The notes under the pieces are model-generated. The model was not told the origin of the DNA. It made no database searches and worked only from the letters and a program-made list of their open reading frames with translations. Below are positions 1 through 64,000 of a stretch of DNA of 64,000 bases, one piece after another (the first letter of the stretch is position 1; the number at the start of each line of letters is the position of its first letter). Location: the NCBI RefSeq assembly GCF_002224285.1, contig NZ_CP022436.1, positions 3,162,001 to 3,226,000 on the forward strand, read 5' to 3'. The position numbers and the translations under genes are program-made. Source of the stretch: Arthrobacter sp. YN (GTDB lineage: Bacteria > Actinomycetota > Actinomycetes > Actinomycetales > Micrococcaceae).

Positions 1-697
1 CGAAGAGCCGCCGGTCCTCCCTTCCCTCAGTACTCTTCAGTCCGTGGGCCCGGATATCCGGCACGACCAAGGCCAGGACGGCGACCCCGATCACGGCGAA
101 GGCAAGAGACACCACAAAGACGGTGCTGAATCCGTTGGGAATCATCAACAGGACAAAGAAAGCGATCAACGGCCCGGCCGCAGCCCCTATATTGTCCAGC
201 ATTCTGTGAACGCCAAAGGACCGCGCCAAATGTTCGGGCTGAGCGGACACCGAGATCAGTGCGTCCCTTGGTGCAGTCCGAATTCCCTTGCCGATTCTGT
301 CGCCGGTCACAATGGCCGCAATCGCCCAGAAACCACCGGAAAAGAGGAAACCGATTCTCGCAAGCATGGAAAGGCCGTAACCGGCCAGCGCTATCCGTTT
401 GGGATGCCCGCTGCGGTCGGCTGCCCACCCGGCCGCAATCCTGACGATGGCACTGGCGCCTTGGTTGATGCCGTCGATGAAGCCAAACGCGATAGTCGAC
501 AGCCCCAAAAATCCTGTCAAGTACAAGGGAAGGATTGCCGTGACCGACTCGGAAGAAACATCCGTCACCATGCTCACTATGCCCAACCACAGGATGACCG
601 GGGACAAACGGAACGGCACCTCCGCTGCCAGTGCCGTTGCGTTGTTCCGTGACTTGTCCCGTTTACCGCCGCTATGGTCTGAAAGCGAAATGTACAT
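1..697 (-). CDS. MFS transporter, C-terminus beyond window
   Basis: Partial gene, open at the left window edge; about 232 residues are visible. The ATG at 697 follows the upstream stop codon by 7 bases, with purine-rich sequence (GGAG, AGGGA) before it. The translation is strongly hydrophobic with several membrane helices. It carries the MFS loop 2-3 signature (GWAADRSGHPKR) and a second conserved loop, DRIGKGIRTAPRDA, seen in drug- and metabolite-type 12-helix carriers. By family it is a proton-coupled secondary transporter of the cytoplasmic membrane. The substrate cannot be told from the sequence. It is probably co-transcribed with the anchored protein just upstream. Confidence 0.85.
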   Translation of the reverse strand, partial: MYISLSDHSGGKRDKSRNNATALAAEVPFRLSPVILWLGIVSMVTDVSSESVTAILPLYLTGFLGLSTIAFGFIDGINQGASAIVRIAAGWAADRSGHPKRIALAGYGLSMLARIGFLFSGGFWAIAAIVTGDRIGKGIRTAPRDALISVSAQPEHLARSFGVHRMLDNIGAAAGPLIAFFVLLMIPNGFSTVFVVSLAFAVIGVAVLALVVPDIRAHGLKSTEGREDRRLF

Positions 698-704
698 CGA
701 GTCC

Positions 705-1427
705 CTACTCCGCCCTCGTGTGCAGGCTGCCCAACAGCTGGAAGCGCGAGTTGCCCGTTCCCGTGGTGGACACTGAAACCGTCACCGTGTCAGCGCCCCG
801 CACAAAGCGTGCCGCCACCGCGCCGTCCGCGGCCGGCGCGTCCTCGGTCCAAAAGCCGTGTGACACCAACGATTGGCGGAAGGAGTCCAGGACCTCAGCC
901 CGTGGCTTGGCAATAATGCCGTCCGCTGCCAGCTGGAGGATGTCACCGGACGTGGAAACCGAGGTAGACCCGATAGTGGTCCCGGCAGGCAGCGACAGGA
1001 CGCCGTCGGGCCAGCCGTCCACCAGCTCGCCTGACGCACTGCCGGGCTCAGGAAGTGCACCAGTGATGAGCGGTGCCGGCGCGGAAGGTTCAGGCAACCC
1101 TGTTGGCGTGGAAGTGACGGGAGGGAGGACTTCGAGGGGCTTGGCAGTAGATGCTCCCGCACTGCCTTCTGCGCCGCTTGTCGGGTTGCCGCTGCCCTCG
1201 GTTGCACTGCCCCCGGTTGCACTGTTGGCAGCGTCCGACGCCGTACTGCCGGAGGTCGGTGCGGCGGCGCCGGTGGAACCGGGGCCCCGGTCAGGGCTCG
1301 AAGTGGACGATGGAGGAGCTTGCGCAGACGTGGCTCCCGGCCTGGCCATCTGGTCGAACACTATGGCCGCGGCGGCAATGAGCACAGCAAGGCAGAAACC
1401 TGCTACGACCAGCCGCCGCGCCATCAT
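705..1427 (-). CDS. Membrane-anchored protein with Ser/Ala/Pro-rich linker, unknown function
   Basis: 240 residues, not recognised as a named family. Residues 1-26 form one hydrophobic segment (RRLVVAGFCLAVLIAAAAIV), a signal anchor. Residues 30-120 are a low-complexity Ser/Thr/Gly/Pro/Ala linker. The last 110 residues look like a small folded domain (GVLSLPAGTTIGS... QSLVSHGFWTED). This layout suggests a domain held outside the membrane on a flexible tether. A second ATG codon directly follows the first. The gene ends 7 bases before the MFS gene, so the two are probably one transcript. Function unknown. Confidence 0.7.
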   Translation of the reverse strand: MMARRLVVAGFCLAVLIAAAAIVFDQMARPGATSAQAPPSSTSSPDRGPGSTGAAAPTSGSTASDAANSATGGSATEGSGNPTSGAEGSAGASTAKPLEVLPPVTSTPTGLPEPSAPAPLITGALPEPGSASGELVDGWPDGVLSLPAGTTIGSTSVSTSGDILQLAADGIIAKPRAEVLDSFRQSLVSHGFWTEDAPAADGAVAARFVRGADTVTVSVSTTGTGNSRFQLLGSLHTRAE

Positions 1428-1500
1428 GGCTTACCTGGACCGGCTGGGCCGCGGAAGTGGCAGTTGGATCCTGCATCAAGAACGGCCGCGGGTAGAAGAG

Positions 1501-1524
1501 ACGCCACCCGGATTGAGGTGGCGT
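1501..1524 (-). terminator. Hairpin downstream of mutM
   Basis: Perfect 8-bp inverted repeat ACGCCACC / GGTGGCGT around an 8-base loop, 87 bases past the mutM stop codon. Only a mixed TCTTCT tract follows, so it may be a weak or Rho-assisted terminator. The 1428-1610 gap otherwise shows nothing. Confidence 0.45.
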
Positions 1525-1610
1525 TCATCCTTGCGATGGCGATTCGACGCGCCAAGCTGTTCATGGGGACAGTCTGCCATTGCGATCCGGATTCCGGAAC
1601 AGTTTTGGCC

Positions 1611-2579
1611 CTACCATCGTCCGTTCCGTGGCCGGGGTTGGCACACGGGACACGTATAGGAGGAACGGTTCATGAACTGTTCCCTTTTCATGACGCTGTG
1701 AAGGCCGATTGCCTCGCAACGGCCGCACAGTTCTCCGGCACGCCCGTACGCGTTGAGCGACCGTGCAAAATACCCGGAGTCTCCGTTGACATTCACGTAG
1801 AGGGAGTCGAAGCTTGTTCCGCCAGCGGCCAATGCGGCGTTCATGACGTCCTTGACCGCTTCAACCAGTTTCTCGGCATCCGCACGACGCATGGTGTCCG
1901 TAGCCCTGGCGTAATGGAGACGGGCACGCCATAAAGCTTCGTCCGCGTAGATATTGCCGATGCCGGAGATGACTGACTGATCCAGCAGCGCCCTCTTGAT
2001 GCCCGTCTTACGGTTCTTGATCCTTCGGTAGAACGCGTCGAAGGAAAAATGGGGATCCAATGGATCCCGGGCAATGTGGGCAGCTTCCTCCGCGATCTCC
2101 GGAAGGGGTGTTTCGCCCAAGCCGCCAGGGCCGCCGTCGGGCGTCGGTACCAAGGATGTCACGAACAGGCCGCCGAAAATTCTCTGGTCCACGAACCGCA
2201 ACTGTTCCGGCATACCGTCCACCGGGCTGAGCTTGATCCTGACTTTGAGGTGTTTTTCATCCGGAACATCCGGGTCCTGCATCAGCAGCTGGCCGCTCAT
2301 TCCCAGATGGGCCATGAGAGCCACCGCGGGGAGGTCTTCAGCGGGGCCTGATTCGGTGTCAGGCAAACCCGGCATGGCAAGGGGCATCCAGAGGAATTTG
2401 CCTCTCCGCACCACATCCAGCACCGTGGCGTGTTCCAGGTTCCCGATGAAGTCTTCCGTTCCGAGGGCATGCCGTCGGATGGACCGCGGATCAAGGACAT
2501 CGACGCCGGTCACGGAACGGCCGCGGACCCAACGCGCAAGGCCGCGGCGTACCACCTCTACTTCGGGAAGCTCAGGCAT
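1611..2579 (-). CDS. mutM: Formamidopyrimidine-DNA glycosylase (Fpg/MutM)
   Basis: Bifunctional DNA glycosylase/AP lyase that removes 8-oxoguanine and formamidopyrimidines in base excision repair. The N-terminus [14 protein letters not shown] holds the catalytic proline (after Met removal) and the Glu of the PELPEVE motif. Mid-protein [14 protein letters not shown] and [13 protein letters not shown] are the helix-two-turn-helix region. The C-terminal zinc finger is present as CGRCEAIG...YTCPVCQ, four cysteines. At 322 residues it is slightly longer than the ~270-290 usual because of short insertions. It lies 6 bases after rnc, last gene of a DUF177-rpmF-rnc-mutM unit, the usual actinobacterial order. 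Confidence 0.97.
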
Positions 2580-2585
2580 CGGGGC

Positions 2586-3296
2586 TCAAGCGGAAGCAGG
2601 TCCGGCAGCAGTCGGATCCAAGGCAGTCAGAGCACGCCAGGCATCAGCGGCGGCTTCCTGTTCCGCTTCCTTCTTGGAATGACCCGAGCCCCGTCCGTAG
2701 GGGGTTCCGCCGATGTTCAGCACGGCTTCAAAAGTACGGGCATGGTCCGGTCCGGAACCTTCCACGGCATAGTGGATGGCGCCCAGTTGCCGGCTGGCAG
2801 TCAGTTCCTGGATGCTCGTCTTCCAGTCAGTGCCGGCGCCAAGGGCTCCGGCGTCCTTGAGGAGCGGACCCACCAGCCGCATCACCAATTGGCGGGCGGT
2901 CTCCATGTCGTTGGACAGATAGGTGGCGCCAATCAAGGCTTCCATGGTGTCGGCCAGGATGGAGGCCTTGTTCTTACCGTCGGTCAGCTTCTCGCCTTGC
3001 CCGAGGTAGATGAACTCGCCAACGCCAATGGCCCGGCCGATCCCGGCCAAGGCGCGCGTACTGACGACGGCGGAGCGCCGCTTTGCGAGTTCGCCTTCAG
3101 GCAGCGTGGGGTTCTCACGGTACAGAGAGTCAGTAACGGAGAATCCCAGGATGGAGTCGCCGAGGAACTCGAGGCGCTCGTTGGTGGGAATCCCGCCGTT
3201 CTCATACGCGTATGAGCGATGTGTCAGAGCAAGACGAAGCGTCTCGGTGTCAATCGAGACACCGAGACGCTTCAGAAGCTCTTCAGTTGAAGACAT
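2586..3296 (-). CDS. rnc: Ribonuclease III
   Basis: Endonuclease for double-stranded RNA that processes rRNA precursors and some mRNAs. The N-terminal half has the RNase III signature [10 protein letters not shown] (residues ~40-49) with catalytic acidic residues, and the second acidic site near [10 protein letters not shown]. The C-terminal half (from about residue 160) is a double-stranded RNA-binding domain (WKTSIQELT... [17 protein letters not shown]). The length of 236 residues is typical. It sits between rpmF and mutM with short gaps, so it is likely co-transcribed with them. Confidence 0.97.
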
Positions 3297-3319
3297 CCTT
3301 AGTCAGCCTGTACGGCAGA

Positions 3320-3523
3320 TTAGGCGTCTGCGACCTTGCGGCCCTTGTATTCAAGGAACAGCGCGGTGCCGGCAGAGTCAGTAACGACCTTTGCCTGGTG
3401 CGGCAGGCTGTAGGTAACCTGACCGTTTTCGATGGTCTTGACCAAGTTGGGGGCAGTTGCCTTCCACTGGGCACGGCGGGCGCGTGTATTTGCGCGAGAC
3501 ATTTTCCGCTTGGGAACAGCCAC
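3320..3523 (-). CDS. rpmF: 50S ribosomal protein L32
   Basis: 67-residue basic protein starting [21 protein letters not shown], the conserved L32 N-terminus. It belongs to the large ribosomal subunit near the peptidyl-transferase exit region. This copy has no CXXC zinc motif, so it is the zinc-free form common in actinobacteria. It lies 33 bases after DUF177, a pairing conserved across most bacteria. Confidence 0.96.
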
Positions 3524-3556
3524 GGCTATCTCATTTCTCTCTTAGACGAACACTTA

Positions 3557-4084
3557 CTAATCGGTTTGCCGGTCAGTCTTAGCCAGATCAGCTAGGGCAG
3601 CCCAGCGAGGGTCAATGACCTCGTGGTGGTGCCCCGGCTCGTCTTCCAGGCGCGCTCCGCATTCGGAGCACAGACCCTGGCAGTCTTCCCGGCACACCGG
3701 CTGGAACGGCAGCATAGTGACAACTGCGTCCCGCAACACCGGCTCAAGATCGATTAGATCGTACTCGACTCGACGTTGCTCTTCATCGTCTTCTCCGCCC
3801 GAAAGCTCTACGCCTTCATAGAAGAAAAGTTCTTGCACATTGACTTCAAGGTCATACGCAAGGGGATCCAGGCATCGGCCACACTCGCCGGTTACATCGA
3901 CGATAACGGTGCCGGATACCAGAATTCCTTCGTGTACGGCCTCAAGGCGAAGATCCAACTCGATGTCCGAGCCTTCCTTCACGCCAATGAGCGCCACACC
4001 AAGGTCACTTGGCGCAGGTACATGCTCGTTGAGTGTTCGCATGGTCCCTGGACTGCGTCCAAGGTCCTTGACTACCAGCGCCAA
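3557..4084 (-). CDS. DUF177 (YceD-like) protein
   Basis: 175 residues from the first standard start (TTG at 4084). It belongs to the DUF177/YceD family, which is almost always next to rpmF and linked to 23S rRNA or ribosome assembly in other bacteria. It shows the family's cysteine pairs: GECGRC mid-protein and CREDCQGLCSECG near the C-terminus, a likely metal site. An acidic region (GGEDDEEQ) lies between. The TTG has no good Shine-Dalgarno. The reading frame stays open upstream without ATG, GTG or TTG until a stop at 4147, and an ATT at 4106-4108 sits 5 bases after a perfect AGGAG (4114-4118). The true start may therefore be ATT, giving 183 residues. Confidence 0.88.
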   Translation of the reverse strand: MALVVKDLGRSPGTMRTLNEHVPAPSDLGVALIGVKEGSDIELDLRLEAVHEGILVSGTVIVDVTGECGRCLDPLAYDLEVNVQELFFYEGVELSGGEDDEEQRRVEYDLIDLEPVLRDAVVTMLPFQPVCREDCQGLCSECGARLEDEPGHHHEVIDPRWAALADLAKTDRQTD

Positions 4085-4183
4085 GGGCGAACTTGCATCT
4101 CGCTTAATGAGAACTCCTGTAGAACATATGACCGACGTACCATCTTAGCCTGATCACGCTTGAGGACTCAAACTGACGCCGGG

Positions 4184-4199
4184 CGCGCATAAATGCGCG
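4184..4199. terminator. Short palindrome between coaD and DUF177
   Basis: CGCGCAT and ATGCGCG form a perfect 7-bp inverted repeat with a 2-base centre, 52 bases past the coaD stop. No T-run follows, so a terminator role is uncertain. Confidence 0.25.
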
Positions 4200-4250
4200 G
4201 TGGTTTCAGCTTGGGGCACTCCGCATAAGGGCGCGAGGTACCCATCAAGA

Positions 4251-4751
4251 CTACCCCTTGCGCGGGTGTTCCGTTGCAGGCTCGCCAGCGAGGAGACGTT
4301 TCAGCACTGACTTGGGGACGAAATCCGAGATGTCCCCTCCCAAAACGTTGACCTCTTTGATGAGTGTCGAAGACAAGTGAACATAGTGCGCTTCAGCAGG
4401 AAGGAACACAGTTTCCACACCGGCCAGCTGACGGTTCATGGTGGCCATGGGCAATTCGTAGTCGAAATCAGAGGATGAGCGGAGGCCCTTGACGATGGCC
4501 GATACACCCCGGTGGCGGCAGTACTCAGCCAACAGTCCTTCGCCCATGGGCTCCACGATGATTCCGCGAAGGGACGCCAGCGTTTCGCGTGCCATTTCCA
4601 TGCGGTCTTCCAGGCTGAACCTGTACTTTTTGGCGTAGTTGGTGGACACGGCCACAATGACTTCGTCAAAGAGGCCGGCGGCCCGGGCAATGACTTCGAG
4701 ATGTCCGTTGTGGATAGGGTCAAAGGATCCAGGGCAAACCGCTCGTCTCAT
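4251..4751 (-). CDS. coaD: Phosphopantetheine adenylyltransferase
   Basis: Catalyses the fourth step of coenzyme A synthesis, 4'-phosphopantetheine plus ATP to dephospho-CoA and pyrophosphate. The nucleotidyltransferase motif GSFDPIHNGH (residues 8-17, HxGH = 14-17) is intact. The loop VKGLRSSSDFDYEL and the closing motif SSTLIKEV are family signatures. 166 residues is the usual length. A TAGGTT hexamer (4758-4763, minus strand) ends 6 bases before the ATG, so the mRNA is probably leaderless. The start codon lies at the centre of a 16-bp palindrome. rsmD, its common partner, lies further upstream, separated by two plus-strand genes. Confidence 0.97.
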   Translation of the reverse strand: MRRAVCPGSFDPIHNGHLEVIARAAGLFDEVIVAVSTNYAKKYRFSLEDRMEMARETLASLRGIIVEPMGEGLLAEYCRHRGVSAIVKGLRSSSDFDYELPMATMNRQLAGVETVFLPAEAHYVHLSSTLIKEVNVLGGDISDFVPKSVLKRLLAGEPATEHPRKG

Positions 4752-4758
4752 GAGACGA
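4743..4758. promoter_or_regulatory. 16-bp perfect palindrome over the coaD start codon
   Basis: TCGTCTCATGAGACGA is its own reverse complement and contains the coaD ATG at its centre, directly downstream of the likely -10. It could be an operator for coaD or the divergent aminotransferase, or chance. It shares the TGAGACG core with the iclR-leuC palindrome. Confidence 0.4.
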
Positions 4759-4786
4759 ACCTACCCCATAGCTTCGCCGGGATACC

Positions 4787-6052
4787 ATGGCAGACATGGC
4801 ATCCGCAGGCAGCAGCCCCTCCTTGGACACGAGCGCCGGCACCACCCCGGGTGCCAGCACAGCACCTTGGCAGCGGGCCGCAATAGGAGCCAATCTGCTC
4901 TCACCCGACGGCGGGCTGGGAGTGACCATCTTTGAGGAGATGACCACACTTGCTCTCTCCACCGGAGCCATCAACCTTGGCCAGGGGTTTCCTGACGAGG
5001 ACGGACCTGATGAGATCAAGGCAGCAGCCCAATCCGCCATAGCCTCCGGAGCGAACCAATACGCACCCGGCAAAGGCCTTCCCGTATTAAGGGAAGCGAT
5101 CACGGCACACCAGCAGCGGTTTTACGGCCTGTCCCCGGATCCTGACACCGAGGTCCTGGTCACCACCGGAGCGACGGAGGCGATCGCGGCAACACTGCTC
5201 GCCTTCACCCAGCCGGGTGACGAAGTCCTGACCTTCGAGCCCTTCTATGACTCCTACGGCGCCATCATTGGCATGGCAGGTGCCACGCACGTCACCGCTC
5301 CCCTGCTGGCACCGGATTTCCTCCCTGACCTCTCGGCCCTTGAAGACGTCTTCAGTCACCGGACCCGCATTGTCCTCCTCAATAATCCGCATAACCCGAC
5401 GGGCGCCGTCTTCCCCCACCATGTCCTGGCGAAGATCGTGGAGCTCGCTGCCAGATACGATGCCATCATTGTCAGCGACGAAGTTTACGAGCATTTGACC
5501 TTTGGCGTGGGCCACATCCCCATCACTTCCCTCCCGGGAGCCGCGGACCGGACCATCACCATATCCTCGGCCGGCAAGACCTTTTCCTTCACCGGATGGA
5601 AAATCGGTTGGCTCAGCGGCCCTGAACGCTTGGTTTCTGCTGTGCGCACAGTGAAACAGTTCCTGACCTACAGCTCCGGGACACCCTTCCAGGGAGCCAT
5701 TGCAGTCGGCCTCGGCCTTCCCGACGGGTTCTTTACCGGCATTGCCAGTACGCTCCAGCACAAACGCGACATCCTGGCTGAAGGGCTGCGTGCAGCAGGG
5801 TTCGGGGTGTACATCCCCAGCGGCACCTACTTCATCAACGTGGACACCGCCCCCTTGGGTATCCGCGATTCCGTGGACCTCGCACGGCGCCTGCCGGGGC
5901 TGGTGGGAGTTGCCGCAATTCCGGTGCCCGTCTTCTGCCACCCACAGGGAGCCGAGCGCACCCGCAGCCTGCTGCGCTTCGCCTTCTGCAAAAAGACATC
6001 CGTCCTGGAAGAAGCCGCGGAACGCCTCGCCTCGCTCAAGGACCGGCTCTGA
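4787..6052 (+). CDS. PLP-dependent class I/II aminotransferase (kynurenine/DapC-like)
   Basis: 421 residues, fold-type I PLP enzyme. After a ~35-residue non-conserved N-terminus it shows the aminotransferase signatures: INLGQGFPDEDGP, YAPGKGLPVLREAI, LLNNPHNPTGAVF, SDEVYEHL and the PLP-lysine motif SSAGKTFSFTGWKIGW. This pattern fits the kynurenine/glutamine aminotransferase group, which in actinobacteria includes the succinyl-diaminopimelate aminotransferase DapC and methionine-type aminotransferases. The amino acid substrate cannot be decided from sequence alone. An alternative ATG lies 9 bases downstream. Its stop codon overlaps the likely start of the next gene. Confidence 0.88.
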   Translation: MADMASAGSSPSLDTSAGTTPGASTAPWQRAAIGANLLSPDGGLGVTIFEEMTTLALSTGAINLGQGFPDEDGPDEIKAAAQSAIASGANQYAPGKGLPVLREAITAHQQRFYGLSPDPDTEVLVTTGATEAIAATLLAFTQPGDEVLTFEPFYDSYGAIIGMAGATHVTAPLLAPDFLPDLSALEDVFSHRTRIVLLNNPHNPTGAVFPHHVLAKIVELAARYDAIIVSDEVYEHLTFGVGHIPITSLPGAADRTITISSAGKTFSFTGWKIGWLSGPERLVSAVRTVKQFLTYSSGTPFQGAIAVGLGLPDGFFTGIASTLQHKRDILAEGLRAAGFGVYIPSGTYFINVDTAPLGIRDSVDLARRLPGLVGVAAIPVPVFCHPQGAERTRSLLRFAFCKKTSVLEEAAERLASLKDRL

Positions 6053-6840
6053 GTACCGCCGGCTCCGGACACCACGTCGCCTCGCGCTACCTCCGGACCA
6101 CCGGGCAGCACGCCACCATCGACGCCGATACCCTCATTGAGGGCAGCTTCATCCTCAGCATCGGCGGGGCCGAGCAATCACACGTCAACCTCGCGGACCC
6201 GCGGGAGATTTTCTATGAGTACCTGCGCCGAATAGGTCATGTGGTGGATTTGGCTGCTGAACCGGCGGCTCCCATCCGCGCACTGCATTTGGGTGCAGGG
6301 GCTTTGACACTTGCCCGTTATATCCAAGCCACCCGGCCCGGTTCGGCACAGTATGCCGTTGAACTGGAACGCGAACTCCTGGACTTCGTACTCCACAAAC
6401 TTCCCATGCCCGACGGCACCACGCTGACTACCCACATTGGCGACGCGCGCGACGCGCTGGCGGAGTTTGACGCCGAGGTGACATTCGACGTCGTGATTCT
6501 TGATATCTTCTCCGGACCAGAGGCGCCGGCACACATCGCGTGCAAAGAGTTCTATGAGGAAGCTGCCGCACGGCTGGGTCCTGACGGGGTCTTGATCGTC
6601 AACGTGGGAGACGAACCCGCTCTGACCTTGGTGCGAAGCCAAGTGACGGCCTTGCGTGAGGCCATGCCGGACGTTGCGGCGGTCGCGGAAACGGGCATGT
6701 TTGAGGGCCGTTACCCAGGCAACATCATTCTTGTGGGTACACGCAAACGGTGGACCCCGGAATGGACCGTTGAGTTGCTGGCCCGCGGCCCGCATCCTGC
6801 CGCTGTCCTCACCGGGATGGACCTGGACCGGATTGCCTAG
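6049..6840 (+). CDS. Spermidine synthase-like methyltransferase-fold protein (CTG start proposed)
   Basis: 263 residues if started at CTG 6049. The first standard start codon (GTG 6241) would remove 64 residues, but the frame is open and protein-like before it: SFILSIGGAEQSHVNLADP matches the N-terminal barrel of spermidine synthase-like proteins. CTG is preceded by AAGGA with 6-base spacing and overlaps the aminotransferase stop (CTGA), which fits translational coupling. The Rossmann part has ALHLGAGALTLARY (nucleotide site), then IGDARDAL and VVILDIFSG. Members of this family include true aminopropyltransferases and many of unknown role; no polyamine gene is nearby. It ends overlapping the convergent rsmD gene by 4 bases. 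Confidence 0.8.
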   Translation: MSTAGSGHHVASRYLRTTGQHATIDADTLIEGSFILSIGGAEQSHVNLADPREIFYEYLRRIGHVVDLAAEPAAPIRALHLGAGALTLARYIQATRPGSAQYAVELERELLDFVLHKLPMPDGTTLTTHIGDARDALAEFDAEVTFDVVILDIFSGPEAPAHIACKEFYEEAAARLGPDGVLIVNVGDEPALTLVRSQVTALREAMPDVAAVAETGMFEGRYPGNIILVGTRKRWTPEWTVELLARGPHPAAVLTGMDLDRIA

Positions 6841-7403
6841 GCTGGTTCGGCGAACCATAGCTTGGTTTCGCCGTACTTCTTGTCGGCGAAGCACTCCATG
6901 GTCCCGGGCCACGCCGGTTCCGGGCTCCGCGAACTCCGCTCGACAACCACCACGGCGCCCTCATCCAAGTGCGGCGCGAGTTTTGCCAATACCTCGCTCA
7001 GGGCCGGTTCGTCCAGGGGGTACGGCGGATCGAGGAAGACCAAGTCCCACAGCCCGCCCTCGCGCGCCCGTTCCAGGTACGATTCCACCTTGGAACGGTG
7101 GACCGAGACCTTCTTGCCGCCCAGGAGCTGGTTCACCAAGTCCGCGTTGCGCTGGCAGACGTCGCTCGCCTTGGCGTCGAACTCCACCAGGTCCACGCTC
7201 CGTGCACCCCGGCTGGCGCTCTCAATGCCCAGGGCTCCCGAGCCCGCGTAAAGGTCCAGGACGCGGGAATCGGCGATGACCGCCAAGGATTCCAGACGGG
7301 AAAAAAGAGCTTCCTTGACCCGGTCGGTCGTAGGCCGCGTAGCGGTTCCGGGGACGCTGGTCAGCGGGTTCCCCCCACCTACTCCTGCAATGATCCGGCT
7401 CAC
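6837..7403 (-). CDS. rsmD: 16S rRNA (guanine966-N2)-methyltransferase
   Basis: Methylates G966 of 16S rRNA in the small subunit using SAM. 188 residues with the SAM site VLDLYAGSGALGIE and the N2-methylase motif DPPY (LVFLDPPYPLDEPAL), both RsmD signatures. The conserved N-terminus MSRIIAGVGGG and RPTTDRVKEALF are also present. It starts with GTG, preceded by GGAG at a spacing of 7 bases. It follows recG by 51 bases and likely shares its transcript. Confidence 0.95.
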   Translation of the reverse strand: MSRIIAGVGGGNPLTSVPGTATRPTTDRVKEALFSRLESLAVIADSRVLDLYAGSGALGIESASRGARSVDLVEFDAKASDVCQRNADLVNQLLGGKKVSVHRSKVESYLERAREGGLWDLVFLDPPYPLDEPALSEVLAKLAPHLDEGAVVVVERSSRSPEPAWPGTMECFADKKYGETKLWFAEPA

Positions 7404-7454
7404 AGGATTGCTCCGGGAGCTGACGCGCCTTGCTGGCCGTCATTCCCTGGGTTT

Positions 7455-9710
7455 CTAACCGCGTTCAAGGAACGCCTCCTTTTCAGGGTTCAAGTATTCG
7501 TCGATGGCCGCAGCAAGTCCCGGCTGGTGCTGGAGGGTGGGGTCCTCTGCGACAAAGCCCTGGGCGTCGGTGCGTGCGCGGGCAATGATGTCTTCATGCT
7601 CCAGGACGCGCAACAGCTTCAGCGTGGAGCGCCCACCGGATTGCGAGGCCCCCAGGATGTCGCCTTCGCGGCGGAGCTTCAAGTCTTCCTGCGAGAGCTC
7701 AAACCCGTCTGTGGTTGATGCCACTGCCTCGAGCCGCCGGCGACTCGGGTGACCGGGTTCCAAGGTGGTCACCAACAGGCACGTGCCAGGCAATCCGCCA
7801 CGCCCTACACGGCCGCGAAGCTGGTGAAGTTGGGAAATTCCGAAGCGGTCGGCGTCCAGGATCACCATCAGGGTGGCGTTGTGGACGTCCACACCCACCT
7901 CAATGACGGTGGTGGAAACGAGCACCTTGACCTGGTTGGCGGCAAAGGATGCCATGGTCTCGGACTTCAGTTGCGGGTCCTGCCGGCCGTGAAGCGGCGC
8001 CACAGGGACACCGGCCAGGGCCGGTTCCTGCAGAAGGCTCTCGACGACGGCAGTCACCGATGCGAGCTCCCGGGCCGATCCTTCCTCCGCGAGGTCGGCG
8101 TCGCTGGGTTCGGCCTCTCCCGGACTGAAATCGCCGTCGTCGTCCGTTCCAATCTTGGGGCACACCACGTACACCTGATGGCCCGACTCAACCTCTTCGC
8201 GCGACCGCTTCCAAATACGGTCCACCCAGCCGGGGTTCTCCACCAGTCCCACCACATGAGTGGAGATCGGGGCCCGACCAGCGGGAAGCTCGTCCAGGAT
8301 GGAGGTCTCAAGGTCTCCGAAAACCGTCATCGCCACGGTGCGTGGAATGGGCGTTGCTGTCATGACCAGCAGGTGGGGCGGTCGCTGCGCTTTGGCCCGG
8401 AGGGCGTCACGTTGCTCTACGCCGAAACGGTGTTGCTCGTCCACCACAATCAAGCCGAGATCCTGGAAGCTGGTTTTGTCACTCAGCAAGGCGTGGGTGC
8501 CAATAACGATTCCGGCGTTGCCCGAGGCGGCGTCCAACATGGCCTGTTTGCGCGCCGCGGTGGGCATGGAGCCCGTCAGCAGCGTCACGTGGACGGATTC
8601 CTGCGCCAGGTCTCCGCCGAGCATCCCGGCCCCGCCGAAGACATCGTCACGTGCCAACGATCCCAACGTCCGACGGATCGAGTGGAAGTGCTGGGCCGCC
8701 AAGACTTCGGTGGGTGCCAACAGCGCAGCTTGGCCGCCGGCATCCACCACCTGCAACATGGCCCTGAGGGCAACAATGGTTTTTCCGGAACCCACTTCGC
8801 CTTGCAACAGCCGGTTCATGGGCGCATCCCGCGCCAGTTCTTCAGCAAGCGTCTTTCCGACGGCGGACTGGCCGGCAGTCAGTGTGAAAGGCAGGTTCCT
8901 GTCAAAGCTGCTGAGCAATCCGTCGGCGCGGGGCCGCCGTGCCGTGGCTTCCTCGGCTGCAAGCTGGGCGCGCCGGCGTGCGAGGGCCGTCTGCAGGACC
9001 AAGGCTTCCTGGTACCGGAACCGCTCCTGCGCCCGTTGCCAGTCCTTGGCGGTCTCCGGCGAATGGATCAGGCGGTAAGCCTCAACCACGCTGAGCAGCC
9101 CGTCCCTGCGGACGATGCTCGCCGGAAGTGGGTCTTCCAAGGCGTCAAGGTCCATGGTCTGAAGCAAGGCCGTGATCACTTTGTGGATGGACCAACTGGT
9201 CAGTTTGGCGGTTGCCGGGTAGACCGGGATGGGCATGGCGGCAAGCTTTTCGGGGTCCATGGAGCCTTCAGCTTCTGGGTCCTCGTCCAGCAGCAGAAAG
9301 TCGGGGTTGGTCAGGCCAAGTGAGCCACCGTAGCGGGTGACCTTGCCGGAGAACATGGCCCGCCTGCCTGCCTGAAGTTCCGCTTTGGCCCTGAATCCGT
9401 TGAAGAAGCTGACTTTCAACGTCCCCGGAGCGCCGCTTCCACCGGCTTCGTCGGTCACCACAACATCAGTGATGGAGCCGCGGCGGGCCCGCATCTGGCG
9501 CGTGCTGTTGGACAGGACACGTGCAATCAGGGTGACTTCCTCATCCAGCGGAAGATTGCTGATGGGAGTCAGCTCGCCACGGCTCAGATAACGGCGCGGG
9601 AAGTAGTTCAGCAGGGCACCCGTGGTTTTGAGGCCCAAGTGCTTTTCGATGACTGCCGCGGACCGCTTGCCGATTCTGCGCTCGAGGGGTAGTTCCAGCT
9701 CAGTAATCAT
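7455..9710 (-). CDS. recG: ATP-dependent DNA helicase RecG
   Basis: 751 residues from ATG 9710. RecG is a branch-migrating helicase that reverses stalled replication forks and processes Holliday junctions. Visible parts: N-terminal wedge (OB-fold) domain, Walker A GEVGSGKT at residues 304-311, DEQH box with RFGVEQR, the motif VMTATPIPRT, and the helicase C motif LHQLRGRVGRG, all diagnostic of RecG. The C-terminus ends in the TRG/motif region (SQSGGRSTLKLLRV). The start overlaps the DAK2 gene by 11 bases; a possible longer start at 9761 lies wholly within that gene and is not favoured. Confidence 0.97.
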   Translation of the reverse strand: MITELELPLERRIGKRSAAVIEKHLGLKTTGALLNYFPRRYLSRGELTPISNLPLDEEVTLIARVLSNSTRQMRARRGSITDVVVTDEAGGSGAPGTLKVSFFNGFRAKAELQAGRRAMFSGKVTRYGGSLGLTNPDFLLLDEDPEAEGSMDPEKLAAMPIPVYPATAKLTSWSIHKVITALLQTMDLDALEDPLPASIVRRDGLLSVVEAYRLIHSPETAKDWQRAQERFRYQEALVLQTALARRRAQLAAEEATARRPRADGLLSSFDRNLPFTLTAGQSAVGKTLAEELARDAPMNRLLQGEVGSGKTIVALRAMLQVVDAGGQAALLAPTEVLAAQHFHSIRRTLGSLARDDVFGGAGMLGGDLAQESVHVTLLTGSMPTAARKQAMLDAASGNAGIVIGTHALLSDKTSFQDLGLIVVDEQHRFGVEQRDALRAKAQRPPHLLVMTATPIPRTVAMTVFGDLETSILDELPAGRAPISTHVVGLVENPGWVDRIWKRSREEVESGHQVYVVCPKIGTDDDGDFSPGEAEPSDADLAEEGSARELASVTAVVESLLQEPALAGVPVAPLHGRQDPQLKSETMASFAANQVKVLVSTTVIEVGVDVHNATLMVILDADRFGISQLHQLRGRVGRGGLPGTCLLVTTLEPGHPSRRRLEAVASTTDGFELSQEDLKLRREGDILGASQSGGRSTLKLLRVLEHEDIIARARTDAQGFVAEDPTLQHQPGLAAAIDEYLNPEKEAFLERG

Positions 9711-10788
9711 GCCGTGACTGGCCTGTAATGCTGGGGTCCTGTGATGTTGGAGCCTGTCCATTCCCGCTGGGCAGCGCCAATTGGCTGACTGCGATGTCCG
9801 TGGGCTCGCCCAGTGACCGAATCAGTGCCACCGCCGGCTCGGGATCTGGGACGTGAACGTGGACCCTCCACCGATAGCTTGCTTCAACCGTGGATTCCTC
9901 GTCCTCATCATCCTGGCTCCGGGCACCGCCGACTTGGCTCATGATGACCGAATCACCCATCTCATCCAAACGCTGCCTCAGGATGGCTGCATTCAAGGGG
10001 GAAAGGTTGATGGTGCACATGACTTCCACGCCGTCGTCGGCCGGCATGCGCTCATGGATGTGGGGGTCCTGCAGCTTATAGCCATGAAGCCCGTCCAGGA
10101 GTTCGTCCTGAAGTTCTTCGCCAAGAACTGCGGAACGCAGGCAGTCCAGGATCAGCAGCATGCCAACGCCCCCGGCGTCCACCACGTGGGCTTCCTGAAG
10201 TTGTGCGAGCTCGCCCTCGGTTCGGACAACCGCCTGGTAGGCAGCCTCCACGATGGCATCGAGAGCGAGGCCAAGGGCGTGGTTGCTGTCGTCGGAGTTT
10301 TGGGAAGCATCCACGGCCTGCGCAGCGTCCGATGCAGCTTCCAGGACCGACAGCATTGTTCCGGCTACCGGCTCACTCAATGCGGACCATGCCCGGATCT
10401 GGGCCCTGTTCAGCGCCGTGGCGAGCAGCGGTGCGCTCAGCCGCGATTTACCGGCCAACGGTTCGGCAGCGGCACACAGGAAGACAGCGAACAGCGTGCC
10501 CGAATTACCCCGGGCCTGCTCCATGGCAGCCTGGCCGGCGCGCGACAAGACTGCGCCCACGTCGCTACCCGTTTCGGTGCTGTCCGGTGCTGCGCCGTCA
10601 AGGGCGGACACCGCTGCACGAACCGTGAGGTACAGGTTGGTGCCGGTATCGCCGTCGGCTACAGGGAAGATGTTGATCGCATTGAGGCGATCACTGTGGT
10701 TGCCGAGGACCACCTCCGCCTTGCCGAGCCAACGCTTCATGGCGTGCGCATTCGCGGCGATCTTAGTCTGCAAAGTGATCCCATCCAA
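9700..10788 (-). CDS. DAK2-domain protein (FakA/YloV-like, short form)
   Basis: 362 residues. The N-terminal ~200 residues are a DAK2/DhaL domain, with the ADP/Mg-binding motif INIFPVADGDTGTN (residues ~39-52), ARGNSGT and AHVVDAGGVGML. In Firmicutes the homologue FakA phosphorylates fatty acids held by FakB. The remaining ~150 residues match the start of the FakA C-terminal region, but the usual ~550-residue length is not reached, so the last domain is missing or strongly reduced. No fakB/degV gene is in the window. It overlaps thiL by 26 bases and recG by 11, so the three are translated from one message. Kinase activity is inference. Confidence 0.85.
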   Translation of the reverse strand: MDGITLQTKIAANAHAMKRWLGKAEVVLGNHSDRLNAINIFPVADGDTGTNLYLTVRAAVSALDGAAPDSTETGSDVGAVLSRAGQAAMEQARGNSGTLFAVFLCAAAEPLAGKSRLSAPLLATALNRAQIRAWSALSEPVAGTMLSVLEAASDAAQAVDASQNSDDSNHALGLALDAIVEAAYQAVVRTEGELAQLQEAHVVDAGGVGMLLILDCLRSAVLGEELQDELLDGLHGYKLQDPHIHERMPADDGVEVMCTINLSPLNAAILRQRLDEMGDSVIMSQVGGARSQDDEDEESTVEASYRWRVHVHVPDPEPAVALIRSLGEPTDIAVSQLALPSGNGQAPTSQDPSITGQSRHDY

Positions 10789-11776
10789 CGGTGTCAGCAG
10801 CTTGCCCGGCTATCCGGACGCCGGTGCCTGGCGGCTCGACAACGGCTTGAACTGAGCCTATCGCAGTGAACCCCCGCGGCAGCTGAATTCCTGCTGGGAA
10901 GGTGGCAAGCAATCCGTGGTCCTCTCCCCCGCCCAAGACCCAGGGCATCGCGTCGCGGCCCAGGAGTACTGCAGCCGGTTCCAGCGGCAGCGCATGGGTC
11001 TTCAAGGCCACGGGATCGAAATCCAGGGCAACGTCGCTGGCGGCAGCGAGCCTGCTCCCGTCCCGAAGCAGGCCGTCAGAAATATCCATCATGGCGGTGG
11101 CACCGGCGCGGGCCGCCAAGGGTCCTGCTGCCAAAGGAGGCTGCGGACGGCATTGGCTCTCCACCAAACTACGCTGTTCATTGTCCAGGCTGCCCATGGG
11201 AAACCCGCTTTCCAACAGTGCCCAACCGGCAGCGGCCCGGCCCAAGGTCCCTGCAACAGCCACTACGTCCCCGGGTTTGGCTCCGGACCGCAGCACAGGC
11301 GCCACACCACCGAGGGTTCCGACGACGGCCACCGTCACCGCCAGCTCGCGGCCCCTGCCGAGGTCTCCGCCGGCAACAGAACAATCAGGGGCGCCCAGGC
11401 CAATGATTGCGGCAGTGAGGCCATCGGCGAATGCCTCGACCCATTCGACGGGAGTGTCCGGCGGCATGGTCAGGCTGACAACAAGGGAGGTGGCGCTGCC
11501 GCCCATGGCATTGATGTCGCTCAGGTTTTGCGCCGCAGCCTTCCATCCGACGTCATATCCGGTGGTCCGGTATCCGTTGTTCCACGCCAACCTGAAGTCC
11601 TGGTCCTGGGTTTGGGTGTCTATGGAAATCAGGGCGCGGCCATCCGGTGCCGCGATCAGGGCAGCATCGTCCCCCGGACCCAGCAGGATGCCGGGGCTGT
11701 GGTTCAGGCGCGGAAAGATCCTGGCAAGGAGCTCGGATTCCGAAAGGTCTTGGACGGTCATTTGTTCTGCGGGCAC
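10763..11776 (-). CDS. thiL: Thiamine-monophosphate kinase
   Basis: Last step of thiamine diphosphate synthesis: ThMP plus ATP to ThDP. 337 residues with GPGDDAALI (Mg/ATP site, residues 33-41), DINAMGG, VAGGDLGRG, MMDISDGLL and GGGEDHGLL, all ThiL signatures of the PurM/ThiL ATP-binding fold. GTG at 11776 is chosen because TAGCGT (11783-11788, minus strand) ends exactly 6 bases before it, as in several leaderless genes of this window; an ATG five codons in (11761) is the alternative. It heads the thiL-DAK2-recG-rsmD unit. Confidence 0.95.
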   Translation of the reverse strand: MPAEQMTVQDLSESELLARIFPRLNHSPGILLGPGDDAALIAAPDGRALISIDTQTQDQDFRLAWNNGYRTTGYDVGWKAAAQNLSDINAMGGSATSLVVSLTMPPDTPVEWVEAFADGLTAAIIGLGAPDCSVAGGDLGRGRELAVTVAVVGTLGGVAPVLRSGAKPGDVVAVAGTLGRAAAGWALLESGFPMGSLDNEQRSLVESQCRPQPPLAAGPLAARAGATAMMDISDGLLRDGSRLAAASDVALDFDPVALKTHALPLEPAAVLLGRDAMPWVLGGGEDHGLLATFPAGIQLPRGFTAIGSVQAVVEPPGTGVRIAGQAADTVGWDHFAD

Positions 11777-11782
11777 GGCTCT

Positions 11783-11788
11783 ACGCTA
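11783..11788 (-). promoter_or_regulatory. -10 hexamer of thiL, leaderless spacing
   Basis: TAGCGT on the minus strand, six bases before the GTG at 11776. The position supports that start and an mRNA beginning at or next to the start codon. No convincing -35 was seen. Confidence 0.45.
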
Positions 11789-11898
11789 TCGCGATCCACT
11801 GACAGAATAGTGCCGTGCACTTGTCGCCGGGCACTCGGGTGAATGTGACCGGGGATACGTGAATCTGCCGGGCAGCCCGCGCGGGATAGGCTGGATGG

Positions 11899-12408
11899 AT
11901 GCACCGAAAGACCCTCCGCCGGACAGCCCTGGCCGTATCCATGGCCGCTGTGTCCGTCCTCGCTTTGTCGGCTTGTTCCCCAGCCGTTGATGTCACGGCC
12001 GCCACCGACGCCGCCAATCCTGCCTGCGCGCCCATGATGGTTGCCCTCCCCGACCAGATTGGCGATGCCGCACTCCGCAAGACCAACAGCCAGGCCACGG
12101 CAGCATGGGGCGAGCCGTCGCAGGTCATCCTCCGGTGCGGAGTGAATGTTCCCGGACCCACCACAGACCGCTGCGTGAGCGTCAATGACATCGATTGGGT
12201 CATCAAAGAAGGCGATCCCGTGTACACCCTGACCACGTTTGGCCGCGAACCGGCCACCGAGATCCTGATTGATCCGGTCAAGTTGGAAGCGGCGAACATC
12301 AGCTCCGCAACGGTGCTCACAGAACTCGCGGCCGCGGTGGGCAAGATCAAGGCATCCGGCAAATGCGTGGGCCAGGAAGACCTGCAGAACCTGCCGGCCG
12401 GCAAGTAG
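11899..12408 (+). CDS. DUF3515 family lipoprotein
   Basis: 169 residues. The N-terminus has basic residues, a hydrophobic stretch and a lipobox LSAC (Cys26), so it is exported and lipid-anchored. The mature part matches the actinobacterial DUF3515 family (PACAPMMVALP, SQATAAWG, ILRCGV, VNDIDWV), with conserved cysteines that may pair. Genes of this family usually sit next to ddl and thiL, as here; the role is unknown. TAGGCT at 11887-11892 ends 6 bases before the ATG, so the mRNA is likely leaderless. Confidence 0.9.
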   Translation: MHRKTLRRTALAVSMAAVSVLALSACSPAVDVTAATDAANPACAPMMVALPDQIGDAALRKTNSQATAAWGEPSQVILRCGVNVPGPTTDRCVSVNDIDWVIKEGDPVYTLTTFGREPATEILIDPVKLEAANISSATVLTELAAAVGKIKASGKCVGQEDLQNLPAGK

Positions 12409-12418
12409 TACCGGCCGG
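12394..12418. terminator. Inverted repeat between convergent DUF3515 gene and ddl
   Basis: CCGGCCGG arms (8 bp, perfect) flank a 9-base loop containing the DUF3515 stop codon. Placed between two convergent genes it may serve both, but there is no T-run on either side. Confidence 0.35.
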
Positions 12419-12439
12419 ACACGGTCAGCAGGCCACGGG

Positions 12440-13576
12440 TCAGCGCAGGCCGGTCTTACGGGTCAGCGCCAGATGGATCAATTCGTCGATCAGCTCGCCA
12501 TAGGCCAGACCTGACGCCGCCCACATTTGCGGGTACATGCTCTTGGGGGTGAAACCCGGCATGGTGTTGATCTCATTGATGATCAGCTCGCCGGCAGGGG
12601 TATAGAAAAAGTCCACACGGCTGAGGCCTTCGGCTCCCACAGCATCAAAAGCCACAGCAGCCAGCTCACGCACTCGGCTGATGGCTTCCTCCGGCATGTC
12701 GGCCGGGCAGCTCAGAGCGGCCGCACCGTCTTCGACGTACTTGGCAGCGAAGTCATAGAACTGGTGCTCCCCCGCTGCCACCGCAATTTCACCGGGCATG
12801 GACGTTCGGGGCGCGTCGGTGCCCCGTCCCTGGAGGACGGCACATTCAATCTCGCGGCCCACAATCCCGGCTTCGATCACCAGCTTCAGGTCATGCCGGC
12901 GGGCTTCTTCAATCGCGGCGTCCAAGCCATCCAGGGAATCCACTTTGGAGATTCCCATGGACGAACCGGCGCGGGCAGGCTTAACGAACACGGGGAAACC
13001 GAGCTTGTCGACGCGCTTCCGGACAGCCTCGGCGTCGGTCAGCCATTGACGGTCCGTAACTGCAATGTACGGTCCAACGCTCAGGCCCGCGGACTCGAAC
13101 ACGACCTTCATGAAGTGCTTGTCCATCCCCACTGCGGAGGCCAGGACTCCGGCGCCAACATAACGCGTGTCGGAGAGTTCCAAGAGGCCCTGGATGGTTC
13201 CGTCCTCGCCCCACGGCCCATGAAGCAGCGGGAACACCACGTCCACCGATCCCAGCTCCTGTGGCACGGCGTTGGGCTCGGTCACGATCAGTTGGTGCTC
13301 ACCGCCCACTTCGGCCAACGTCACAGTCTTTCCCGACGGCGCCACCTCAGGAAGGGCTGCGGAACTCAAGGACCACTGACTGGTGTCGCCCGAGGCCAGG
13401 ACCCATTGTCCTGATTTGGCGATGCCGATGGGAATGACCTCGTACTTGCTCTTATCGATGGCCCCCATGACGCCGGCCGCGGTGACACAGCTGACGGCAT
13501 GTTCGCTGGAGCGTCCGCCAAAGAGAACCGCTACGCGGGGGCGGCCGGTTGCAGGGGTGGAGTGGTCTGTCACCAT
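12440..13576 (-). CDS. ddl: D-alanine--D-alanine ligase
   Basis: ATP-grasp enzyme joining two D-Ala to make the dipeptide end of peptidoglycan precursors. 378 residues with the N-terminal motif VAVLFGGRSSEHAVSC, the ATP-grasp core VFVKPARAGSSMGISKV, and the C-terminal Mg site FYTPAGELIINEINTMPGFTPKSMYPQMW. The extended N-terminal domain fits actinobacterial Ddl. The gene starts in a TGATG overlap with the gpsA stop, so translation is coupled. Confidence 0.97.
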   Translation of the reverse strand: MVTDHSTPATGRPRVAVLFGGRSSEHAVSCVTAAGVMGAIDKSKYEVIPIGIAKSGQWVLASGDTSQWSLSSAALPEVAPSGKTVTLAEVGGEHQLIVTEPNAVPQELGSVDVVFPLLHGPWGEDGTIQGLLELSDTRYVGAGVLASAVGMDKHFMKVVFESAGLSVGPYIAVTDRQWLTDAEAVRKRVDKLGFPVFVKPARAGSSMGISKVDSLDGLDAAIEEARRHDLKLVIEAGIVGREIECAVLQGRGTDAPRTSMPGEIAVAAGEHQFYDFAAKYVEDGAAALSCPADMPEEAISRVRELAAVAFDAVGAEGLSRVDFFYTPAGELIINEINTMPGFTPKSMYPQMWAASGLAYGELIDELIHLALTRKTGLR

Positions 13577-14628
13577 CAGTAGTCGCCTTCGGACTTCAGT
13601 GCCCGGGCCAGCAAACGTGGTCCCAGGTCATCAACGGACATTCTGCCTTCCAGCACCGCTACCACGGCTGCCGTAATGGGCATTTCAACGTTCAACTTGC
13701 CGGCAAGCTCGTGCACGGCGGGGCCGGACTTGATGCCCTCGGCGGTCTGCGTCATCTGTTCCGCGACCTGTTCAAGGCTGAGCCCTTCTCCGAGCAAACG
13801 GCCAGCAGTGTGATTGCGTGACAACGCAGATGAACAGGTGGCCACAAGGTCGCCCAAGCCGGCCAGGCCGGCCATGGTGTGGGCTTCGCCGCCGAGGGCC
13901 AGGGCAAGCCGGGAGGTCTCTGCGAGTCCCCGGGTGATCACCGAAGCCTTGGTGTTGTCGCCCATCTGCCGGCCTTCGCATATGCCCACGGCAAGGGCAA
14001 TGACGTTCTTGACGATCCCGCCGATCTCAACACCAACAACGTCCGTGCTGGTGTACGGCCGGAAGTACGGCGCGGTGCAGGATAACGCGATCGCGGCGGC
14101 GGTATCAGCGTCGCTGCAGGCAACCACGGACGCAGTTGGTTGCTCCCTGGCGATTTCCATCGCCAGGTTGGGACCGGAAACCACTGCTACACGGGACGCG
14201 GGAAGCCCCAGTTCCTGCGCAATGACCTCGCTCATCCGGGCATCAGTCCCCAACTCCAGACCCTTCATCAGGGACACCACCACGGCATCGGGGGCCAGCA
14301 AGGGCTTCCACTCGCCCAGTTGCGGCCGCAAGGATTGGGCCGGAACGGCGAGGATCACCAACGTGGCGTCCTTCAGCACCTCCGCCACGTCCGTGGACGC
14401 GGTGATGGTTGCGGGAAGTTCAATGTCTTTCAGGTACTGGGGATTGCGGTGCAGCGAATTGATCTGCTCCACCACCTCAGGACGGCGGCCCCAGATCCGG
14501 ATACTGCGTTCAGCGCCGGCAGCCTCCGCGGCGTCGGCGAGGATTTTGGCAAACGTGGTGCCCCACGATCCGGCACCCAAAACCGCCACGATGTCCGGTG
14601 CGTGGACGGGGCTCTGGAGAATGGTCAC
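13576..14628 (-). CDS. gpsA: NAD(P)-dependent glycerol-3-phosphate dehydrogenase
   Basis: Reduces dihydroxyacetone phosphate to sn-glycerol-3-phosphate for phospholipid synthesis. 350 residues: Rossmann motif VLGAGSWGTTFAKILAD (residues 16-32), then SLMKGLE, SGPNLAMEIA, the catalytic lysine in EIGGIVKNVIALAVGI, and AGLGDLVATCSS with RNHTAGRLLGEG. Overlaps plsC by 4 bases and ddl by 1, next to the acyltransferase that uses its product. Confidence 0.97.
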   Translation of the reverse strand: MTILQSPVHAPDIVAVLGAGSWGTTFAKILADAAEAAGAERSIRIWGRRPEVVEQINSLHRNPQYLKDIELPATITASTDVAEVLKDATLVILAVPAQSLRPQLGEWKPLLAPDAVVVSLMKGLELGTDARMSEVIAQELGLPASRVAVVSGPNLAMEIAREQPTASVVACSDADTAAAIALSCTAPYFRPYTSTDVVGVEIGGIVKNVIALAVGICEGRQMGDNTKASVITRGLAETSRLALALGGEAHTMAGLAGLGDLVATCSSALSRNHTAGRLLGEGLSLEQVAEQMTQTAEGIKSGPAVHELAGKLNVEMPITAAVVAVLEGRMSVDDLGPRLLARALKSEGDY

Positions 14629-15398
14629 TTACCGTCCTCCGGTTCCGGCGCCTCGGAGGATCCGCGCTCAACGAAACGGCCGTGCTTTGTCTGTTTGTGA
14701 ACAGCCGGATCCCAGCGTTCAGCAGGTGCGGGCTCGTTGCGCAGCGTCGCCAGCAGAGCGGTGATGGCGTCCATGATGACCTCGGTTGCCTCAGTCAGCG
14801 TGGCGCGGTCCATGGGCCGGTCAGCGAAGGCACTGAGGTCCACCGGTTTCCCGACAAGGACCCGAACCGTTTTGCGCGGGAAAAGGTGGAACCGCTTGGC
14901 ATAGCGCGGGAAGACATCCTGCGCACCCCAGTGCGCCATGGGCACGACGGGCGCACCGGTCTGCAAGGCAAGCCGGGCGGCCCCTGTATGCCCTTTCATG
15001 GGCCAAAGGTCGGGATCGCGGGTCAGGGTGCCTTCGGGATAGATAATGATGGCACCGCCGGCATCCACCACCTCTTTGGCGACCTGCAGCGAGTGGTTCG
15101 CTCCCGCCGTCGAGCGTTCAACGGGTATCTGTTTGGTGGCATTCAGCAAGGCCCCGAGCACGGGCACCTTGAAGAGGCCCTTCTTCGCCAGGAAGTGCGG
15201 CGGACGCTGCTGGTTGTACACCATGTGCCCGATCACGATGGGATCGATCTCGGTGCAGTGGTTTGGCGCCGCAATGAAACCGCCGGGCGGAAGGTTCTCA
15301 ACACCTTCCCACTTTTTGGCCATCAGGAGGTTCATCAACGGGCGTGCGATGCCTGCCAGCAGCACGAACGTGGCACGGCTCTTGGCCGATTCCTTCAA
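14625..15398 (-). CDS. plsC: 1-acyl-sn-glycerol-3-phosphate acyltransferase
   Basis: 257 residues from TTG at 15398, chosen because GGGGGA lies a few bases upstream and the frame before it encodes no family sequence (it overlaps murA). PlsC-type acyltransferase: the HX4D motif is NHCTEID, with the following blocks PHFLAKKGLFKVP and IIIYPEGTLTRD. It transfers an acyl chain to lysophosphatidic acid at the membrane. The C-terminal tail is polar (KQTKHGRFVERG). It follows murA by 11 bases and overlaps gpsA, linking phospholipid and cell wall genes. Confidence 0.93.
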   Translation of the reverse strand: MKESAKSRATFVLLAGIARPLMNLLMAKKWEGVENLPPGGFIAAPNHCTEIDPIVIGHMVYNQQRPPHFLAKKGLFKVPVLGALLNATKQIPVERSTAGANHSLQVAKEVVDAGGAIIIYPEGTLTRDPDLWPMKGHTGAARLALQTGAPVVPMAHWGAQDVFPRYAKRFHLFPRKTVRVLVGKPVDLSAFADRPMDRATLTEATEVIMDAITALLATLRNEPAPAERWDPAVHKQTKHGRFVERGSSEAPEPEDGK

Positions 15399-15409
15399 GG
15401 GATCCCCCG

Positions 15410-16735
15410 CTACTTGGTGGTGGTGATATCGAAGTCGGCGCCCAGGCCGGCCAGCTTCTCGGTAAAGCGCTCGTAACCGCGGTTGATGATGTCGATGCCC
15501 GTCACCCTGGAGGTACCAGTGGCTGCCAGCGCCGCGATGAGGTGGCTGAAGCCGCCCCGAAGGTCCGGAATGTCGATGTCGGTACCCCGGAGCGGGGTTG
15601 GTCCCGAGATGACGGCGGAGTGAAGGAAGTTCCGCTGTCCGAACCGGCACGGGACACTGCCCAGACACTCGCGATGCACCTGAATGTTCGCGCCCATCCG
15701 GGCCAAGGCATCGGTGAACCCGAACCGGTTCTCGTAGACGGTCTCGTGGACGATCGACACGCCTTCTGCCTGTGTCAGGGCCACGACCAGGGGCTGCTGC
15801 CAGTCCGTCATGAAACCGGGGTGCACGTCCGTCTCCAGGACCAATGGGGAGAGCTTCCCGCCCTGGTGGTAGAAGCGGATGCCGTCGTCGCCGATGTCCA
15901 TGCCGCCACCCACTTTGCGGTAGGTGTTCAGGAAGGTCATCATGTCCCGCTGCGACGCGCCTTCAACGAAGATGTCTCCCCTGGTCACCAATGCAGCGGA
16001 CGCCCAGGACGCGGACTCGTTGCGGTCCGGAAGAGCACGGTGGTTGTACCCGCGGAGATCCTTGACGCCCTCGATCCTGATGGTGCGGTCAGTCTGGACA
16101 CTGATGATGGCGCCCATTTTCTGGAGGACAGCAATGAGGTCGATGATCTCGGGCTCAGTTGCGGCACCGATGAGTTCAGTGATGCCCTCAGCTCGCGTTG
16201 CGCTCAGCAGCACCTGCTCCGTGGCACCAACCGAGGGATACGGAAGGGAGATTTTTGCTCCATGGAGGCCGTGCGGCGCGGAGATGTGGATGCCGCCCGG
16301 GCGCTTTTCCACGACTGCACCAAACTGGCGGAGCACGTTCAGGTGGTAATCAATGGGCCTGTCGCCAATTTTGCAGCCACCCAGGTCAGGGATGAAGGCC
16401 TCGCCAATGGCATGGATCAGGGGCCCGCACAGCAGGATGGGAATCCGGGAATCCCCGGCGTGGGCGTCAATGGCGGTACTGGACGCTGTCTTGGCATCCT
16501 TGGGGTCCAGGGTGAGGTCACCCGTGACCGGATCCTTCACTACTGTCACGCCGTGCAACTGCAGCAGGCTGGTAACAACCTCTACATCCTTGATTTCCGG
16601 CACGTTCCTCAGCACCGATGGTTCGCTGCCCAGCAACGCCGCCACCATGGCCTTGGGCACCAGGTTCTTGGCACCGCGAACGGTCACTCGTCCTGTTAAG
16701 GGGACGCCACCGCGGATTGTCAGAACACTACTCAT
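15410..16735 (-). CDS. murA: UDP-N-acetylglucosamine 1-carboxyvinyltransferase
   Basis: First committed step of peptidoglycan synthesis: transfer of enolpyruvate from PEP to UDP-GlcNAc. 441 residues, with N-terminal VRGAKNLVPKAMVAALL (Lys-Asn of the active site) and the catalytic cysteine in GGCKIGDRPIDYH. The retained Cys (not Asp) is the fosfomycin target in this family. Further motifs are LPYPSVGATEQ and DLRGGFSHLIAAL. A GAGGAAA lies upstream of the ATG. First gene of murA-plsC-gpsA-ddl. Confidence 0.96.
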   Translation of the reverse strand: MSSVLTIRGGVPLTGRVTVRGAKNLVPKAMVAALLGSEPSVLRNVPEIKDVEVVTSLLQLHGVTVVKDPVTGDLTLDPKDAKTASSTAIDAHAGDSRIPILLCGPLIHAIGEAFIPDLGGCKIGDRPIDYHLNVLRQFGAVVEKRPGGIHISAPHGLHGAKISLPYPSVGATEQVLLSATRAEGITELIGAATEPEIIDLIAVLQKMGAIISVQTDRTIRIEGVKDLRGYNHRALPDRNESASWASAALVTRGDIFVEGASQRDMMTFLNTYRKVGGGMDIGDDGIRFYHQGGKLSPLVLETDVHPGFMTDWQQPLVVALTQAEGVSIVHETVYENRFGFTDALARMGANIQVHRECLGSVPCRFGQRNFLHSAVISGPTPLRGTDIDIPDLRGGFSHLIAALAATGTSRVTGIDIINRGYERFTEKLAGLGADFDITTTK

Positions 16736-16868
16736 CTATACCGGTTTCCTCACGACTACTCGCCCCCCAAACTTACAAAGGCTCCAGCTAAGCATAGAAG
16801 CTCGCGTTACCGAACCGAAATGGACGCACCCGGCGCCGCGAGCTTCAGCCATCAGTTGAACGTTGACG

Positions 16869-16910
16869 AAAAAGGACCGGGGGGCACTCCCACAGGGTGC
16901 CCACCGGTCC
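16869..16910 (-). terminator. Rho-independent terminator of leuCD
   Basis: Stem GGACCGG plus GGGCAC paired with GTGCCC plus CCGGTCC, one mismatch, 9-base loop, followed on the minus strand by TTTTT. It lies 34 bases past the leuD stop. Confidence 0.9.
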
Positions 16911-16943
16911 GTAATCTGCAGCTCGCGGCCTCAAACGGCGGCG

Positions 16944-17552
16944 CTATCCAGCTTGAACCTTCGCAGGAAGCGTCTTGGGCTTGAAGGAAGGACGCGTGGC
17001 CTCGTAGGCGGTGATGTCTTCTTCATGCTGAAGTGTCAGGCCGATGTCATCGAGGCCTTCCAGGAGGCGCCAGCGGGTGTAGTCGTCAATGTCGAACGGA
17101 GCCACGATGTTGCCGCACTCCACGGTCTTGCTGACAAGGTCAACCTTGACTTCGGTGCCGGGAGCGTTCTCCAGCACTTTCCAGATGAGCTCAATGTCAT
17201 CCTGCGCGACCTGCGCGGCGAGCAGGCCCTGTTTACCGGAGTTTCCCCGGAAGATATCGGCAAAGCGGGAAGACAGTACGGCTTTGAAACCGTAATCCTT
17301 CAGCGCCCAGACGGCGTGCTCGCGGGATGAACCCGTGCCGAAGTCCGGTCCGGCCACCAGGACCGAACCGGCATTGAACGGGGCCTGGTTGAGGATAAAG
17401 GAATCATCCTTGCGCCAGGCGGCAAAGAGTGCATCTTCGAAGCCTGTTCGCGTGATGCGCTTGAGGTAGACAGCAGGGATGATCTGGTCGGTGTCCACGT
17501 TGCTTTGGCGCAGCGGCACGCCGATGCCGGTGTGGGTAGTGAATGCTTCCAT
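16944..17552 (-). CDS. leuD: 3-isopropylmalate dehydratase small subunit
   Basis: Small subunit of isopropylmalate isomerase (leucine synthesis; 2- to 3-isopropylmalate). 202 residues beginning with [26 protein letters not shown], with the family motifs [14 protein letters not shown] and [15 protein letters not shown]. Works as a heterodimer with LeuC, encoded 10 bases upstream. The terminator after it ends the leuCD transcript. Confidence 0.97.
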
Positions 17553-17562
17553 GGTGATCCTC

Positions 17563-19014
17563 CTAGACTGCGGTTCCGGTCAGGCTGCCGGCCGTGACGG
17601 ACTCCAGGTCCGACGGCGAGCTCAGCGTGCCGCGCACAGCCGTGGCTGCGGCAACGACGGGTGAGACCAAGTGCGTGCGGCCTCCCTTGCCCTGGCGGCC
17701 TTCAAAGTTGCGGTTGGACGTCGACGCGCAGCGCTCCCCCGGCTCCAACTGGTCCGGGTTCATGCCCAGGCACATCGAGCAACCGGCAAAACGCCATTCG
17801 GCACCGAATTCCTTGAAGACCTTGTCCAGGCCTTCAGCTTCGGCCTCCAACCGGACTCGGGCCGATCCGGGGACCACCAGCATACGGACGTTGGGATCCT
17901 TCTCACGGCCGCGGATGATGTCGGCGGCAACGCGGAGGTCCTCAATCCGGGAGTTGGTGCAGGAGCCCAGGAAGACCGTATCCACACGGATGTCCTTCAT
18001 GGGAGTGCCGGCTTCCAAGCCCATGTACTGGAGGGCCCGCTCGGCCGCGGCCTTGGCGTTCTCGTCACCGAAGTCCTCCGGAGAGGGAACCTTCGCCGAG
18101 AGGGAAACGCCCTGGCCTGGGTTGGTACCCCAGGTCACGAACGGCTCCAGGGTATCCGCGTCCAGGTCCACCTCAACATCAAAGGTGGCGTCGGCATCGG
18201 TGTGGAGCGTGTTCCAATACTCGACGGCGGCGTCCCAGTCAGCACCTTCGGGTGCGTGCGGGCGGCCCTGCATGTAGTCGTAGGTGGTCGGGTCCGGAGC
18301 CACCATGCCTGCGCGGGCGCCTGCCTCGATGGACATGTTGCAGATGGTCATGCGGGCGTCCATGGACAGGGCGCGAATGGCCGAGCCGCGGTATTCCAGG
18401 ACGTATCCCTGGCCGCCGCCTGTGCCGATCTTGGCGATGACCGCGAGGATGATGTCCTTGGCGGTCACTCCGGGACGCAAGGTGCCTTCGACGTTGATGG
18501 CCATGGTCTTGAACGGCTTCAGGGACAGCGTCTGCGTTGCCATGACGTGCTCAACCTCGGACGTCCCAATACCCATGGCCAAAGCGCCGAAGGCACCATG
18601 GGTCGAGGTGTGGGAATCGCCGCAGACCACGGTCATGCCCGGCTGGGTGAGGCCCAGTTGCGGGCCGACCACGTGCACGATCCCCTGTTCCTTGTCACCC
18701 AGGGAGTGCAGGCGGACGCCGAATTCCTTGCAGTTGGCACGCAGGGTTTCAATCTGGGTGCGGCTGGTGAGGTCGGCAATTGGCTTGTCGATGTCCAGCG
18801 TGGGAGTGTTGTGGTCCTCGGTGGCAATGGTGAGGTCAACACGGCGCAGCGGCCGGCCGGCCAAACGCAGGCCTTCAAAGGCTTGCGGGGAGGTCACTTC
18901 GTGAACCAGGTGAAGGTCGATGAAGAGAAGATCGGGCTGGGCGTTGGCTCCTTCGCCTTCACCTTTGCGCACTACGTGCGCGTCCCAGACTTTCTCGGCC
19001 AGTGTCTTTCCCAC
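17563..19014 (-). CDS. leuC: 3-isopropylmalate dehydratase large subunit
   Basis: 483 residues from GTG at 19014, chosen because AGGGAG lies 7 bases upstream and homologous sequence ([14 protein letters not shown]) begins there. Aconitase-family iron-sulfur enzyme. The three 4Fe-4S cysteines are in [13 protein letters not shown] and [12 protein letters not shown]. Also present: [30 protein letters not shown] and [20 protein letters not shown]. Transcribed away from iclR, and probably repressed by it when leucine is sufficient (inference from the arrangement known in corynebacteria and streptomycetes). Confidence 0.97.
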
Positions 19015-19101
19015 GGCCTTGCTCCCTTCACTGCGTTGGTTTGTTGCGTTGTTCTTGGTCCACTGAAGCAGCATCGCTGCGAAATAGGCCAGCGAAAGAA
19101 C

Positions 19102-19137
19102 TTGCAGCTCAGATATTGAGACGGCAATATCATTACA
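19102..19137 (+). promoter_or_regulatory. iclR promoter with palindromic operator
   Basis: TTGCAG (19102-19107), 17-base spacer, CAATAT (19125-19130), then 6 bases to the ATG at 19137: a likely leaderless promoter. A perfect inverted repeat GATATTG-N6-CAATATC (19112-19131) covers spacer and -10. Bases 19110-19121 match 10 of 12 positions of the LtbR motif CAYATAGTGAGA of Corynebacterium, as I recall it. Probably autorepression and control of leuC on the other strand. Confidence 0.6.
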
Positions 19138-19856
19138 TGGACAATTCTAGTGGAGTCGGTGTCATTGATAAAGCGGCCCAGGTACTCGATGCGCTCGAGG
19201 CCGGGCCCACGACACTCGCGCAACTTGTAGCGGCTACGGGCCTTGCCCGGCCCACGGTTCACCGCCTCGCGCTGGCGCTGGTCCACCACCGGCTGGTGAG
19301 CCGCGACATCCAAGGACGCTTCGTCCTGGGAAGCAGGCTCGTGGAGTTGGCCTCCGCTGCAGGCGAAGACCGGCTGATCGCTTCCGCGGGACCGGTCCTG
19401 ATCCAGTTGCGCGACGCCACAGGCGAAAGTGCCCAGATTTTCCGCAGGCAGGGCGATTGGCGTGTCTGCGTCGCATCGGCCGAACGTCCCATCGGCTTGC
19501 GCGACACCATCCCGGTGGGCACGCAGCTGTCCATGAAGGCCGGCTCCGCCGCCCAGGTCCTGCTGGCGTGGGAGGACCACGACCGCCTTCTTGAAGGGCT
19601 GCAAAACGCCCGCTTTACGCCCACCGTACTGGCGGGAGTACGACGCCGGGGCTGGGGTCAGAGCCTCGGCGAACGCGAGCCTGGGGTCGCCTCGGTCTCT
19701 GCCCCCGTTCGTGGACCGTCCGGCCGGGTTATTGCTGCCGTGTCGATTTCGGGTCCCATTGAGCGGCTTACCCGCCAGCCGGGCCGCCTGCACGCCGAAG
19801 TAGTCTGCAACGCCGCCCGGGTGCTGACCGAAGCCCTGCGAAAGAACAACGACTAG
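19137..19856 (+). CDS. IclR-family regulator (LtbR/NdgR-like)
   Basis: 239 residues from ATG 19137; a longer frame to 19002 overlaps leuC and has no family sequence. N-terminal winged helix-turn-helix ([39 protein letters not shown]) and a C-terminal IclR effector domain ([48 protein letters not shown]). Divergent from leuCD, the position held by LtbR in Corynebacterium and NdgR/AreB in Streptomyces, which repress leucine (and tryptophan) genes. The palindrome overlapping its own promoter fits autoregulation. No Shine-Dalgarno is visible. Confidence 0.9.
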
Positions 19857-19863
19857 GTCCGGC

Positions 19864-20400
19864 ATGGATAACTACGCCGTTTTCCTCCGCGGTATCAATG
19901 TTGGTGGCATCAACATCAAGATGGCCGACCTCAAGGCTGCACTCCAGGACTACCCGTTCGCCAAGGTCAAGACACTCCTGGCCAGCGGAAACGTGGTGCT
20001 GCAGACCGACCTCAAGGCCCATGAGGTCAAGGCGCAGTTCGAGCAGTGCCTGCGGAAGACCTTCGGCTACGACGCCTGGGTAGTGGTCCTCACAGCAGCA
20101 AGGGTGGCCGAGCTCGTGGAGGCCTGCCCCTACCCGGCTGATGACAAATCCACCCACAGCTACATCACCCTTGCCTCCGATACCGCGATGCTGGATGAAC
20201 TCTTCGACGCCGGTGCTGCCCTGGGCGGCGTGGAGCAGGTACGCCTGGGCCCCGAAGCGTCAGCATGGCTGGCACCCGCCGGCGGCACCCTGGACAGCCC
20301 GTTCAGCAAACTCTCCGCCAAAGCGCGCTACAAAGCCGGGACCACCACCAGGAACCTGCGCACCCTCATCAAAGTCCGGGACGCCGCAGCGGCCCTCTAA
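19864..20400 (+). CDS. DUF1697 family protein
   Basis: 178 residues of the DUF1697 family, recognised by AVFLRGINVGGINIKMADLK at the start, LLASGNVVLQTD and TTTRNLRTLIKV at the end. Cytosolic, function unknown. It starts 7 bases after iclR, on the same strand, so is probably on the iclR message. No link to leucine metabolism is apparent. Confidence 0.88.
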   Translation: MDNYAVFLRGINVGGINIKMADLKAALQDYPFAKVKTLLASGNVVLQTDLKAHEVKAQFEQCLRKTFGYDAWVVVLTAARVAELVEACPYPADDKSTHSYITLASDTAMLDELFDAGAALGGVEQVRLGPEASAWLAPAGGTLDSPFSKLSAKARYKAGTTTRNLRTLIKVRDAAAAL

Positions 20401-20426
20401 GCTGCACTCCTCTATTTGGAGCGCGT

Positions 20427-22046
20427 CTACTTGGAGCGCGCCACCTTCAGCGCCGCATTGAACGCTTTCAAGCGCGTCATTTCCACCTCGACAGGCTCCA
20501 CTATTCTCTGCTCGGCAACTGATGCCACCGCGGCCTTCAAGCGCTTTGCCGCGCCCGACGCCCTGACGCGCGCAGCCCAGCCTCCAAGAATCCTGCCGGT
20601 GATGGCAAGGACGATCCCCAGCCCCACTCCCCCGGCGACCATGAGGGTAGGCCACGGCCACCCTTCCGTTCGGGGAACCTCGGGTACCGGCATTTGGAAG
20701 TAGCCGAGAACGGCCAACACCCCCAGCCATCCCAGGCCGCCAACGGCCAGCACGAACGCCAGCCATTGGAGCGTGTTGAACAACGCCCACCATAGGGGCC
20801 GCTGTGCGGCCTTCAGGTCAGTACCGGCGATGGCTTGATCCAAGGCATCGGGCAACTGCTCCCGGCCGTCCCGAGCCACGGCGCGGATGGCTGCCCGCCA
20901 CGGTCCCGGAGCACCGGCGGATGCTTCGTCCGCAAAATCCCGAACCGCAGCATCGGTTCGTGCCCGCTCCGGCGCACCGGCGGGCGGCAACGATGTCCGG
21001 CTGAGTTCGGGCCTGGTGTCCTCCCGCCGCAGGTTCAGCCTCCGCAAGGGGTCCGGACGGAAGCGCAGCAGCCAGCGCGTCACGGGCCATCCGGTCCTTC
21101 GGGCCGACTCCCTCTTGAAGGACCGCTGGACTGCGTCCACCACCACCGGCACGTTGGCCGCCGTCGCCAGTTCAGACGCAAGCCGCGCCTTGGCACCTGC
21201 AGTGATGCCGCGGGCTTCACCTTCGCCGGACGCGTGGGCGAGTTCCGCGCCGGCCTTGACGACGTCGGCCGCCAGCCTCCGCGTTGTTGCCTCGCGTTGG
21301 ACCACGACGTTCCTGATGGCAGCCCGGACGGCAGGGACGCCGTCGCCGGTTAGTGCTGACGCGCCCACCACGCGGACTGTCCCCAGCCCGTCACGCTCCA
21401 GGATGCCCTCCAGCGATTGCATCACCGCAGAAGCATCCGCTGCGTGGAGCTTATCCACCTGGTTCAGTACCACCAGGGTGACGGCGCCATGGGAGGCCAT
21501 GGGCCGAAGGAAGTCATTATGCACTGCTGCATCAGCGTACTTTTGCGGGTCCAGGACCCAGACGAGGACATCCACCATGCCCACCATGCGCTGGGCGATC
21601 TCCCGGTTTTCCACCCTGGTGGAGTCGAAGTCCGGCAGATCGAGGAGCACCAGGCCTGAGTCTGCCTCGGCCAGTCCCGGGACAGGGGGCAGTATGTGCC
21701 GATCCTTGACGTCCAGCCAGTCGAGCAACGGGCCGCTGCCGTCCTCACCCCAAATTCCCGCCAACGGCGCTGAAGTCGTGGGGCGTCGCGCCGTCGCGGT
21801 GGCGAGCCCGGTGCCGGACACGGCATTGAACAGTGAAGACTTGCCACTGCCTGTGGCCCCAAAAAACCCCACCACGGTGTGCCCGGCCGACAATGAACGC
21901 CGCGAGGTGGCACGCTCCAGGACGTCATAGACAGATTGCAGGTTATCGTCCGGAAGCACGCCTTCAGCGAGTTCGCGGGCCGTGTTCAGCGCCTCGAGCC
22001 GCCGCTGCAGTTGGGATGCCTCGCGGACGTGGCCGTGGCGGCTCAT
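20427..22046 (-). CDS. Membrane-associated dynamin-like GTPase, second of pair
   Basis: 539 residues. GTPase domain in the N-terminal half: P-loop GATGSGKSS (residues 63-71), G3 LDLPDFDS, G4 NQVDK. Two hydrophobic segments near the C-terminus (about 425-455 and 473-496) follow a charged central region, so the protein is membrane-bound with the GTPase in the cytosol. This layout fits the Era/YeeP-dynamin group. It overlaps its partner by 4 bases; paired dynamin-like genes such as Streptomyces dynAB act in membrane remodelling, but the role here is inference. Confidence 0.75.
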   Translation of the reverse strand: MSRHGHVREASQLQRRLEALNTARELAEGVLPDDNLQSVYDVLERATSRRSLSAGHTVVGFFGATGSGKSSLFNAVSGTGLATATARRPTTSAPLAGIWGEDGSGPLLDWLDVKDRHILPPVPGLAEADSGLVLLDLPDFDSTRVENREIAQRMVGMVDVLVWVLDPQKYADAAVHNDFLRPMASHGAVTLVVLNQVDKLHAADASAVMQSLEGILERDGLGTVRVVGASALTGDGVPAVRAAIRNVVVQREATTRRLAADVVKAGAELAHASGEGEARGITAGAKARLASELATAANVPVVVDAVQRSFKRESARRTGWPVTRWLLRFRPDPLRRLNLRREDTRPELSRTSLPPAGAPERARTDAAVRDFADEASAGAPGPWRAAIRAVARDGREQLPDALDQAIAGTDLKAAQRPLWWALFNTLQWLAFVLAVGGLGWLGVLAVLGYFQMPVPEVPRTEGWPWPTLMVAGGVGLGIVLAITGRILGGWAARVRASGAAKRLKAAVASVAEQRIVEPVEVEMTRLKAFNAALKVARSK

Positions 22047-23824
22047 GCGGCCCCCGCCAGACGGCGGAGGGTCTTGGCGTGCCCGGCCAGTTGGTTCCCT
22101 GAGCTTGGATGCGCCGCTTCAAGGCGGTCGAGGAAACGCAGCCGTTCATCGTCCAACAGCCGTTGGCATTGCGTATGCAGGTCATCCCGCGCCTGCTGCG
22201 CCAGGCGACGCACGGCGTCCTCGCCGAATACGGCTTCCAACAGCTTCTGGCCGACTACTGCCGTGCCGCCGGCGATGCCGATCTCCAGCCCGCTCAAGCC
22301 TGCTGTCATGGAGAACACCACCACCATGAGCGCAGCGCCCAGGCCGTTGACGCCGAAGGACAGCCAGCGGGCCTGGGTCCGTTTCCCCTGCCCCTGGGTG
22401 CGGATCATCTCCATCAACCCTTCCTGCCAGGTCCGGATGGCAGCGGCTGATTTCGCGTCGAAGCCCTCATTAGTCCCTGACAAGTCGTCGGCGCCAAGGA
22501 GGTGGCGGCCCGCAGCGTCAGCACGCCAACGCCGGTCCACGTTTTCTGCTGCAGTGGCAGCCTCGTCCAGGATTACTGCCTGCAACCCGGTCTCGATGGC
22601 GGTCTCCACCTTCACCGCGGGAGCCGGCTCCCCGCGGAAGAAAGCGCCCACCCGGTCCCGCATCCGCCCGATGTTTTGCTCCAATGCCCGGAAAAATTCT
22701 CCAGTGCCCACAAAGTCCTGCCACCTCGCCAGTACCTCTCCGCGGAGCAGTGCACCGTCCTTGGTGGCCTCAAGAATGCGGGAAAGGGCCTGCTCATACT
22801 CCTGAACGCAGATGGACTGGAGTTCGTGCGCAGCGGCATCCTGGGCTGATGCCGCTTCGGCGATGCCCTCCAAACGGACGCTGACCGCTTTGACAGCTCC
22901 ATTGAGAGTCCGCCGTGCGACGTCCGCCCTTCCGGCCGCATTCGCTGCCAAGGCTCCCAGCCATTGACGCAGCGCTGACACCGATTCCTCCGGCAGCATT
23001 CCCAGCCCGTCCAAGGCACTTTCAGGAACGACGAAAAGCTCTGCCGCACTGAGCCCTTGCCGGTCGAGCATGGCTTTAAGGTCAGTCCTGACTTCTTCTT
23101 CAGCGGCCGGGGGCACACGGTCCAGCACCACGGCTACGGTGATGTCACGCGACGCCGCGTCCAGAAGCAGCCGCCAGGGGACGGCGTCGGCGTAGCGGTT
23201 TGCCGTGGTGACAAACACCCAGAGGTCCGCGGCCGCGAGCAGCTGTCCAGCGAGCCTGCGGTTGTCATCTGAGATCGAGTCGACGTCCGGCGCGTCCAGG
23301 AGTGCTATGCCCTGCGGCACAGCGTCATGGCCCACCAACACCAATGACGTGATCGCGTGGGCGTCCGGCGCGGCACCTGCCTGGTTGGCGGGCAACGGAT
23401 GAGTTGAGACGGTACCCCGGATGCGGTCCAGGCTGGGAAGTATCCTGTGGCCTTCAAACCATCCGGAGTCGTTGGGGTGGTGCAGGAGGACGGGTTGGCG
23501 TGTAGTGGGCCTGATGGCGCCTGCCCTGGTTACCGGATACCCCACCAGCGCGTTGACCAGCGTGGACTTTCCCGCACCCGTTGAACCCCCAACGACGGCC
23601 AGCAGCGGCGCGTCCAGGCTGCGGTAGCGGGGAATGACGTAGTCGTCGAGTTGCGCAAGGGAATCGCGAATCCATTGACGGGCTTCCGGGGCCTCCGGCA
23701 CGGCGAGGGGAAGGGTGGTGGCCGCAAGCTCGGCGCGGGCAGCTTCCAAGGCCTCGACGGCGGCTGCCGCACCTTGAGGTACGGGGGCTTGCCGGATAGC
23801 TGCCGGGTCTTCGTTTGCGGTCAC
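22043..23824 (-). CDS. Dynamin-family GTPase, first of pair
   Basis: 593 residues from GTG. P-loop GGSTGAGKST at residues 79-88, a downstream threonine-rich switch region (GAIRPTTRQPV), and G3 LLDAPDVDS. The usual NKxD is replaced by LDRVP, a change seen in dynamin-type families. A long Ala-rich helical part follows, with a hydrophobic hairpin near residues 485-530 (FGVNGLGAALMVVVFSMTAG... GLEIGIAGGTAVVGQKLL). The last ~60 residues are charged and helical. Together with the overlapping partner it forms a two-protein membrane GTPase set. No Shine-Dalgarno or clear -10 stands out upstream. Confidence 0.75.
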   Translation of the reverse strand: MTANEDPAAIRQAPVPQGAAAAVEALEAARAELAATTLPLAVPEAPEARQWIRDSLAQLDDYVIPRYRSLDAPLLAVVGGSTGAGKSTLVNALVGYPVTRAGAIRPTTRQPVLLHHPNDSGWFEGHRILPSLDRIRGTVSTHPLPANQAGAAPDAHAITSLVLVGHDAVPQGIALLDAPDVDSISDDNRRLAGQLLAAADLWVFVTTANRYADAVPWRLLLDAASRDITVAVVLDRVPPAAEEEVRTDLKAMLDRQGLSAAELFVVPESALDGLGMLPEESVSALRQWLGALAANAAGRADVARRTLNGAVKAVSVRLEGIAEAASAQDAAAHELQSICVQEYEQALSRILEATKDGALLRGEVLARWQDFVGTGEFFRALEQNIGRMRDRVGAFFRGEPAPAVKVETAIETGLQAVILDEAATAAENVDRRWRADAAGRHLLGADDLSGTNEGFDAKSAAAIRTWQEGLMEMIRTQGQGKRTQARWLSFGVNGLGAALMVVVFSMTAGLSGLEIGIAGGTAVVGQKLLEAVFGEDAVRRLAQQARDDLHTQCQRLLDDERLRFLDRLEAAHPSSGNQLAGHAKTLRRLAGAA

Positions 23825-23890
23825 AGCATCATCATGCCAGCCCGATCCATGTCCCGGGTGCTCGGCAGGCGTTATGGGGAAAACGGTGGC

Positions 23891-23930
23891 AAAAAGAAAT
23901 CCCCCGGAACCGTAGTTCCGGGGGATTTCT
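23891..23930 (-). terminator. Rho-independent terminator after tRNA-Glu
   Basis: Perfect 16-bp stem, AGAAATCCCCCGGAAC with its complement, 4-base loop, followed on the minus strand by TTTT. Ends the tRNA transcript before the GTPase genes. Confidence 0.93.
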
Positions 23931-23931
23931 G

Positions 23932-24007
23932 TGGTGACCCCAGCGGGATTCGAACCCGCGTTACCGCCGTGAGAGGGCAGCGTACTAGGCCGCTATACGA
24001 TGGGGCC
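23932..24007 (-). tRNA. tRNA-Glu(CTC)
   Basis: 76 bases including an encoded 3' CCA. Acceptor stem GGCCCCA / TGGGGTC, anticodon loop with CTC, T-loop GGTTCGAATCC. A strong terminator starts 1 base after it. Together with the tRNA-Gln gene close by it lies near gltX, whose product in actinobacteria charges both tRNAs with glutamate. Confidence 0.97.
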
Positions 24008-24133
24008 TTGCACTTTTATCACCGTTTCCGGCGATCAAGCTGAATGAGTATTTCATACTTTCAGCTCCGTTCCAAATCGCTTGAGCGACTCGAAACTTCC
24101 GAAAATTCTGCGTACTAACGCGGATTTTCAGAG

Positions 24134-24205
24134 CTGGGATACCAGGACTCGAACCTAGAATGACGGTACCAGAAACCGTAGTGTTGCCAATTACACCATA
24201 TCCCA
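24134..24205 (-). tRNA. tRNA-Gln(CTG)
   Basis: 72 bases. Acceptor stem TGGGATA / TATCCCA, anticodon stem ACGGT/ACCGT with loop TTCTGGT (anticodon CTG), T-loop GGTTCGAGTCC. 3' CCA is not encoded (CTC follows the discriminator G). Same direction as tRNA-Glu, 126 bases upstream of it. Confidence 0.96.
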
Positions 24206-24331
24206 AAGTGACTTTCAGGCCGGAGTTCTGCGCTTCGGTTTCCCTTAGCTTTTCCCTCCGTGCCCCTCAGCACGAGTAATGACTCTACCGGAGTCTTGCC
24301 ACCTGCACAAATCGGGAAGCCGTTACCTGCA

Positions 24332-25090
24332 TCACATGATCCGCGCCGTTGGATGCGTGCCCTCAACGGTGCTTGGAGCTGTGGCCAGCAACCGTGCCAG
24401 GGAGTCCACTTGGCGTCCGGTGAATTCCTCCACAACTTCTCCGGTCCTGTTGAGCCACACGCCAATGAGCCCGGCCGCCGTGGCGCCATCAGCGTCGAGC
24501 AGCCTGTTATCCCCGACGTAAAGGGTCTCGCCAGCCGCCGTGCCCAGGAGGCGCACGCCCTCGAGGTAAATGGCAGGATCCGGTTTGGGCACGCCAACGG
24601 TATCAGTGCCCACCAGAACCTTGATCCTTGAAAGACCCGCACCGTCCAACTTGGCGCGCTGGTAATCGTGCACGTTATTGCTGACGGCTCCATAGGGAAT
24701 GCCGGCGGCGTCGAGCGCATCCAGCACCTCTCCGACGTCGTCGAAGGCCCTCACGTACGCCGTCTGGCGCTGGTGGTACTCAGAAACCCAGGCCTGGGAC
24801 TCGTCGCCTTCACCGAGTTCCACGCCGAAGTGACCCAACGCAGCCCTGCCGCGAAGCAGCCGCTGTTCATTGAACGTCAACTCGCCGGCCAGGTATCGGT
24901 CATAGAAGTGCGTGGTCTCGTGCGTAAAAATGCGGCCGAACTTCACCCACCCGGCCTGGTCCAGGCCGGGCAGGAGATGTTCGCTGACGTCACGCAACGC
25001 TGTGGTCATGGCGTACTCAAGGTCCACCAGGGTGTCATCGATGTCGAAGAGGACACCGCGGACAGTGCCGAAGGAGCTTGCGATCGCCAT
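24332..25090 (-). CDS. HAD-superfamily hydrolase (subfamily IA)
   Basis: 252 residues. HAD motif I DIDDTLVD (residues 16-23), motif II VSNN, motif III lysine in GVPKPDPAIY, motif IV VGDNRLLDADGA. The helical cap lies between motifs I and II (about residues 24-115), so subfamily IA. By family a phosphatase for small phosphorylated metabolites; substrate unknown. It starts 14 bases after gltX and is likely co-transcribed. Confidence 0.88.
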   Translation of the reverse strand: MAIASSFGTVRGVLFDIDDTLVDLEYAMTTALRDVSEHLLPGLDQAGWVKFGRIFTHETTHFYDRYLAGELTFNEQRLLRGRAALGHFGVELGEGDESQAWVSEYHQRQTAYVRAFDDVGEVLDALDAAGIPYGAVSNNVHDYQRAKLDGAGLSRIKVLVGTDTVGVPKPDPAIYLEGVRLLGTAAGETLYVGDNRLLDADGATAAGLIGVWLNRTGEVVEEFTGRQVDSLARLLATAPSTVEGTHPTARIM

Positions 25091-25104
25091 GACTGAAGCC
25101 GTCC

Positions 25105-26624
25105 TTAGCCGCGGAAAGCGCGAACGCGGGCCAGGGACGAATCCTTACCAAGGATCACCATGGATTCGAACAGCGGCGGAGAGATGCGGCGGCCGGAGAT
25201 GGCCGTGCGCACAGGCCCGAAGGCGGCCCGGGGCTTGATGCCCAAGTCCTCCACAAGAGCCTGCTTCAGCGCCGTCTGGATGTTCTCAGCCGTCCACTCC
25301 TCGATGGGCTCCAGCGCTGCCAGGGCGGCGTCGAGGACCTCGTCCAGATTGGCGGGAAGTCCCTTCCGGGCGTCATCGGCCACGTCAATGGCGTCGTCGG
25401 CCTTGAACAGGAACGCCAGCATCTCAGGAGCCTCACCCAGGAGGGTAATGCGTTCCTGTACCAGCGGGGCGGCCTCGGCAAGAATCTCTTCCTGCCGCGG
25501 TGTGAGGATCTCCCCTACGAACCCGCCAGCGCGGAGGTAAGGGACCAAACGCTCCTTGAAGTCCTCCGGCGCCAGCAAACGAACGTGCGTTCCGTTGATG
25601 GCCTCGGCCTTCTTGATATCGAAGCGGGCCGGGTTGCCCAGGACATCGTGGATGTCGAAGTTGGCCACGAGCTGTTCCACGGTGAAGATGTCCTCATCTG
25701 CGCTCAGCGACCAGCCAAGCAGGGACAGGTAGTTGAGCAGGCCCTCGGGGATGAAGCCACGCTCGCGGTGCAGGAACAAGCTGGACTCGGGTCACGCTTC
25801 GAGAGCTTCTTGTTGCCCTGGCCCATGACGTACGGCAGGTGGCCGAACTCCGGCATGTACTCGGCAACACCGATGGCGTAGAGCGCACGGTACAGTGCGA
25901 TCTGGCGCGGGGTGGAGCTCAGCAGGTCCTCGCCGCGCAGGACGTGGGTGATCCCCATCAGCGCGTCATCCACCGGGTTCACCAGGGTGTACAGCGGGGC
26001 GCCATTGGCACGGACAACTGCAAAGTCGGGAACGGAACCGGCCTTGAACGTGATCTCGCCGCGGACGAGGTCGTTGAAGGTCAGGTCCTCGTCCGGCATG
26101 CGGAGACGCAGGACAGCCTCGCGGCCTTCGGCCTTGAACTGTGCCAGCTGTTCCTCGGTCAAGTGACGGTCAAATCCGTCATAGCCCAGCTTCGGGTCGC
26201 GGCCTGCGGCTTTGTGGCGGGCCTCGATCTCATCCGGCGTGGAGTAGGACTCATAGACGTGTCCCCCGGCCTTAAGCTTGGCGATGACGTCCTGGTAGAT
26301 GTCGCCGCGCTGGGACTGGCGGTACGGCTCGTGCGGGCCGCCGACCTCTACGCCCTCGTCCCAGTTGATCCCGAGCCACTTGAGGGCATCCAGCAACTGG
26401 TGGTAGCTCTCCTCGCTGTCACGGGCAGAGTCGGTGTCCTCGATACGGAAGATCAGCTTGCCGCCAGTGTGGCGCGCATACGCCCAGTTGAACAGGGCGG
26501 TGCGGATCAGGCCAACGTGCGGCGTTCCCGTCGGCGACGGGCAGAAACGGACGCGGACCGGAGTCTCGGCGTTGACGGCAGGGATGGCGCTGGAGGCAGC
26601 GTTCGACGCAGAAGCAGTAGTCAT
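25105..26624 (-). pseudogene. gltX: Glutamyl-tRNA synthetase, interrupted by an apparent 1-bp deletion
   Basis: Class I aaRS, charging tRNA-Glu and, in organisms without GlnRS, also tRNA-Gln. The first part (26624 to ~25789, about 278 residues) has [12 protein letters not shown] (HIGH motif) and runs to the KMSKS-type motif KLSKRDP, then falls into nonsense. The second part (from ~25780 to 25105) resumes in another frame at [22 protein letters not shown] and is complete to the stop. Adding one G in CCGAG (one C in CTCGG on the plus strand, about 25788) gives [18 protein letters not shown], the expected family sequence, and a 506-residue protein. Since the gene is essential and no second copy is in view, a sequencing or assembly error is most likely. 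Start at 26624 (MTTASASN); a longer start at 26690 lacks support. Confidence 0.9.
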
Positions 26625-26680
26625 AGTGGTTCCAACTTTACCGCTTGGCGCCGCCCCGGTTTCCCGGCTGGAAGCGCCCG

Positions 26681-26722
26681 ACGGCGGCACTGACCCTTCG
26701 TACGAAAGGTCAGTGCCGCCGT
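26681..26722. repeat. Long perfect hairpin between FAH gene and gltX
   Basis: 15-bp perfect arms, ACGGCGGCACTGACC and its complement, around a 12-base centre that is itself palindromic (TTCGTACGAA). It lies 34 bases past the FAH-gene stop. There is no T-run on the minus strand. It may be a Rho-type or structural terminator separating this gene from gltX. Confidence 0.7.
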
Positions 26723-26755
26723 CGAACCCTGGCTTTTTGAGGTTTCGCTGGGAGC

Positions 26756-27532
26756 CTAGCGGCGAACCACCGGGTTGGACAGGCGTCCGATGCCTTCGAT
26801 CTCTACCTCAAAACGGTCGCCCTCACTGACCAGGCCGACGCCTGCCGGGGTACCGGTCATGATGACGTCGCCCGGAAGGAGCGTGAAGGCGTGGGAAACG
26901 ATCGAGACGAGTTCGCGGACGCCGCGGATCATCTGGCTGGTGCTGCCGTCCTGGCGAAGCTCACCATTCAGCCGTCCCTGGATGGACAGGTCTTCGTGGT
27001 CGAGCTCGGTTTCGATCCACGGGCCCAGCGGTGCGGAGGTGTCGAAACCCTTGGCGCGGGCCCACTGGAGGTCCGTCTTCTGGACATCGCGGGCGGTGAG
27101 GTCGTTGCCGCAGGTGTAGCCAAAAATGACGTCGTCCGCGCGATCCTCCGGGACGTCCTTGCAGATGCGGCCGATGACCACGCACAGCTCGGCTTCGAAG
27201 GAGACCTCCTCCGAGAACTCAGGGAGGATGATGGGATCGTTCGGGCCGATGACCGAGGTGTTGGGCTTCAGGAACAACAAGGGCTGCTGGGGAACTTCGT
27301 TGCCGAGCTCCGCTGCGTGCTCGGCAAAGTTGCGGCCGACACCAATCACCTTGCTGCGGGGAATGATGGGCGCCAGGAGCCGCACGTCCTCGAGCTTGTG
27401 CTTCACATGGGTACGTTCGACGCCATTGAAGAACGGGTCGCCGTTAATGACAGTGATTTCCTCACTGCCGGGCTCACCGTCAACAACGCCGTAAAGGGGA
27501 TCAGAATCAACTACAAACCGGGCGATACGCAT
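26756..27532 (-). CDS. Fumarylacetoacetate hydrolase-family protein
   Basis: 258 residues from ATG 27532, supported by TAGGCT 7 bases upstream and the family N-terminus MRIARFV. FAH fold: [17 protein letters not shown], the metal-binding [10 protein letters not shown] and [14 protein letters not shown], and the terminal block [13 protein letters not shown]. Members include fumarylpyruvate hydrolases, oxaloacetate tautomerases/decarboxylases and aromatic-degradation enzymes; without pathway neighbours the reaction is not fixed. It follows the hydrolase gene by 23 bases. Confidence 0.88.
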
Positions 27533-27555
27533 GGGCTCAAGCCTACAGTCCGGGC

Positions 27556-28368
27556 TTAGCTCCGGAGGTAATCCAGTTGCGCTGCCACGGAAGTCTCCGC
27601 CGCCCACCTGACGGAAGGGTCGACGTCGGGATAGACGGCGTCGGTGACTGCCTCGATCGATGCGTCACTGCCCAAGTGCTTCAGGGCAGCCCTGATCTGG
27701 TCGAGGCGCTGTTCGCGATGCTCACGATACTCGCGGCACGTCGCGTCCAACGCAGGGAGCACGGGACCATGGGCCGGTAGAAGGGTTGCAGGTCCAATTG
27801 CTTCCAGCCTGTCCAAGCTTGCAAGATAGTCGCCCAACCGGCCGTCGGGATAATCAAGGACCGTGGTGCCGCGTCCCAGAATGGTGTCCCCCGTGAGCAC
27901 TGAGCCGTGCGGGCCGTCGCCGGGGAGATGGAAGCACACGGAATCGGAGGTGTGGCCAGGGGTTGCAACAACGCGGATTTCAACGCCGCCTGCCGTCAGG
28001 ACTTCGCCGTCCGTGAGTGGCTCGCCCCCGTGACAATACTCCGGGGATGCAGCCCGGACCGGAGCCCCGGTCAGCTGATGGAAGCGGGCCGAGGCCTCCG
28101 TGTGGTCTGCGTGGCGGTGGGTGATCAGTACTGCATCAACAGCGCCGGCCGCCGCGAGTGCCGCCAGATGCCGTTCATCGGCCGGTCCCGGGTCCACCAC
28201 CGCCACGTGGCCGGAGCCCGGCACGCCAATAATGTAAGAGTTGGTGCCGTCCAGACTCATGGGTCCGGGGTTTGGGGCCAACCGGAAGCGGGTGAATTCA
28301 CTGCTGCGCTGCAGGGAGGAGTCGTCGTTCGGTGAAGTGCCGGAAGCCGCCATTGATTCTGAAGTCAC
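27556..28368 (-). CDS. Metallo-beta-lactamase-fold hydrolase
   Basis: About 270 residues. Zinc-binding HRHADH (HxHxDH), followed by the downstream histidine in ATPGHTSDS, the bridging aspartate in LTGDTILGRG and LLPAHGPV. This is the glyoxalase II/LACTB2 group of hydrolases; the substrate is unknown. Start uncertain: GTG 28368 (used here) directly follows a GGGGGA, and ATG 28353 is the alternative; an open frame continues to 28404 without family sequence. Confidence 0.83.
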   Translation of the reverse strand: MTSESMAASGTSPNDDSSLQRSSEFTRFRLAPNPGPMSLDGTNSYIIGVPGSGHVAVVDPGPADERHLAALAAAGAVDAVLITHRHADHTEASARFHQLTGAPVRAASPEYCHGGEPLTDGEVLTAGGVEIRVVATPGHTSDSVCFHLPGDGPHGSVLTGDTILGRGTTVLDYPDGRLGDYLASLDRLEAIGPATLLPAHGPVLPALDATCREYREHREQRLDQIRAALKHLGSDASIEAVTDAVYPDVDPSVRWAAETSVAAQLDYLRS

Positions 28369-28390
28369 TCCCCCATCTTGACACCTCAGT

Positions 28391-28604
28391 GGATCCTCTC
28401 TCACATCCGCGCCCTTCCCGCCGATCCTCTCTCACATCCCGTGCCCTTCCCGCCGGTCCTCTCTCACATCCACGCGCAAAAGTGGAGCGATTCGAAGAGA
28501 CAACACGGCAGCAGGCCTCAAGCCAGCGAGCGAGCGTCCGCCCCAAACCCGCGGAACCTGATAGAGGGTCCGCCCCAAACCCGAGGGAAGTGAGCGAGCG
28601 TCCG
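28391..28604. repeat. Intergenic array of ~32-bp repeats, both orientations
   Basis: Plus-oriented copies of GATCCTCTCTCACATCC or near match start at 28392, 28423 and 28455 (31-32 base period). Opposite-oriented related copies (GGAAGTGAGCGAGCGTC type) lie at 28522-28538 and 28586-28602; between them the 16-base string GTCCGCCCCAAACCCG occurs twice, 32 bases apart (28536 and 28568). The same core recurs at 36358-36472. No coding signal. This fills most of the 318-base gap before ilvE's end. Confidence 0.8.
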
Positions 28605-28613
28605 GGAAGCAGA

Positions 28614-28656
28614 ACGGCGGCCCTTCCGCTTGATAAACCAAGGGGAGGGCCGCCGT
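28614..28656 (-). terminator. Terminator of ilvE
   Basis: ACGGCGGCCCT paired with AGGGCCGCCGT (11 bp, plus 3 weaker pairs), 30 bases past the ilvE stop, followed on the minus strand by a short T-rich stretch (TTCTGCTTCC). Confidence 0.75.
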
Positions 28657-28686
28657 CGTACGGTGGCGTTTCGGAACGTCCGGAGG

Positions 28687-29799
28687 CTAGACCAGGCGGG
28701 TCAGCCAGCCGTGGGTGTCCTCTACGGTTCCGGTCTGGATGCCCAAAAGCTGCTGGCGGATAGCCATGGTGGTGTCGCCGGCCTTTGCGTCTTCGGAGCC
28801 GATGAACTCCGTGGCGTCCTTGAGAACTCCGATTGGTGTGATCACGGCTGCCGTACCGCAAGCGAAGACCTCGGTGATGTCGCCGGAGGCCACACCGTCG
28901 CGCCATTCGTCCAGGGTGATCTTACGCTCGGTGACTTCGCGCCCCATGTCCTTGGCCACCTGGATGACCGACATGCGGGTGACCCCTTCAAGGATGGTGC
29001 CGCTGAGGGCCGGGGTGACCAGGGAGCCGTCCTTCATGACGAAGAAGACGTTCATACCGCCGAGTTCTTCCACGGCGTCGTCGTTGAAGTGGTCCAGGAA
29101 GAGTACCTGCTTGCACCCGTTCGCTTCGGCTTCCTGCTGCGCGATCAGGGAAGCGGCGTAGTTGCCGCCACACTTTGCAGCACCGGTACCGCCGCGGCCG
29201 GCACGGGCGTATTCGCGGGAGATCCAGATGGAGACGGGCTTGAGCTCGCCACCGAAGTAGTTGCCGGCCGGCGAGGCGATGACGCGGAAGGACACTTCGC
29301 GGGCAGCCCGGACGCCGAGGAACGCCTCCGTCGCGATCATGAACGGACGCAGGTAAAGGGCTTCACCGTCGCCGGACGGAACCCATTCCTTGTCTGCCTG
29401 CACGAGTTCGCGGATGGCGCCCAGGAAGTACTCCTCGGGCAACTCCGGGAGGGCGAGGCGACGCGCGGACTTGTTCAAGCGCGCAGCGTTGGCTTCGGGC
29501 CGGAAGGTCCAGACGGAACCGTCAGCGTGACGGTAGGCCTTGAGGCCCTCGAAGATTTCCTGGCCGTAGTGCAGGACCGCAGCCGAAGGGTCCAGGGAGA
29601 TGGGTCCGTAGGGCTCGATCCGGGCATTCTGCCAACCGCCATTGCCATCGGCGTCAACTTTGTAGTCGACGACGGCGGTGTGGTCGGTGAAGTAGTCGCC
29701 GAAGCCTGGGTTCGCCAGGACGGCTGCACGCTCCTCAGCAGACTTCGGGGTTTCCGAAAGCTGCTGGCTGAATTCGACGCCATGGGCAGTCTGAGTCAT
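28687..29799 (-). CDS. ilvE: Branched-chain amino acid aminotransferase
   Basis: Last step of Val, Ile and Leu synthesis: transamination of the keto acids with glutamate. Fold-type IV PLP enzyme, 370 residues, with HYGQEIFEGLKAYR, FRPEANAARLNKSARRL, the PLP-lysine region AAKCGGNYAASL, FLDHFNDDAVEELGGMNVFF and the C-terminal FACGTAAVITPIG. GGAGGAAAC directly precedes the ATG. Not obviously in an operon; leuB lies 119 bases upstream on the same strand. Confidence 0.97.
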   Translation of the reverse strand: MTQTAHGVEFSQQLSETPKSAEERAAVLANPGFGDYFTDHTAVVDYKVDADGNGGWQNARIEPYGPISLDPSAAVLHYGQEIFEGLKAYRHADGSVWTFRPEANAARLNKSARRLALPELPEEYFLGAIRELVQADKEWVPSGDGEALYLRPFMIATEAFLGVRAAREVSFRVIASPAGNYFGGELKPVSIWISREYARAGRGGTGAAKCGGNYAASLIAQQEAEANGCKQVLFLDHFNDDAVEELGGMNVFFVMKDGSLVTPALSGTILEGVTRMSVIQVAKDMGREVTERKITLDEWRDGVASGDITEVFACGTAAVITPIGVLKDATEFIGSEDAKAGDTTMAIRQQLLGIQTGTVEDTHGWLTRLV

Positions 29800-29918
29800 G
29801 TTTCCTCCACAGTCAGCTACCTGGCAGGGCGAACCGGACCCTGAAAAGGGTGTGGTTCAGCGATGGACCAGGGAAGCAGGTAAATAATTCAACACAAGCT
29901 TACGCCTGAGTTTTGGGC

Positions 29919-30971
29919 CTAGAGTGCGGCCGCGATGGCATCGCCGATGGCAGCTGTGCTGCGTGGCTCGCCGGTGCGGCTTTCGACGTCGGCGACTACT
30001 GCCGCCTCGATCTTGCGGGCCGCCGTGGTGTAGCCAAGGTGGTCCAGGAGGAGCACTGCGGAGAGGATGGCCGCGGTGGGATCGGCTTTCTGTTGTCCGG
30101 CGATATCCGGAGCTGAGCCATGGACGGGCTCAAACATGGACGGTGCGGTGCGGTCCATGTTGATGTTGCCCGATGCCGCCAGGCCAATGCCGCCGGTCAC
30201 GGCTGCGGCGAGGTCGGTGAGGATGTCGCCGAAGAGGTTGTCGGTGACGATGACATCGAAGCGGGACGGGTCGGTCACCATGAAAATGGTGGCGGCGTCG
30301 ATGTGGAGGTAGTCGTGGGTGACCTCGGGGAATTCCTGGGCCACTGCTTCAACGGTGCGCTTCCACAAGTGCCCGGCGAACACCAGCACATTGTGCTTGT
30401 GGACGAGCGTGACGTGCTTGCGCGGACGCTCGTTGGCGCGACGGAACGCATCGCGGACAACGCGCTCCACGCCGTGGGCGGTATTGAGGGACACCTCGGT
30501 GGCCACCTCGTGGGGAGTGCCGCCGCGCAGGGTGCCGCCGTTGCCTACATAGGGACCTTCGGTGCCTTCGCGCACCACGATGAAGTCGATGGTGCCCGGG
30601 TTTGCCAGGGGGCTGCCGACGGTGCCGTACAAGCGGGACGGGCGCAGGTTCACAAAGTGGTCCAGGCTGAAGCGGAGCTTGAGCAGCATTTCGCGTTCGA
30701 TGATCCCGGATGGGATGCGGGTATCGCCCGGGGCCGCACCGACTGCCCCGAAGAGGATGGCATCGCGGGTGCGGAGGTCGGTCAGGACCTCGTCCGGGAG
30801 GGTCTCGCCGGTCTCAAGCCAGTGCTGGGCGCCGAGCTTGTAGTTGGTCAGTTCGAGGGCAACGCCTTCGGCGGCGACAGCCTTTTCGAGGACCTTGACG
30901 GCTTCGGCGATGACCTCAGGGCCAATGCCGTCGCCTGGGATGACAGCGAGATTGATGGACGTTGCACTCAT
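29919..30971 (-). CDS. leuB: 3-isopropylmalate dehydrogenase
   Basis: Oxidative decarboxylation of 3-isopropylmalate with NAD in leucine synthesis. 350 residues from ATG 30971, where [14 protein letters not shown] begins; an upstream open frame to 31085 is not conserved sequence. Key blocks: [15 protein letters not shown], the substrate lysine in VHKHNVLVF, and the metal aspartates in HIDAATIFM and [27 protein letters not shown] with the C-terminal [22 protein letters not shown] a few bases before the ATG suggests a near-leaderless mRNA; a TGAGACG motif lies 40 bases upstream. Confidence 0.97.
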
Positions 30972-31010
30972 AGCTCTATCTAGCCAAGCAATCCACATGC
31001 TGGTCAAAAT

Positions 31011-31022
31011 CGTCTCATTCTG
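31011..31022 (-). promoter_or_regulatory. Possible IclR-type site before leuB
   Basis: Minus strand CAGAATGAGACG shares TGAGACG with the iclR-leuC operator (ATTGAGACG) and lies ~40 bases upstream of the leuB start. Match to the LtbR motif, as recalled and aligned on TGAGA, is 9 of 12. Weak alone. Confidence 0.35.
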
Positions 31023-31045
31023 CGAACACTTGAGTCCGGGACGAG

Positions 31046-31071
31046 TCAGACCACAGCATGATGCCCTCCGC
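31046..31071 (+). promoter_or_regulatory. 26-bp box before the two-component operon
   Basis: TCAGACCACAGCATGATGCC followed by CTCCGC. It matches 22 of 26 positions of the box at 33002-33027 before the ABC transporter. It ends 13 bases upstream of a TAGAGT -10 (31085-31090), which lies 6 bases from the sensor-kinase GTG. Probably the response-regulator site. Confidence 0.6.
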
Positions 31072-31096
31072 GTGAACAAGCGCATAGAGTCTAAGC

Positions 31097-32281
31097 GTGG
31101 ATAGAAGGCACGCAGTATACGAATGGTTCCGGATCAACCGCTTCATCGTGGACCTGACGGCAACGTGCCTGCTGATCCTCCTCTTCGGCCCGGTCTACCT
31201 GATTGCTGACCGCCCGTGGCTCTCCCTCTTGTCCTGCAGCCTCCTGCTCCCCCTTGCTTGGCGACGCACCCAACCCGCCATGGCCGCCGGCGCGGTGATC
31301 GTTGTATGCCTGATCCAATGGGCGGTGGGCGCCGAACCGGTGGCAGGGCAAATCGCCGTTCCCCTGGTCATCTACGCGACGGCGGCCTATGGTCCTGCGT
31401 GGGCCAGCCGCAGTGTCCTGATTGCAGGCCTCGCCGGTGGCGTCATGCTGACCACCCGGCTGTTCTCGACCACCGCGGAATCGGGAATCATGGGCCTCAC
31501 CATCGGCACGCTGTACACCGTCCTGATCTGGATGCTGGTGCTGGTGAGCTGGACCCTCGGCGACCTCACACGCGTCCGCAGGCTCCAACTTCAGGCGCTG
31601 GAAGACCGAACGCGGCGCCTCGAGGTGGAACAGGTGCAGGAACGTAAACTGGCCGCTGCCGACGAACGCTCCCACATTGCCCGGGAAATGCACGACATCG
31701 TGGCGCACTCCTTGTCCGTGATCATCACCCAGGCCGATGGAGCCCGATACGCTGCCGCCGCGAAACCCGAACTCGCTACGGAAGCGCTGGCTACCATTGC
31801 CGCCACGGGCAGGGACTCCCTGGGCGAAATGCGCAGGCTGCTGGGTGTCCTCCGCTCCGACGACGACTCCCCTACCCGCCCGCAACCGCGGCTCTCGGAC
31901 TTGGACGAGCTCCTCCTCGGCTTCCGTGCGGCCACCCTTCAGGTGGCTTTTGAACAGAGCGGCGTCCCTCGCCGCGCACTCCCGGCCGGAGCGGAGCTCA
32001 CGGCGTATCGCATCATCCAGGAAGCCCTCACCAATGTCATGAAGCACGCCGGACCGAAGGCGACGGCGGGCGTCACCCTGACGTGGCAGGCCCGGGGCCT
32101 GCAACTGGACATCGTCGACGACGGCCGGGGCGCCGCTGCTGATCCGCCGGCACCTGGCGGCGGCAACGGCTTGCTGGGCATGGGTGAGAGGGTCTCCCTC
32201 TACGATGGTTCTTTGACCGCACGCCCGGAGCAGGGCGGCGGTTTCCGTGTGTCCGCTTTCATCCCGTATTCGGAGGCCTAG
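31097..32281 (+). CDS. Sensor histidine kinase, LiaS/NarX-type (HisKA_3)
   Basis: 394 residues from GTG; TAGAGT lies 6 bases upstream, so probably leaderless. Residues 15-155 hold about six membrane helices with short loops, so no large sensor domain outside the cell: an intramembrane-sensing kinase. A coiled-coil stretch ([23 protein letters not shown]) leads to the HisKA_3 motif with phospho-accepting His199 ([11 protein letters not shown]). The ATPase part has [14 protein letters not shown] and GLLGMGERV. It overlaps none but is 2 bases from its regulator gene; the adjacent ABC exporter is a likely target. Confidence 0.93.
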
Positions 32282-32283
32282 CC

Positions 32284-32997
32284 ATGCCAGAAATTCCTGC
32301 GCCCATCAGGGTGGCACTCGTTGATGACCAACAGTTGGTCCGTTCGGGTTTTGGCATGCTGATCAATTCGCAGCCGGACCTCGAAGTCGTGGCCGAGGCA
32401 GGCAATGGGATCGAGGCTGTCCAGGCCCTGTCCGCTACCGCCGCCGATGTGGTCCTGATGGATGTCCGCATGCCCGGTATGGATGGCATAGAAGCGACCC
32501 GCCGCATCCTGGAACAGGCGGCGGCACAGCCCTCCGGTTCGCAGCGGGCGGAGATCAAGATCGTGGTACTGACCACCTTCGACCTGGATGAGTATGCGCT
32601 GGCCGCCATCCAAGCCGGCGCCAGCGGATTCCTCCTGAAGGACGCTCCACCCGAAGAGCTCCTGGAGGCCATCCGCACCGTTTACCGTGGGGACGCGGTG
32701 ATAGCTCCCTCCACCACCCGGCGTTTGCTGGACCATGTGGCACCCTTGCTGCGGACGCAAACACCCGAGCAGAGCGAGCACGCTGCTGCCGTCGAGCGCC
32801 TGACGGCCCGCGAGCGCGAGGTGTTCCAGCTCATCGCGCAGGGACAGTCCAATCCCGAGATCGCAGCAGGGCTGTTCCTCTCCGAGGCCACGGTGAAAAC
32901 CCATGTGGGGCATATCCTTGCCAAGTTGGGTGCCCGGGACCGGGTGCAAGTGGTGGTCATAGCCTATGAGACCGGCGTAGTAGCCCCCGGCTCCTAG
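32284..32997 (+). CDS. Response regulator, NarL/LuxR family
   Basis: 237 residues. Receiver domain with acidic pair VALVDDQQ and phospho-acceptor Asp60 (VVLMDVRMPGMDG), then Lys in FLLKDAPPEEL. The C-terminal LuxR-type helix-turn-helix is LTAREREVFQLIAQGQSNPEIAAGLFLSEATVKTHVGHI. Gene 2 of the kinase-regulator pair. The repeated 26-bp box before the operon and after this gene is the natural candidate binding site. Confidence 0.95.
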   Translation: MPEIPAPIRVALVDDQQLVRSGFGMLINSQPDLEVVAEAGNGIEAVQALSATAADVVLMDVRMPGMDGIEATRRILEQAAAQPSGSQRAEIKIVVLTTFDLDEYALAAIQAGASGFLLKDAPPEELLEAIRTVYRGDAVIAPSTTRRLLDHVAPLLRTQTPEQSEHAAAVERLTAREREVFQLIAQGQSNPEIAAGLFLSEATVKTHVGHILAKLGARDRVQVVVIAYETGVVAPGS

Positions 32998-33001
32998 CAC
33001 C

Positions 33002-33027
33002 TCAGACCACGGTATGAGGGCCTCCGC
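33002..33027 (+). promoter_or_regulatory. 26-bp box before the ABC transporter genes
   Basis: TCAGACCACGGTATGAGGGC followed by CTCCGC, starting 5 bases after the regulator stop. 22 of 26 positions match the box before the kinase gene. A TAGCGT -10 (33074-33079) lies 6 bases before the ATPase ATG. Confidence 0.6.
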
Positions 33028-33085
33028 CGGACAATGGGCCCCTGGCCCGATCCTGACGGGGTGCCGCAAAACATAGCGTGAAACC

Positions 33086-33880
33086 ATGACAACCTTCACG
33101 CCCCTCTCCCACCCGTCAGGAACCGATCGCCCCGCGGGGTCCGATGATGCCCAGGCCCGACCCGCCGTCGAGGCCCACGAGCTGACCAAGAGCTACGGCC
33201 GCGCCGATACCACTGTCACCGCGCTGGACAAGGTGTCCGTGAGCTTTGACGCCGGAAAGTTCACGGCGATCATGGGCCCCTCAGGATCCGGGAAGTCCAC
33301 CTTGATGCATTGCCTGGCCGGCCTTGATACGGCTGACTCCGGCCGCATCGTCCTGGGGGGCACTGAATTGACCGGCCTCAACGACCGTCAGCTCACCGCG
33401 CTCCGCCGGGAGAGGATCGGCTTCGTTTTCCAGGCTTTCAACCTGGTGCCTACGTTGACGGCCGAGCAGAACATCACGCTTCCGCTCGCTTTGGCGGGGA
33501 CCACCGCCGACGCCGGATGGCTCGATACCGTTGTCAGCACCCTGGGTTTGAAGGACCGCCTGAAGCACCGCCCCCATGAGCTTTCCGGCGGCCAGCAGCA
33601 GCGCGTAGCAGTAGCCCGTGCCCTGTTGACCCGTCCCGACGTCGTTTTTGGTGATGAGCCTACGGGCAACCTTGACTCCAAGGCCGGCGGCGAAGTGCTG
33701 GCGTTGCTCCGCCGGAGCAGCCAGGAGATGGGACAGACCATCATCATGGTCACCCACGATCCCGTGGCCGCCAGCTATGCCGACCGCGTTGTCCTGATGA
33801 GCGACGGCGGCCTGGTGGGCGAGATCCACGATCCCACCGCAGACTCCGTCCTGGCAGCCATCGGCAAGCTGGGGGCCTGA
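33086..33880 (+). CDS. ABC transporter ATP-binding protein (MacB/LolD type)
   Basis: 264 residues after a ~30-residue variable N-terminus. Walker A GPSGSGKST, Q-loop VFQAFNLVPTL, signature LSGGQQQRVAVARAL, Walker B VVFGDEPTGNLDS and H-loop VTHDP. The NLVP/EPTGNLDS pattern is that of MacB/LolD/BceA-type ATPases that pair with FtsX-like permeases. Begins with likely leaderless mRNA (TAGCGT-6-ATG). Permease starts 2 bases later. Confidence 0.95.
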   Translation: MTTFTPLSHPSGTDRPAGSDDAQARPAVEAHELTKSYGRADTTVTALDKVSVSFDAGKFTAIMGPSGSGKSTLMHCLAGLDTADSGRIVLGGTELTGLNDRQLTALRRERIGFVFQAFNLVPTLTAEQNITLPLALAGTTADAGWLDTVVSTLGLKDRLKHRPHELSGGQQQRVAVARALLTRPDVVFGDEPTGNLDSKAGGEVLALLRRSSQEMGQTIIMVTHDPVAASYADRVVLMSDGGLVGEIHDPTADSVLAAIGKLGA

Positions 33881-33882
33881 GC

Positions 33883-36351
33883 ATGCTGCGTGTCGCCGTT
33901 TCCCAACTGACGACCCATTTCCGGCGGTTCGTCGCAATCGGACTCGCGGTCATGTTGTCCGTCATGTTCCTCTCCGCCACGCTGATGGTGGGTGCAAGCA
34001 CGAATGCCTCCTTGGGGGCCAGCATCGGTGAGGCGTACCGCAACGCTGACCTTGTCGCCACGTCCAAGAACGGTGAAGCATTCACCCAGGCAGCTGTGGA
34101 GGCTGCCGCGTCCGCTCCTTCAGTGGAGGACAGCTACGCCGAGCGGTCCACTTATGTCATGTTCGAGGCCGGTGGTGGCGAGCAGTATGGGCGGTTGCGC
34201 AATGCGGCGCCCGCTTCCTTGGAGGGCGCGGTCCTGTCCTCGGGGTCCATGCCGTCAAAGGCTTCGGAGGCTGTGATCGACGTCAAGACGGCCGGGCATC
34301 TTGGCCTGACCGTGGGGAGCACGCTTGAGCTCCGTGGCGCCGGACCTGTCAAGAACGCCAAGGTGAGCATTACGGGCCTCATACAGGCCACCAATGATCC
34401 CTTCTCGTCGTCGGCAGCCCAGCTGGTGGCCTCGGAATCTGTGCTGAACGCGGTCCAGGACGCCGGGGCAGGGTTTACCGGGGTGCAGTTCTCGCTCAAG
34501 GCCGGCGAGGACGTGGCCGCCGCCAAGGAGTACATCACCCATCGCATGGAAGCTGCGGGGGCTGCTGGGCCTGTGCTGGAAACAGCCCAGGAGAAGGTCA
34601 CCTCCACTGTTGCCATGCTGAGCGCTGGTCAGGATCAACTGACCATCGTGCTGCTCGCGTTCGCCGGCGTGGCCATCCTGGTCTCCACGTTGGTGGTGGC
34701 CAACACCTTCTCCGTTCTTGTGGCACAGCGAACCAGGGAGTTGGCGCTGCTGCGCTGCCTCGGTGCCGGGCGGGCACAAATCCGTGGGTCCGTCATGCTC
34801 GAAGCCCTGGTGGTCGGTTTCCTTTCCTCTGTAATGGGCGTCCTGGCGGCTACGGGCCTGATGACCGGGTTGATCGCTTGGGCCAAGTCCCAGCCTGAGC
34901 AGGCGTTCGCGACACTGGCTGTACCGCCGTCGGCCATTATTGCCGGCCTGGTGGCCGGAACCTTGTTGACCGTGGTCGCGGCGTTGGTTCCGGCCAAGGC
35001 GGCTACCGCCGTCGCGCCTCTTGCCGCCTTGCGGCCAAGCGATGACGCGTCCGTCCGGAACAAGCGCGGCAAGGTACGCCTTGTCCTGGGCTTGGTGGCC
35101 CTGCTGGGCGGAGCAGCAGCCCTGGTGTACGGCAGCGTGAACGTTTCGCTGGGCGTTGCGCTGTTGGGCGGGGCTGCCTCGTTCGTGGGCATTCTCCTCT
35201 GCTCCACGCTGTTCATCCCCACGGTGGTTGCCCTGGCCGGCAGGCTCGCCGCACCCGCGGGAGTCCCGGGCAAGCTCGCGGCCGTGAACGCCACGCGCAA
35301 CCCAGCCCGCACCTCGGCGACCGCGGCCGCGCTGCTCATCGGTGTCACGTTGGTCTCGCTCATGATGACGGGCGCGGCCACATCCCGGCAGGCATTCAAC
35401 GACACCTTGGCCGAGAACTACCCTGTGGACCTGTCGGCACAGACTGCCGTGGATGGTTCAGGCGACCACGGGCAGGCCCTCGCGAGGATCAAGGCACTCG
35501 ACGGCGTCAGCGCTGCGGTCTTGCTGCAGCCGGTAGGAACACTGGGCGATTCCGCTGCACCGGAAGGCGGCATGACCATCTACGGCCTTTCCGCCGCAGA
35601 TGCAGTCTCTGTGCTGCGCGATAACAACCTGAAGCCGGGCCCGGGCACGGTTTACCTTCCAGAAGACTCTCCAGAGGGTACTGCGACTATCTCGACGGCG
35701 GCGGGCACGGTTTCGCTCGACGCCAAGGTGCTGCGGACCCGCCATGTTCCGGCGTTTGTGGAAAGTTCCAGCATCGCTGCGTCCCCGCTGCCGGAAACGG
35801 CATCCATGGTGTGGGTGAAGCTGGACGATTCCGTGTCCACGGACCGGGTGCAGGCTCTCCAGAAAGACATCGCGGCAGCATTGGGGGTGCAGGAGCGAAC
35901 CGTCAGCGGGGCTGCGATCGAGCGCGTGACGTTCAACAGCATCATTGATGTGCTCCTGTTGGTTGTCACCGGACTGCTTGGTATCGCCGTGGTGATTGCG
36001 TTGATCGGCGTGGCCAACACCTTGTCCCTCTCGGTCTTGGAACGGACCAGGGAGAACTCCCTCCTCAGGGCCCTGGGCCTGACCAAGGGCCAGCTGCGGG
36101 GCATGCTGGCCATCGAAGCCGTGCTCGTCGCCGGGGTGGCCGCCATCATGGGTGCAGGCATGGGCATCGTCTACGGATGGCTGGGGGCGCAGGCGACCCT
36201 CGGAGGCGTAGCCAGCGTTGTTCCGGCCGTACCGTGGCTGCAACTGGCCGCAGTATTTGGAGTGGCCGTGGTGGCCGGGCTCCTGGCGTCGGTGATCCCG
36301 GCCCGGCGCGCCGCACGCCTCTCCCCCGTCGAGGGCCTGGCCACCGCCTAA
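33883..36351 (+). CDS. FtsX-like ABC transporter permease (macrolide/peptide exporter type)
   Basis: 822 residues with two FtsX domains: membrane block around residues 255-370 (LTIVLLAFAGVAILVSTLVVANTF... and a 3-helix set), a central helix-pair region (~400-460), and a second block at 690-815 ending in helices with EGLATA. Large outer domains lie at about 40-240 and 500-680. This is the 8-10 helix layout of large LolE/MacB-like permeases. Together with the ATPase and the two-component pair it probably forms an envelope-stress or antimicrobial-peptide response module (inference). Confidence 0.9.
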   Translation: MLRVAVSQLTTHFRRFVAIGLAVMLSVMFLSATLMVGASTNASLGASIGEAYRNADLVATSKNGEAFTQAAVEAAASAPSVEDSYAERSTYVMFEAGGGEQYGRLRNAAPASLEGAVLSSGSMPSKASEAVIDVKTAGHLGLTVGSTLELRGAGPVKNAKVSITGLIQATNDPFSSSAAQLVASESVLNAVQDAGAGFTGVQFSLKAGEDVAAAKEYITHRMEAAGAAGPVLETAQEKVTSTVAMLSAGQDQLTIVLLAFAGVAILVSTLVVANTFSVLVAQRTRELALLRCLGAGRAQIRGSVMLEALVVGFLSSVMGVLAATGLMTGLIAWAKSQPEQAFATLAVPPSAIIAGLVAGTLLTVVAALVPAKAATAVAPLAALRPSDDASVRNKRGKVRLVLGLVALLGGAAALVYGSVNVSLGVALLGGAASFVGILLCSTLFIPTVVALAGRLAAPAGVPGKLAAVNATRNPARTSATAAALLIGVTLVSLMMTGAATSRQAFNDTLAENYPVDLSAQTAVDGSGDHGQALARIKALDGVSAAVLLQPVGTLGDSAAPEGGMTIYGLSAADAVSVLRDNNLKPGPGTVYLPEDSPEGTATISTAAGTVSLDAKVLRTRHVPAFVESSSIAASPLPETASMVWVKLDDSVSTDRVQALQKDIAAALGVQERTVSGAAIERVTFNSIIDVLLLVVTGLLGIAVVIALIGVANTLSLSVLERTRENSLLRALGLTKGQLRGMLAIEAVLVAGVAAIMGAGMGIVYGWLGAQATLGGVASVVPAVPWLQLAAVFGVAVVAGLLASVIPARRAARLSPVEGLATA

Positions 36352-36357
36352 GGCATC

Positions 36358-36472
36358 AACGCTCGCTCACATCACCACGCCAAACGAGAATCGCTCTCTC
36401 ACTTCCCGCGGTAAAGCTGACGGGAAGTGAGAGAGCGATTCCTCTTTATGGATGGTATGTGAGAGAACGTCC
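36358..36472. repeat. Repeat cluster with 21-bp perfect hairpin between convergent genes
   Basis: Related copies of the CTCTCTCAC-type element seen at 28391: AACGCTCGCTCACATCA (36358-36374), a 21-base copy at 36388-36408, its exact inverse at 36421-36441 (12-base loop between), and another inverse copy ending at 36472. Lies between the permease and metG, so may also act as a two-way terminator. Only a short T stretch (CTCTTT) is present. Confidence 0.8.
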
Positions 36473-38031
36473 TAGGCTTCGGCAGGCTCTTCGTAGCGGG
36501 GGAAGATCGGGGCAGGAGCCGGCAACTGGGTGCCCGCAACGATCGGCGTGGCGATCGCGGCGAACTGCCTCGCCTCGCCTTCGGCTTGGCCCAGGACTTC
36601 AAGCAGCTTGGCGGACGACGACGGCATGACCGGCTGGGCGAGGATCGCGACGATCCTCACTACCTCCAAGGTGACGTACAAAACCGTATTCATGCGGGCG
36701 ATGTCGGTCTTCCGCAGGACCCAGGGGGCCTGGTCCGCAAAGTAGGCGTTGGTATCGCCCAGTACGGTCCAGATGGCTTCCAGCGCGCGGCTGAATTCCT
36801 GCTTGTCGAACGCTGAACGGGCTGTTGCCAGCAACTCCCCTGCCTGCGTCAGCAAGGCAGTGTCCTCCGCCGTGAAATCTCCGGGCACCGGGACCTTGCC
36901 TTCGCAGTTTTTCGCCACCATGGACAGCGAACGCTGGGCAAGGTTGCCGAAGTTGTTGGCCAGATCCGAGTTCATGCGGCCCACGATCGCCTCGTGGTTG
37001 TAATTGCCATCCGCACCGAACGGAACTTCGCGGAGGAAGAAGTACCGGCACTGGTCCAGGCCGTACTGCGCTACGAAGTCCTGCGGCGCGACGACGTTGC
37101 CCAGGGACTTGGACATCTTCACGCCGTTGTTGGTGAGGAAGCCGTGGATCATGACGCGCTGTGGCAGCTCAAGTCCGGCGCTCATGAGGAACGCCGGCCA
37201 GTAGATCGCATGGAAACGCGAAATGTCCTTGCCGATCACGTGGACGTCGGCGGGCCAGAACTTCTTGAAGGATTCCGACTCGATGTCCGGGTAGCCAACG
37301 CCGGTAAGGTAGTTGGTCAGGGCGTCAACCCAGACGTACATGACGTGCTTCTCATCGCCGGGGACAGGAACGCCCCAGTCGAAGGTGGTACGGCTGATGG
37401 ACAGGTCCTCAAGACCACGCTTGACGAAACTGATGACCTCGTTGAAACGGGACTGCGGTGCGCCGAACTCGGGCTGCGCCTCATAGAGGGCAAGGAGCTT
37501 TTCCTGGTAGTTGGAAAGCCGGAAGAAGTAGCTCTCCTCCGCAGTCCAGGTGACCAGGGTGTCCGTCTCCTTGGAGTAACGGAGACCGTCCTCTTTCACA
37601 ACGGTGTCGTCTTCTACGTAGTACGCCTCGTCACGGACGGAGTACCAGCCCTCGTACTTGGACAGGTAGATGTCGCCATTGGCTTCCATCTTCTTCCAAA
37701 TGGCCTGCGAGGCGGCGTAGTGGTCCTGGTCGGTGGTGCGGATGAAGCGGTCATGGGAGATCCCCAGGTCCTGGCTCATCTGCTTGAACGCAGCCGAGTT
37801 GCGGTCGGCGAGCTGCTTGGCAGTGATGCCTTCTTTCTCGGCAGACTGCTGCATCTTGAGTCCGTGCTCGTCCGTTCCGGTCATGAAGAACACTTCATGG
37901 CCGTCAAGGCGCTTGAAGCGCGCCATGGCATCAGTTGCAATGACCTCGTAGGCGTGGCCGATGTGCGGCACGCCGTTGGGGTAGCTGATTGCGGTGGTGA
38001 TGTAGAACGGGGATTTCTCTGGAGACGTCAC
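36472..38031 (-). CDS. metG: Methionyl-tRNA synthetase
   Basis: 519 residues, class I aaRS. N-terminal [19 protein letters not shown] (HIGH-type), SETDT...[18 protein letters not shown], and [17 protein letters not shown] (KMSKS). No zinc-finger cysteines are seen and no C-terminal tRNA-binding-like domain, the short form usual for actinobacteria. Starts 34 bases after the ABC ATPase gene; probably on its transcript, an unusual pairing. Confidence 0.96.
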
Positions 38032-38065
38032 TCTAAGAAGTTACCTTTTTTTGGGATGAAATAGC

Positions 38066-38821
38066 TTAGTTAAGTTCGGTCAGCGTATCGCTGAGCCGCA
38101 CCAGCTCGTGGTCGTGGGAGGCTACCAGAACGGCGATGCCATCGCTTGTGGTGTCCTTCAGGATCCCGATGATGCGGTTGGCTGCTGCCCGGTCCAGGCT
38201 GGCCGTGGGTTCGTCCACTACCAGCACACGGGTGCCCAGGATCAGCGCGCGGGCGATGGCGACGCGCTGGCGCTCACCGCCGGAGAGCTGTGCAGGACGG
38301 TGCCGCATGCGACGACCCAGGCCCACCAGGTCCAGGAGGTCCTTGGCCATTTCCGTCCGCTGTTCCACTTCGCCGTCGGGCACGGCGGGAAGCAGGACGT
38401 TCTCCAGGGCGCTCATGCCGTCGATCAGGGCGCCGCCCTGGTCCACATAGCCGATGAGTGCGCGGCGGCGGTCGGCGATCTCGTCATCGCCCATGGTGTC
38501 CAGAGGCAGGCCCTCCCAAAAGACCTTGCCCGACGTCGGGAGCGTCAGTCCGGCGCTCACCGTCAAGATGCTGGTCTTGCCGGAGCCGCTTCGGCCGGCG
38601 ATGCAGTGCATCTCTCCGGCGTGCAGGGTGAGGTTGAAGTCGTCGACGACGTCCACTTCCTCGGCGCCACCCTTGTCGCCACCGTAGTGGATGGTGACGC
38701 GGCTCAATTCCAAGGGAGTTGCGTGGTCGGAGGCCTTCACGATCGTGTTGGCGCGGGTCTGCAGCGACTCTTCCGTGGATTCCGGGGTGGCCGTCAGCTC
38801 GGGGTTGAGTTTGTCAGTCAT
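38066..38821 (-). CDS. ABC transporter ATP-binding protein (second FtsX system)
   Basis: 251 residues from ATG 38821, which overlaps the permease stop by 4 bases (ATGA). Walker A GRSGSGKTS, Q-loop GYVDQGGALIDGMSALEN, signature LSGGERQRVAIARAL, Walker B VLVVDEPTASLDR, H-loop SHDHE. Q-loop and LIDGMSALENVLLP are typical of MacB-type ATPases; an alternative start at 38854 lies in the permease. Pairs with the large permease upstream. Confidence 0.92.
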   Translation of the reverse strand: MTDKLNPELTATPESTEESLQTRANTIVKASDHATPLELSRVTIHYGGDKGGAEEVDVVDDFNLTLHAGEMHCIAGRSGSGKTSILTVSAGLTLPTSGKVFWEGLPLDTMGDDEIADRRRALIGYVDQGGALIDGMSALENVLLPAVPDGEVEQRTEMAKDLLDLVGLGRRMRHRPAQLSGGERQRVAIARALILGTRVLVVDEPTASLDRAAANRIIGILKDTTSDGIAVLVASHDHELVRLSDTLTELN

Positions 38822-41628
38822 TTGACTACTTTCGTTGCAATCGGAATCCAGCAAATTACGGCCAGCAGACCGGCCAGACCGGCCCAGAGGGCCGCGTAGG
38901 GAGCCAACAGCAGTCCCAGCCCCAAGGCGCCAAGGACGCCCAGGGGAAGAGCCACTGTGCCCACAAGGGCGTTCTCGAAGAAGCGGACCTGGCCCAGCAT
39001 GTCCGGGTTCCAGCCCATGGCCTTCAAGGTACCGAGGTACTCCCGCTTGGCATGGAGTTCAAAGCGCCCGGTCACGAGGGTCAGCAGCAGGCCCACCACT
39101 ACTCCGAAGACCGCCAGGATGACGCTCGGCAAGGCGATGCTTGCAGCTGCCAAGCCACTCAAAGCACTGGCACCGGCTGCCCGGGGGATGTCAATCAGCA
39201 GGGCGATCAAGGCACCCACTGCAGCACCGAACACGCCTACTGCCACGGCAAGGGAGATGGAGTTGAACCGGTTGGTGGTGAGCTGCCGGTTGGCGAACGT
39301 CAAGGGGGAATCCACCGTTACCAGGCGATCATCGTGCTGTGGTTCCTGATCGATCACTACACGGTGACGCAGCTGCTGGGCTGCCAGCAGCGCGGCCCCA
39401 CTGTAGATGATGAGCATGGTCACGGAAACAATGACGGTGGCAATATTCCAGCTGAGCAAGCTCAGGACGAGACCGGCTGCGGCAAGGGCCGCAGCGCCCA
39501 CCGCAAACTCTTCGAGGACCCAGGACCGGATGCGTTTCTGCGTCCAGCCCATCGCCCTGAGGATGCCTGCTTCGCTCCGGCGCTGGCGGATGTAGCTGAC
39601 GGTCGAGGCGCCTGTCAGGAGGGTTGCGCCCAGCAGGGTCAGGAAGAGCAAGGTGATGTTGGTACTGGTCAGCGAACCGGAGACCGCATCGGCAGCATCC
39701 TGGCGGACCCAGGACTGCTGGACGGTGCCCAACGGCGATTCCTTGCCGGCGTCGTCCTTGCTGTATCCGGGGACAAAGATATTGGCATCTTCGCGTGCCG
39801 AACCTGCAACGACTGTGGCTTCCAGGCCGAGCTCGCGAATCTGCGTGGCCAGCTTCTCCACCTCGGGCTGCGCCGTCTTCCAGTTGCCGGCGGCGGAGGC
39901 CTTGACCCGGACGGCGTCAATGACGTCGGCGTTGGTGTCGTAGCCACGGGCTGCGGCTAGACCGTAGTAATCGGTGATGGCACCGGCGGACTGGCTGACC
40001 AGACCGGTAGCGCTCAGCGAAGGCTTCAGTTCCGTACCTTCGACGTCCTTGCCCTCAGCGTCCTTGGTGAGCGTCATCGGCGTGGGATCGTAGCCGCCCA
40101 GGGGGAGCTTGTTGACGTCCCCGGCTGCCGACTGGACGTCGGCGGGGTCAAACGTGCCGTACACCATGGGCAACGGCGCGGCCGGCTTCTTGCCCGTTTC
40201 CAGGTCTTCCCGGTAGGAGCGCTCATCGACTGGTTTGCGCTGCGTCTGGTCCACGGCGGCACCGAAGGAGGACTTCTCAGGCAGGCGGTTGACCGTCACC
40301 CAGTCGCCCGGCGTCGCGCTCTTGTCCGAAGCACCGTTGGAGGCTTCGTCGCCGTCCTTGTACTTGGGGGCTGCGGCAAACGCCGCGCTCCAGGTGGCGG
40401 GGTTGTACAGGCCCTGGCTGAAGGAGGCCGTGCTGCCCAGCAGCTTGCTGTGATCTGTGGAACCCGGCCATTCGAGGGCAAACGGGGACTTGGAAACGAA
40501 GGGGAGGTAGTCCTTGTCCAGGCTCCGCGTCACCGTGCCGACCTCGTTGACCACCTTGCCACTGGCGTCCAGTTCCTCGATCTTCACCGAGTACTGCAGG
40601 TCAAGGGATGTGCCGGAGCGGACAATCAGCGGGATGGCCTGGGAATCGTCGGTCAGCAAACCGTCACGCTTGGCCTGCTGGTACTGGGTCATCAGAGGCG
40701 CCCAGTACTTGAGCTTGACGCCCAGGAAGTCAGGACCTTCTTCCAACTGGTCCATGCTGAGGCCGGTGGTGAAGAGGCTCTCGAAGTGGCGTCCAATGGC
40801 TCCTGCGTCACGGGCATCGGCCGGCGGAGCCTTCTCAAGGGGTGCCAGGAAGTCTCCTGCGGATCCCAACAGCGCCCTTTCGGCGGCAGGGTCAACCGCG
40901 ACGACGGACTCGGTCACCTCCGGGGCCAGTGGCAGCGCCACGGAGAGGTTGAAAAGGTTGTGCTCGGAGCCAAGTGCCGGAGCCGGGAATTTGATGCCGG
41001 TCTCGCCTTCGGGGCCGGCGATCCTGACGTTGGAGCCGCCTGCAGCCTGCTCTTGGATCAAGCGGCCTTTGCCCAAGGTGCCTTCTGCGCTGGTCTTGAA
41101 GAGCGTCTGCTGGTTCACACCATCAGAACTCGTGGCAGAGGCCGTCAGGCGGTACTTCTTGGGGGTATCGGACAACACCGATTCCGCAGCGGGCCATTTG
41201 CTGGAATCCATGGCCGAAGGATCCCCCGCGGTCACGGCTCCGGCCAGGCCGGCGTTGTACCCAAGGTAGTCCATGGCATTGAGGCGGGGAGCCTCCAGGT
41301 TCTGCGAAACGCGCGAAACCAGGCTGATGGGTGCGGCCACAGCCGTTTGGCCCATGGTGCGGATCTTCTCCAGCTGCTCAAAGCTGATGCCGCCTTGGCC
41401 GTTGGCGATTTCCGGCTGGATCAATGCACCGCCGTCGCCATCTTGGGCCTGGTCAGGCTTGGCCTGGACCAGGATGTCGTAGAGTCCCCGCGAGTTCTCA
41501 TCCACTGTCCGGTTCAAAGCAGCCTGGGACTGGCTCTGGACGAGGACGGACAAGCACATTGCGACGATCAAAATGGCCGCGGTCAGCAGCAGCACACGGC
41601 TTCTGATGAACCTTTGGACGGCGTTCAT
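38818..41628 (-). CDS. Large FtsX-like ABC transporter permease
   Basis: 936 residues from ATG 41628 (GGGAG 5 bases before). One N-terminal membrane helix (residues ~14-32), then about 590 residues of outside domain (LISLVSRVS..., no cysteines seen), then six or seven helices (from ~630) with FtsX-domain features (VSYIRQRRSEAGILRAMGWTQKRI, KREYLGTLKAMGWNPDML). The huge extracytoplasmic part is Gly/Ser/Ala/Asp-rich and unlike the first transporter's. Transport role unknown; perhaps cell-wall or lipid related. Confidence 0.88.
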   Translation of the reverse strand: MNAVQRFIRSRVLLLTAAILIVAMCLSVLVQSQSQAALNRTVDENSRGLYDILVQAKPDQAQDGDGGALIQPEIANGQGGISFEQLEKIRTMGQTAVAAPISLVSRVSQNLEAPRLNAMDYLGYNAGLAGAVTAGDPSAMDSSKWPAAESVLSDTPKKYRLTASATSSDGVNQQTLFKTSAEGTLGKGRLIQEQAAGGSNVRIAGPEGETGIKFPAPALGSEHNLFNLSVALPLAPEVTESVVAVDPAAERALLGSAGDFLAPLEKAPPADARDAGAIGRHFESLFTTGLSMDQLEEGPDFLGVKLKYWAPLMTQYQQAKRDGLLTDDSQAIPLIVRSGTSLDLQYSVKIEELDASGKVVNEVGTVTRSLDKDYLPFVSKSPFALEWPGSTDHSKLLGSTASFSQGLYNPATWSAAFAAAPKYKDGDEASNGASDKSATPGDWVTVNRLPEKSSFGAAVDQTQRKPVDERSYREDLETGKKPAAPLPMVYGTFDPADVQSAAGDVNKLPLGGYDPTPMTLTKDAEGKDVEGTELKPSLSATGLVSQSAGAITDYYGLAAARGYDTNADVIDAVRVKASAAGNWKTAQPEVEKLATQIRELGLEATVVAGSAREDANIFVPGYSKDDAGKESPLGTVQQSWVRQDAADAVSGSLTSTNITLLFLTLLGATLLTGASTVSYIRQRRSEAGILRAMGWTQKRIRSWVLEEFAVGAAALAAAGLVLSLLSWNIATVIVSVTMLIIYSGAALLAAQQLRHRVVIDQEPQHDDRLVTVDSPLTFANRQLTTNRFNSISLAVAVGVFGAAVGALIALLIDIPRAAGASALSGLAAASIALPSVILAVFGVVVGLLLTLVTGRFELHAKREYLGTLKAMGWNPDMLGQVRFFENALVGTVALPLGVLGALGLGLLLAPYAALWAGLAGLLAVICWIPIATKVVK

Positions 41629-41721
41629 TGGGCTCCCTGAGACCTTGATTGCGGGCGCGCACACGGAGACCGGAATTCCTCAAAAGACACAGGGGAATAC
41701 CGGGCTTTAGGTGCAAAAGTT

Positions 41722-41781
41722 GTGGCCGGCCTGCTGCCGGGTCCGAATCCCGGACCCAGCCATTGTAAGCAGACCGGCCAC
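41722..41781 (-). terminator. Large hairpin downstream of serA
   Basis: Outer arms GTGGCCGG(C)CTGC and GCAGACCGGCCAC (13 bp, one mismatch) enclose a second perfect hairpin GGGTCCG/CGGACCC. On the minus strand AACTTTTGC follows. Likely serA terminator; fills much of the 41629-41843 gap. Confidence 0.75.
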
Positions 41782-41843
41782 GCCTGCGTGCCAAAGGTGT
41801 GTCGCCGGCACGCGAACTCAGCTGATGGAAATCAGTTGCAGTC

Positions 41844-43439
41844 CTAGTCCTCCAGATCCACTTCCCGGACCATGTCGGCTCCGATGCCGGCCTTGATGGC
41901 CTCCAGGACCTGCTGCGGAACAGAGCTGTCGATGGTCAGGAGAGCAAGAACCTGGCCGCCTTCAGTCTGGCGGGCCACCTGCATGCCGCCGATGTTGATG
42001 TTGTTCATGCCCAGGATGTGTCCAATGGTGCCGATGACGCCGGGACGGTCTGCATAGGCCACCACCACCAGGTGCTCGCTGATGGGGATTTCCACGTCGT
42101 ACCCGTTGACGCCCACGAGCTTCTCCACTTGCTTGGGCCCTGTGAGGGTTCCGGCTACGGAGATCTGGGAACCATCGCTGAGGGCACCACGGATGGTCAG
42201 GACGTTGCGGTAGTCCTCAGCGTCCGGGGTGGTGATGAGGCGGGTGTTGATGCCGCGCTGTTCGGCGATCACGGGTGCATTGACGTAGGAGACCTGCTCC
42301 GTCACCACGTCGGCGAAAACGCCCTTCAGTGCGGCAAGTTCGAGAACCTTGACGTCCAGTGCGGCAATTTCGCCCGCCACTTCCACGTCGATCTGGGTGA
42401 GGGAAGCGTGGGTCAGCGCCGTGAAGATCCGGCCCAGCTTTTCGATCAGCGGGATACCCGGACGGACATCCGGAGCGATGACGCCGCCGGCGACGTTGAC
42501 GGCGTCGGGTACCAGCTCGCCGGCAAGTGCCAGGCGAACCGACTTGGCCACCGAGACGCCGGCTTTCTCCTGTGCTTCGTCGGTGGAAGCACCCAGGTGC
42601 GGGGTCACAATGACGTTGTCGAACTCGAAGAACGGCAGGTCCGTGCTGGGCTCCTTGACGAAGACGTCCACGCCGGCACCGGCGATCTGGCCTTCCTTCA
42701 GGGCAACGTGAAGTGCTTCCTCGTCCACCAGGCCGCCACGGGCCACGTTGACCACGTAGGCCGTTTCCTTCATCTTGCGGAAGGCGTCGGCTCCCAGCAT
42801 GCCCACCGTTTCCGGCGTCTTGGGCATGTGGATGGTGATGAAGTCGGAATTCTCCAGAAGTTCATCCAAGGTGACCAGCTTGACGCCCAGCTGGGCGGCG
42901 CGGGCTGCAGTGATGTAGGGGTCGTACGCAAGGATCTGGGTATCAAAACCCTGGAGGCGTGCTGCCACCAAAGCACCGATGCGGCCCAGGCCGATGATGC
43001 CGATCTTCTTCTCGAAGAGTTCGATTCCCGTGTACTTGGAGCGCTTCCACTCACCGTTCTTCAGCGCAGAGCTGGCCTGCGGAATGTGGCGGGCCAAGCT
43101 GAGGATGTGTCCTACCGTGAGCTCGGCGGCGGAGACAATGTTGGACGTCGGGGCATTAACCACCATGACGCCTGCCTGGGTGGCGGCCTTGATGTCTACA
43201 TTGTCCAGCCCAACACCCGCGCGGGCGATGACCTTCAGGTTCTTCGCGGCGGCAATGGCTTCGGCATCCACCTGGGTAGCCGAGCGGACCAAAATGGCGT
43301 CAACGTCAACGATTGCGGACAGCAGCTGGGAACGGTCTGCGCCGTCGGTCTGGCGGATTTCAAAGTCCGGGCCCAGAGCCTCGACTGTGGCGGGCGAAAG
43401 TTCCTCGGCGAGGAGGACGACGGGTTTGCTGGCTGACAC
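41844..43439 (-). CDS. serA: D-3-phosphoglycerate dehydrogenase (ACT-domain form)
   Basis: First step of serine synthesis from 3-phosphoglycerate. 531 residues from GTG (AAGGTG 7 bases upstream). NAD site GIIGLGRIGALVAARL, catalytic Arg/His motifs NVARGGLVDEEALH and TPHLGASTDEAQ, then an intervening domain (ALDVKVLELAALKGVFADV) and a C-terminal ACT domain (ADRPGVIGTIGHILGMNNINIGGMQV), which binds serine for feedback control in type-1 enzymes. Monocistronic by its terminator; ilvC lies 288 bases upstream. Confidence 0.97.
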   Translation of the reverse strand: MSASKPVVLLAEELSPATVEALGPDFEIRQTDGADRSQLLSAIVDVDAILVRSATQVDAEAIAAAKNLKVIARAGVGLDNVDIKAATQAGVMVVNAPTSNIVSAAELTVGHILSLARHIPQASSALKNGEWKRSKYTGIELFEKKIGIIGLGRIGALVAARLQGFDTQILAYDPYITAARAAQLGVKLVTLDELLENSDFITIHMPKTPETVGMLGADAFRKMKETAYVVNVARGGLVDEEALHVALKEGQIAGAGVDVFVKEPSTDLPFFEFDNVIVTPHLGASTDEAQEKAGVSVAKSVRLALAGELVPDAVNVAGGVIAPDVRPGIPLIEKLGRIFTALTHASLTQIDVEVAGEIAALDVKVLELAALKGVFADVVTEQVSYVNAPVIAEQRGINTRLITTPDAEDYRNVLTIRGALSDGSQISVAGTLTGPKQVEKLVGVNGYDVEIPISEHLVVVAYADRPGVIGTIGHILGMNNINIGGMQVARQTEGGQVLALLTIDSSVPQQVLEAIKAGIGADMVREVDLED

Positions 43440-43657
43440 GGGGAGGCACCTTACTTTGGACAACTTTTGGGACAGGACTGGACAAGGAGCGGATGCGTGG
43501 CCCGGGGCACGGCGCCGGGACCAGCCCAGAATATCGAATCCGGGCAGGGATTCCGGTGCCGGCGGGGGATGTTACGGCCGGGCCGGTAGCCGTTGTGAAG
43601 AAGTTCACAGCCAAGGAGACTGATGGAAACGGGAGCGAAATGCCGGTGATACGGCAA

Positions 43658-43688
43658 CGCCCGCCCGGCTTTGTCCACCGGGCGGGCG
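43658..43688 (-). terminator. Terminator of ilvC
   Basis: Perfect 11-bp hairpin CGCCCGCCCGG / CCGGGCGGGCG with a 9-base loop, 39 bases past the ilvC stop. Weak T tract (TTGCC). The remainder of the 43440-43727 gap shows no gene. Confidence 0.75.
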
Positions 43689-43727
43689 CGTCGTTGTGGC
43701 GGAGGCCGTCAGGCCGGCGCCGAAGGA

Positions 43728-44780
<1,053 letters not shown>

Positions 44781-44820
44781 TTAGATATTGATTGTGGTGC
44801 TGCGGTACTGGACGTTCTGC

Positions 44821-45333
44821 TCACGCGGAGCGGAGCGCCCTGTCACTCATGGAGCGGGATCCCCGTCCAACGGCCAAGGTGCCGGACTGCACGATTTCAC
44901 GGATGCCGAACGGCTCGAGCACTGAAAGCAGTGCTGCGAGCTTCTCGGGGGTACCGGTTGCCTCTATCACCAACGAGTCTGTGGACACGTCGACGACGGC
45001 GGCACGGAACAAGTCTGCAGCTTGGGTAACCTGCAGGCGTGTCGCGGCATCCGCACGTACCTTGACCAGGATGTGGTCGCGTTGTACGGAAGATTCGGAA
45101 GTCAGCTCCACAATCTTGATCACGTTGACCAATTTGTTGAGCTGCTTGGTGACCTGCTCAATGAGGTCGCCGTCGGCGTCGACGACAACCGTCATGCGGG
45201 ACATGCCGGGAACCTCGGTGGGTCCCACAGCCAGGGAATTGATGTTGAATGCGCGCCGGGCAAAGAGGCTGGCCACGCGGGTCAGCACGCCGGGCTTGTC
45301 TTCTACCAGAACGGACAGTGTGTGGCGGGTCAT
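44821..45333 (-). CDS. ilvN: Acetolactate synthase small (regulatory) subunit
   Basis: 170 residues from ATG 45333, two bases after the ilvB stop. ACT domain at the N-terminus (TLSVLVEDKPGVLTRVASLFARRAFNINSLAVGPTE) and the second domain (VVDVSTDSLVIEATGTPEKLAALL...FGIREIVQSGTLAVGRG). It binds valine and adjusts IlvB activity. Confidence 0.97.
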   Translation of the reverse strand: MTRHTLSVLVEDKPGVLTRVASLFARRAFNINSLAVGPTEVPGMSRMTVVVDADGDLIEQVTKQLNKLVNVIKIVELTSESSVQRDHILVKVRADAATRLQVTQAADLFRAAVVDVSTDSLVIEATGTPEKLAALLSVLEPFGIREIVQSGTLAVGRGSRSMSDRALRSA

Positions 45334-45335
45334 GC

Positions 45336-47240
45336 CTAGTCCTCCTCTTCCCATTCCGGGGTCATGTTGCGGGCAACCTGGATCTGGTCGTTACTGACGC
45401 CCGAAGGCACCATGGGCCACACCATCGAGTTGGGGCTGACGACGAAGTCTATGACCACTGGGCGGTCATTGATCTCGAGTGCCTTCTGGATGGTGGCGTC
45501 GATGTCTTCGTCACGTTCACACCGCAGTGCTGCGCAACCGTAGGCGTCAGCCAGTTTCACGAAGTCCGGGATCCGGACGGTGTCGTGGCCTGTGTTCAGA
45601 TCCGTGTTGGAGTAGCGGCCCTCGTAGAACAGCGTCTGCCATTGGCGGACCATGCCCAGCGAGGAGTTGTTGATGATGGCCACCTTGATGGGGATGTTGT
45701 TGATGGCGCAGGTAGCCAGTTCCTGATTGGTCATCTGGAAGCAGCCGTCACCGTCGATGGCCCAGACCACGCGGTCCGGCTCACCAACCTTGGCACCCAT
45801 TGCTGCCGGAACCGAGTATCCCATGGTTCCTGCTCCACCGGAGTTCAGCCAGGCGTGGGGCCGTTCGTACTTGATGAACTGGGCGGCCCACATCTGGTGC
45901 TGGCCGACGCCGGCAACATAGATGCCTTCGGGACCGGTGAGCTCGCCGATGCGCTTGATCACGCGCTGCGGTGCGGTGAGCCCGTCTTCCGGCTCGGTCC
46001 AGCCCAGCGGGTACGTATCGCGCAGGTTTCCGAGGAAGGCCCACCAGGAATCCAGGTCCGGGGTGCCGCTCAGTTCAAACTGCGTCTTCACGGCTTCGGT
46101 GAGTTCGGGAATGATCTCCTTGACCGAGCCAACGATCGGGACGTCGGCGGTGCGGTTCTTGGAGATTTCCGCGGGGTCGATGTCAGCGTGGATGACCTTG
46201 GCAAACGGGGCGAAGGTCTTCAGCACGCCGGTGACGCGGTCATCGAACCGGGCTCCGAGGGTGATCAGGAGGTCGGCCTGCTGGAGGGCAGTCACGGCGG
46301 AGACTGATCCGTGCATGCCGGGCATGCCGACATGCTGGGGATGCGAATCAGGGAAGGCACCGCGCGCCATCAGTGTGGTGACCACGGGAGCGCCGGTAGC
46401 CAGCGCAAGTTCCATGAGCTCGGCCGAGGCGTGGCCCTTGACGACGCCGCCGCCCACGTAAAGGACCGGCTTGCTGGCAGCAGCGATCAGCTTGGCAGCT
46501 TCGCGGACCTGCTTATTGTGTCCCCGCACCACGGGGCGGTATCCCGGCAAATCCACCTTGGGCGGCCAGGAGAAGGTCATCTGGCCCACCTGGGCGTCCT
46601 TGGCGATGTCCACCAGGACGGGTCCCGGGCGGCCGGTGGACGCGAGGTGGAATGCCTCGGCCATGACGTGCGGGATGTCATTGGGGTCGGTCACCAGGAA
46701 CGAGTGCTTGGTAATGGGCATCGTGATACCCACGATGTCCGCTTCCTGGAAGGCATCGGTGCCGATGACTCCGCTGGACACCTGGCCGGTGATGGCCACC
46801 ATCGGCACGGAGTCCATGTGGGCGTCCATGATGGCGGTAACGAGGTTGGTGGCACCGGGGCCCGAGGTGGCGATGCAAACGCCAACCCGTCCGGTAACCA
46901 TGGCGTAGCCTTGCGCGGCGTGGCCGGCTCCCTGTTCGTGACGGACCAGGATGTGATTCATGCTGGAGGCCATCAAGGGGTCGTAGGTGGGCAGGATCGC
47001 GCCACCGGGCAAACCGAAAATATCGTCCACGCCGAGTTCTTCGAGCGAACGGACAATTGCTTGCGAGCCGGACATCACCGTTGGGGGTACAACGGTGTTC
47101 GGCCCAAGTACAGGAGAGAGAGGTGCAGCAGCGTCGACGACGACGGCCTCAGCCGTACGGTCGACCTTTTCCGGAGCTTTGTGGGCTCCAGCGGACTTTG
47201 CAGCCATCAGCGAGGGGCTGATCGGCGATCCTTTGCTCAT
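45336..47240 (-). CDS. ilvB: Acetolactate synthase large (catalytic) subunit
   Basis: 634 residues. Thiamine diphosphate enzyme, condensing two pyruvates or pyruvate plus 2-ketobutyrate. ThDP glutamate in [17 protein letters not shown]-region SDPFQEADI-type blocks, and ThDP/Mg motif [15 protein letters not shown]...[13 protein letters not shown] ~60-residue Ala/Pro-rich N-terminus before [23 protein letters not shown] is unlike the conserved core; a later start is possible. First gene of ilvBNC, controlled by the attenuator upstream. Confidence 0.97.
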
Positions 47241-47290
47241 CGGACTCTTCCTTAGTGGATCTTCAATAGATGGGTCTTGCTTGGGGGAAT

Positions 47291-47328
47291 AAAAAAACCC
47301 CTCAGCCTTCCGGCTCTTCGAGGGGTTT
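47291..47328 (-). terminator. ilvBNC attenuator terminator
   Basis: AACCCCTC / GAGGGGTT with an inner AGCC/GGCT hairpin and TTCC loop, followed by seven T on the minus strand, 51 bases before the ilvB start. Upstream competitors: TTCGTTACC in the leader codons pairs with GGTAACGAA after its stop (9 bp), and GCGCGTG with CACGCGC. Confidence 0.92.
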
Positions 47329-47355
47329 GCGCGTGACGGTTCGTTACCAGTCGGG

Positions 47356-47409
47356 CTAAGCCACGCGCTTGGTAAGGACGACGACGCCGACGGTAACGAA
47401 TGTGATCAT
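47356..47409 (-). CDS. ilvBNC leader peptide
   Basis: 17 residues, [17 protein letters not shown]: six Val, one Ile, one Leu, with a Val-Val-Val run. It overlaps the pairing segments of the attenuator, so ribosome stalling at scarce charged tRNA-Val would prevent the terminator. TTGACA (47440-47445) and AACACT (47416-47421), 18 bases apart, place transcription start at or next to its ATG, so it is read without a ribosome site, as reported for Corynebacterium ilvBNC. Confidence 0.88.
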
Positions 47410-47415
47410 GCGTTC

Positions 47416-47445
47416 AGTGTTCCCTCTAAGTGAGATACGTGTCAA
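47416..47445 (-). promoter_or_regulatory. ilvBNC promoter
   Basis: Minus strand -35 TTGACA (47440-47445), 18-base spacer, -10 AACACT (47416-47421), six bases before the leader ATG at 47409. Confidence 0.6.
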
Positions 47446-47472
47446 TTGACCACAATCGTATCTCACTATTTG
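47430..47472 (-). promoter_or_regulatory. Palindrome/IclR-type site over ilvBNC promoter
   Basis: GTGAGATACG (47430-47439) and its complement (47457-47466), perfect, 17 bases apart, centred on the palindrome GTCAATTGAC and covering the -35. The minus-strand CAAATAGTGAGA (47461-47472) matches 11 of 12 positions of the recalled LtbR motif. Confidence 0.5.
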
Positions 47473-47533
47473 GACAGCTATGTCCGCCTGCCGGACTCCG
47501 CCCGTCAGTGGCGGGCGGAGCCGAGAGCAGGAA

Positions 47534-49252
47534 CTACCCGCAGTACGCCCCGGTGGAGGCACTGTGGACAAGCTTGGCGTATTTGGCCAGGACGCCTTTG
47601 GTGAACTTGGCCGGCAGCGGCTCCCAGCCCTCCTTGCGGGCCTCAAGCTCGGACTCGTCCACCAAGAGGTCGAACGAGCGTGCGGCGATGTCCACACGGA
47701 TGCGGTCCCCGTCCTTCACGAAGGCGATGGGTCCGCCGTCGACCGCTTCCGGCGCAACGTGGCCAATGCATAATCCGGTGGTACCGCCCGAGAAACGGCC
47801 ATCGGTGAGCAGGAGCACATCCTTGCCCAGCCCTGCGCCCTTGATGGCTCCCGTAATAGCCAGCATCTCGCGCATGCCCGGGCCGCCCTTGGGGCCTTCG
47901 TAGCGGATCACCACGACGTCGCCCTTGTTGATTTCGCCGTTGTCCAACGCGCTGAGGGCCCCCTGCTCACGCTCGAAGACACGCGCAGTTCCTTCAAAGA
48001 CGTCGGCGTCGAAGCCGGCGCTTTTCACTACGGCGCCTTCGGGAGCCATGGAACCGTGGAGGATGGTGATGCCGCCGGTCTTGTGGATCGGATTGTCCAG
48101 GGCGCGGAGGATCTTGCCGTCAAGGTCCGGCGGGTTGATCGAGGCGAGGTTTTCGGCGAGGGTCTTGCCGGTCACGGTGAGGCAGTCACCGTGCAGCAGT
48201 CCGGCGTCGAGCAGTGCCTTCATGATGACGGGCACGCCGCCGATCTTGTCCACATCGGTCATGACGTAGCGGCCGAATGGCTTGAGGTCGCCGAGGTGCG
48301 GAATCTTGTCACCGATGCGGTTGAAGTCATCGAGCGTCAGCTCAACTTCTGCCTCGCGGGCAATGGCCAACAAGTGCAGGACAGCATTGGTGGAACCGCC
48401 GAAAGCCATGGTGACGGCAATGGCGTTTTCGAAGGCCTTCTTGGTCATGATGTCGCGGGCCGTGATCCCAAGACGCAGAAGATTGACCACCGCTTCGCCG
48501 GACTTGCGGGCGAAGTCATCACGACGACGGTCCGCCGACGGCGGGGCGGCGGAGCCCGGCAGGGACATTCCCAGGGCTTCGCCGATGCACGCCATGGTGT
48601 TGGCCGTGTACATGCCGCCACAGGCGCCTTCGCCAGGGCAAATGGCTTTTTCGATGCGGGTGAGGTCTTCCATGCTCATCTTGCCTGCAGCGCAGGCACC
48701 CACGGCTTCGAAGGCGTCAATGAGGGTGACTTCCTTCTCGGAGCCGTCCTCGAGCTTGACCCATCCGGGCATGATGGAGCCGGCGTAAAGGAAGACGGAG
48801 GCGAGGTCCAGGCGGGCAGCAGCCATGAGCATCCCGGGAAGGGATTTGTCGCAACCAGCCAGCAGGACCGAACCGTCAATACGCTCGGCCTGCATCACGG
48901 TCTCCACGGAGTCGGCAATGACCTCGCGGGATACGAGCGAGAAGTGCATGCCTTCGTGCCCCATGGAAATGCCGTCCGAAACGGAAATCGTGCCGAACTG
49001 CATGGGAAAGCCCCCGCCGGCATGGACGCCTTCTTTGGCGCCTTGTGCAAGGCGGTTGAGGGAGAGGTTGCAGGGCGTGATTTCGTTCCACGAACTGGCG
49101 ACACCAATTTGCGGCTTGGCGAAGTCGTCGTCTCCCATGCCAACCGCACGGAACATCCCCCTGGCCGGTGCCGCGTGGATGCCATCGGTGACCACCCGGC
49201 TGCGGGGCTTGATGTCCGGGGTGATGTCTGTCGCAATCTCGGTGTCACTCAT
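47534..49252 (-). CDS. ilvD: Dihydroxy-acid dehydratase
   Basis: Third step of Val/Ile synthesis, dehydrating the dihydroxy acids. 572 residues from ATG 49252; a TTG two codons earlier is possible. Iron-sulfur cysteines occur as ITPCN, AGCDKS and [21 protein letters not shown] ends 6 bases before the ATG, so the mRNA is probably leaderless; no Shine-Dalgarno. It has its own promoter and lies upstream of ilvBNC on the same strand. Confidence 0.97.
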
Positions 49253-49334
49253 GACCAAAGTCTATGGGTACCTCGCTGCCACCGCCGCTGTTCCATGCCG
49301 GGTTAAGTCGGATCAACCGAATATTGCGGAGGAA

Positions 49335-50306
49335 TCAAGGTTTCCCGGCAGGTCGGTCCTGATGTTCCGGGGGGCACTTACCCGGAGGGGAGTCCTGGAG
49401 CTCCTTGGCGATTTCCGCGGCCTCGCTCCTGAGCATGTCAAGGACGATCCCGATGGTTCCCCGGGCGGCAACCTCCTGACGGGAAAGTGCCACGATGCTC
49501 CTGCTGGCCTTCACCTCCGTGAGTGGCCGAAGCACCAGGCCCCGCCTGGCACTGGCCCGGGCCGTGTACCGCGGGAGGAGGCAGATCCCATGGCCCGCAC
49601 CTACCAGTGCCTCCAGCACCCGCAGGTCCGGATACCGCTGGCCACGGTTGGCCTGACGGCCCGCATGGAGCTCGATTTGGCGAAGAACGGTGTCAAAGGG
49701 AAACCCCTCCGGCACACCGATCCAGGGGTAGTCGACAACATCGCCCGGACTCAATCTCGCCTTGGCTGCCAGCGGGTGGCCCGCAGGCACGGCGACGTCG
49801 AGGGCTTCTTCGAGCAGCGGAACCACCGCCAGTCCCTGCCGGGCAAATACTTCCGGGCCGTCCACGCTGTGGGCCAGGACAATGTCATAGTCGGCCACCA
49901 ATGGCGCGAAGTGCGCGGTTCCCGGATCCTCGAAATGTGCGTCGAAAGTCAGTCCCTCCACGGAGGACACCCGATGCAGCACCCCGGGCAGCAGCATTTC
50001 TGCCGCGCTGGGGAAGAAAGCCGCGGACACACGGGTCTGCCATCCCTTCCTGTAGGTATCGATGGTGGACTCAGCCCGCGCCATGGCCGTGGCGATGTCG
50101 GCAGCCGCGGCAGCCATGGCATATCCCGCTTCGGTCAGCTGCACGCCCCTGCCGACCTTTTCCACCAGCACAACACCAATTTCCGCCTGCAACGTCTTCA
50201 GTTGCTGCGAGACTGCCGACGCCGTGACATTCATCGCTTCAGCCGTGGCACCCACACTTTGACGGTCTGCCAGCTCGCGCAAAATCTGCAGTCTTTTCAC
50301 GTCCAT
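49335..50306 (-). CDS. LysR-family transcriptional regulator
   Basis: 323 residues. N-terminal winged helix-turn-helix RLQILRELADRQSVGATAEAMNVTASAVSQQLKTLQAEIG, then the LysR substrate-binding domain (VEGLTFDAHFEDPGTAHFAPLVADYDIVLAH). It lies just before ilvD on the same strand, with 82 bases between; divergent from the sunset-domain gene, which may be its target. TAGTCT 6 bases before the ATG suggests leaderless mRNA. Effector unknown. Confidence 0.92.
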   Translation of the reverse strand: MDVKRLQILRELADRQSVGATAEAMNVTASAVSQQLKTLQAEIGVVLVEKVGRGVQLTEAGYAMAAAAADIATAMARAESTIDTYRKGWQTRVSAAFFPSAAEMLLPGVLHRVSSVEGLTFDAHFEDPGTAHFAPLVADYDIVLAHSVDGPEVFARQGLAVVPLLEEALDVAVPAGHPLAAKARLSPGDVVDYPWIGVPEGFPFDTVLRQIELHAGRQANRGQRYPDLRVLEALVGAGHGICLLPRYTARASARRGLVLRPLTEVKASRSIVALSRQEVAARGTIGIVLDMLRSEAAEIAKELQDSPPGKCPPEHQDRPAGKP

Positions 50307-50486
50307 TCAGCCAGACTAGGCGACCCGGCGGAATTCCATTCCCCATGATTTTGCAGCACCGCGATTTTCCTCAGCAAACTGATCACATTCCACGGAACAG
50401 CAGGTCAAAGGCTGGACAGCCCATTAACAGGCACGTAACGTCAGGAACACCACGAACTGCACCCCTGTGAGCAGAAGGGCATCCAC

Positions 50487-51494
50487 ATGGACTGGATAAT
50501 TTGGGTCATTGTCATTGTGTTGGTCATTGCCATTGTTTGGTGGCTTATGAACCGCAACAAAGCACTTAATTCCTCCTCAACCCACGCTCCCGCCGCAATG
50601 GAGCCCGCCAACACCACGTCCCTGCCGGATGCGGCCGCAGCAACAGCAGGGGTGGCAGGCTTGGCCGGCGTCACCAACCTGGGTAAGGCGGCCGCCGAGG
50701 GCAGCGGTCCCACCGGCGACGAATCCCCTCAGGACCCAGCAAGGCAACCAGCCCGGGAACCGGTGGACGAGTCCATCGCTGATGAACCGGCTGAGCTCAA
50801 AGCACGCAGGGACCAGGAGGCTGCCGACGCCTCGTTGGCCAGGGGCACACAAGCTGAGCCGGCCGCCATCATCGGTGACGAATCACCCCGGGAACCAGTG
50901 GCAACCCCGTCTCCCGGCCCCGTGCCGTCTCCCACACCCGGCCTCACGGTGGAAGAGCCCGTTGTTGCCGCTCCAGTGGTGGAGGAACCGGTGGTTGAAG
51001 AACCCGTGGTGGCCCAGCCGACAGTAGACAGCGACGCCACTGTCCATTCAGCTGATACGGGTCACCCGGCCGATACGGTGCACTCGGCCGATGCCGGCGA
51101 CGTTGACGACTGGGATGCGGGTGCGTCGGAGCCCGCAGGCAAGGATGACGCTGCAGACAAGGCCGAGTGGGAATCGTCGTGGACCGACTCATCCGGTGCA
51201 CCTGTCCACCACCACGAATACACGGACGCGCACTCCCCCACCCTTCCGGGCGCCGAGTCTGCAGCGGCGGAGGATCCCACAACCTCCGGGCACCTTGCCG
51301 CCGAGCACCCCTACGGAACCGGCTCCTCCAGCATTGCGGGAGACGCCTACCCCGTAAAAGCCAACGCGACGGCCATGACGTACTACGACGAAGACACTGC
51401 GGACTATGACGACGTTGCCGCTGATGTGTGGTTCGAATCGGCCGCGCATGCAGAAGCCGCGGGGTTCAGGCCACCCAGGCGCAACAGGCACTGA
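50487..51494 (+). CDS. Membrane-anchored protein with C-terminal sunset domain
   Basis: 335 residues. Residues 2-21 are one membrane helix (DWIIWVIVIVLVIAIVWWLM), orientation uncertain. The middle is low-complexity, acidic and Ala/Pro-rich, with near repeats of VVEEPVV (about residues 155-180) and HSADT (185-210). The C-terminus AYPVKANATAMTYYDEDTADYDD...ADVWFESAAHAEAAGFRPP matches the 'sunset' domain of actinobacterial proteins. No enzymatic motif. AGAAGGG before the ATG. Role unknown; perhaps a tether between membrane and a partner. Confidence 0.75.
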   Translation: MDWIIWVIVIVLVIAIVWWLMNRNKALNSSSTHAPAAMEPANTTSLPDAAAATAGVAGLAGVTNLGKAAAEGSGPTGDESPQDPARQPAREPVDESIADEPAELKARRDQEAADASLARGTQAEPAAIIGDESPREPVATPSPGPVPSPTPGLTVEEPVVAAPVVEEPVVEEPVVAQPTVDSDATVHSADTGHPADTVHSADAGDVDDWDAGASEPAGKDDAADKAEWESSWTDSSGAPVHHHEYTDAHSPTLPGAESAAAEDPTTSGHLAAEHPYGTGSSSIAGDAYPVKANATAMTYYDEDTADYDDVAADVWFESAAHAEAAGFRPPRRNRH

Positions 51495-51548
51495 CCCGGT
51501 AAGCCACCACTTGACCGGTAACTACGGACCTCGATAACGGACACTGGC

Positions 51549-52727
51549 ATGGGCACGCACTCACCGGAACGGCGAAGGCGGCTGATGCTTGCGTCCGCGT
51601 TCGCGACAATCCTGGTGATGACGGGCTGCACAGGCAGCCCATCATCACCGGGAACCGCGGCAACGCCGAACCCCACCACCCCGGCCCCAACACCTTCCAG
51701 CCCCGGCAGCAGCCAGGGGCAAGCAGGCGGTCAAGGTACGGCCGGCAGCCCGCAGGCTCCCGAGCTCGCTGAAAAGCTCGACGTCGGGTTGCAGCTGCCG
51801 TGGTCGGTGGTGTTCCTGCCGGATGGAACCGCGGTGGTGTCTGAGCGCGACTCCGCCCAGGTCAAAGCCATCAGTGACGGCCGGTCCACCACCATAGGTG
51901 AGGTAGCCGGCGTCGTTCCTGGAGGCGAAGGTGGCCTTCTGGGCCTCGCAGTGTCCCCGATGTTCCAGAACGACCGCTGGCTCTATGCCTATTTCACGTC
52001 CGCCAACGACAACCGTATTGCGAGGATGAAGCTCGGCGAAGAGAACGGGGGGACGTTGTCGCTCGGCGAACCCGACGTAATTTTCTCGGGGATTTCCAAG
52101 GCCTCAACCCATAACGGTGGGCGAATCCGCTTTGGCCCCGACGGCTTCCTTTATGTGGGCACGGGAGACTCGCAACGCCGGGAACAACCGCAGGACACCA
52201 ACGCCCTGGGTGGCAAGATCCTGCGCCTCACCCCCGAGGGACGGCCAGCCCCCGGAAATCCCTTCGGCGACAATCCCGTCTTCAGTTACGGGCACCGAAA
52301 CGTACAGGGTTTGGCATGGGACAGCGAGGGAAGGTTGTGGGCCAGTGAGTTCGGCCCGGACGTGGATGATGAGTTGAACCTGATCACGCCGGGCGGCAAC
52401 TACGGGTGGCCCACAGTCACCGGCGCACCGGGCAGGAACGGCCTGATCGATGCAAAGGTCGTGTGGCCTTCAACATCCGAAGCGTCTCCTAGCGGCCTTG
52501 AGATCGTCGGCGGTGTGGCGTACACAGGTGCCCTCCGCGGTCAACGGCTGTGGACGGTGCCGCTCGACGGCGAGTCAGCCGGAGACCCTGTGGCCTATTT
52601 CACAGGACAGCACGGGCGACTAAGGGACGTAGCGCGTGCCCCGGACGGCACTTTATGGGTGGTCAGCAACAACAGAAACCCCGACTTTGCGCTGATTCTG
52701 AGGGTCACGCCCCAGGGTCAGCGATAG
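51549..52727 (+). CDS. PQQ-dependent sugar dehydrogenase-like (GSDH) lipoprotein
   Basis: 392 residues. Signal peptide with lipobox MTGC, then a Ser/Thr/Pro linker to ~70, then a six-bladed propeller of the GSDH/soluble aldose dehydrogenase type: LPWSVVFLPDGTAVVSERD, GGEGGLLGLAVSP, ASTHNGGRIRFGPDGFLYVGTGD, YGHRNVQGLAWDSEGRLWASEFGPDVDDELNLI. Extracellular and lipid-anchored; oxidises sugars if PQQ is available, but none of the PQQ synthesis genes is here, so the cofactor is uncertain. Confidence 0.88.
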   Translation: MGTHSPERRRRLMLASAFATILVMTGCTGSPSSPGTAATPNPTTPAPTPSSPGSSQGQAGGQGTAGSPQAPELAEKLDVGLQLPWSVVFLPDGTAVVSERDSAQVKAISDGRSTTIGEVAGVVPGGEGGLLGLAVSPMFQNDRWLYAYFTSANDNRIARMKLGEENGGTLSLGEPDVIFSGISKASTHNGGRIRFGPDGFLYVGTGDSQRREQPQDTNALGGKILRLTPEGRPAPGNPFGDNPVFSYGHRNVQGLAWDSEGRLWASEFGPDVDDELNLITPGGNYGWPTVTGAPGRNGLIDAKVVWPSTSEASPSGLEIVGGVAYTGALRGQRLWTVPLDGESAGDPVAYFTGQHGRLRDVARAPDGTLWVVSNNRNPDFALILRVTPQGQR

Positions 52728-52740
52728 GCGATGGGCCGAT

Positions 52741-52769
52741 TTCACAGTTGGGCGGATGTCGTGTAGAGT
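52741..52769 (+). promoter_or_regulatory. Promoter of first tRNA-Lys gene
   Basis: TTCACA (52741-52746), 17 bases, TAGAGT (52764-52769). The GTGTAGAGTTA sequence recurs at 53029 before the second copy. Confidence 0.5.
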
Positions 52770-52832
52770 TACATGTCGTTGCGGAGATCGCCGGGGAAAG
52801 AAAAGCTTCCGGTTAGGTCCAATTCAACAGCT

Positions 52833-52908
52833 GCACCTCTAGCTCAACTGGCAGAGCAATTGACTCTTAATCAATGGGTTCCGGGTTCGAGTCCCGGGGG
52901 GTGCACCA
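52833..52908 (+). tRNA. tRNA-Lys(CTT), copy 1
   Basis: 73 bases plus encoded CCA. Acceptor GCACCTC / GGGGTGC (G-U tolerated), anticodon loop CTCTTAA (CTT), T-loop GGTTCGAGTCC. Identical to the copy 267 bases downstream. Strong terminator follows. Confidence 0.97.
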
Positions 52909-52911
52909 CGA

Positions 52912-52948
52912 AAGGCCTTGGAGTGTATTTCACTCCAAGGCCTTTTTT
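52912..52948 (+). terminator. Terminator of tRNA-Lys copy 1
   Basis: 14-bp stem AAGGCCTTGGAGTG / CACTCCAAGGCCTT, TATTT loop, six T. Confidence 0.95.
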
Positions 52949-53099
52949 CATTTCCGCAGGGCTTTGAATCACCCCTTCATGGCATGCATCACTCCGGGGC
53001 CTTGGTGGTTTTGAAGCTACAAAATCTGGTGTAGAGTTATTTGTCGTTGCGGAGCTCAACGAGGAATACGAATTCCCCGGAGAGACCGAAACAACAGCT

Positions 53100-53175
53100 G
53101 CACCTCTAGCTCAACTGGCAGAGCAATTGACTCTTAATCAATGGGTTCCGGGTTCGAGTCCCGGGGGGTGCACCA
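53100..53175 (+). tRNA. tRNA-Lys(CTT), copy 2
   Basis: Identical to copy 1 including CCA. Upstream sequence also resembles that of copy 1, as expected from a local duplication. Confidence 0.97.
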
Positions 53176-53180
53176 ATAAC

Positions 53181-53218
53181 AAAGGCTCCGGATCGTGAAA
53201 ACGATCCGGAGCCTTTTT
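53181..53218 (+). terminator. Terminator of tRNA-Lys copy 2
   Basis: 16-bp perfect stem AAAGGCTCCGGATCGT with its complement, GAAA tetraloop, TTTTT run. Confidence 0.95.
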
Positions 53219-53274
53219 GTTTCCCATCCAAGGCGCTCCGGGACGGAACACCTTGGATCGGACTTTGGTGTGGG

Positions 53275-53742
53275 TCAGCTCTGCGCGACGTCGGTAGCTT
53301 CGTCGCGGGGTTCCTGCTCAGGAGCCGGTAAACCTGCCAGCCCCCGGACGACAATCCTGAGTTCCTCGCGCAGCCGTGCGGTATCAACGGCAACGGGCGA
53401 CAAGACGTCCTGCTCGAGCTTCACTGCTTCTGCCAGAGCTGCACTGCCGGCCTCGGTCAGGGTCACCACATGGCTCCTGCGGTCGGAGTCGCTGCGCTGG
53501 CGCGCGATGTGCCCGTGCAGCTCCAACCGCGCAAGAGTAGTACCCATTGTCTGGGCCTTGACCCGTGCAACTTCGGCCAATGCCGCCTGAGTAATTGCAC
53601 CTTTGGCGGCAAGCACTTGCATGGCAATGACCCCGGCATGGGTAAGGCCGATGGACTTCAATTTTTCGTTCCACGAGATTTCCACCAGGCGCGCAGCTGT
53701 CGAAAGCAATCGGGTGGTGGGCCATCTCTCCATATCTGGCAT
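53275..53742 (-). CDS. MarR-family transcriptional regulator
   Basis: 155 residues from ATG 53742; TATACT ends 6 bases before it (leaderless). Winged helix: LTHAGVIAMQVLAAKGAITQAALAEVARVKAQTMGTTLARLELHGHIAR...DRRSHVVTLTEAG. Helical dimer ends. A longer upstream frame to 53931 overlaps the divergent peroxiredoxin gene and is not favoured. Divergent from the peroxiredoxin, so redox control of it is a reasonable guess; Cys residues are absent, which argues against a direct thiol sensor. Confidence 0.9.
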   Translation of the reverse strand: MPDMERWPTTRLLSTAARLVEISWNEKLKSIGLTHAGVIAMQVLAAKGAITQAALAEVARVKAQTMGTTLARLELHGHIARQRSDSDRRSHVVTLTEAGSAALAEAVKLEQDVLSPVAVDTARLREELRIVVRGLAGLPAPEQEPRDEATDVAQS

Positions 53743-53827
53743 GCCGACAGTATATGCGCGGACGGGGAGCCAGCGCGGCTTCTCCCCACTAAACTGGGAA
53801 ATCGCGATCCCCAGCAAGGAGCATATT

Positions 53828-54301
53828 GTGGCAGAACGACTTATCCCGGGCGACGTTGCCCCGAACTTCACACTTCCCGACGAAACCGGCAAAAGCGTCA
53901 GCTTGTCGGACTTCCAAGGGCGCAACACCATCGTGTATTTCTACCCTGCAGCATCCACCCCGGGGTGCACCAAGGAAGCGTGTGACTTCCGTGACACCCT
54001 GGCGTCGCTCCAGGCTGCAGGCTACGACGTCATTGGCGTCTCCCCCGATCCCGTCAAGGCACTGGCAAAGTTTGCAGCTGAAGAGCAACTGACGTTCCCG
54101 CTCCTCTCGGACGAGGATCATGCAGTGGCTGACGCTTACGCGGCCTGGGGCGAGAAGAAGAACTATGGCAAGACCTACATGGGACTGATCCGGTCCACCA
54201 TCGTGGTGGACCCCGAGGGGAAGGTGTCCCTGGCGCAATACAACGTCCGCGCAACCGGGCATGTTGCCAAGCTTCGCCGGGACCTCAAGCTGGACAAGTA
54301 G
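53828..54301 (+). CDS. bcp: Peroxiredoxin (BCP/PrxQ type)
   Basis: 157 residues from GTG (AAGGAG 6 bases before). Reduces hydroperoxides. Peroxidatic Cys47 and resolving Cys52 lie in TPGCTKEACDF, the atypical two-Cys PrxQ pattern; YFYPAASTPGCT and ISLLSDEDHAVADAYAAWGEK-type blocks complete the fold. Divergent from marR. Confidence 0.95.
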   Translation: MAERLIPGDVAPNFTLPDETGKSVSLSDFQGRNTIVYFYPAASTPGCTKEACDFRDTLASLQAAGYDVIGVSPDPVKALAKFAAEEQLTFPLLSDEDHAVADAYAAWGEKKNYGKTYMGLIRSTIVVDPEGKVSLAQYNVRATGHVAKLRRDLKLDK

Positions 54302-54356
54302 CGGGTACACTGGAGGCCGATAGCGGGCCGCCCCCAGGGGCACCAGCTTTCAGCCA

Positions 54357-54438
54357 GCGCGAGTGGTGAAATTGGCAGACACGCAGGATTTAGGTTCCTG
54401 TGCCTTCGGGCGTGGGGGTTCAAGTCCCCCCTTGCGCA
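54357..54438 (+). tRNA. tRNA-Leu(TAG)
   Basis: 82 bases, class II tRNA with a long variable arm (GCCTTCGGGC). Acceptor GCGCGAG / CTTGCGC, anticodon stem CAGGA/TCCTG with loop TTTAGGT (anticodon TAG), T-loop GGTTCAAGTCC. CCA is not encoded. Confidence 0.97.
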
Positions 54439-54470
54439 CAGCATGAACACAGTGGCCATGGGCCACCCGG

Positions 54471-54512
54471 AATACCCCCGGTTGCAGAATTTGCAGCACG
54501 GGGGTGTTTTTT
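54471..54512 (+). terminator. Terminator of tRNA-Leu
   Basis: AATACCCCCG pairs with CGGGGGTGTT (one G-U), 18-base loop, six T (54507-54512). From here to 54637 nothing else is seen beyond the leader of the next gene. Confidence 0.88.
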
Positions 54513-54637
54513 CCTCAAGCAGCGGGGATGGCTTCCTGAAAATGTGCTGGGAGGTGCACTCAGGACGTTCAACTAGACTGGAATGCGGTCTGGCCGAAGC
54601 CGGCCACAGCACTTCCAACCGGCTTGAGGGGACAAGA

Positions 54638-56305
54638 GTGGCAAGCAGCAAAATGCGGCGCCTGACCGTACAGTTCGGAGCTGCAGTAGCGGTTTTGGGG
54701 CTGGCAGCGTGTACAGGAACACCGGGCCCGGCACCGTCTTCGTCCTCCAGCAGCACCGCTCCGGTGGAGCCTACCGCCACTTTCAACTTCGGCACCGCCT
54801 CCATGCCGCTGGGACTCGATCCCGCCATGACCGCGGATTCGGAGTCCTACCGTGTCACCCGCCAAGTCCTCGAAGGCCTGGTCGGCGTGGATGGCGCCAC
54901 CGGTGAGACAACTCCACTTCTGGCCACGGAGTGGAAAGACAGCAACAACGGGCTCAGCTACGATTTCACGCTCCGCTCCGAAGTGACCTTCCACGACGGC
55001 ACTCCACTGGACGCTGCCGCTGTCTGCGCAAACTTCAACCGCTGGTTCACTTTCCCCTCTGAACTCCGGAAACAAGCACCCGGCATTTCGTTCCAAGGGG
55101 TGTTCAAAGCCTATTCCGACGAACCGGTGTTCTCCATTTTCAAAGACTGCAAAGTGGTCTCGGCCAACGACGTCCAGATCAACCTGACGCGGCCCTTCAC
55201 CGGTTTCCTGCAGGCGTTGACCCTGCCCGCCTTCGCCATCTCCTCGCCCACCGCCCTTGAAGCGCAAAAAGCGAACGTGCTGGACCAGACCTTGAACGGC
55301 CAGGCCGTGTCCGCCTATGCCAGCCACCCCGTAGGGACGGGCCCCTATGAATTCAACGCCTGGGATGAGAACAAACTCACGCTCGCCACGTACAAGGGCT
55401 ACTGGGGCAACCGGGGCCAAATAGCCACCATCAATTTCATCCCCTACGATCGCGCCGAAACGCGGCAGCAAGCCCTTCTGGACGGGAAGATCGACGCTTA
55501 CGACCTCGTAACGCCCGGAACCTTTGACCAACTGGTCAAGAAGGGTGTCCAGATAATCCAGCGCGACCCGTTCTCAGTGATGTACCTCGGGATCAACCAA
55601 GCCGTGGCGCCCTTGGAGAAGCTCGAAGTCCGCCAGGCAATCGAAATGGCAGTCGACAAGGAAACGCTGATCCGGCGGTTCTTCATCGACAACACGGCAC
55701 AGGCCTCACAGTTCGTGCCGCCCAAGCTCAGTGGTTTCAACAACAATGCCCCGTCCCTCGGATACAACCCCGAGAAGGCCAAGGAACTGCTGGAGAAGGC
55801 GGGCTACAAGGGTGAGGAAATCAAGTTCTACTACCCACTGAACGCCACCCGCGCCTACATGCCCACTCCCGAAAAGATCTATGCCGAAATCAGCCGCCAA
55901 CTGGTTGCCGTAGGCTTCAACATCAAGCCAGTGCCAGTGGACTGGGAGGGCGGCTACCTGCAGCGCGTCCAGTCGGCAGGAGATCGCGGACTGCACCTTC
56001 TGGGTTGGAACGGCTCCTACGCCGACGCCGATAACTTCCTGGGGCCGCTGTTCGGCGAAACCCGGGCAGAGTTCGGCTATGCGGATTCGGAAGTCTTCCA
56101 TAAGATCGAGCGGGCACGCGCCATGCCTGACGGAGACGACCGCAACGCCCAGTACCAGGCCATCAACGCTGAGATCGCGGCCTCGGTACCGGCTGTGCCG
56201 ATCGCCTTTCCCATCTCCGCTTTGGCGTTGTCCAACAAGGTGGAAAGCTACCCGGCTTCACCTGTCCTCAACGAAGTTTTCACGAACGTCCGCTTAAAGC
56301 CTTGA
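54638..56305 (+). CDS. ABC transporter substrate-binding lipoprotein (peptide/solute type, SBP_bac_5)
   Basis: 555 residues from GTG (AGGGGA 5 bases before). Lipobox LGLAAC, then linker and an extracytoplasmic SBP_bac_5 domain: EGLVGVDGATGETTPLLATEWK, GLSYDFTLRSEVTFHDGTPLDAAAV, PVGTGPYEF, AIEMAVDKETLIRRF. Binds oligopeptides, dipeptides or similar solutes and hands them to a permease. No permease or ATPase gene is adjacent, so it serves a remote transporter or a different use. Confidence 0.9.
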   Translation: MASSKMRRLTVQFGAAVAVLGLAACTGTPGPAPSSSSSSTAPVEPTATFNFGTASMPLGLDPAMTADSESYRVTRQVLEGLVGVDGATGETTPLLATEWKDSNNGLSYDFTLRSEVTFHDGTPLDAAAVCANFNRWFTFPSELRKQAPGISFQGVFKAYSDEPVFSIFKDCKVVSANDVQINLTRPFTGFLQALTLPAFAISSPTALEAQKANVLDQTLNGQAVSAYASHPVGTGPYEFNAWDENKLTLATYKGYWGNRGQIATINFIPYDRAETRQQALLDGKIDAYDLVTPGTFDQLVKKGVQIIQRDPFSVMYLGINQAVAPLEKLEVRQAIEMAVDKETLIRRFFIDNTAQASQFVPPKLSGFNNNAPSLGYNPEKAKELLEKAGYKGEEIKFYYPLNATRAYMPTPEKIYAEISRQLVAVGFNIKPVPVDWEGGYLQRVQSAGDRGLHLLGWNGSYADADNFLGPLFGETRAEFGYADSEVFHKIERARAMPDGDDRNAQYQAINAEIAASVPAVPIAFPISALALSNKVESYPASPVLNEVFTNVRLKP

Positions 56306-56384
56306 CGTTCGCCCGCAATTTCAGTATTGGGTCTGCGCGGGGATATTCTGTGACAGCCAGTGCCGCCGCTAACGGAGATTGATC

Positions 56385-57890
56385 GTGACCTTCATTTCCA
56401 AGACTCAACATGCCGACGTCGTCCTTATTGGCGGCGGAATCATGAGTGCCACCCTTGGTGCGTTCATCAAGCAACTCGAACCCACCTGGACCATCTCCCT
56501 GTTCGAACGACTCGACGAAGCGGGGCTTGAGAGCTCCGGACCGTGGAACAACGCCGGCACCGGGCATGCCGCGCTGTGTGAGCTTAACTACTCCCCCGCA
56601 GCCAAAGACGGCTCCGTGGACCCTTCCAAGGCCCTCCACATCAACGAGCAGTTCCAACTCTCACGTCAGTTCTGGTCCCATCTGGTGGACACCAAGGTCA
56701 TTGGCTCCCCCAAGGGCTTCATCAACACCGTTCCGCACATGAGCTTCGTCATTGGCGACGACCATGCGGACTTCCTCAAGACCCGATACGAGGCACTCAA
56801 GCCCAATACGCTGTTCCGCAGCATGGAATACACCGAGGACCAGGACCAGATTGCCAAATGGGCCCCCCTGATCGTCAAGGGACGGGACCGCAAGCAGCGT
56901 GTTGCCGCTACCCGCGCAGCTGAAGGCACCGACGTCGACTTCGGTGCCCTGACGCGTGAGCTCACAACCTACCTGCAGGACAGCGGCGCCGAGGTCAACT
57001 ACGGTCACGACGTCACCAACATCAGCCGCGCAGCCGGTGGTGGATGGGACCTGTCCATCAAGCACCCCAAATCCGGCGAGCACGGCCGCATCCACGCGAA
57101 GTTTGTCTTCGTGGGAGCCGGCGGCGGAGCCCTGCACCTGCTTCAGGCCTCCGGCATTCCTGAGAGCAAGGGCTACGGCGGGTTCCCCGTTTCCGGCCAG
57201 TTCTTCCGCTGCACCGACGACGCCATCACGTCCCAGCACAGCGCCAAGGTTTACGGCCAGGCATCCGTGGGCGCGCCGCCCATGTCCGTCCCGCACCTGG
57301 ATACCCGCTACGTGGACGGCAAGCGCTCCCTCCTGTTCGGCCCGTACGCCGGATTCTCCACCAACTTCCTGAAGACCTCCAGCTACCTGGACCTTCCGCT
57401 GTCCATCCGGCCCGGAAACATCATTCCCATGTTGGCTGTAGCCAAGGACAACATGGACCTCACCGCGTACCTCATCAAAGAGGTCGCCAAGCGGCACGAG
57501 GCCAAGGTTGAGGCCCTGCGTGAGTACTACCCCGAGGCAGCGGGCGGCAACTGGGAACTGATTACCGCCGGCCAGCGTGTTCAAATCATCAAGAAGCACC
57601 CTCAGAAGGGTGGCGTCCTGCAGTTCGGCACCGAGGTCATTGCCTCCCGCGATGGTTCCGTTGGCGCGCTGCTGGGTGCCTCGCCGGGCGCATCCACGGC
57701 TGTACCGATCATGATCGAATTGCTGCAGAAGTCCTTCCCCAAGAACTTCAAGGGCTGGCAGTCCAGGCTCAAGGACATGATGCCGGGCTACGGCGTCAAG
57801 CTCAACGAGAACCCTGAGCTCGCTGCCGAACTGGAAGCAAGCACCGCGCGGTCCCTGCAGCTTGACGGGGCCAACGCCGTCCAAAGCTAG
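56385..57890 (+). CDS. mqo: Malate:quinone oxidoreductase
   Basis: 501 residues from GTG 56385 (GGAG 7 bases before); TTG at 56379 is the alternative. FAD-linked membrane-associated enzyme oxidising malate to oxaloacetate and passing electrons to menaquinone. [16 protein letters not shown] (FAD site), [51 protein letters not shown] and [15 protein letters not shown] are Mqo signatures. Confidence 0.97.
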
Positions 57891-57957
57891 GCCATACCCG
57901 GGGCTGCGGCCGGTTCCCGTCAGACGAATCGTTACGTAGACCCTGGGAGTCAATGCA

Positions 57958-60900
57958 ATGTTCCGCCTGGCCAAGCTTTCTCTGGGAAACCGGGCCCTGA
58001 TCGCGCTGATCACCGTCTTTGCGGCGGTGTTCGGCGTGATCACCATGGGATCCCTGAAGCAGGAACTCATTCCGTCCATCGAGTTCCCGCAGATCACTGT
58101 GGTGACCTCCATGCCAGGCGCGTCCCCGGAGGTCGTGGACAAGCAATTGAGCCAGCCCCTGGAAACAGCACTGAACAGTGTTGAGGGACTGGAGTCCACC
58201 ACGTCCACTTCCCGTAACGGTGTATCGCAGATCACCATGGTGTTCACGTACGGGTCCAACCTTGACCGGGCACGGAACCAGATCGACCGGGCCATCTCGA
58301 ACGCCAAGCGGGTGCTGCCCGCCGACGTCGAGCCCCAATCCATTGCCGGGAACATCAGCGACTTTCCCATCGTCTACCTGGCCGTATCATCGGACAAGCC
58401 CCTCAGTGAGCTCAATGCCGACCTCTTGCGGCTGAGCGTTCCCCGGCTCCAGAAGATCGACGGCGTCCGCGGCGCCGATGTGACGGGCGGGTCCAACCAG
58501 CACATCCTGATCCAGCCCCGTCCGGCAGACCTGGCCACCAGCGGCGCGTCCATCCAGGCCATCAGCAATGCCTTGAAGAACAACGGAACTTTGGTCCCAG
58601 TGGGCACCATCGAGGACCAAGGCAAGACGTTGTCCCTCCAGCTCGGCAGTCCCGTGGATTCCTTGGAGATCATTAAGGGACTTCCCCTGACAGGTGCAAA
58701 GAATGCTGCCACCATCGGGGCGGTGGCCGACGTCAGCATCGAGGACGATGCTGCTACCTCCATCACGCGCACCAATGGCAAGCCGACTCTGGCGCTGTCC
58801 GTCACCAAAAAGCCCGAGGGCGATACTGTAGCGATCTCGCATGCCGTGCGCGATGCGATCGGACCCATGCAGGACGAACTGGGCAACAACGCCACCTTCA
58901 CTCCGGTCTTCGATCAAGCCCCGTTCATCGAGAAGTCCATCAAGGACCTCACCACCGAAGGCCTTCTCGGACTGGGCTTCGCCGTGGCCGTCATCCTGGT
59001 GTTCCTGATGTCCGTGCGATCCACCCTGGTGACCGCCGTTTCCATACCGCTGTCCCTTCTGATCACCTTCATTGGCATCTCCGCAACCGGCTATTCACTG
59101 AACATCCTCACTTTGGGTGCACTGACCATTGCGATCGGGCGTGTGGTGGATGACTCCATCGTGGTGATCGAGAACATCAAGCGACACCTCAGCTACGGCG
59201 AACACAAGCTCACCGCCATCCTGACCTCCATCCGTGAAGTCGCCGGAGCCATCACGGCCTCCACACTGACCACCGTGGCCGTCTTCCTGCCCATCGCCTT
59301 TGTGGGCGACCTCGCCGGCGAGCTGTTCCGGCCGTTCGCCCTCACAGTGACCATCGCGCTGTTGTCCTCATTGTTGGTTTCGCTCACGATCGTTCCTGTG
59401 CTGGCCTACTGGTTCCTCGCGTCCCCGGCAAAGGGCGCTGAAGCGGCGGCCTCCACCCAGGAGGCGGCGAAGAAGGCCCGGGAAGCCGAGCAAAAAAGCA
59501 GGCTCCAGCGCGGTTACCTTCCGATCCTTGCGAAGACACAAAAGCACCCGGTCATCACGTTGTCTGCCGCGGCTTTGGTGCTCGTGGCGACCGTTGCCGT
59601 TTCACCGCTTCTGGCCACCGACCTGCTGGGCCGCTCCGGCGAGAACAGCATGACCGTACGGCAGGTCCTCCCCGCCGGGACCAGCCTGCAGGCCACCAGC
59701 GATGAAGCAGCCAAAATCGAAGATGCCCTGAAGGGCATCAACGGCATCAAGGACGTGCAGGTCACCTCCGGAAATGCGCAGACAGGCTTCGCTGCCCTGA
59801 CATCAACCGGTTCGTCCAACTCGACGTTCACCATTGTCACCGACGAGAAAGTGAACCAGACCAAGCTCCAGGAGGAGGTCAGATCCTCACTGGTTGGTGC
59901 CGCGGGGAAGGTTACCGTCGGATCCCAGCAAGGCGGTTTCGGCACTTCCTCGACGGTGGACATCACCATCCGGGCGGCTAACTCCGCCGACCTCCAAACT
60001 GCCAGCGATGCCATGGTGAAGGCCATGGACGGAGTGCCTGGCAGTTCCGAGGTAGCTACCAACCTCGCGTCCAAGCAATCGGTCGTCCAAGTCCGCGTTG
60101 ACCGCGCCAAAGCCGTGGCGGCCGGCTTGACGGAGGAGCAGGTAGGGGCCTTCCTGGCCTCCACCGTCAGCCCCATTCCTGCGGGCACCGTCCGGATCGA
60201 CACCAACGACTACCCGGTGCAGATCGGTGAGGGCACACGCTTCACCAGCATCGCTTCAGTCCGGGCACTTCAGCTACCCACAGCACGCGGTGGGGTGGCG
60301 TTGGAGTCCATTGCCGCCGTCGAGCAGGTTGATACTCCCGTCTCCATCACCAGCAGCAACGGGCAACGCACGGCGCGGGTGACCGTGACGCCGTCGGGTT
60401 CCAACCTGGGCAGTGTGAGCACCGCCGTTCAGGAGCGACTGGCAACGGTGGAACTTCCGGCCGGGGTCACTGCCACCATCGGAGGTGCCACAACCCAGCA
60501 GGCGGAGTCCTTCCGGCAGTTGGGCCTGGCACTGCTGGCGGCTATCGCGATTGTTTACGTCATCATGGTGGCCGCATTCAAGTCACTCATCCAACCGCTG
60601 ATCCTGCTGGTGTCGGTTCCGTTCGCCGCCACGGGCGCCGTCGGCTTGCTGTTGGTGACCGGCGTTCCGCTGGGCCTGCCCTCGCTGATCGGCATGCTGA
60701 TGCTGGTGGGCATCGTGGTGACCAACGCAATCGTCCTGATCGACCTCATCAACCAGTACCGCAAGCCCCACGATGGCAGCCCGGGCATGAACGTGGCGGA
60801 CGCCATCACGCACGGTGCGCGCCAACGCCTCCGTCCCATCCTGATGACGGCATTGGCCACGGTGTTCGCACTGACGCCCATGGCCTTGGGACTCACGGGC

Positions 60901-61182
60901 GGCGGCGGGTTCATTTCCCAACCACTGGCCATTGTGGTGATCGGCGGGCTGGTCTCCTCCACGGCCTTGACGCTGGTGCTGGTCCCGGTCCTTTACAAGC
61001 TGGTGGAGGGACGCAGGGAGAAGAAGGACCTGCTGAACGCCCTGCAGGACAAGCCGACGCCGTCCGGAAACGGCACGTCCGGCAACGCAGCCAACGGCTC
61101 GTCGGACGAGTTCCAGGATTGGACCACTGGCATGATTCCCAGGGTCAAGGGCCGCCGCGCAGCCCATCATCCCAGCGAATAG
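57958..61182 (+). CDS. RND-family transporter (AcrB/SwrC-type)
   Basis: 1074 residues from ATG (GGGAG upstream). The AcrB/HAE1 layout: first helix near residue 12, an outside domain to ~330, six helices, the charged-motif helix GRVVDDSIVVIENI, second outside domain, final helices (LALLAAIAIVYVIMVAAF ... VVTNAIVLIDLINQYR). It lacks an adjacent fusion protein and outer-membrane channel, as expected for Gram-positive RND pumps such as SwrC. Tail is charged. Substrates unknown. Confidence 0.92.
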   Translation: MFRLAKLSLGNRALIALITVFAAVFGVITMGSLKQELIPSIEFPQITVVTSMPGASPEVVDKQLSQPLETALNSVEGLESTTSTSRNGVSQITMVFTYGSNLDRARNQIDRAISNAKRVLPADVEPQSIAGNISDFPIVYLAVSSDKPLSELNADLLRLSVPRLQKIDGVRGADVTGGSNQHILIQPRPADLATSGASIQAISNALKNNGTLVPVGTIEDQGKTLSLQLGSPVDSLEIIKGLPLTGAKNAATIGAVADVSIEDDAATSITRTNGKPTLALSVTKKPEGDTVAISHAVRDAIGPMQDELGNNATFTPVFDQAPFIEKSIKDLTTEGLLGLGFAVAVILVFLMSVRSTLVTAVSIPLSLLITFIGISATGYSLNILTLGALTIAIGRVVDDSIVVIENIKRHLSYGEHKLTAILTSIREVAGAITASTLTTVAVFLPIAFVGDLAGELFRPFALTVTIALLSSLLVSLTIVPVLAYWFLASPAKGAEAAASTQEAAKKAREAEQKSRLQRGYLPILAKTQKHPVITLSAAALVLVATVAVSPLLATDLLGRSGENSMTVRQVLPAGTSLQATSDEAAKIEDALKGINGIKDVQVTSGNAQTGFAALTSTGSSNSTFTIVTDEKVNQTKLQEEVRSSLVGAAGKVTVGSQQGGFGTSSTVDITIRAANSADLQTASDAMVKAMDGVPGSSEVATNLASKQSVVQVRVDRAKAVAAGLTEEQVGAFLASTVSPIPAGTVRIDTNDYPVQIGEGTRFTSIASVRALQLPTARGGVALESIAAVEQVDTPVSITSSNGQRTARVTVTPSGSNLGSVSTAVQERLATVELPAGVTATIGGATTQQAESFRQLGLALLAAIAIVYVIMVAAFKSLIQPLILLVSVPFAATGAVGLLLVTGVPLGLPSLIGMLMLVGIVVTNAIVLIDLINQYRKPHDGSPGMNVADAITHGARQRLRPILMTALATVFALTPMALGLTGGGGFISQPLAIVVIGGLVSSTALTLVLVPVLYKLVEGRREKKDLLNALQDKPTPSGNGTSGNAANGSSDEFQDWTTGMIPRVKGRRAAHHPSE

Positions 61183-61210
61183 CAACCACCTCCAACAGAC
61201 TCACCTTCAC

Positions 61211-61243
61211 GGGCAGGGCCGGGAACATTTCCCGGCCCTGCCC
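61211..61243 (+). terminator. Terminator of RND gene
   Basis: 15-bp stem GGGCAGGGCCGGGAA with its complement and a 3-base loop; T-run absent (TGTTAC). Confidence 0.7.
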
Positions 61244-61251
61244 TGTTACAG

Positions 61252-61290
61252 GTATCGATACATGCAAATGCATCTAGTTTGAGATACACT
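61252..61290 (+). promoter_or_regulatory. Promoter with two abutting palindromes before the monooxygenase-marR operon
   Basis: GTATCGATAC (61252-61261) and ATGCAAATGCAT (61262-61273; imperfect at the centre only) abut each other. TACACT (61285-61290) is a likely -10, with -35 ATGCAA 17 bases upstream inside the second palindrome. Likely operators of the MarR protein encoded downstream. Confidence 0.5.
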
Positions 61291-61332
61291 GTTGACAGAG
61301 CCCGGGACCACGGGCAGGGAGAAAGGCACATC

Positions 61333-62457
61333 ATGCAGATCGGCGTATTCAGCGTCAGCGACATCACCACTGACCCCACCACGGGCCGCACGCCCACGGA
61401 AAACGAACGCATCAAGGCCTCCGTTGCCATCGCCAAAAAGGTCGAAGAAATCGGCATGGATGTCTACGCCCTGGGCGAGCACCACAACCGGCCGTTCTTC
61501 TCCTCCTCCCCCACCACCACCTTGGCTTACATCGCCGCGCAGACCGAGCGCATCACGCTCTCCACTGCAACCACGCTGATCACCACCAATGATCCGGTGA
61601 AGATTGCCGAAGACTTCGCGATGCTTCAGCACCTTTCGGACGGCCGCGTGGACCTCGTCCTCGGCCGCGGCAATACGGCGCCGGTCTACCCCTGGTTCGG
61701 CAAGAACATCCAGGACGGCGTAGAACTCGCGATCGAAAACTACAGCCTGCTCCGCAAGCTGTGGGATGAGGACACCGTCAATTGGTCCGGCAAGTTCCGC
61801 ACGCCGCTGCAGAACTTCACCTCCACCCCGCGACCGCTCGACGGCGTCGCTCCCTTCGTGTGGCACGGTTCCATCCGTACGCCGCAGATCGCAGAAGTTG
61901 CTGCGTACTTTGGCGATGGATTCTTTGCCAACAACATCTTCTGGCCCAAGGAGCACTACCAGCAGCTGATCGGCCTTTACCGCGAGCGGTACGAGCACTA
62001 CGGACATGGCAAGGCAGACCAGGCGATTGTTGGCCTCGGCGGGCAATTCTTCATGAGGAAGAACTCCCAGGACGCTGTCAAGGAATTCCGCCCGTACTTT
62101 GATAATGCGCCGGTCTATGGACACGGACCGTCGCTGGAGGACTTCACGTCCCAGACGCCGTTGACCGTAGGAAGCCCCCAGGAAGTCATTGAAAAGACCC
62201 TGACCTTCCGCGAGGCCTTCGGAGACTACCAGCGCCAGCTGTTCCTGATCGACCACGCCGGCCTTCCCCTGAAGACTGTCCTGGAGCAGTTGGACCTCTT
62301 CGGCGAGGAAGTCCTTCCCGTCCTGCGCAAGGAATATGCTGCCATGAAGCCGGCCCACGTGCCGGACGCTCCGACGCACGCATCCCGCGTTGCCGCAGCA
62401 TTGGAAGAAAAAGTCAGCGAATCCGCAACTGCCGGTGCCGCGGGGCAGGACGCCTGA
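61333..62457 (+). CDS. Luciferase-like flavin monooxygenase
   Basis: 374 residues from ATG 61333. TIM-barrel LLM family: MQIGVFSVSDITTDP, GEHHNRPFFSSSPTT, ISTATTLITTNDPVKIAEDFAMLQHLSDGRVDLVLGRG. Uses reduced FMN or F420; the specific substrate is unknown. The stop codon overlaps the next start (TGATG), so it is translated with its MarR regulator. Confidence 0.9.
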   Translation: MQIGVFSVSDITTDPTTGRTPTENERIKASVAIAKKVEEIGMDVYALGEHHNRPFFSSSPTTTLAYIAAQTERITLSTATTLITTNDPVKIAEDFAMLQHLSDGRVDLVLGRGNTAPVYPWFGKNIQDGVELAIENYSLLRKLWDEDTVNWSGKFRTPLQNFTSTPRPLDGVAPFVWHGSIRTPQIAEVAAYFGDGFFANNIFWPKEHYQQLIGLYRERYEHYGHGKADQAIVGLGGQFFMRKNSQDAVKEFRPYFDNAPVYGHGPSLEDFTSQTPLTVGSPQEVIEKTLTFREAFGDYQRQLFLIDHAGLPLKTVLEQLDLFGEEVLPVLRKEYAAMKPAHVPDAPTHASRVAAALEEKVSESATAGAAGQDA

Positions 62458-62924
62458 TGTCCGGTCCAACGGGCGCGGCGTCCTCCGCCGTTCGCCTCGC
62501 CGCCGAAACCTGGGAGTCGTTGTTCCGCTCCCAGGTGGCGGTGATGCGGAAGCTTCAGTCAGGACCGGCGTTCAAGACCATCCCCGTCAAGGAATACGAC
62601 GTTCTTTTTACGCTGTCCAAGTGCCCATCGGGGCAGCTCCGGCTCAATGAAATCAACGACAAAGTGCTGTTGAGCCAGTCGAGCCTGAGCCGCTTGGTGG
62701 ACCGTCTTGAGAAGCGCGGTTTGGTGGAGCGGACGGCAGCCCCCGACGACGGCCGCGGAGTGCTGCTCTCACTCACCGAAGCGGGCAGCGAGCTTCAAAA
62801 AACGATCGGGCGCGAACACGTGCGGGACATCGCCCACTTGGTGGGACCGGCCCTCACCCCCGAGGAACAGCGCGAACTCCTTCGGCTGACGGAAAAACTC
62901 CGTGCTTCCGTGACGGGACACTAG
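62457..62924 (+). CDS. MarR-family transcriptional regulator
   Basis: 155 residues. EYDVLFTLSKCPSGQLRLNEINDKVLLSQSSLSRLVDRLEKRGLVERTAAPDDGRGVLLSLTEAG is the winged helix. Translationally coupled to the monooxygenase; probably represses its own operon through the palindromes at 61252. One cysteine (SKCPSG) could be a sensing thiol. Confidence 0.9.
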   Translation: MSGPTGAASSAVRLAAETWESLFRSQVAVMRKLQSGPAFKTIPVKEYDVLFTLSKCPSGQLRLNEINDKVLLSQSSLSRLVDRLEKRGLVERTAAPDDGRGVLLSLTEAGSELQKTIGREHVRDIAHLVGPALTPEEQRELLRLTEKLRASVTGH

Positions 62925-63727
62925 CGAAGGCTGACGGGCTCCCGGAGATCCTCTACCGGGAGCTCGCCGTTAACTGAGGCACTGACTTTAAGGGTCTTCA
63001 ACGTCAGGCTGCCACCCACAGTGGAGAGAAATGCCGTATCCGAGGAATCCCGGCCGGCCGTGATCCTCAGCATGGATTCACGGGGTGCCAGGCCCGTGGG
63101 GTCGATGATGTACCAAGCGCCGTCAATGTACGCTTCGGCCACGGCATGGAAATCCATGGGACTCAACCCGGGGGCGTACACAGCAGCGAGCCGGGCAGGT
63201 ACGTCCTTGGCCCTCAACAACGCGATGGCGAGGTGGGCGAAATCGCGGCACACTCCCTTGCGGTGCAGCAACGTTTCCACGGCGCCATCCGTACCCCGGG
63301 ACGAGCCGCTGACGTAGCGGAGTTCCGCGTTGACCCAGTTGCGGACCGCTTGGAGCAGTTCAGCTCCTTGCAGCGAGCCGAACTCGGCATAGGAGGTAGG
63401 CAGCAGCCTGTCAGACTCCGCATACCTGCTCGGCCTGACGTAGCGGATCAACTCCATGGGAGTGGACGTTTCAGGGATGCCAAAGCCGTGAACAGTCGCG
63501 CGGTACTCCACGGTCACTTCGCTGGGCTCGGTGAATTCAAGGTAGTGGAAGCGGCCGCCGTGGTGGTCGCTGAGTTCGGCGAAGGGAAGCTCGTCACCGG
63601 CGGAGGTGATGGAGAGGGTCTCGGTCACTGAGTCGTAACCGGAATTCCGGGCGACGGCTATTGCCATGGCTACTTTGGTGTTGGCTGCGGTCTTGAAAAC
63701 GAGCGTGGCAGCAACGTTGCGTTCCAT
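62921..63727 (-). CDS. Transglutaminase-like protein
   Basis: 268 residues from ATG 63727 (GGAG shortly before). Catalytic Cys in GVCRDFAHLA, His in MDFHAVAEAY, Asp in WYIIDPTG: the transglutaminase/protease fold. An N-terminal beta domain precedes it (~1-110). No signal peptide, so cytosolic; function unknown. It overlaps marR (4 bases) tail to tail. Confidence 0.9.
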   Translation of the reverse strand: MERNVAATLVFKTAANTKVAMAIAVARNSGYDSVTETLSITSAGDELPFAELSDHHGGRFHYLEFTEPSEVTVEYRATVHGFGIPETSTPMELIRYVRPSRYAESDRLLPTSYAEFGSLQGAELLQAVRNWVNAELRYVSGSSRGTDGAVETLLHRKGVCRDFAHLAIALLRAKDVPARLAAVYAPGLSPMDFHAVAEAYIDGAWYIIDPTGLAPRESMLRITAGRDSSDTAFLSTVGGSLTLKTLKVSASVNGELPVEDLREPVSLR

Positions 63728-63797
63728 TGATCTCCGGGATATGTTGCGGCGGGCAGTCCCCAACGGCGCCGTATGTGTGAAGCAGCCAATCGCGGGA

Positions 63798-64000
63798 CTA
63801 TTGATTGACCTTCAGAGACAGTAGCATCCGCTGGACATTGGCGAATTCAGAACCGTGGACCGCGTACTTCGCGGCCAGGTCCAGAGTGTCGAAGGATTTG
63901 GCCGGCGCCACCTTCTCATCGGCAGCAAACGCGTGCAGGGCGGGGACGTCCCCAAACGAATAGTCGCCGTTTCCCGCTGGCCCCAACACCCGGTTCCGGA
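63798..64000 (-). CDS. Partial ORF, unknown, 5' end beyond window
   Basis: The last ~67 residues of an open frame that continues past the right edge; ends VQRMLLSLKVNQ. A GTG at 63989 is a possible start, giving 63 residues. No family recognised. Composition (Ala, Asp, Lys, Phe) is protein-like. Confidence 0.45.
   Translation of the reverse strand, partial: RNRVLGPAGNGDYSFGDVPALHAFAADEKVAPAKSFDTLDLAAKYAVHGSEFANVQRMLLSLKVNQ

Follow-up and report, generated by a model that had tools for sequence, protein, structure and literature searches.

The interrupted gltX gene in the Arthrobacter sp. YN assembly very probably reflects a one-base homopolymer error of the consensus

In Actinobacteria, tRNA-Gln is first charged by the glutamyl-tRNA synthetase (GluRS) and afterwards amidated. 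The bacterial enzyme, GltX (TIGR00464), combines PF00749, the catalytic domain that GluRS and GlnRS share in Pfam, with the anticodon-binding domain Anticodon_2 (PF19269), and is encoded in a single continuous reading frame. Its gene is in general expected to be essential, as are murB and coaA. The closest descriptions of the kind of break dealt with here come from sequencing errors. One of these reports links the false deletions of a long-read assembly to homopolymer runs two to eight bases long, and such errors leave genes fragmented (PMC12007338). In another, indels affected 664 of 2116 aligned transcripts of an unpolished nanopore assembly; polishing with the same reads lowered this number to 278, and 172-189 were counted when polishing was taken further or with polished PacBio (PMC8306402). 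Frameshifted genes that are unclustered and validated by a homologue are expected to be sequencing errors and not genuine indels (PMC3711429).

The window studied here is a stretch of 64,000 nucleotides from the genome of Arthrobacter sp. YN, a single contig of 5,063,552 bases (5.06 Mb) with completeness rated 100% and contamination 0.59%. Its gltX, on the minus strand from 26624 to 25105, is like the bacterial GltX in having both domains, with complementary profile ranges, and unlike it in that the reading frame is interrupted in the text, which is one base short between the motifs KLSKRDP and FLHRERG (Table 1). A sequence-only reading of this DNA had claimed an apparent 1-bp deletion at the KMSKS-type motif of gltX, and both its coordinates and its description proved right in the DNA alignment and the profile searches. 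The open reading frame 25704-26690 (minus strand, with the gltX ATG at 26624) gives GluRS sequence up to KLSKRDP and is then out of frame until its stop, and a second frame resumes from FLHRERG and continues to the gene end, just as that reading had described.

The 470 positions of TIGR00464 (NCBIfam) are divided between the two pieces, 2-247 being matched by the 5' piece (E-value 1.7e-85) and 255-464 by the 3' piece (4.2e-35). The Pfam search divided the catalytic domain PF00749 in a similar way, with positions 2-249 in the 5' piece and 259-311 in the 3' piece, the latter match being below the family cut-off when taken alone; the KMSKS-type motif of this domain is present as KLSKR. Anticodon_2 was found in the 3' piece (E-value 4.6e-30) and is absent from the 5' piece. 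Moreover, chance is excluded by the identity of the pieces, 99% (residues 1-279) and 94%, to a single uninterrupted protein of a relative, G033, whose full-length product has 506 residues.

Table 1. Features of the window at and downstream of the interrupted gltX
Feature	Position in window	Strand	Evidence
gltX 5' piece, catalytic domain to KLSKRDP	25789..26624	-	TIGR00464, PF00749, 99% identity to G033 protein
C run (coding strand), where each of the 8 aligned relatives has one base more	25789..25791	-	DNA alignment
gltX 3' piece, catalytic domain end and anticodon-binding domain	25105..25779	-	TIGR00464, PF19269
tRNA-Gln (CTG) gene, downstream of gltX	24133..24205	-	ARAGORN
tRNA-Glu (CTC) gene, downstream of gltX, GluRS substrate	23932..24007	-	ARAGORN

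The alignment with other Arthrobacter gltX genes, which the sequence-only reading had proposed as a check, was made at DNA level with eight relatives (L034-L039, L042 and L043). A single internal gap has a length not divisible by three; it is of one base and is confined to the window sequence. Near the gltX start, four of the eight relatives have a 6-base in-frame gap. The frame-breaking gap sits at the coding-strand C run after the KLSKR motif, which reads GGG on the plus strand and is three long in the window sequence and four in L034. That reading had proposed that an extra G in CCGAG restores the frame. The one-base shortage stands; the gap falls at the C run, codon choice there varies among the relatives, and by the sequence the lost base may be C or G.

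Neither half of the gene is decaying, since the codon differences from L034, L035 and L036 are mostly synonymous on either side of the break: 80-91 synonymous against 2-4 nonsynonymous in the 277 codons before it, and 86-94 against 5-11 in the 226 codons after it. Both halves thus look to be under purifying selection.

The adjacency of the two pieces, both apparently under purifying selection, is what would be seen if programmed frameshifting were conserved in this gene or if the GluRS were split into two subunits. In this case the 3' frame has no start but a mechanical TTG, listed at the junction, and in the 36 same-genus relatives no gene is interrupted at the same place. The survey of the catalytic domain covered the own genome and 58 relatives, 36 of them of the same genus. 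The full-length domain was uninterrupted in 56 of the 58, being split in G030 and unmatched in G051, and 35 of the 36 genomes of the same genus have it uninterrupted, the open frames being 514-642 residues long. In G030 the two gltX breaks lie elsewhere, near residues 150 and 397, and this assembly is 92% complete and 6% contaminated; its double break (L195, G030:C1:2196001-2216000) is probably due to assembly errors too. Among the genomes compared, the break in Arthrobacter sp. YN is private to the assembly under study. At the gltX site the slippery heptamer, the stimulatory fold and the conservation in relatives that mark a programmed -1 frameshift were all lacking, and programmed frameshifting was rejected on site sequence, fold and conservation. 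The chance that the gene is of a programmed or split type is, in our judgement, negligible.

Slippage of the ribosome or of RNA polymerase at the C run could also be invoked if one base had truly been deleted, very recently, in the culture that was sequenced, some full-length GluRS still being made. The text itself agrees with such an event, selection on both pieces is equally compatible with it if very recent, and re-pairing of a proline tRNA within the C run would be conceivable. We consider it very unlikely, however: no in-frame X-XXY-YYZ heptamer was read there, the 106 nt that begin three bases past the C run fold no better than shuffled sequences (z +1.17), the shift is needless in 35 of the 36 same-genus genomes, and the same slippage would have to apply to murB and coaA too. 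The sequence-only reading had likewise called frameshifting unlikely, and site sequence, fold and relatives gave it no support.

A true null covered by another enzyme, be it a second GluRS, a GlnRS or the glutamyl-Q synthetase type GluQ-RS, was also weighed. Besides the two gltX pieces, the genome-wide search with PF00749 matched one gene (C1:4623878-4624642) and nothing else, and the single contig yielded no GluRS gene apart from the broken gltX. This other gene is the one paralogue that could favour a covered null. It encodes an ordinary GluQ-RS equivalog of 295 residues without the anticodon-binding domain, and a second, shorter match of GluQ-RS size is present in all 36 same-genus relatives. 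The one genome-wide match of PF19269 is that in the broken gltX itself, and whole-genome family searches found no GlnRS. The second gltX that the sequence-only reading had offered as an explanation therefore came down to this GluQ-RS gene, and a second GluRS, a GlnRS and a split enzyme were rejected on the whole-genome family searches. GatB is present, so by established knowledge one GluRS serves both tRNA-Glu and tRNA-Gln, and with a single enzyme for both tRNAs and no backup a true gltX null would be expected to be lethal. A covered null is accordingly exceedingly improbable.

The genes for tRNA-Glu and tRNA-Gln lie together directly 3' of gltX (window 23932-24205), whose product should charge both.

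Frame breaks elsewhere in the assembly were surveyed over 800 kb around and beyond the window, against the syntenic contig of one relative, G033. A gene entered the counts if 80% or more of its length could be followed, which left out 64 of 610 G033 genes and 60 of 631 of the genome under study, and further pieces had to be at least 25 residues long and 65% identical. With this relative as the single control, 18 of the 546 G033 genes followed were frame-broken in Arthrobacter sp. YN and 4 of 571 in the reverse direction (Fisher P 0.002), so that similar breaks occur elsewhere in the assembly and exceed those of the related genome. At least one of the four control breaks (A_374) looks like an over-predicted ORF and was kept in the count. 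An earlier survey of 400 kb with a looser rule had given 9 of 272 against 1 of 294; three of the nine were judged unsound and were removed by the stricter rule. In B_9 and B_39 the predicted start seems to lie ahead of the true one, and B_236 has a divergent, repetitive N-terminus.

The 18 broken genes hold 19 breaks, each of them a net loss of one base. The four control breaks in G033 are deletions as well, and the deletion bias alone is therefore weak evidence for an artefact. The breaks fall at homopolymer runs: in break contexts transcribed by hand from the alignments, a G/C run of at least 3 was present at 19 of 19 breaks against 34% of random spots, and a run of at least 4 at 13 of 19 against 8% (binomial P about 1e-10). 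By contrast, none of the four G033 breaks had a G/C run of at least 4 at the aligned gap (Fisher P 0.024, alignments read by eye). At the first break of B_353, substitutions stand beside the lost base. The breaks are also clustered, with six within 15 kb (simulated P 0.0004, from approximate break positions), which suggests patches of poor consensus.

One such patch lies outside the window, at G000:C1 about 3573170-3583330, where six frame breaks in about 11 kb strike a SURF1-like gene, guaB3 (twice), guaB, an acyltransferase-like gene and one unnamed.

Several of the broken genes would bear on viability. The only murB match of the genome (NCBIfam) is below cut-off, having lost its start and kept profile positions 44-290. 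The sole copy of coaA, encoding the type I pantothenate kinase, is split by a break (NCBIfam), and the family search, which covered types I and III, found no type III enzyme in the genome. The broken guaB need not be a null: of its 503 residues only about 36, at the end, are lost, and its score is still above cut-off; guaB3 has two breaks. Also struck are a UvrD/PcrA-like helicase, a Xaa-Pro aminopeptidase-like gene and transport genes (NCBIfam). The simultaneous loss of gltX, murB and coaA in a living cell is not credible, and an error in the text is thus the economical reading. Poly-A slippage has been reported from insect endosymbionts, and slippage at short G/C runs would be its high-G+C analogue. 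On that proposal the genome is correct and such slippage, in transcription or on the ribosome, restores many frames, those of gltX, murB and coaA among them; we give it next to no credence.

We are therefore nearly certain that the gltX break is a homopolymer-type one-base deletion error in the assembly consensus and that the gltX of the cell is intact; the broken frame is judged an error of the text, with no property of the cell affected. The living bacterium would have an ordinary, single gltX of about 506 residues, presumably encoding a non-discriminating GluRS. The assembly would under-call G/C homopolymers, by which one base would have been lost in the short C run, an error of the long-read deletion type left by incomplete polishing and repeated at 18 other such places in the surveyed 800 kb. 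By inference, the sequencing was done with a long-read technology and the missing base should be present in the reads. Speaking against an artefact, the assembly is good overall by its completeness and contamination ratings, and the gltX run of 3 is a milder context than that of 13 of the other 18 breaks. The sequence-only reading had put a sequencing or assembly error first, and the like breaks in 18 of 546 conserved genes, including the only murB and coaA, support it; it read correctly a text that is itself in error.

The case fits published descriptions of long-read errors, sharing with them one-base losses at short runs, many genes affected and false pseudogenes (PMC12007338, PMC8306402), and the gltX break also fits the expectation for frameshifted genes validated by a homologue (PMC3711429). 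The breaks are rarer here than in a raw nanopore assembly, 18 of 546 genes against 664 of 2116 transcripts counted by a different method (PMC8306402), and the assembly may therefore be partly polished. A literature search on gltX with frameshift and pseudogene found nothing related.

A linear extrapolation from 19 breaks in 800 kb gives about 120 genome-wide. A single-contig genome rated 100% complete may thus still carry perhaps a hundred false frameshifts, and apparent losses of essential genes in this assembly should not be taken as biology before re-polishing.

One of the sequences compared, L071 (WNZI01000017.1), is titled Vibrio cholerae strain 35D and encodes a GluRS 80% identical to the actinobacterial GluRS of the window; the record is thus probably an actinobacterial assembly that was mislabelled or contaminated.
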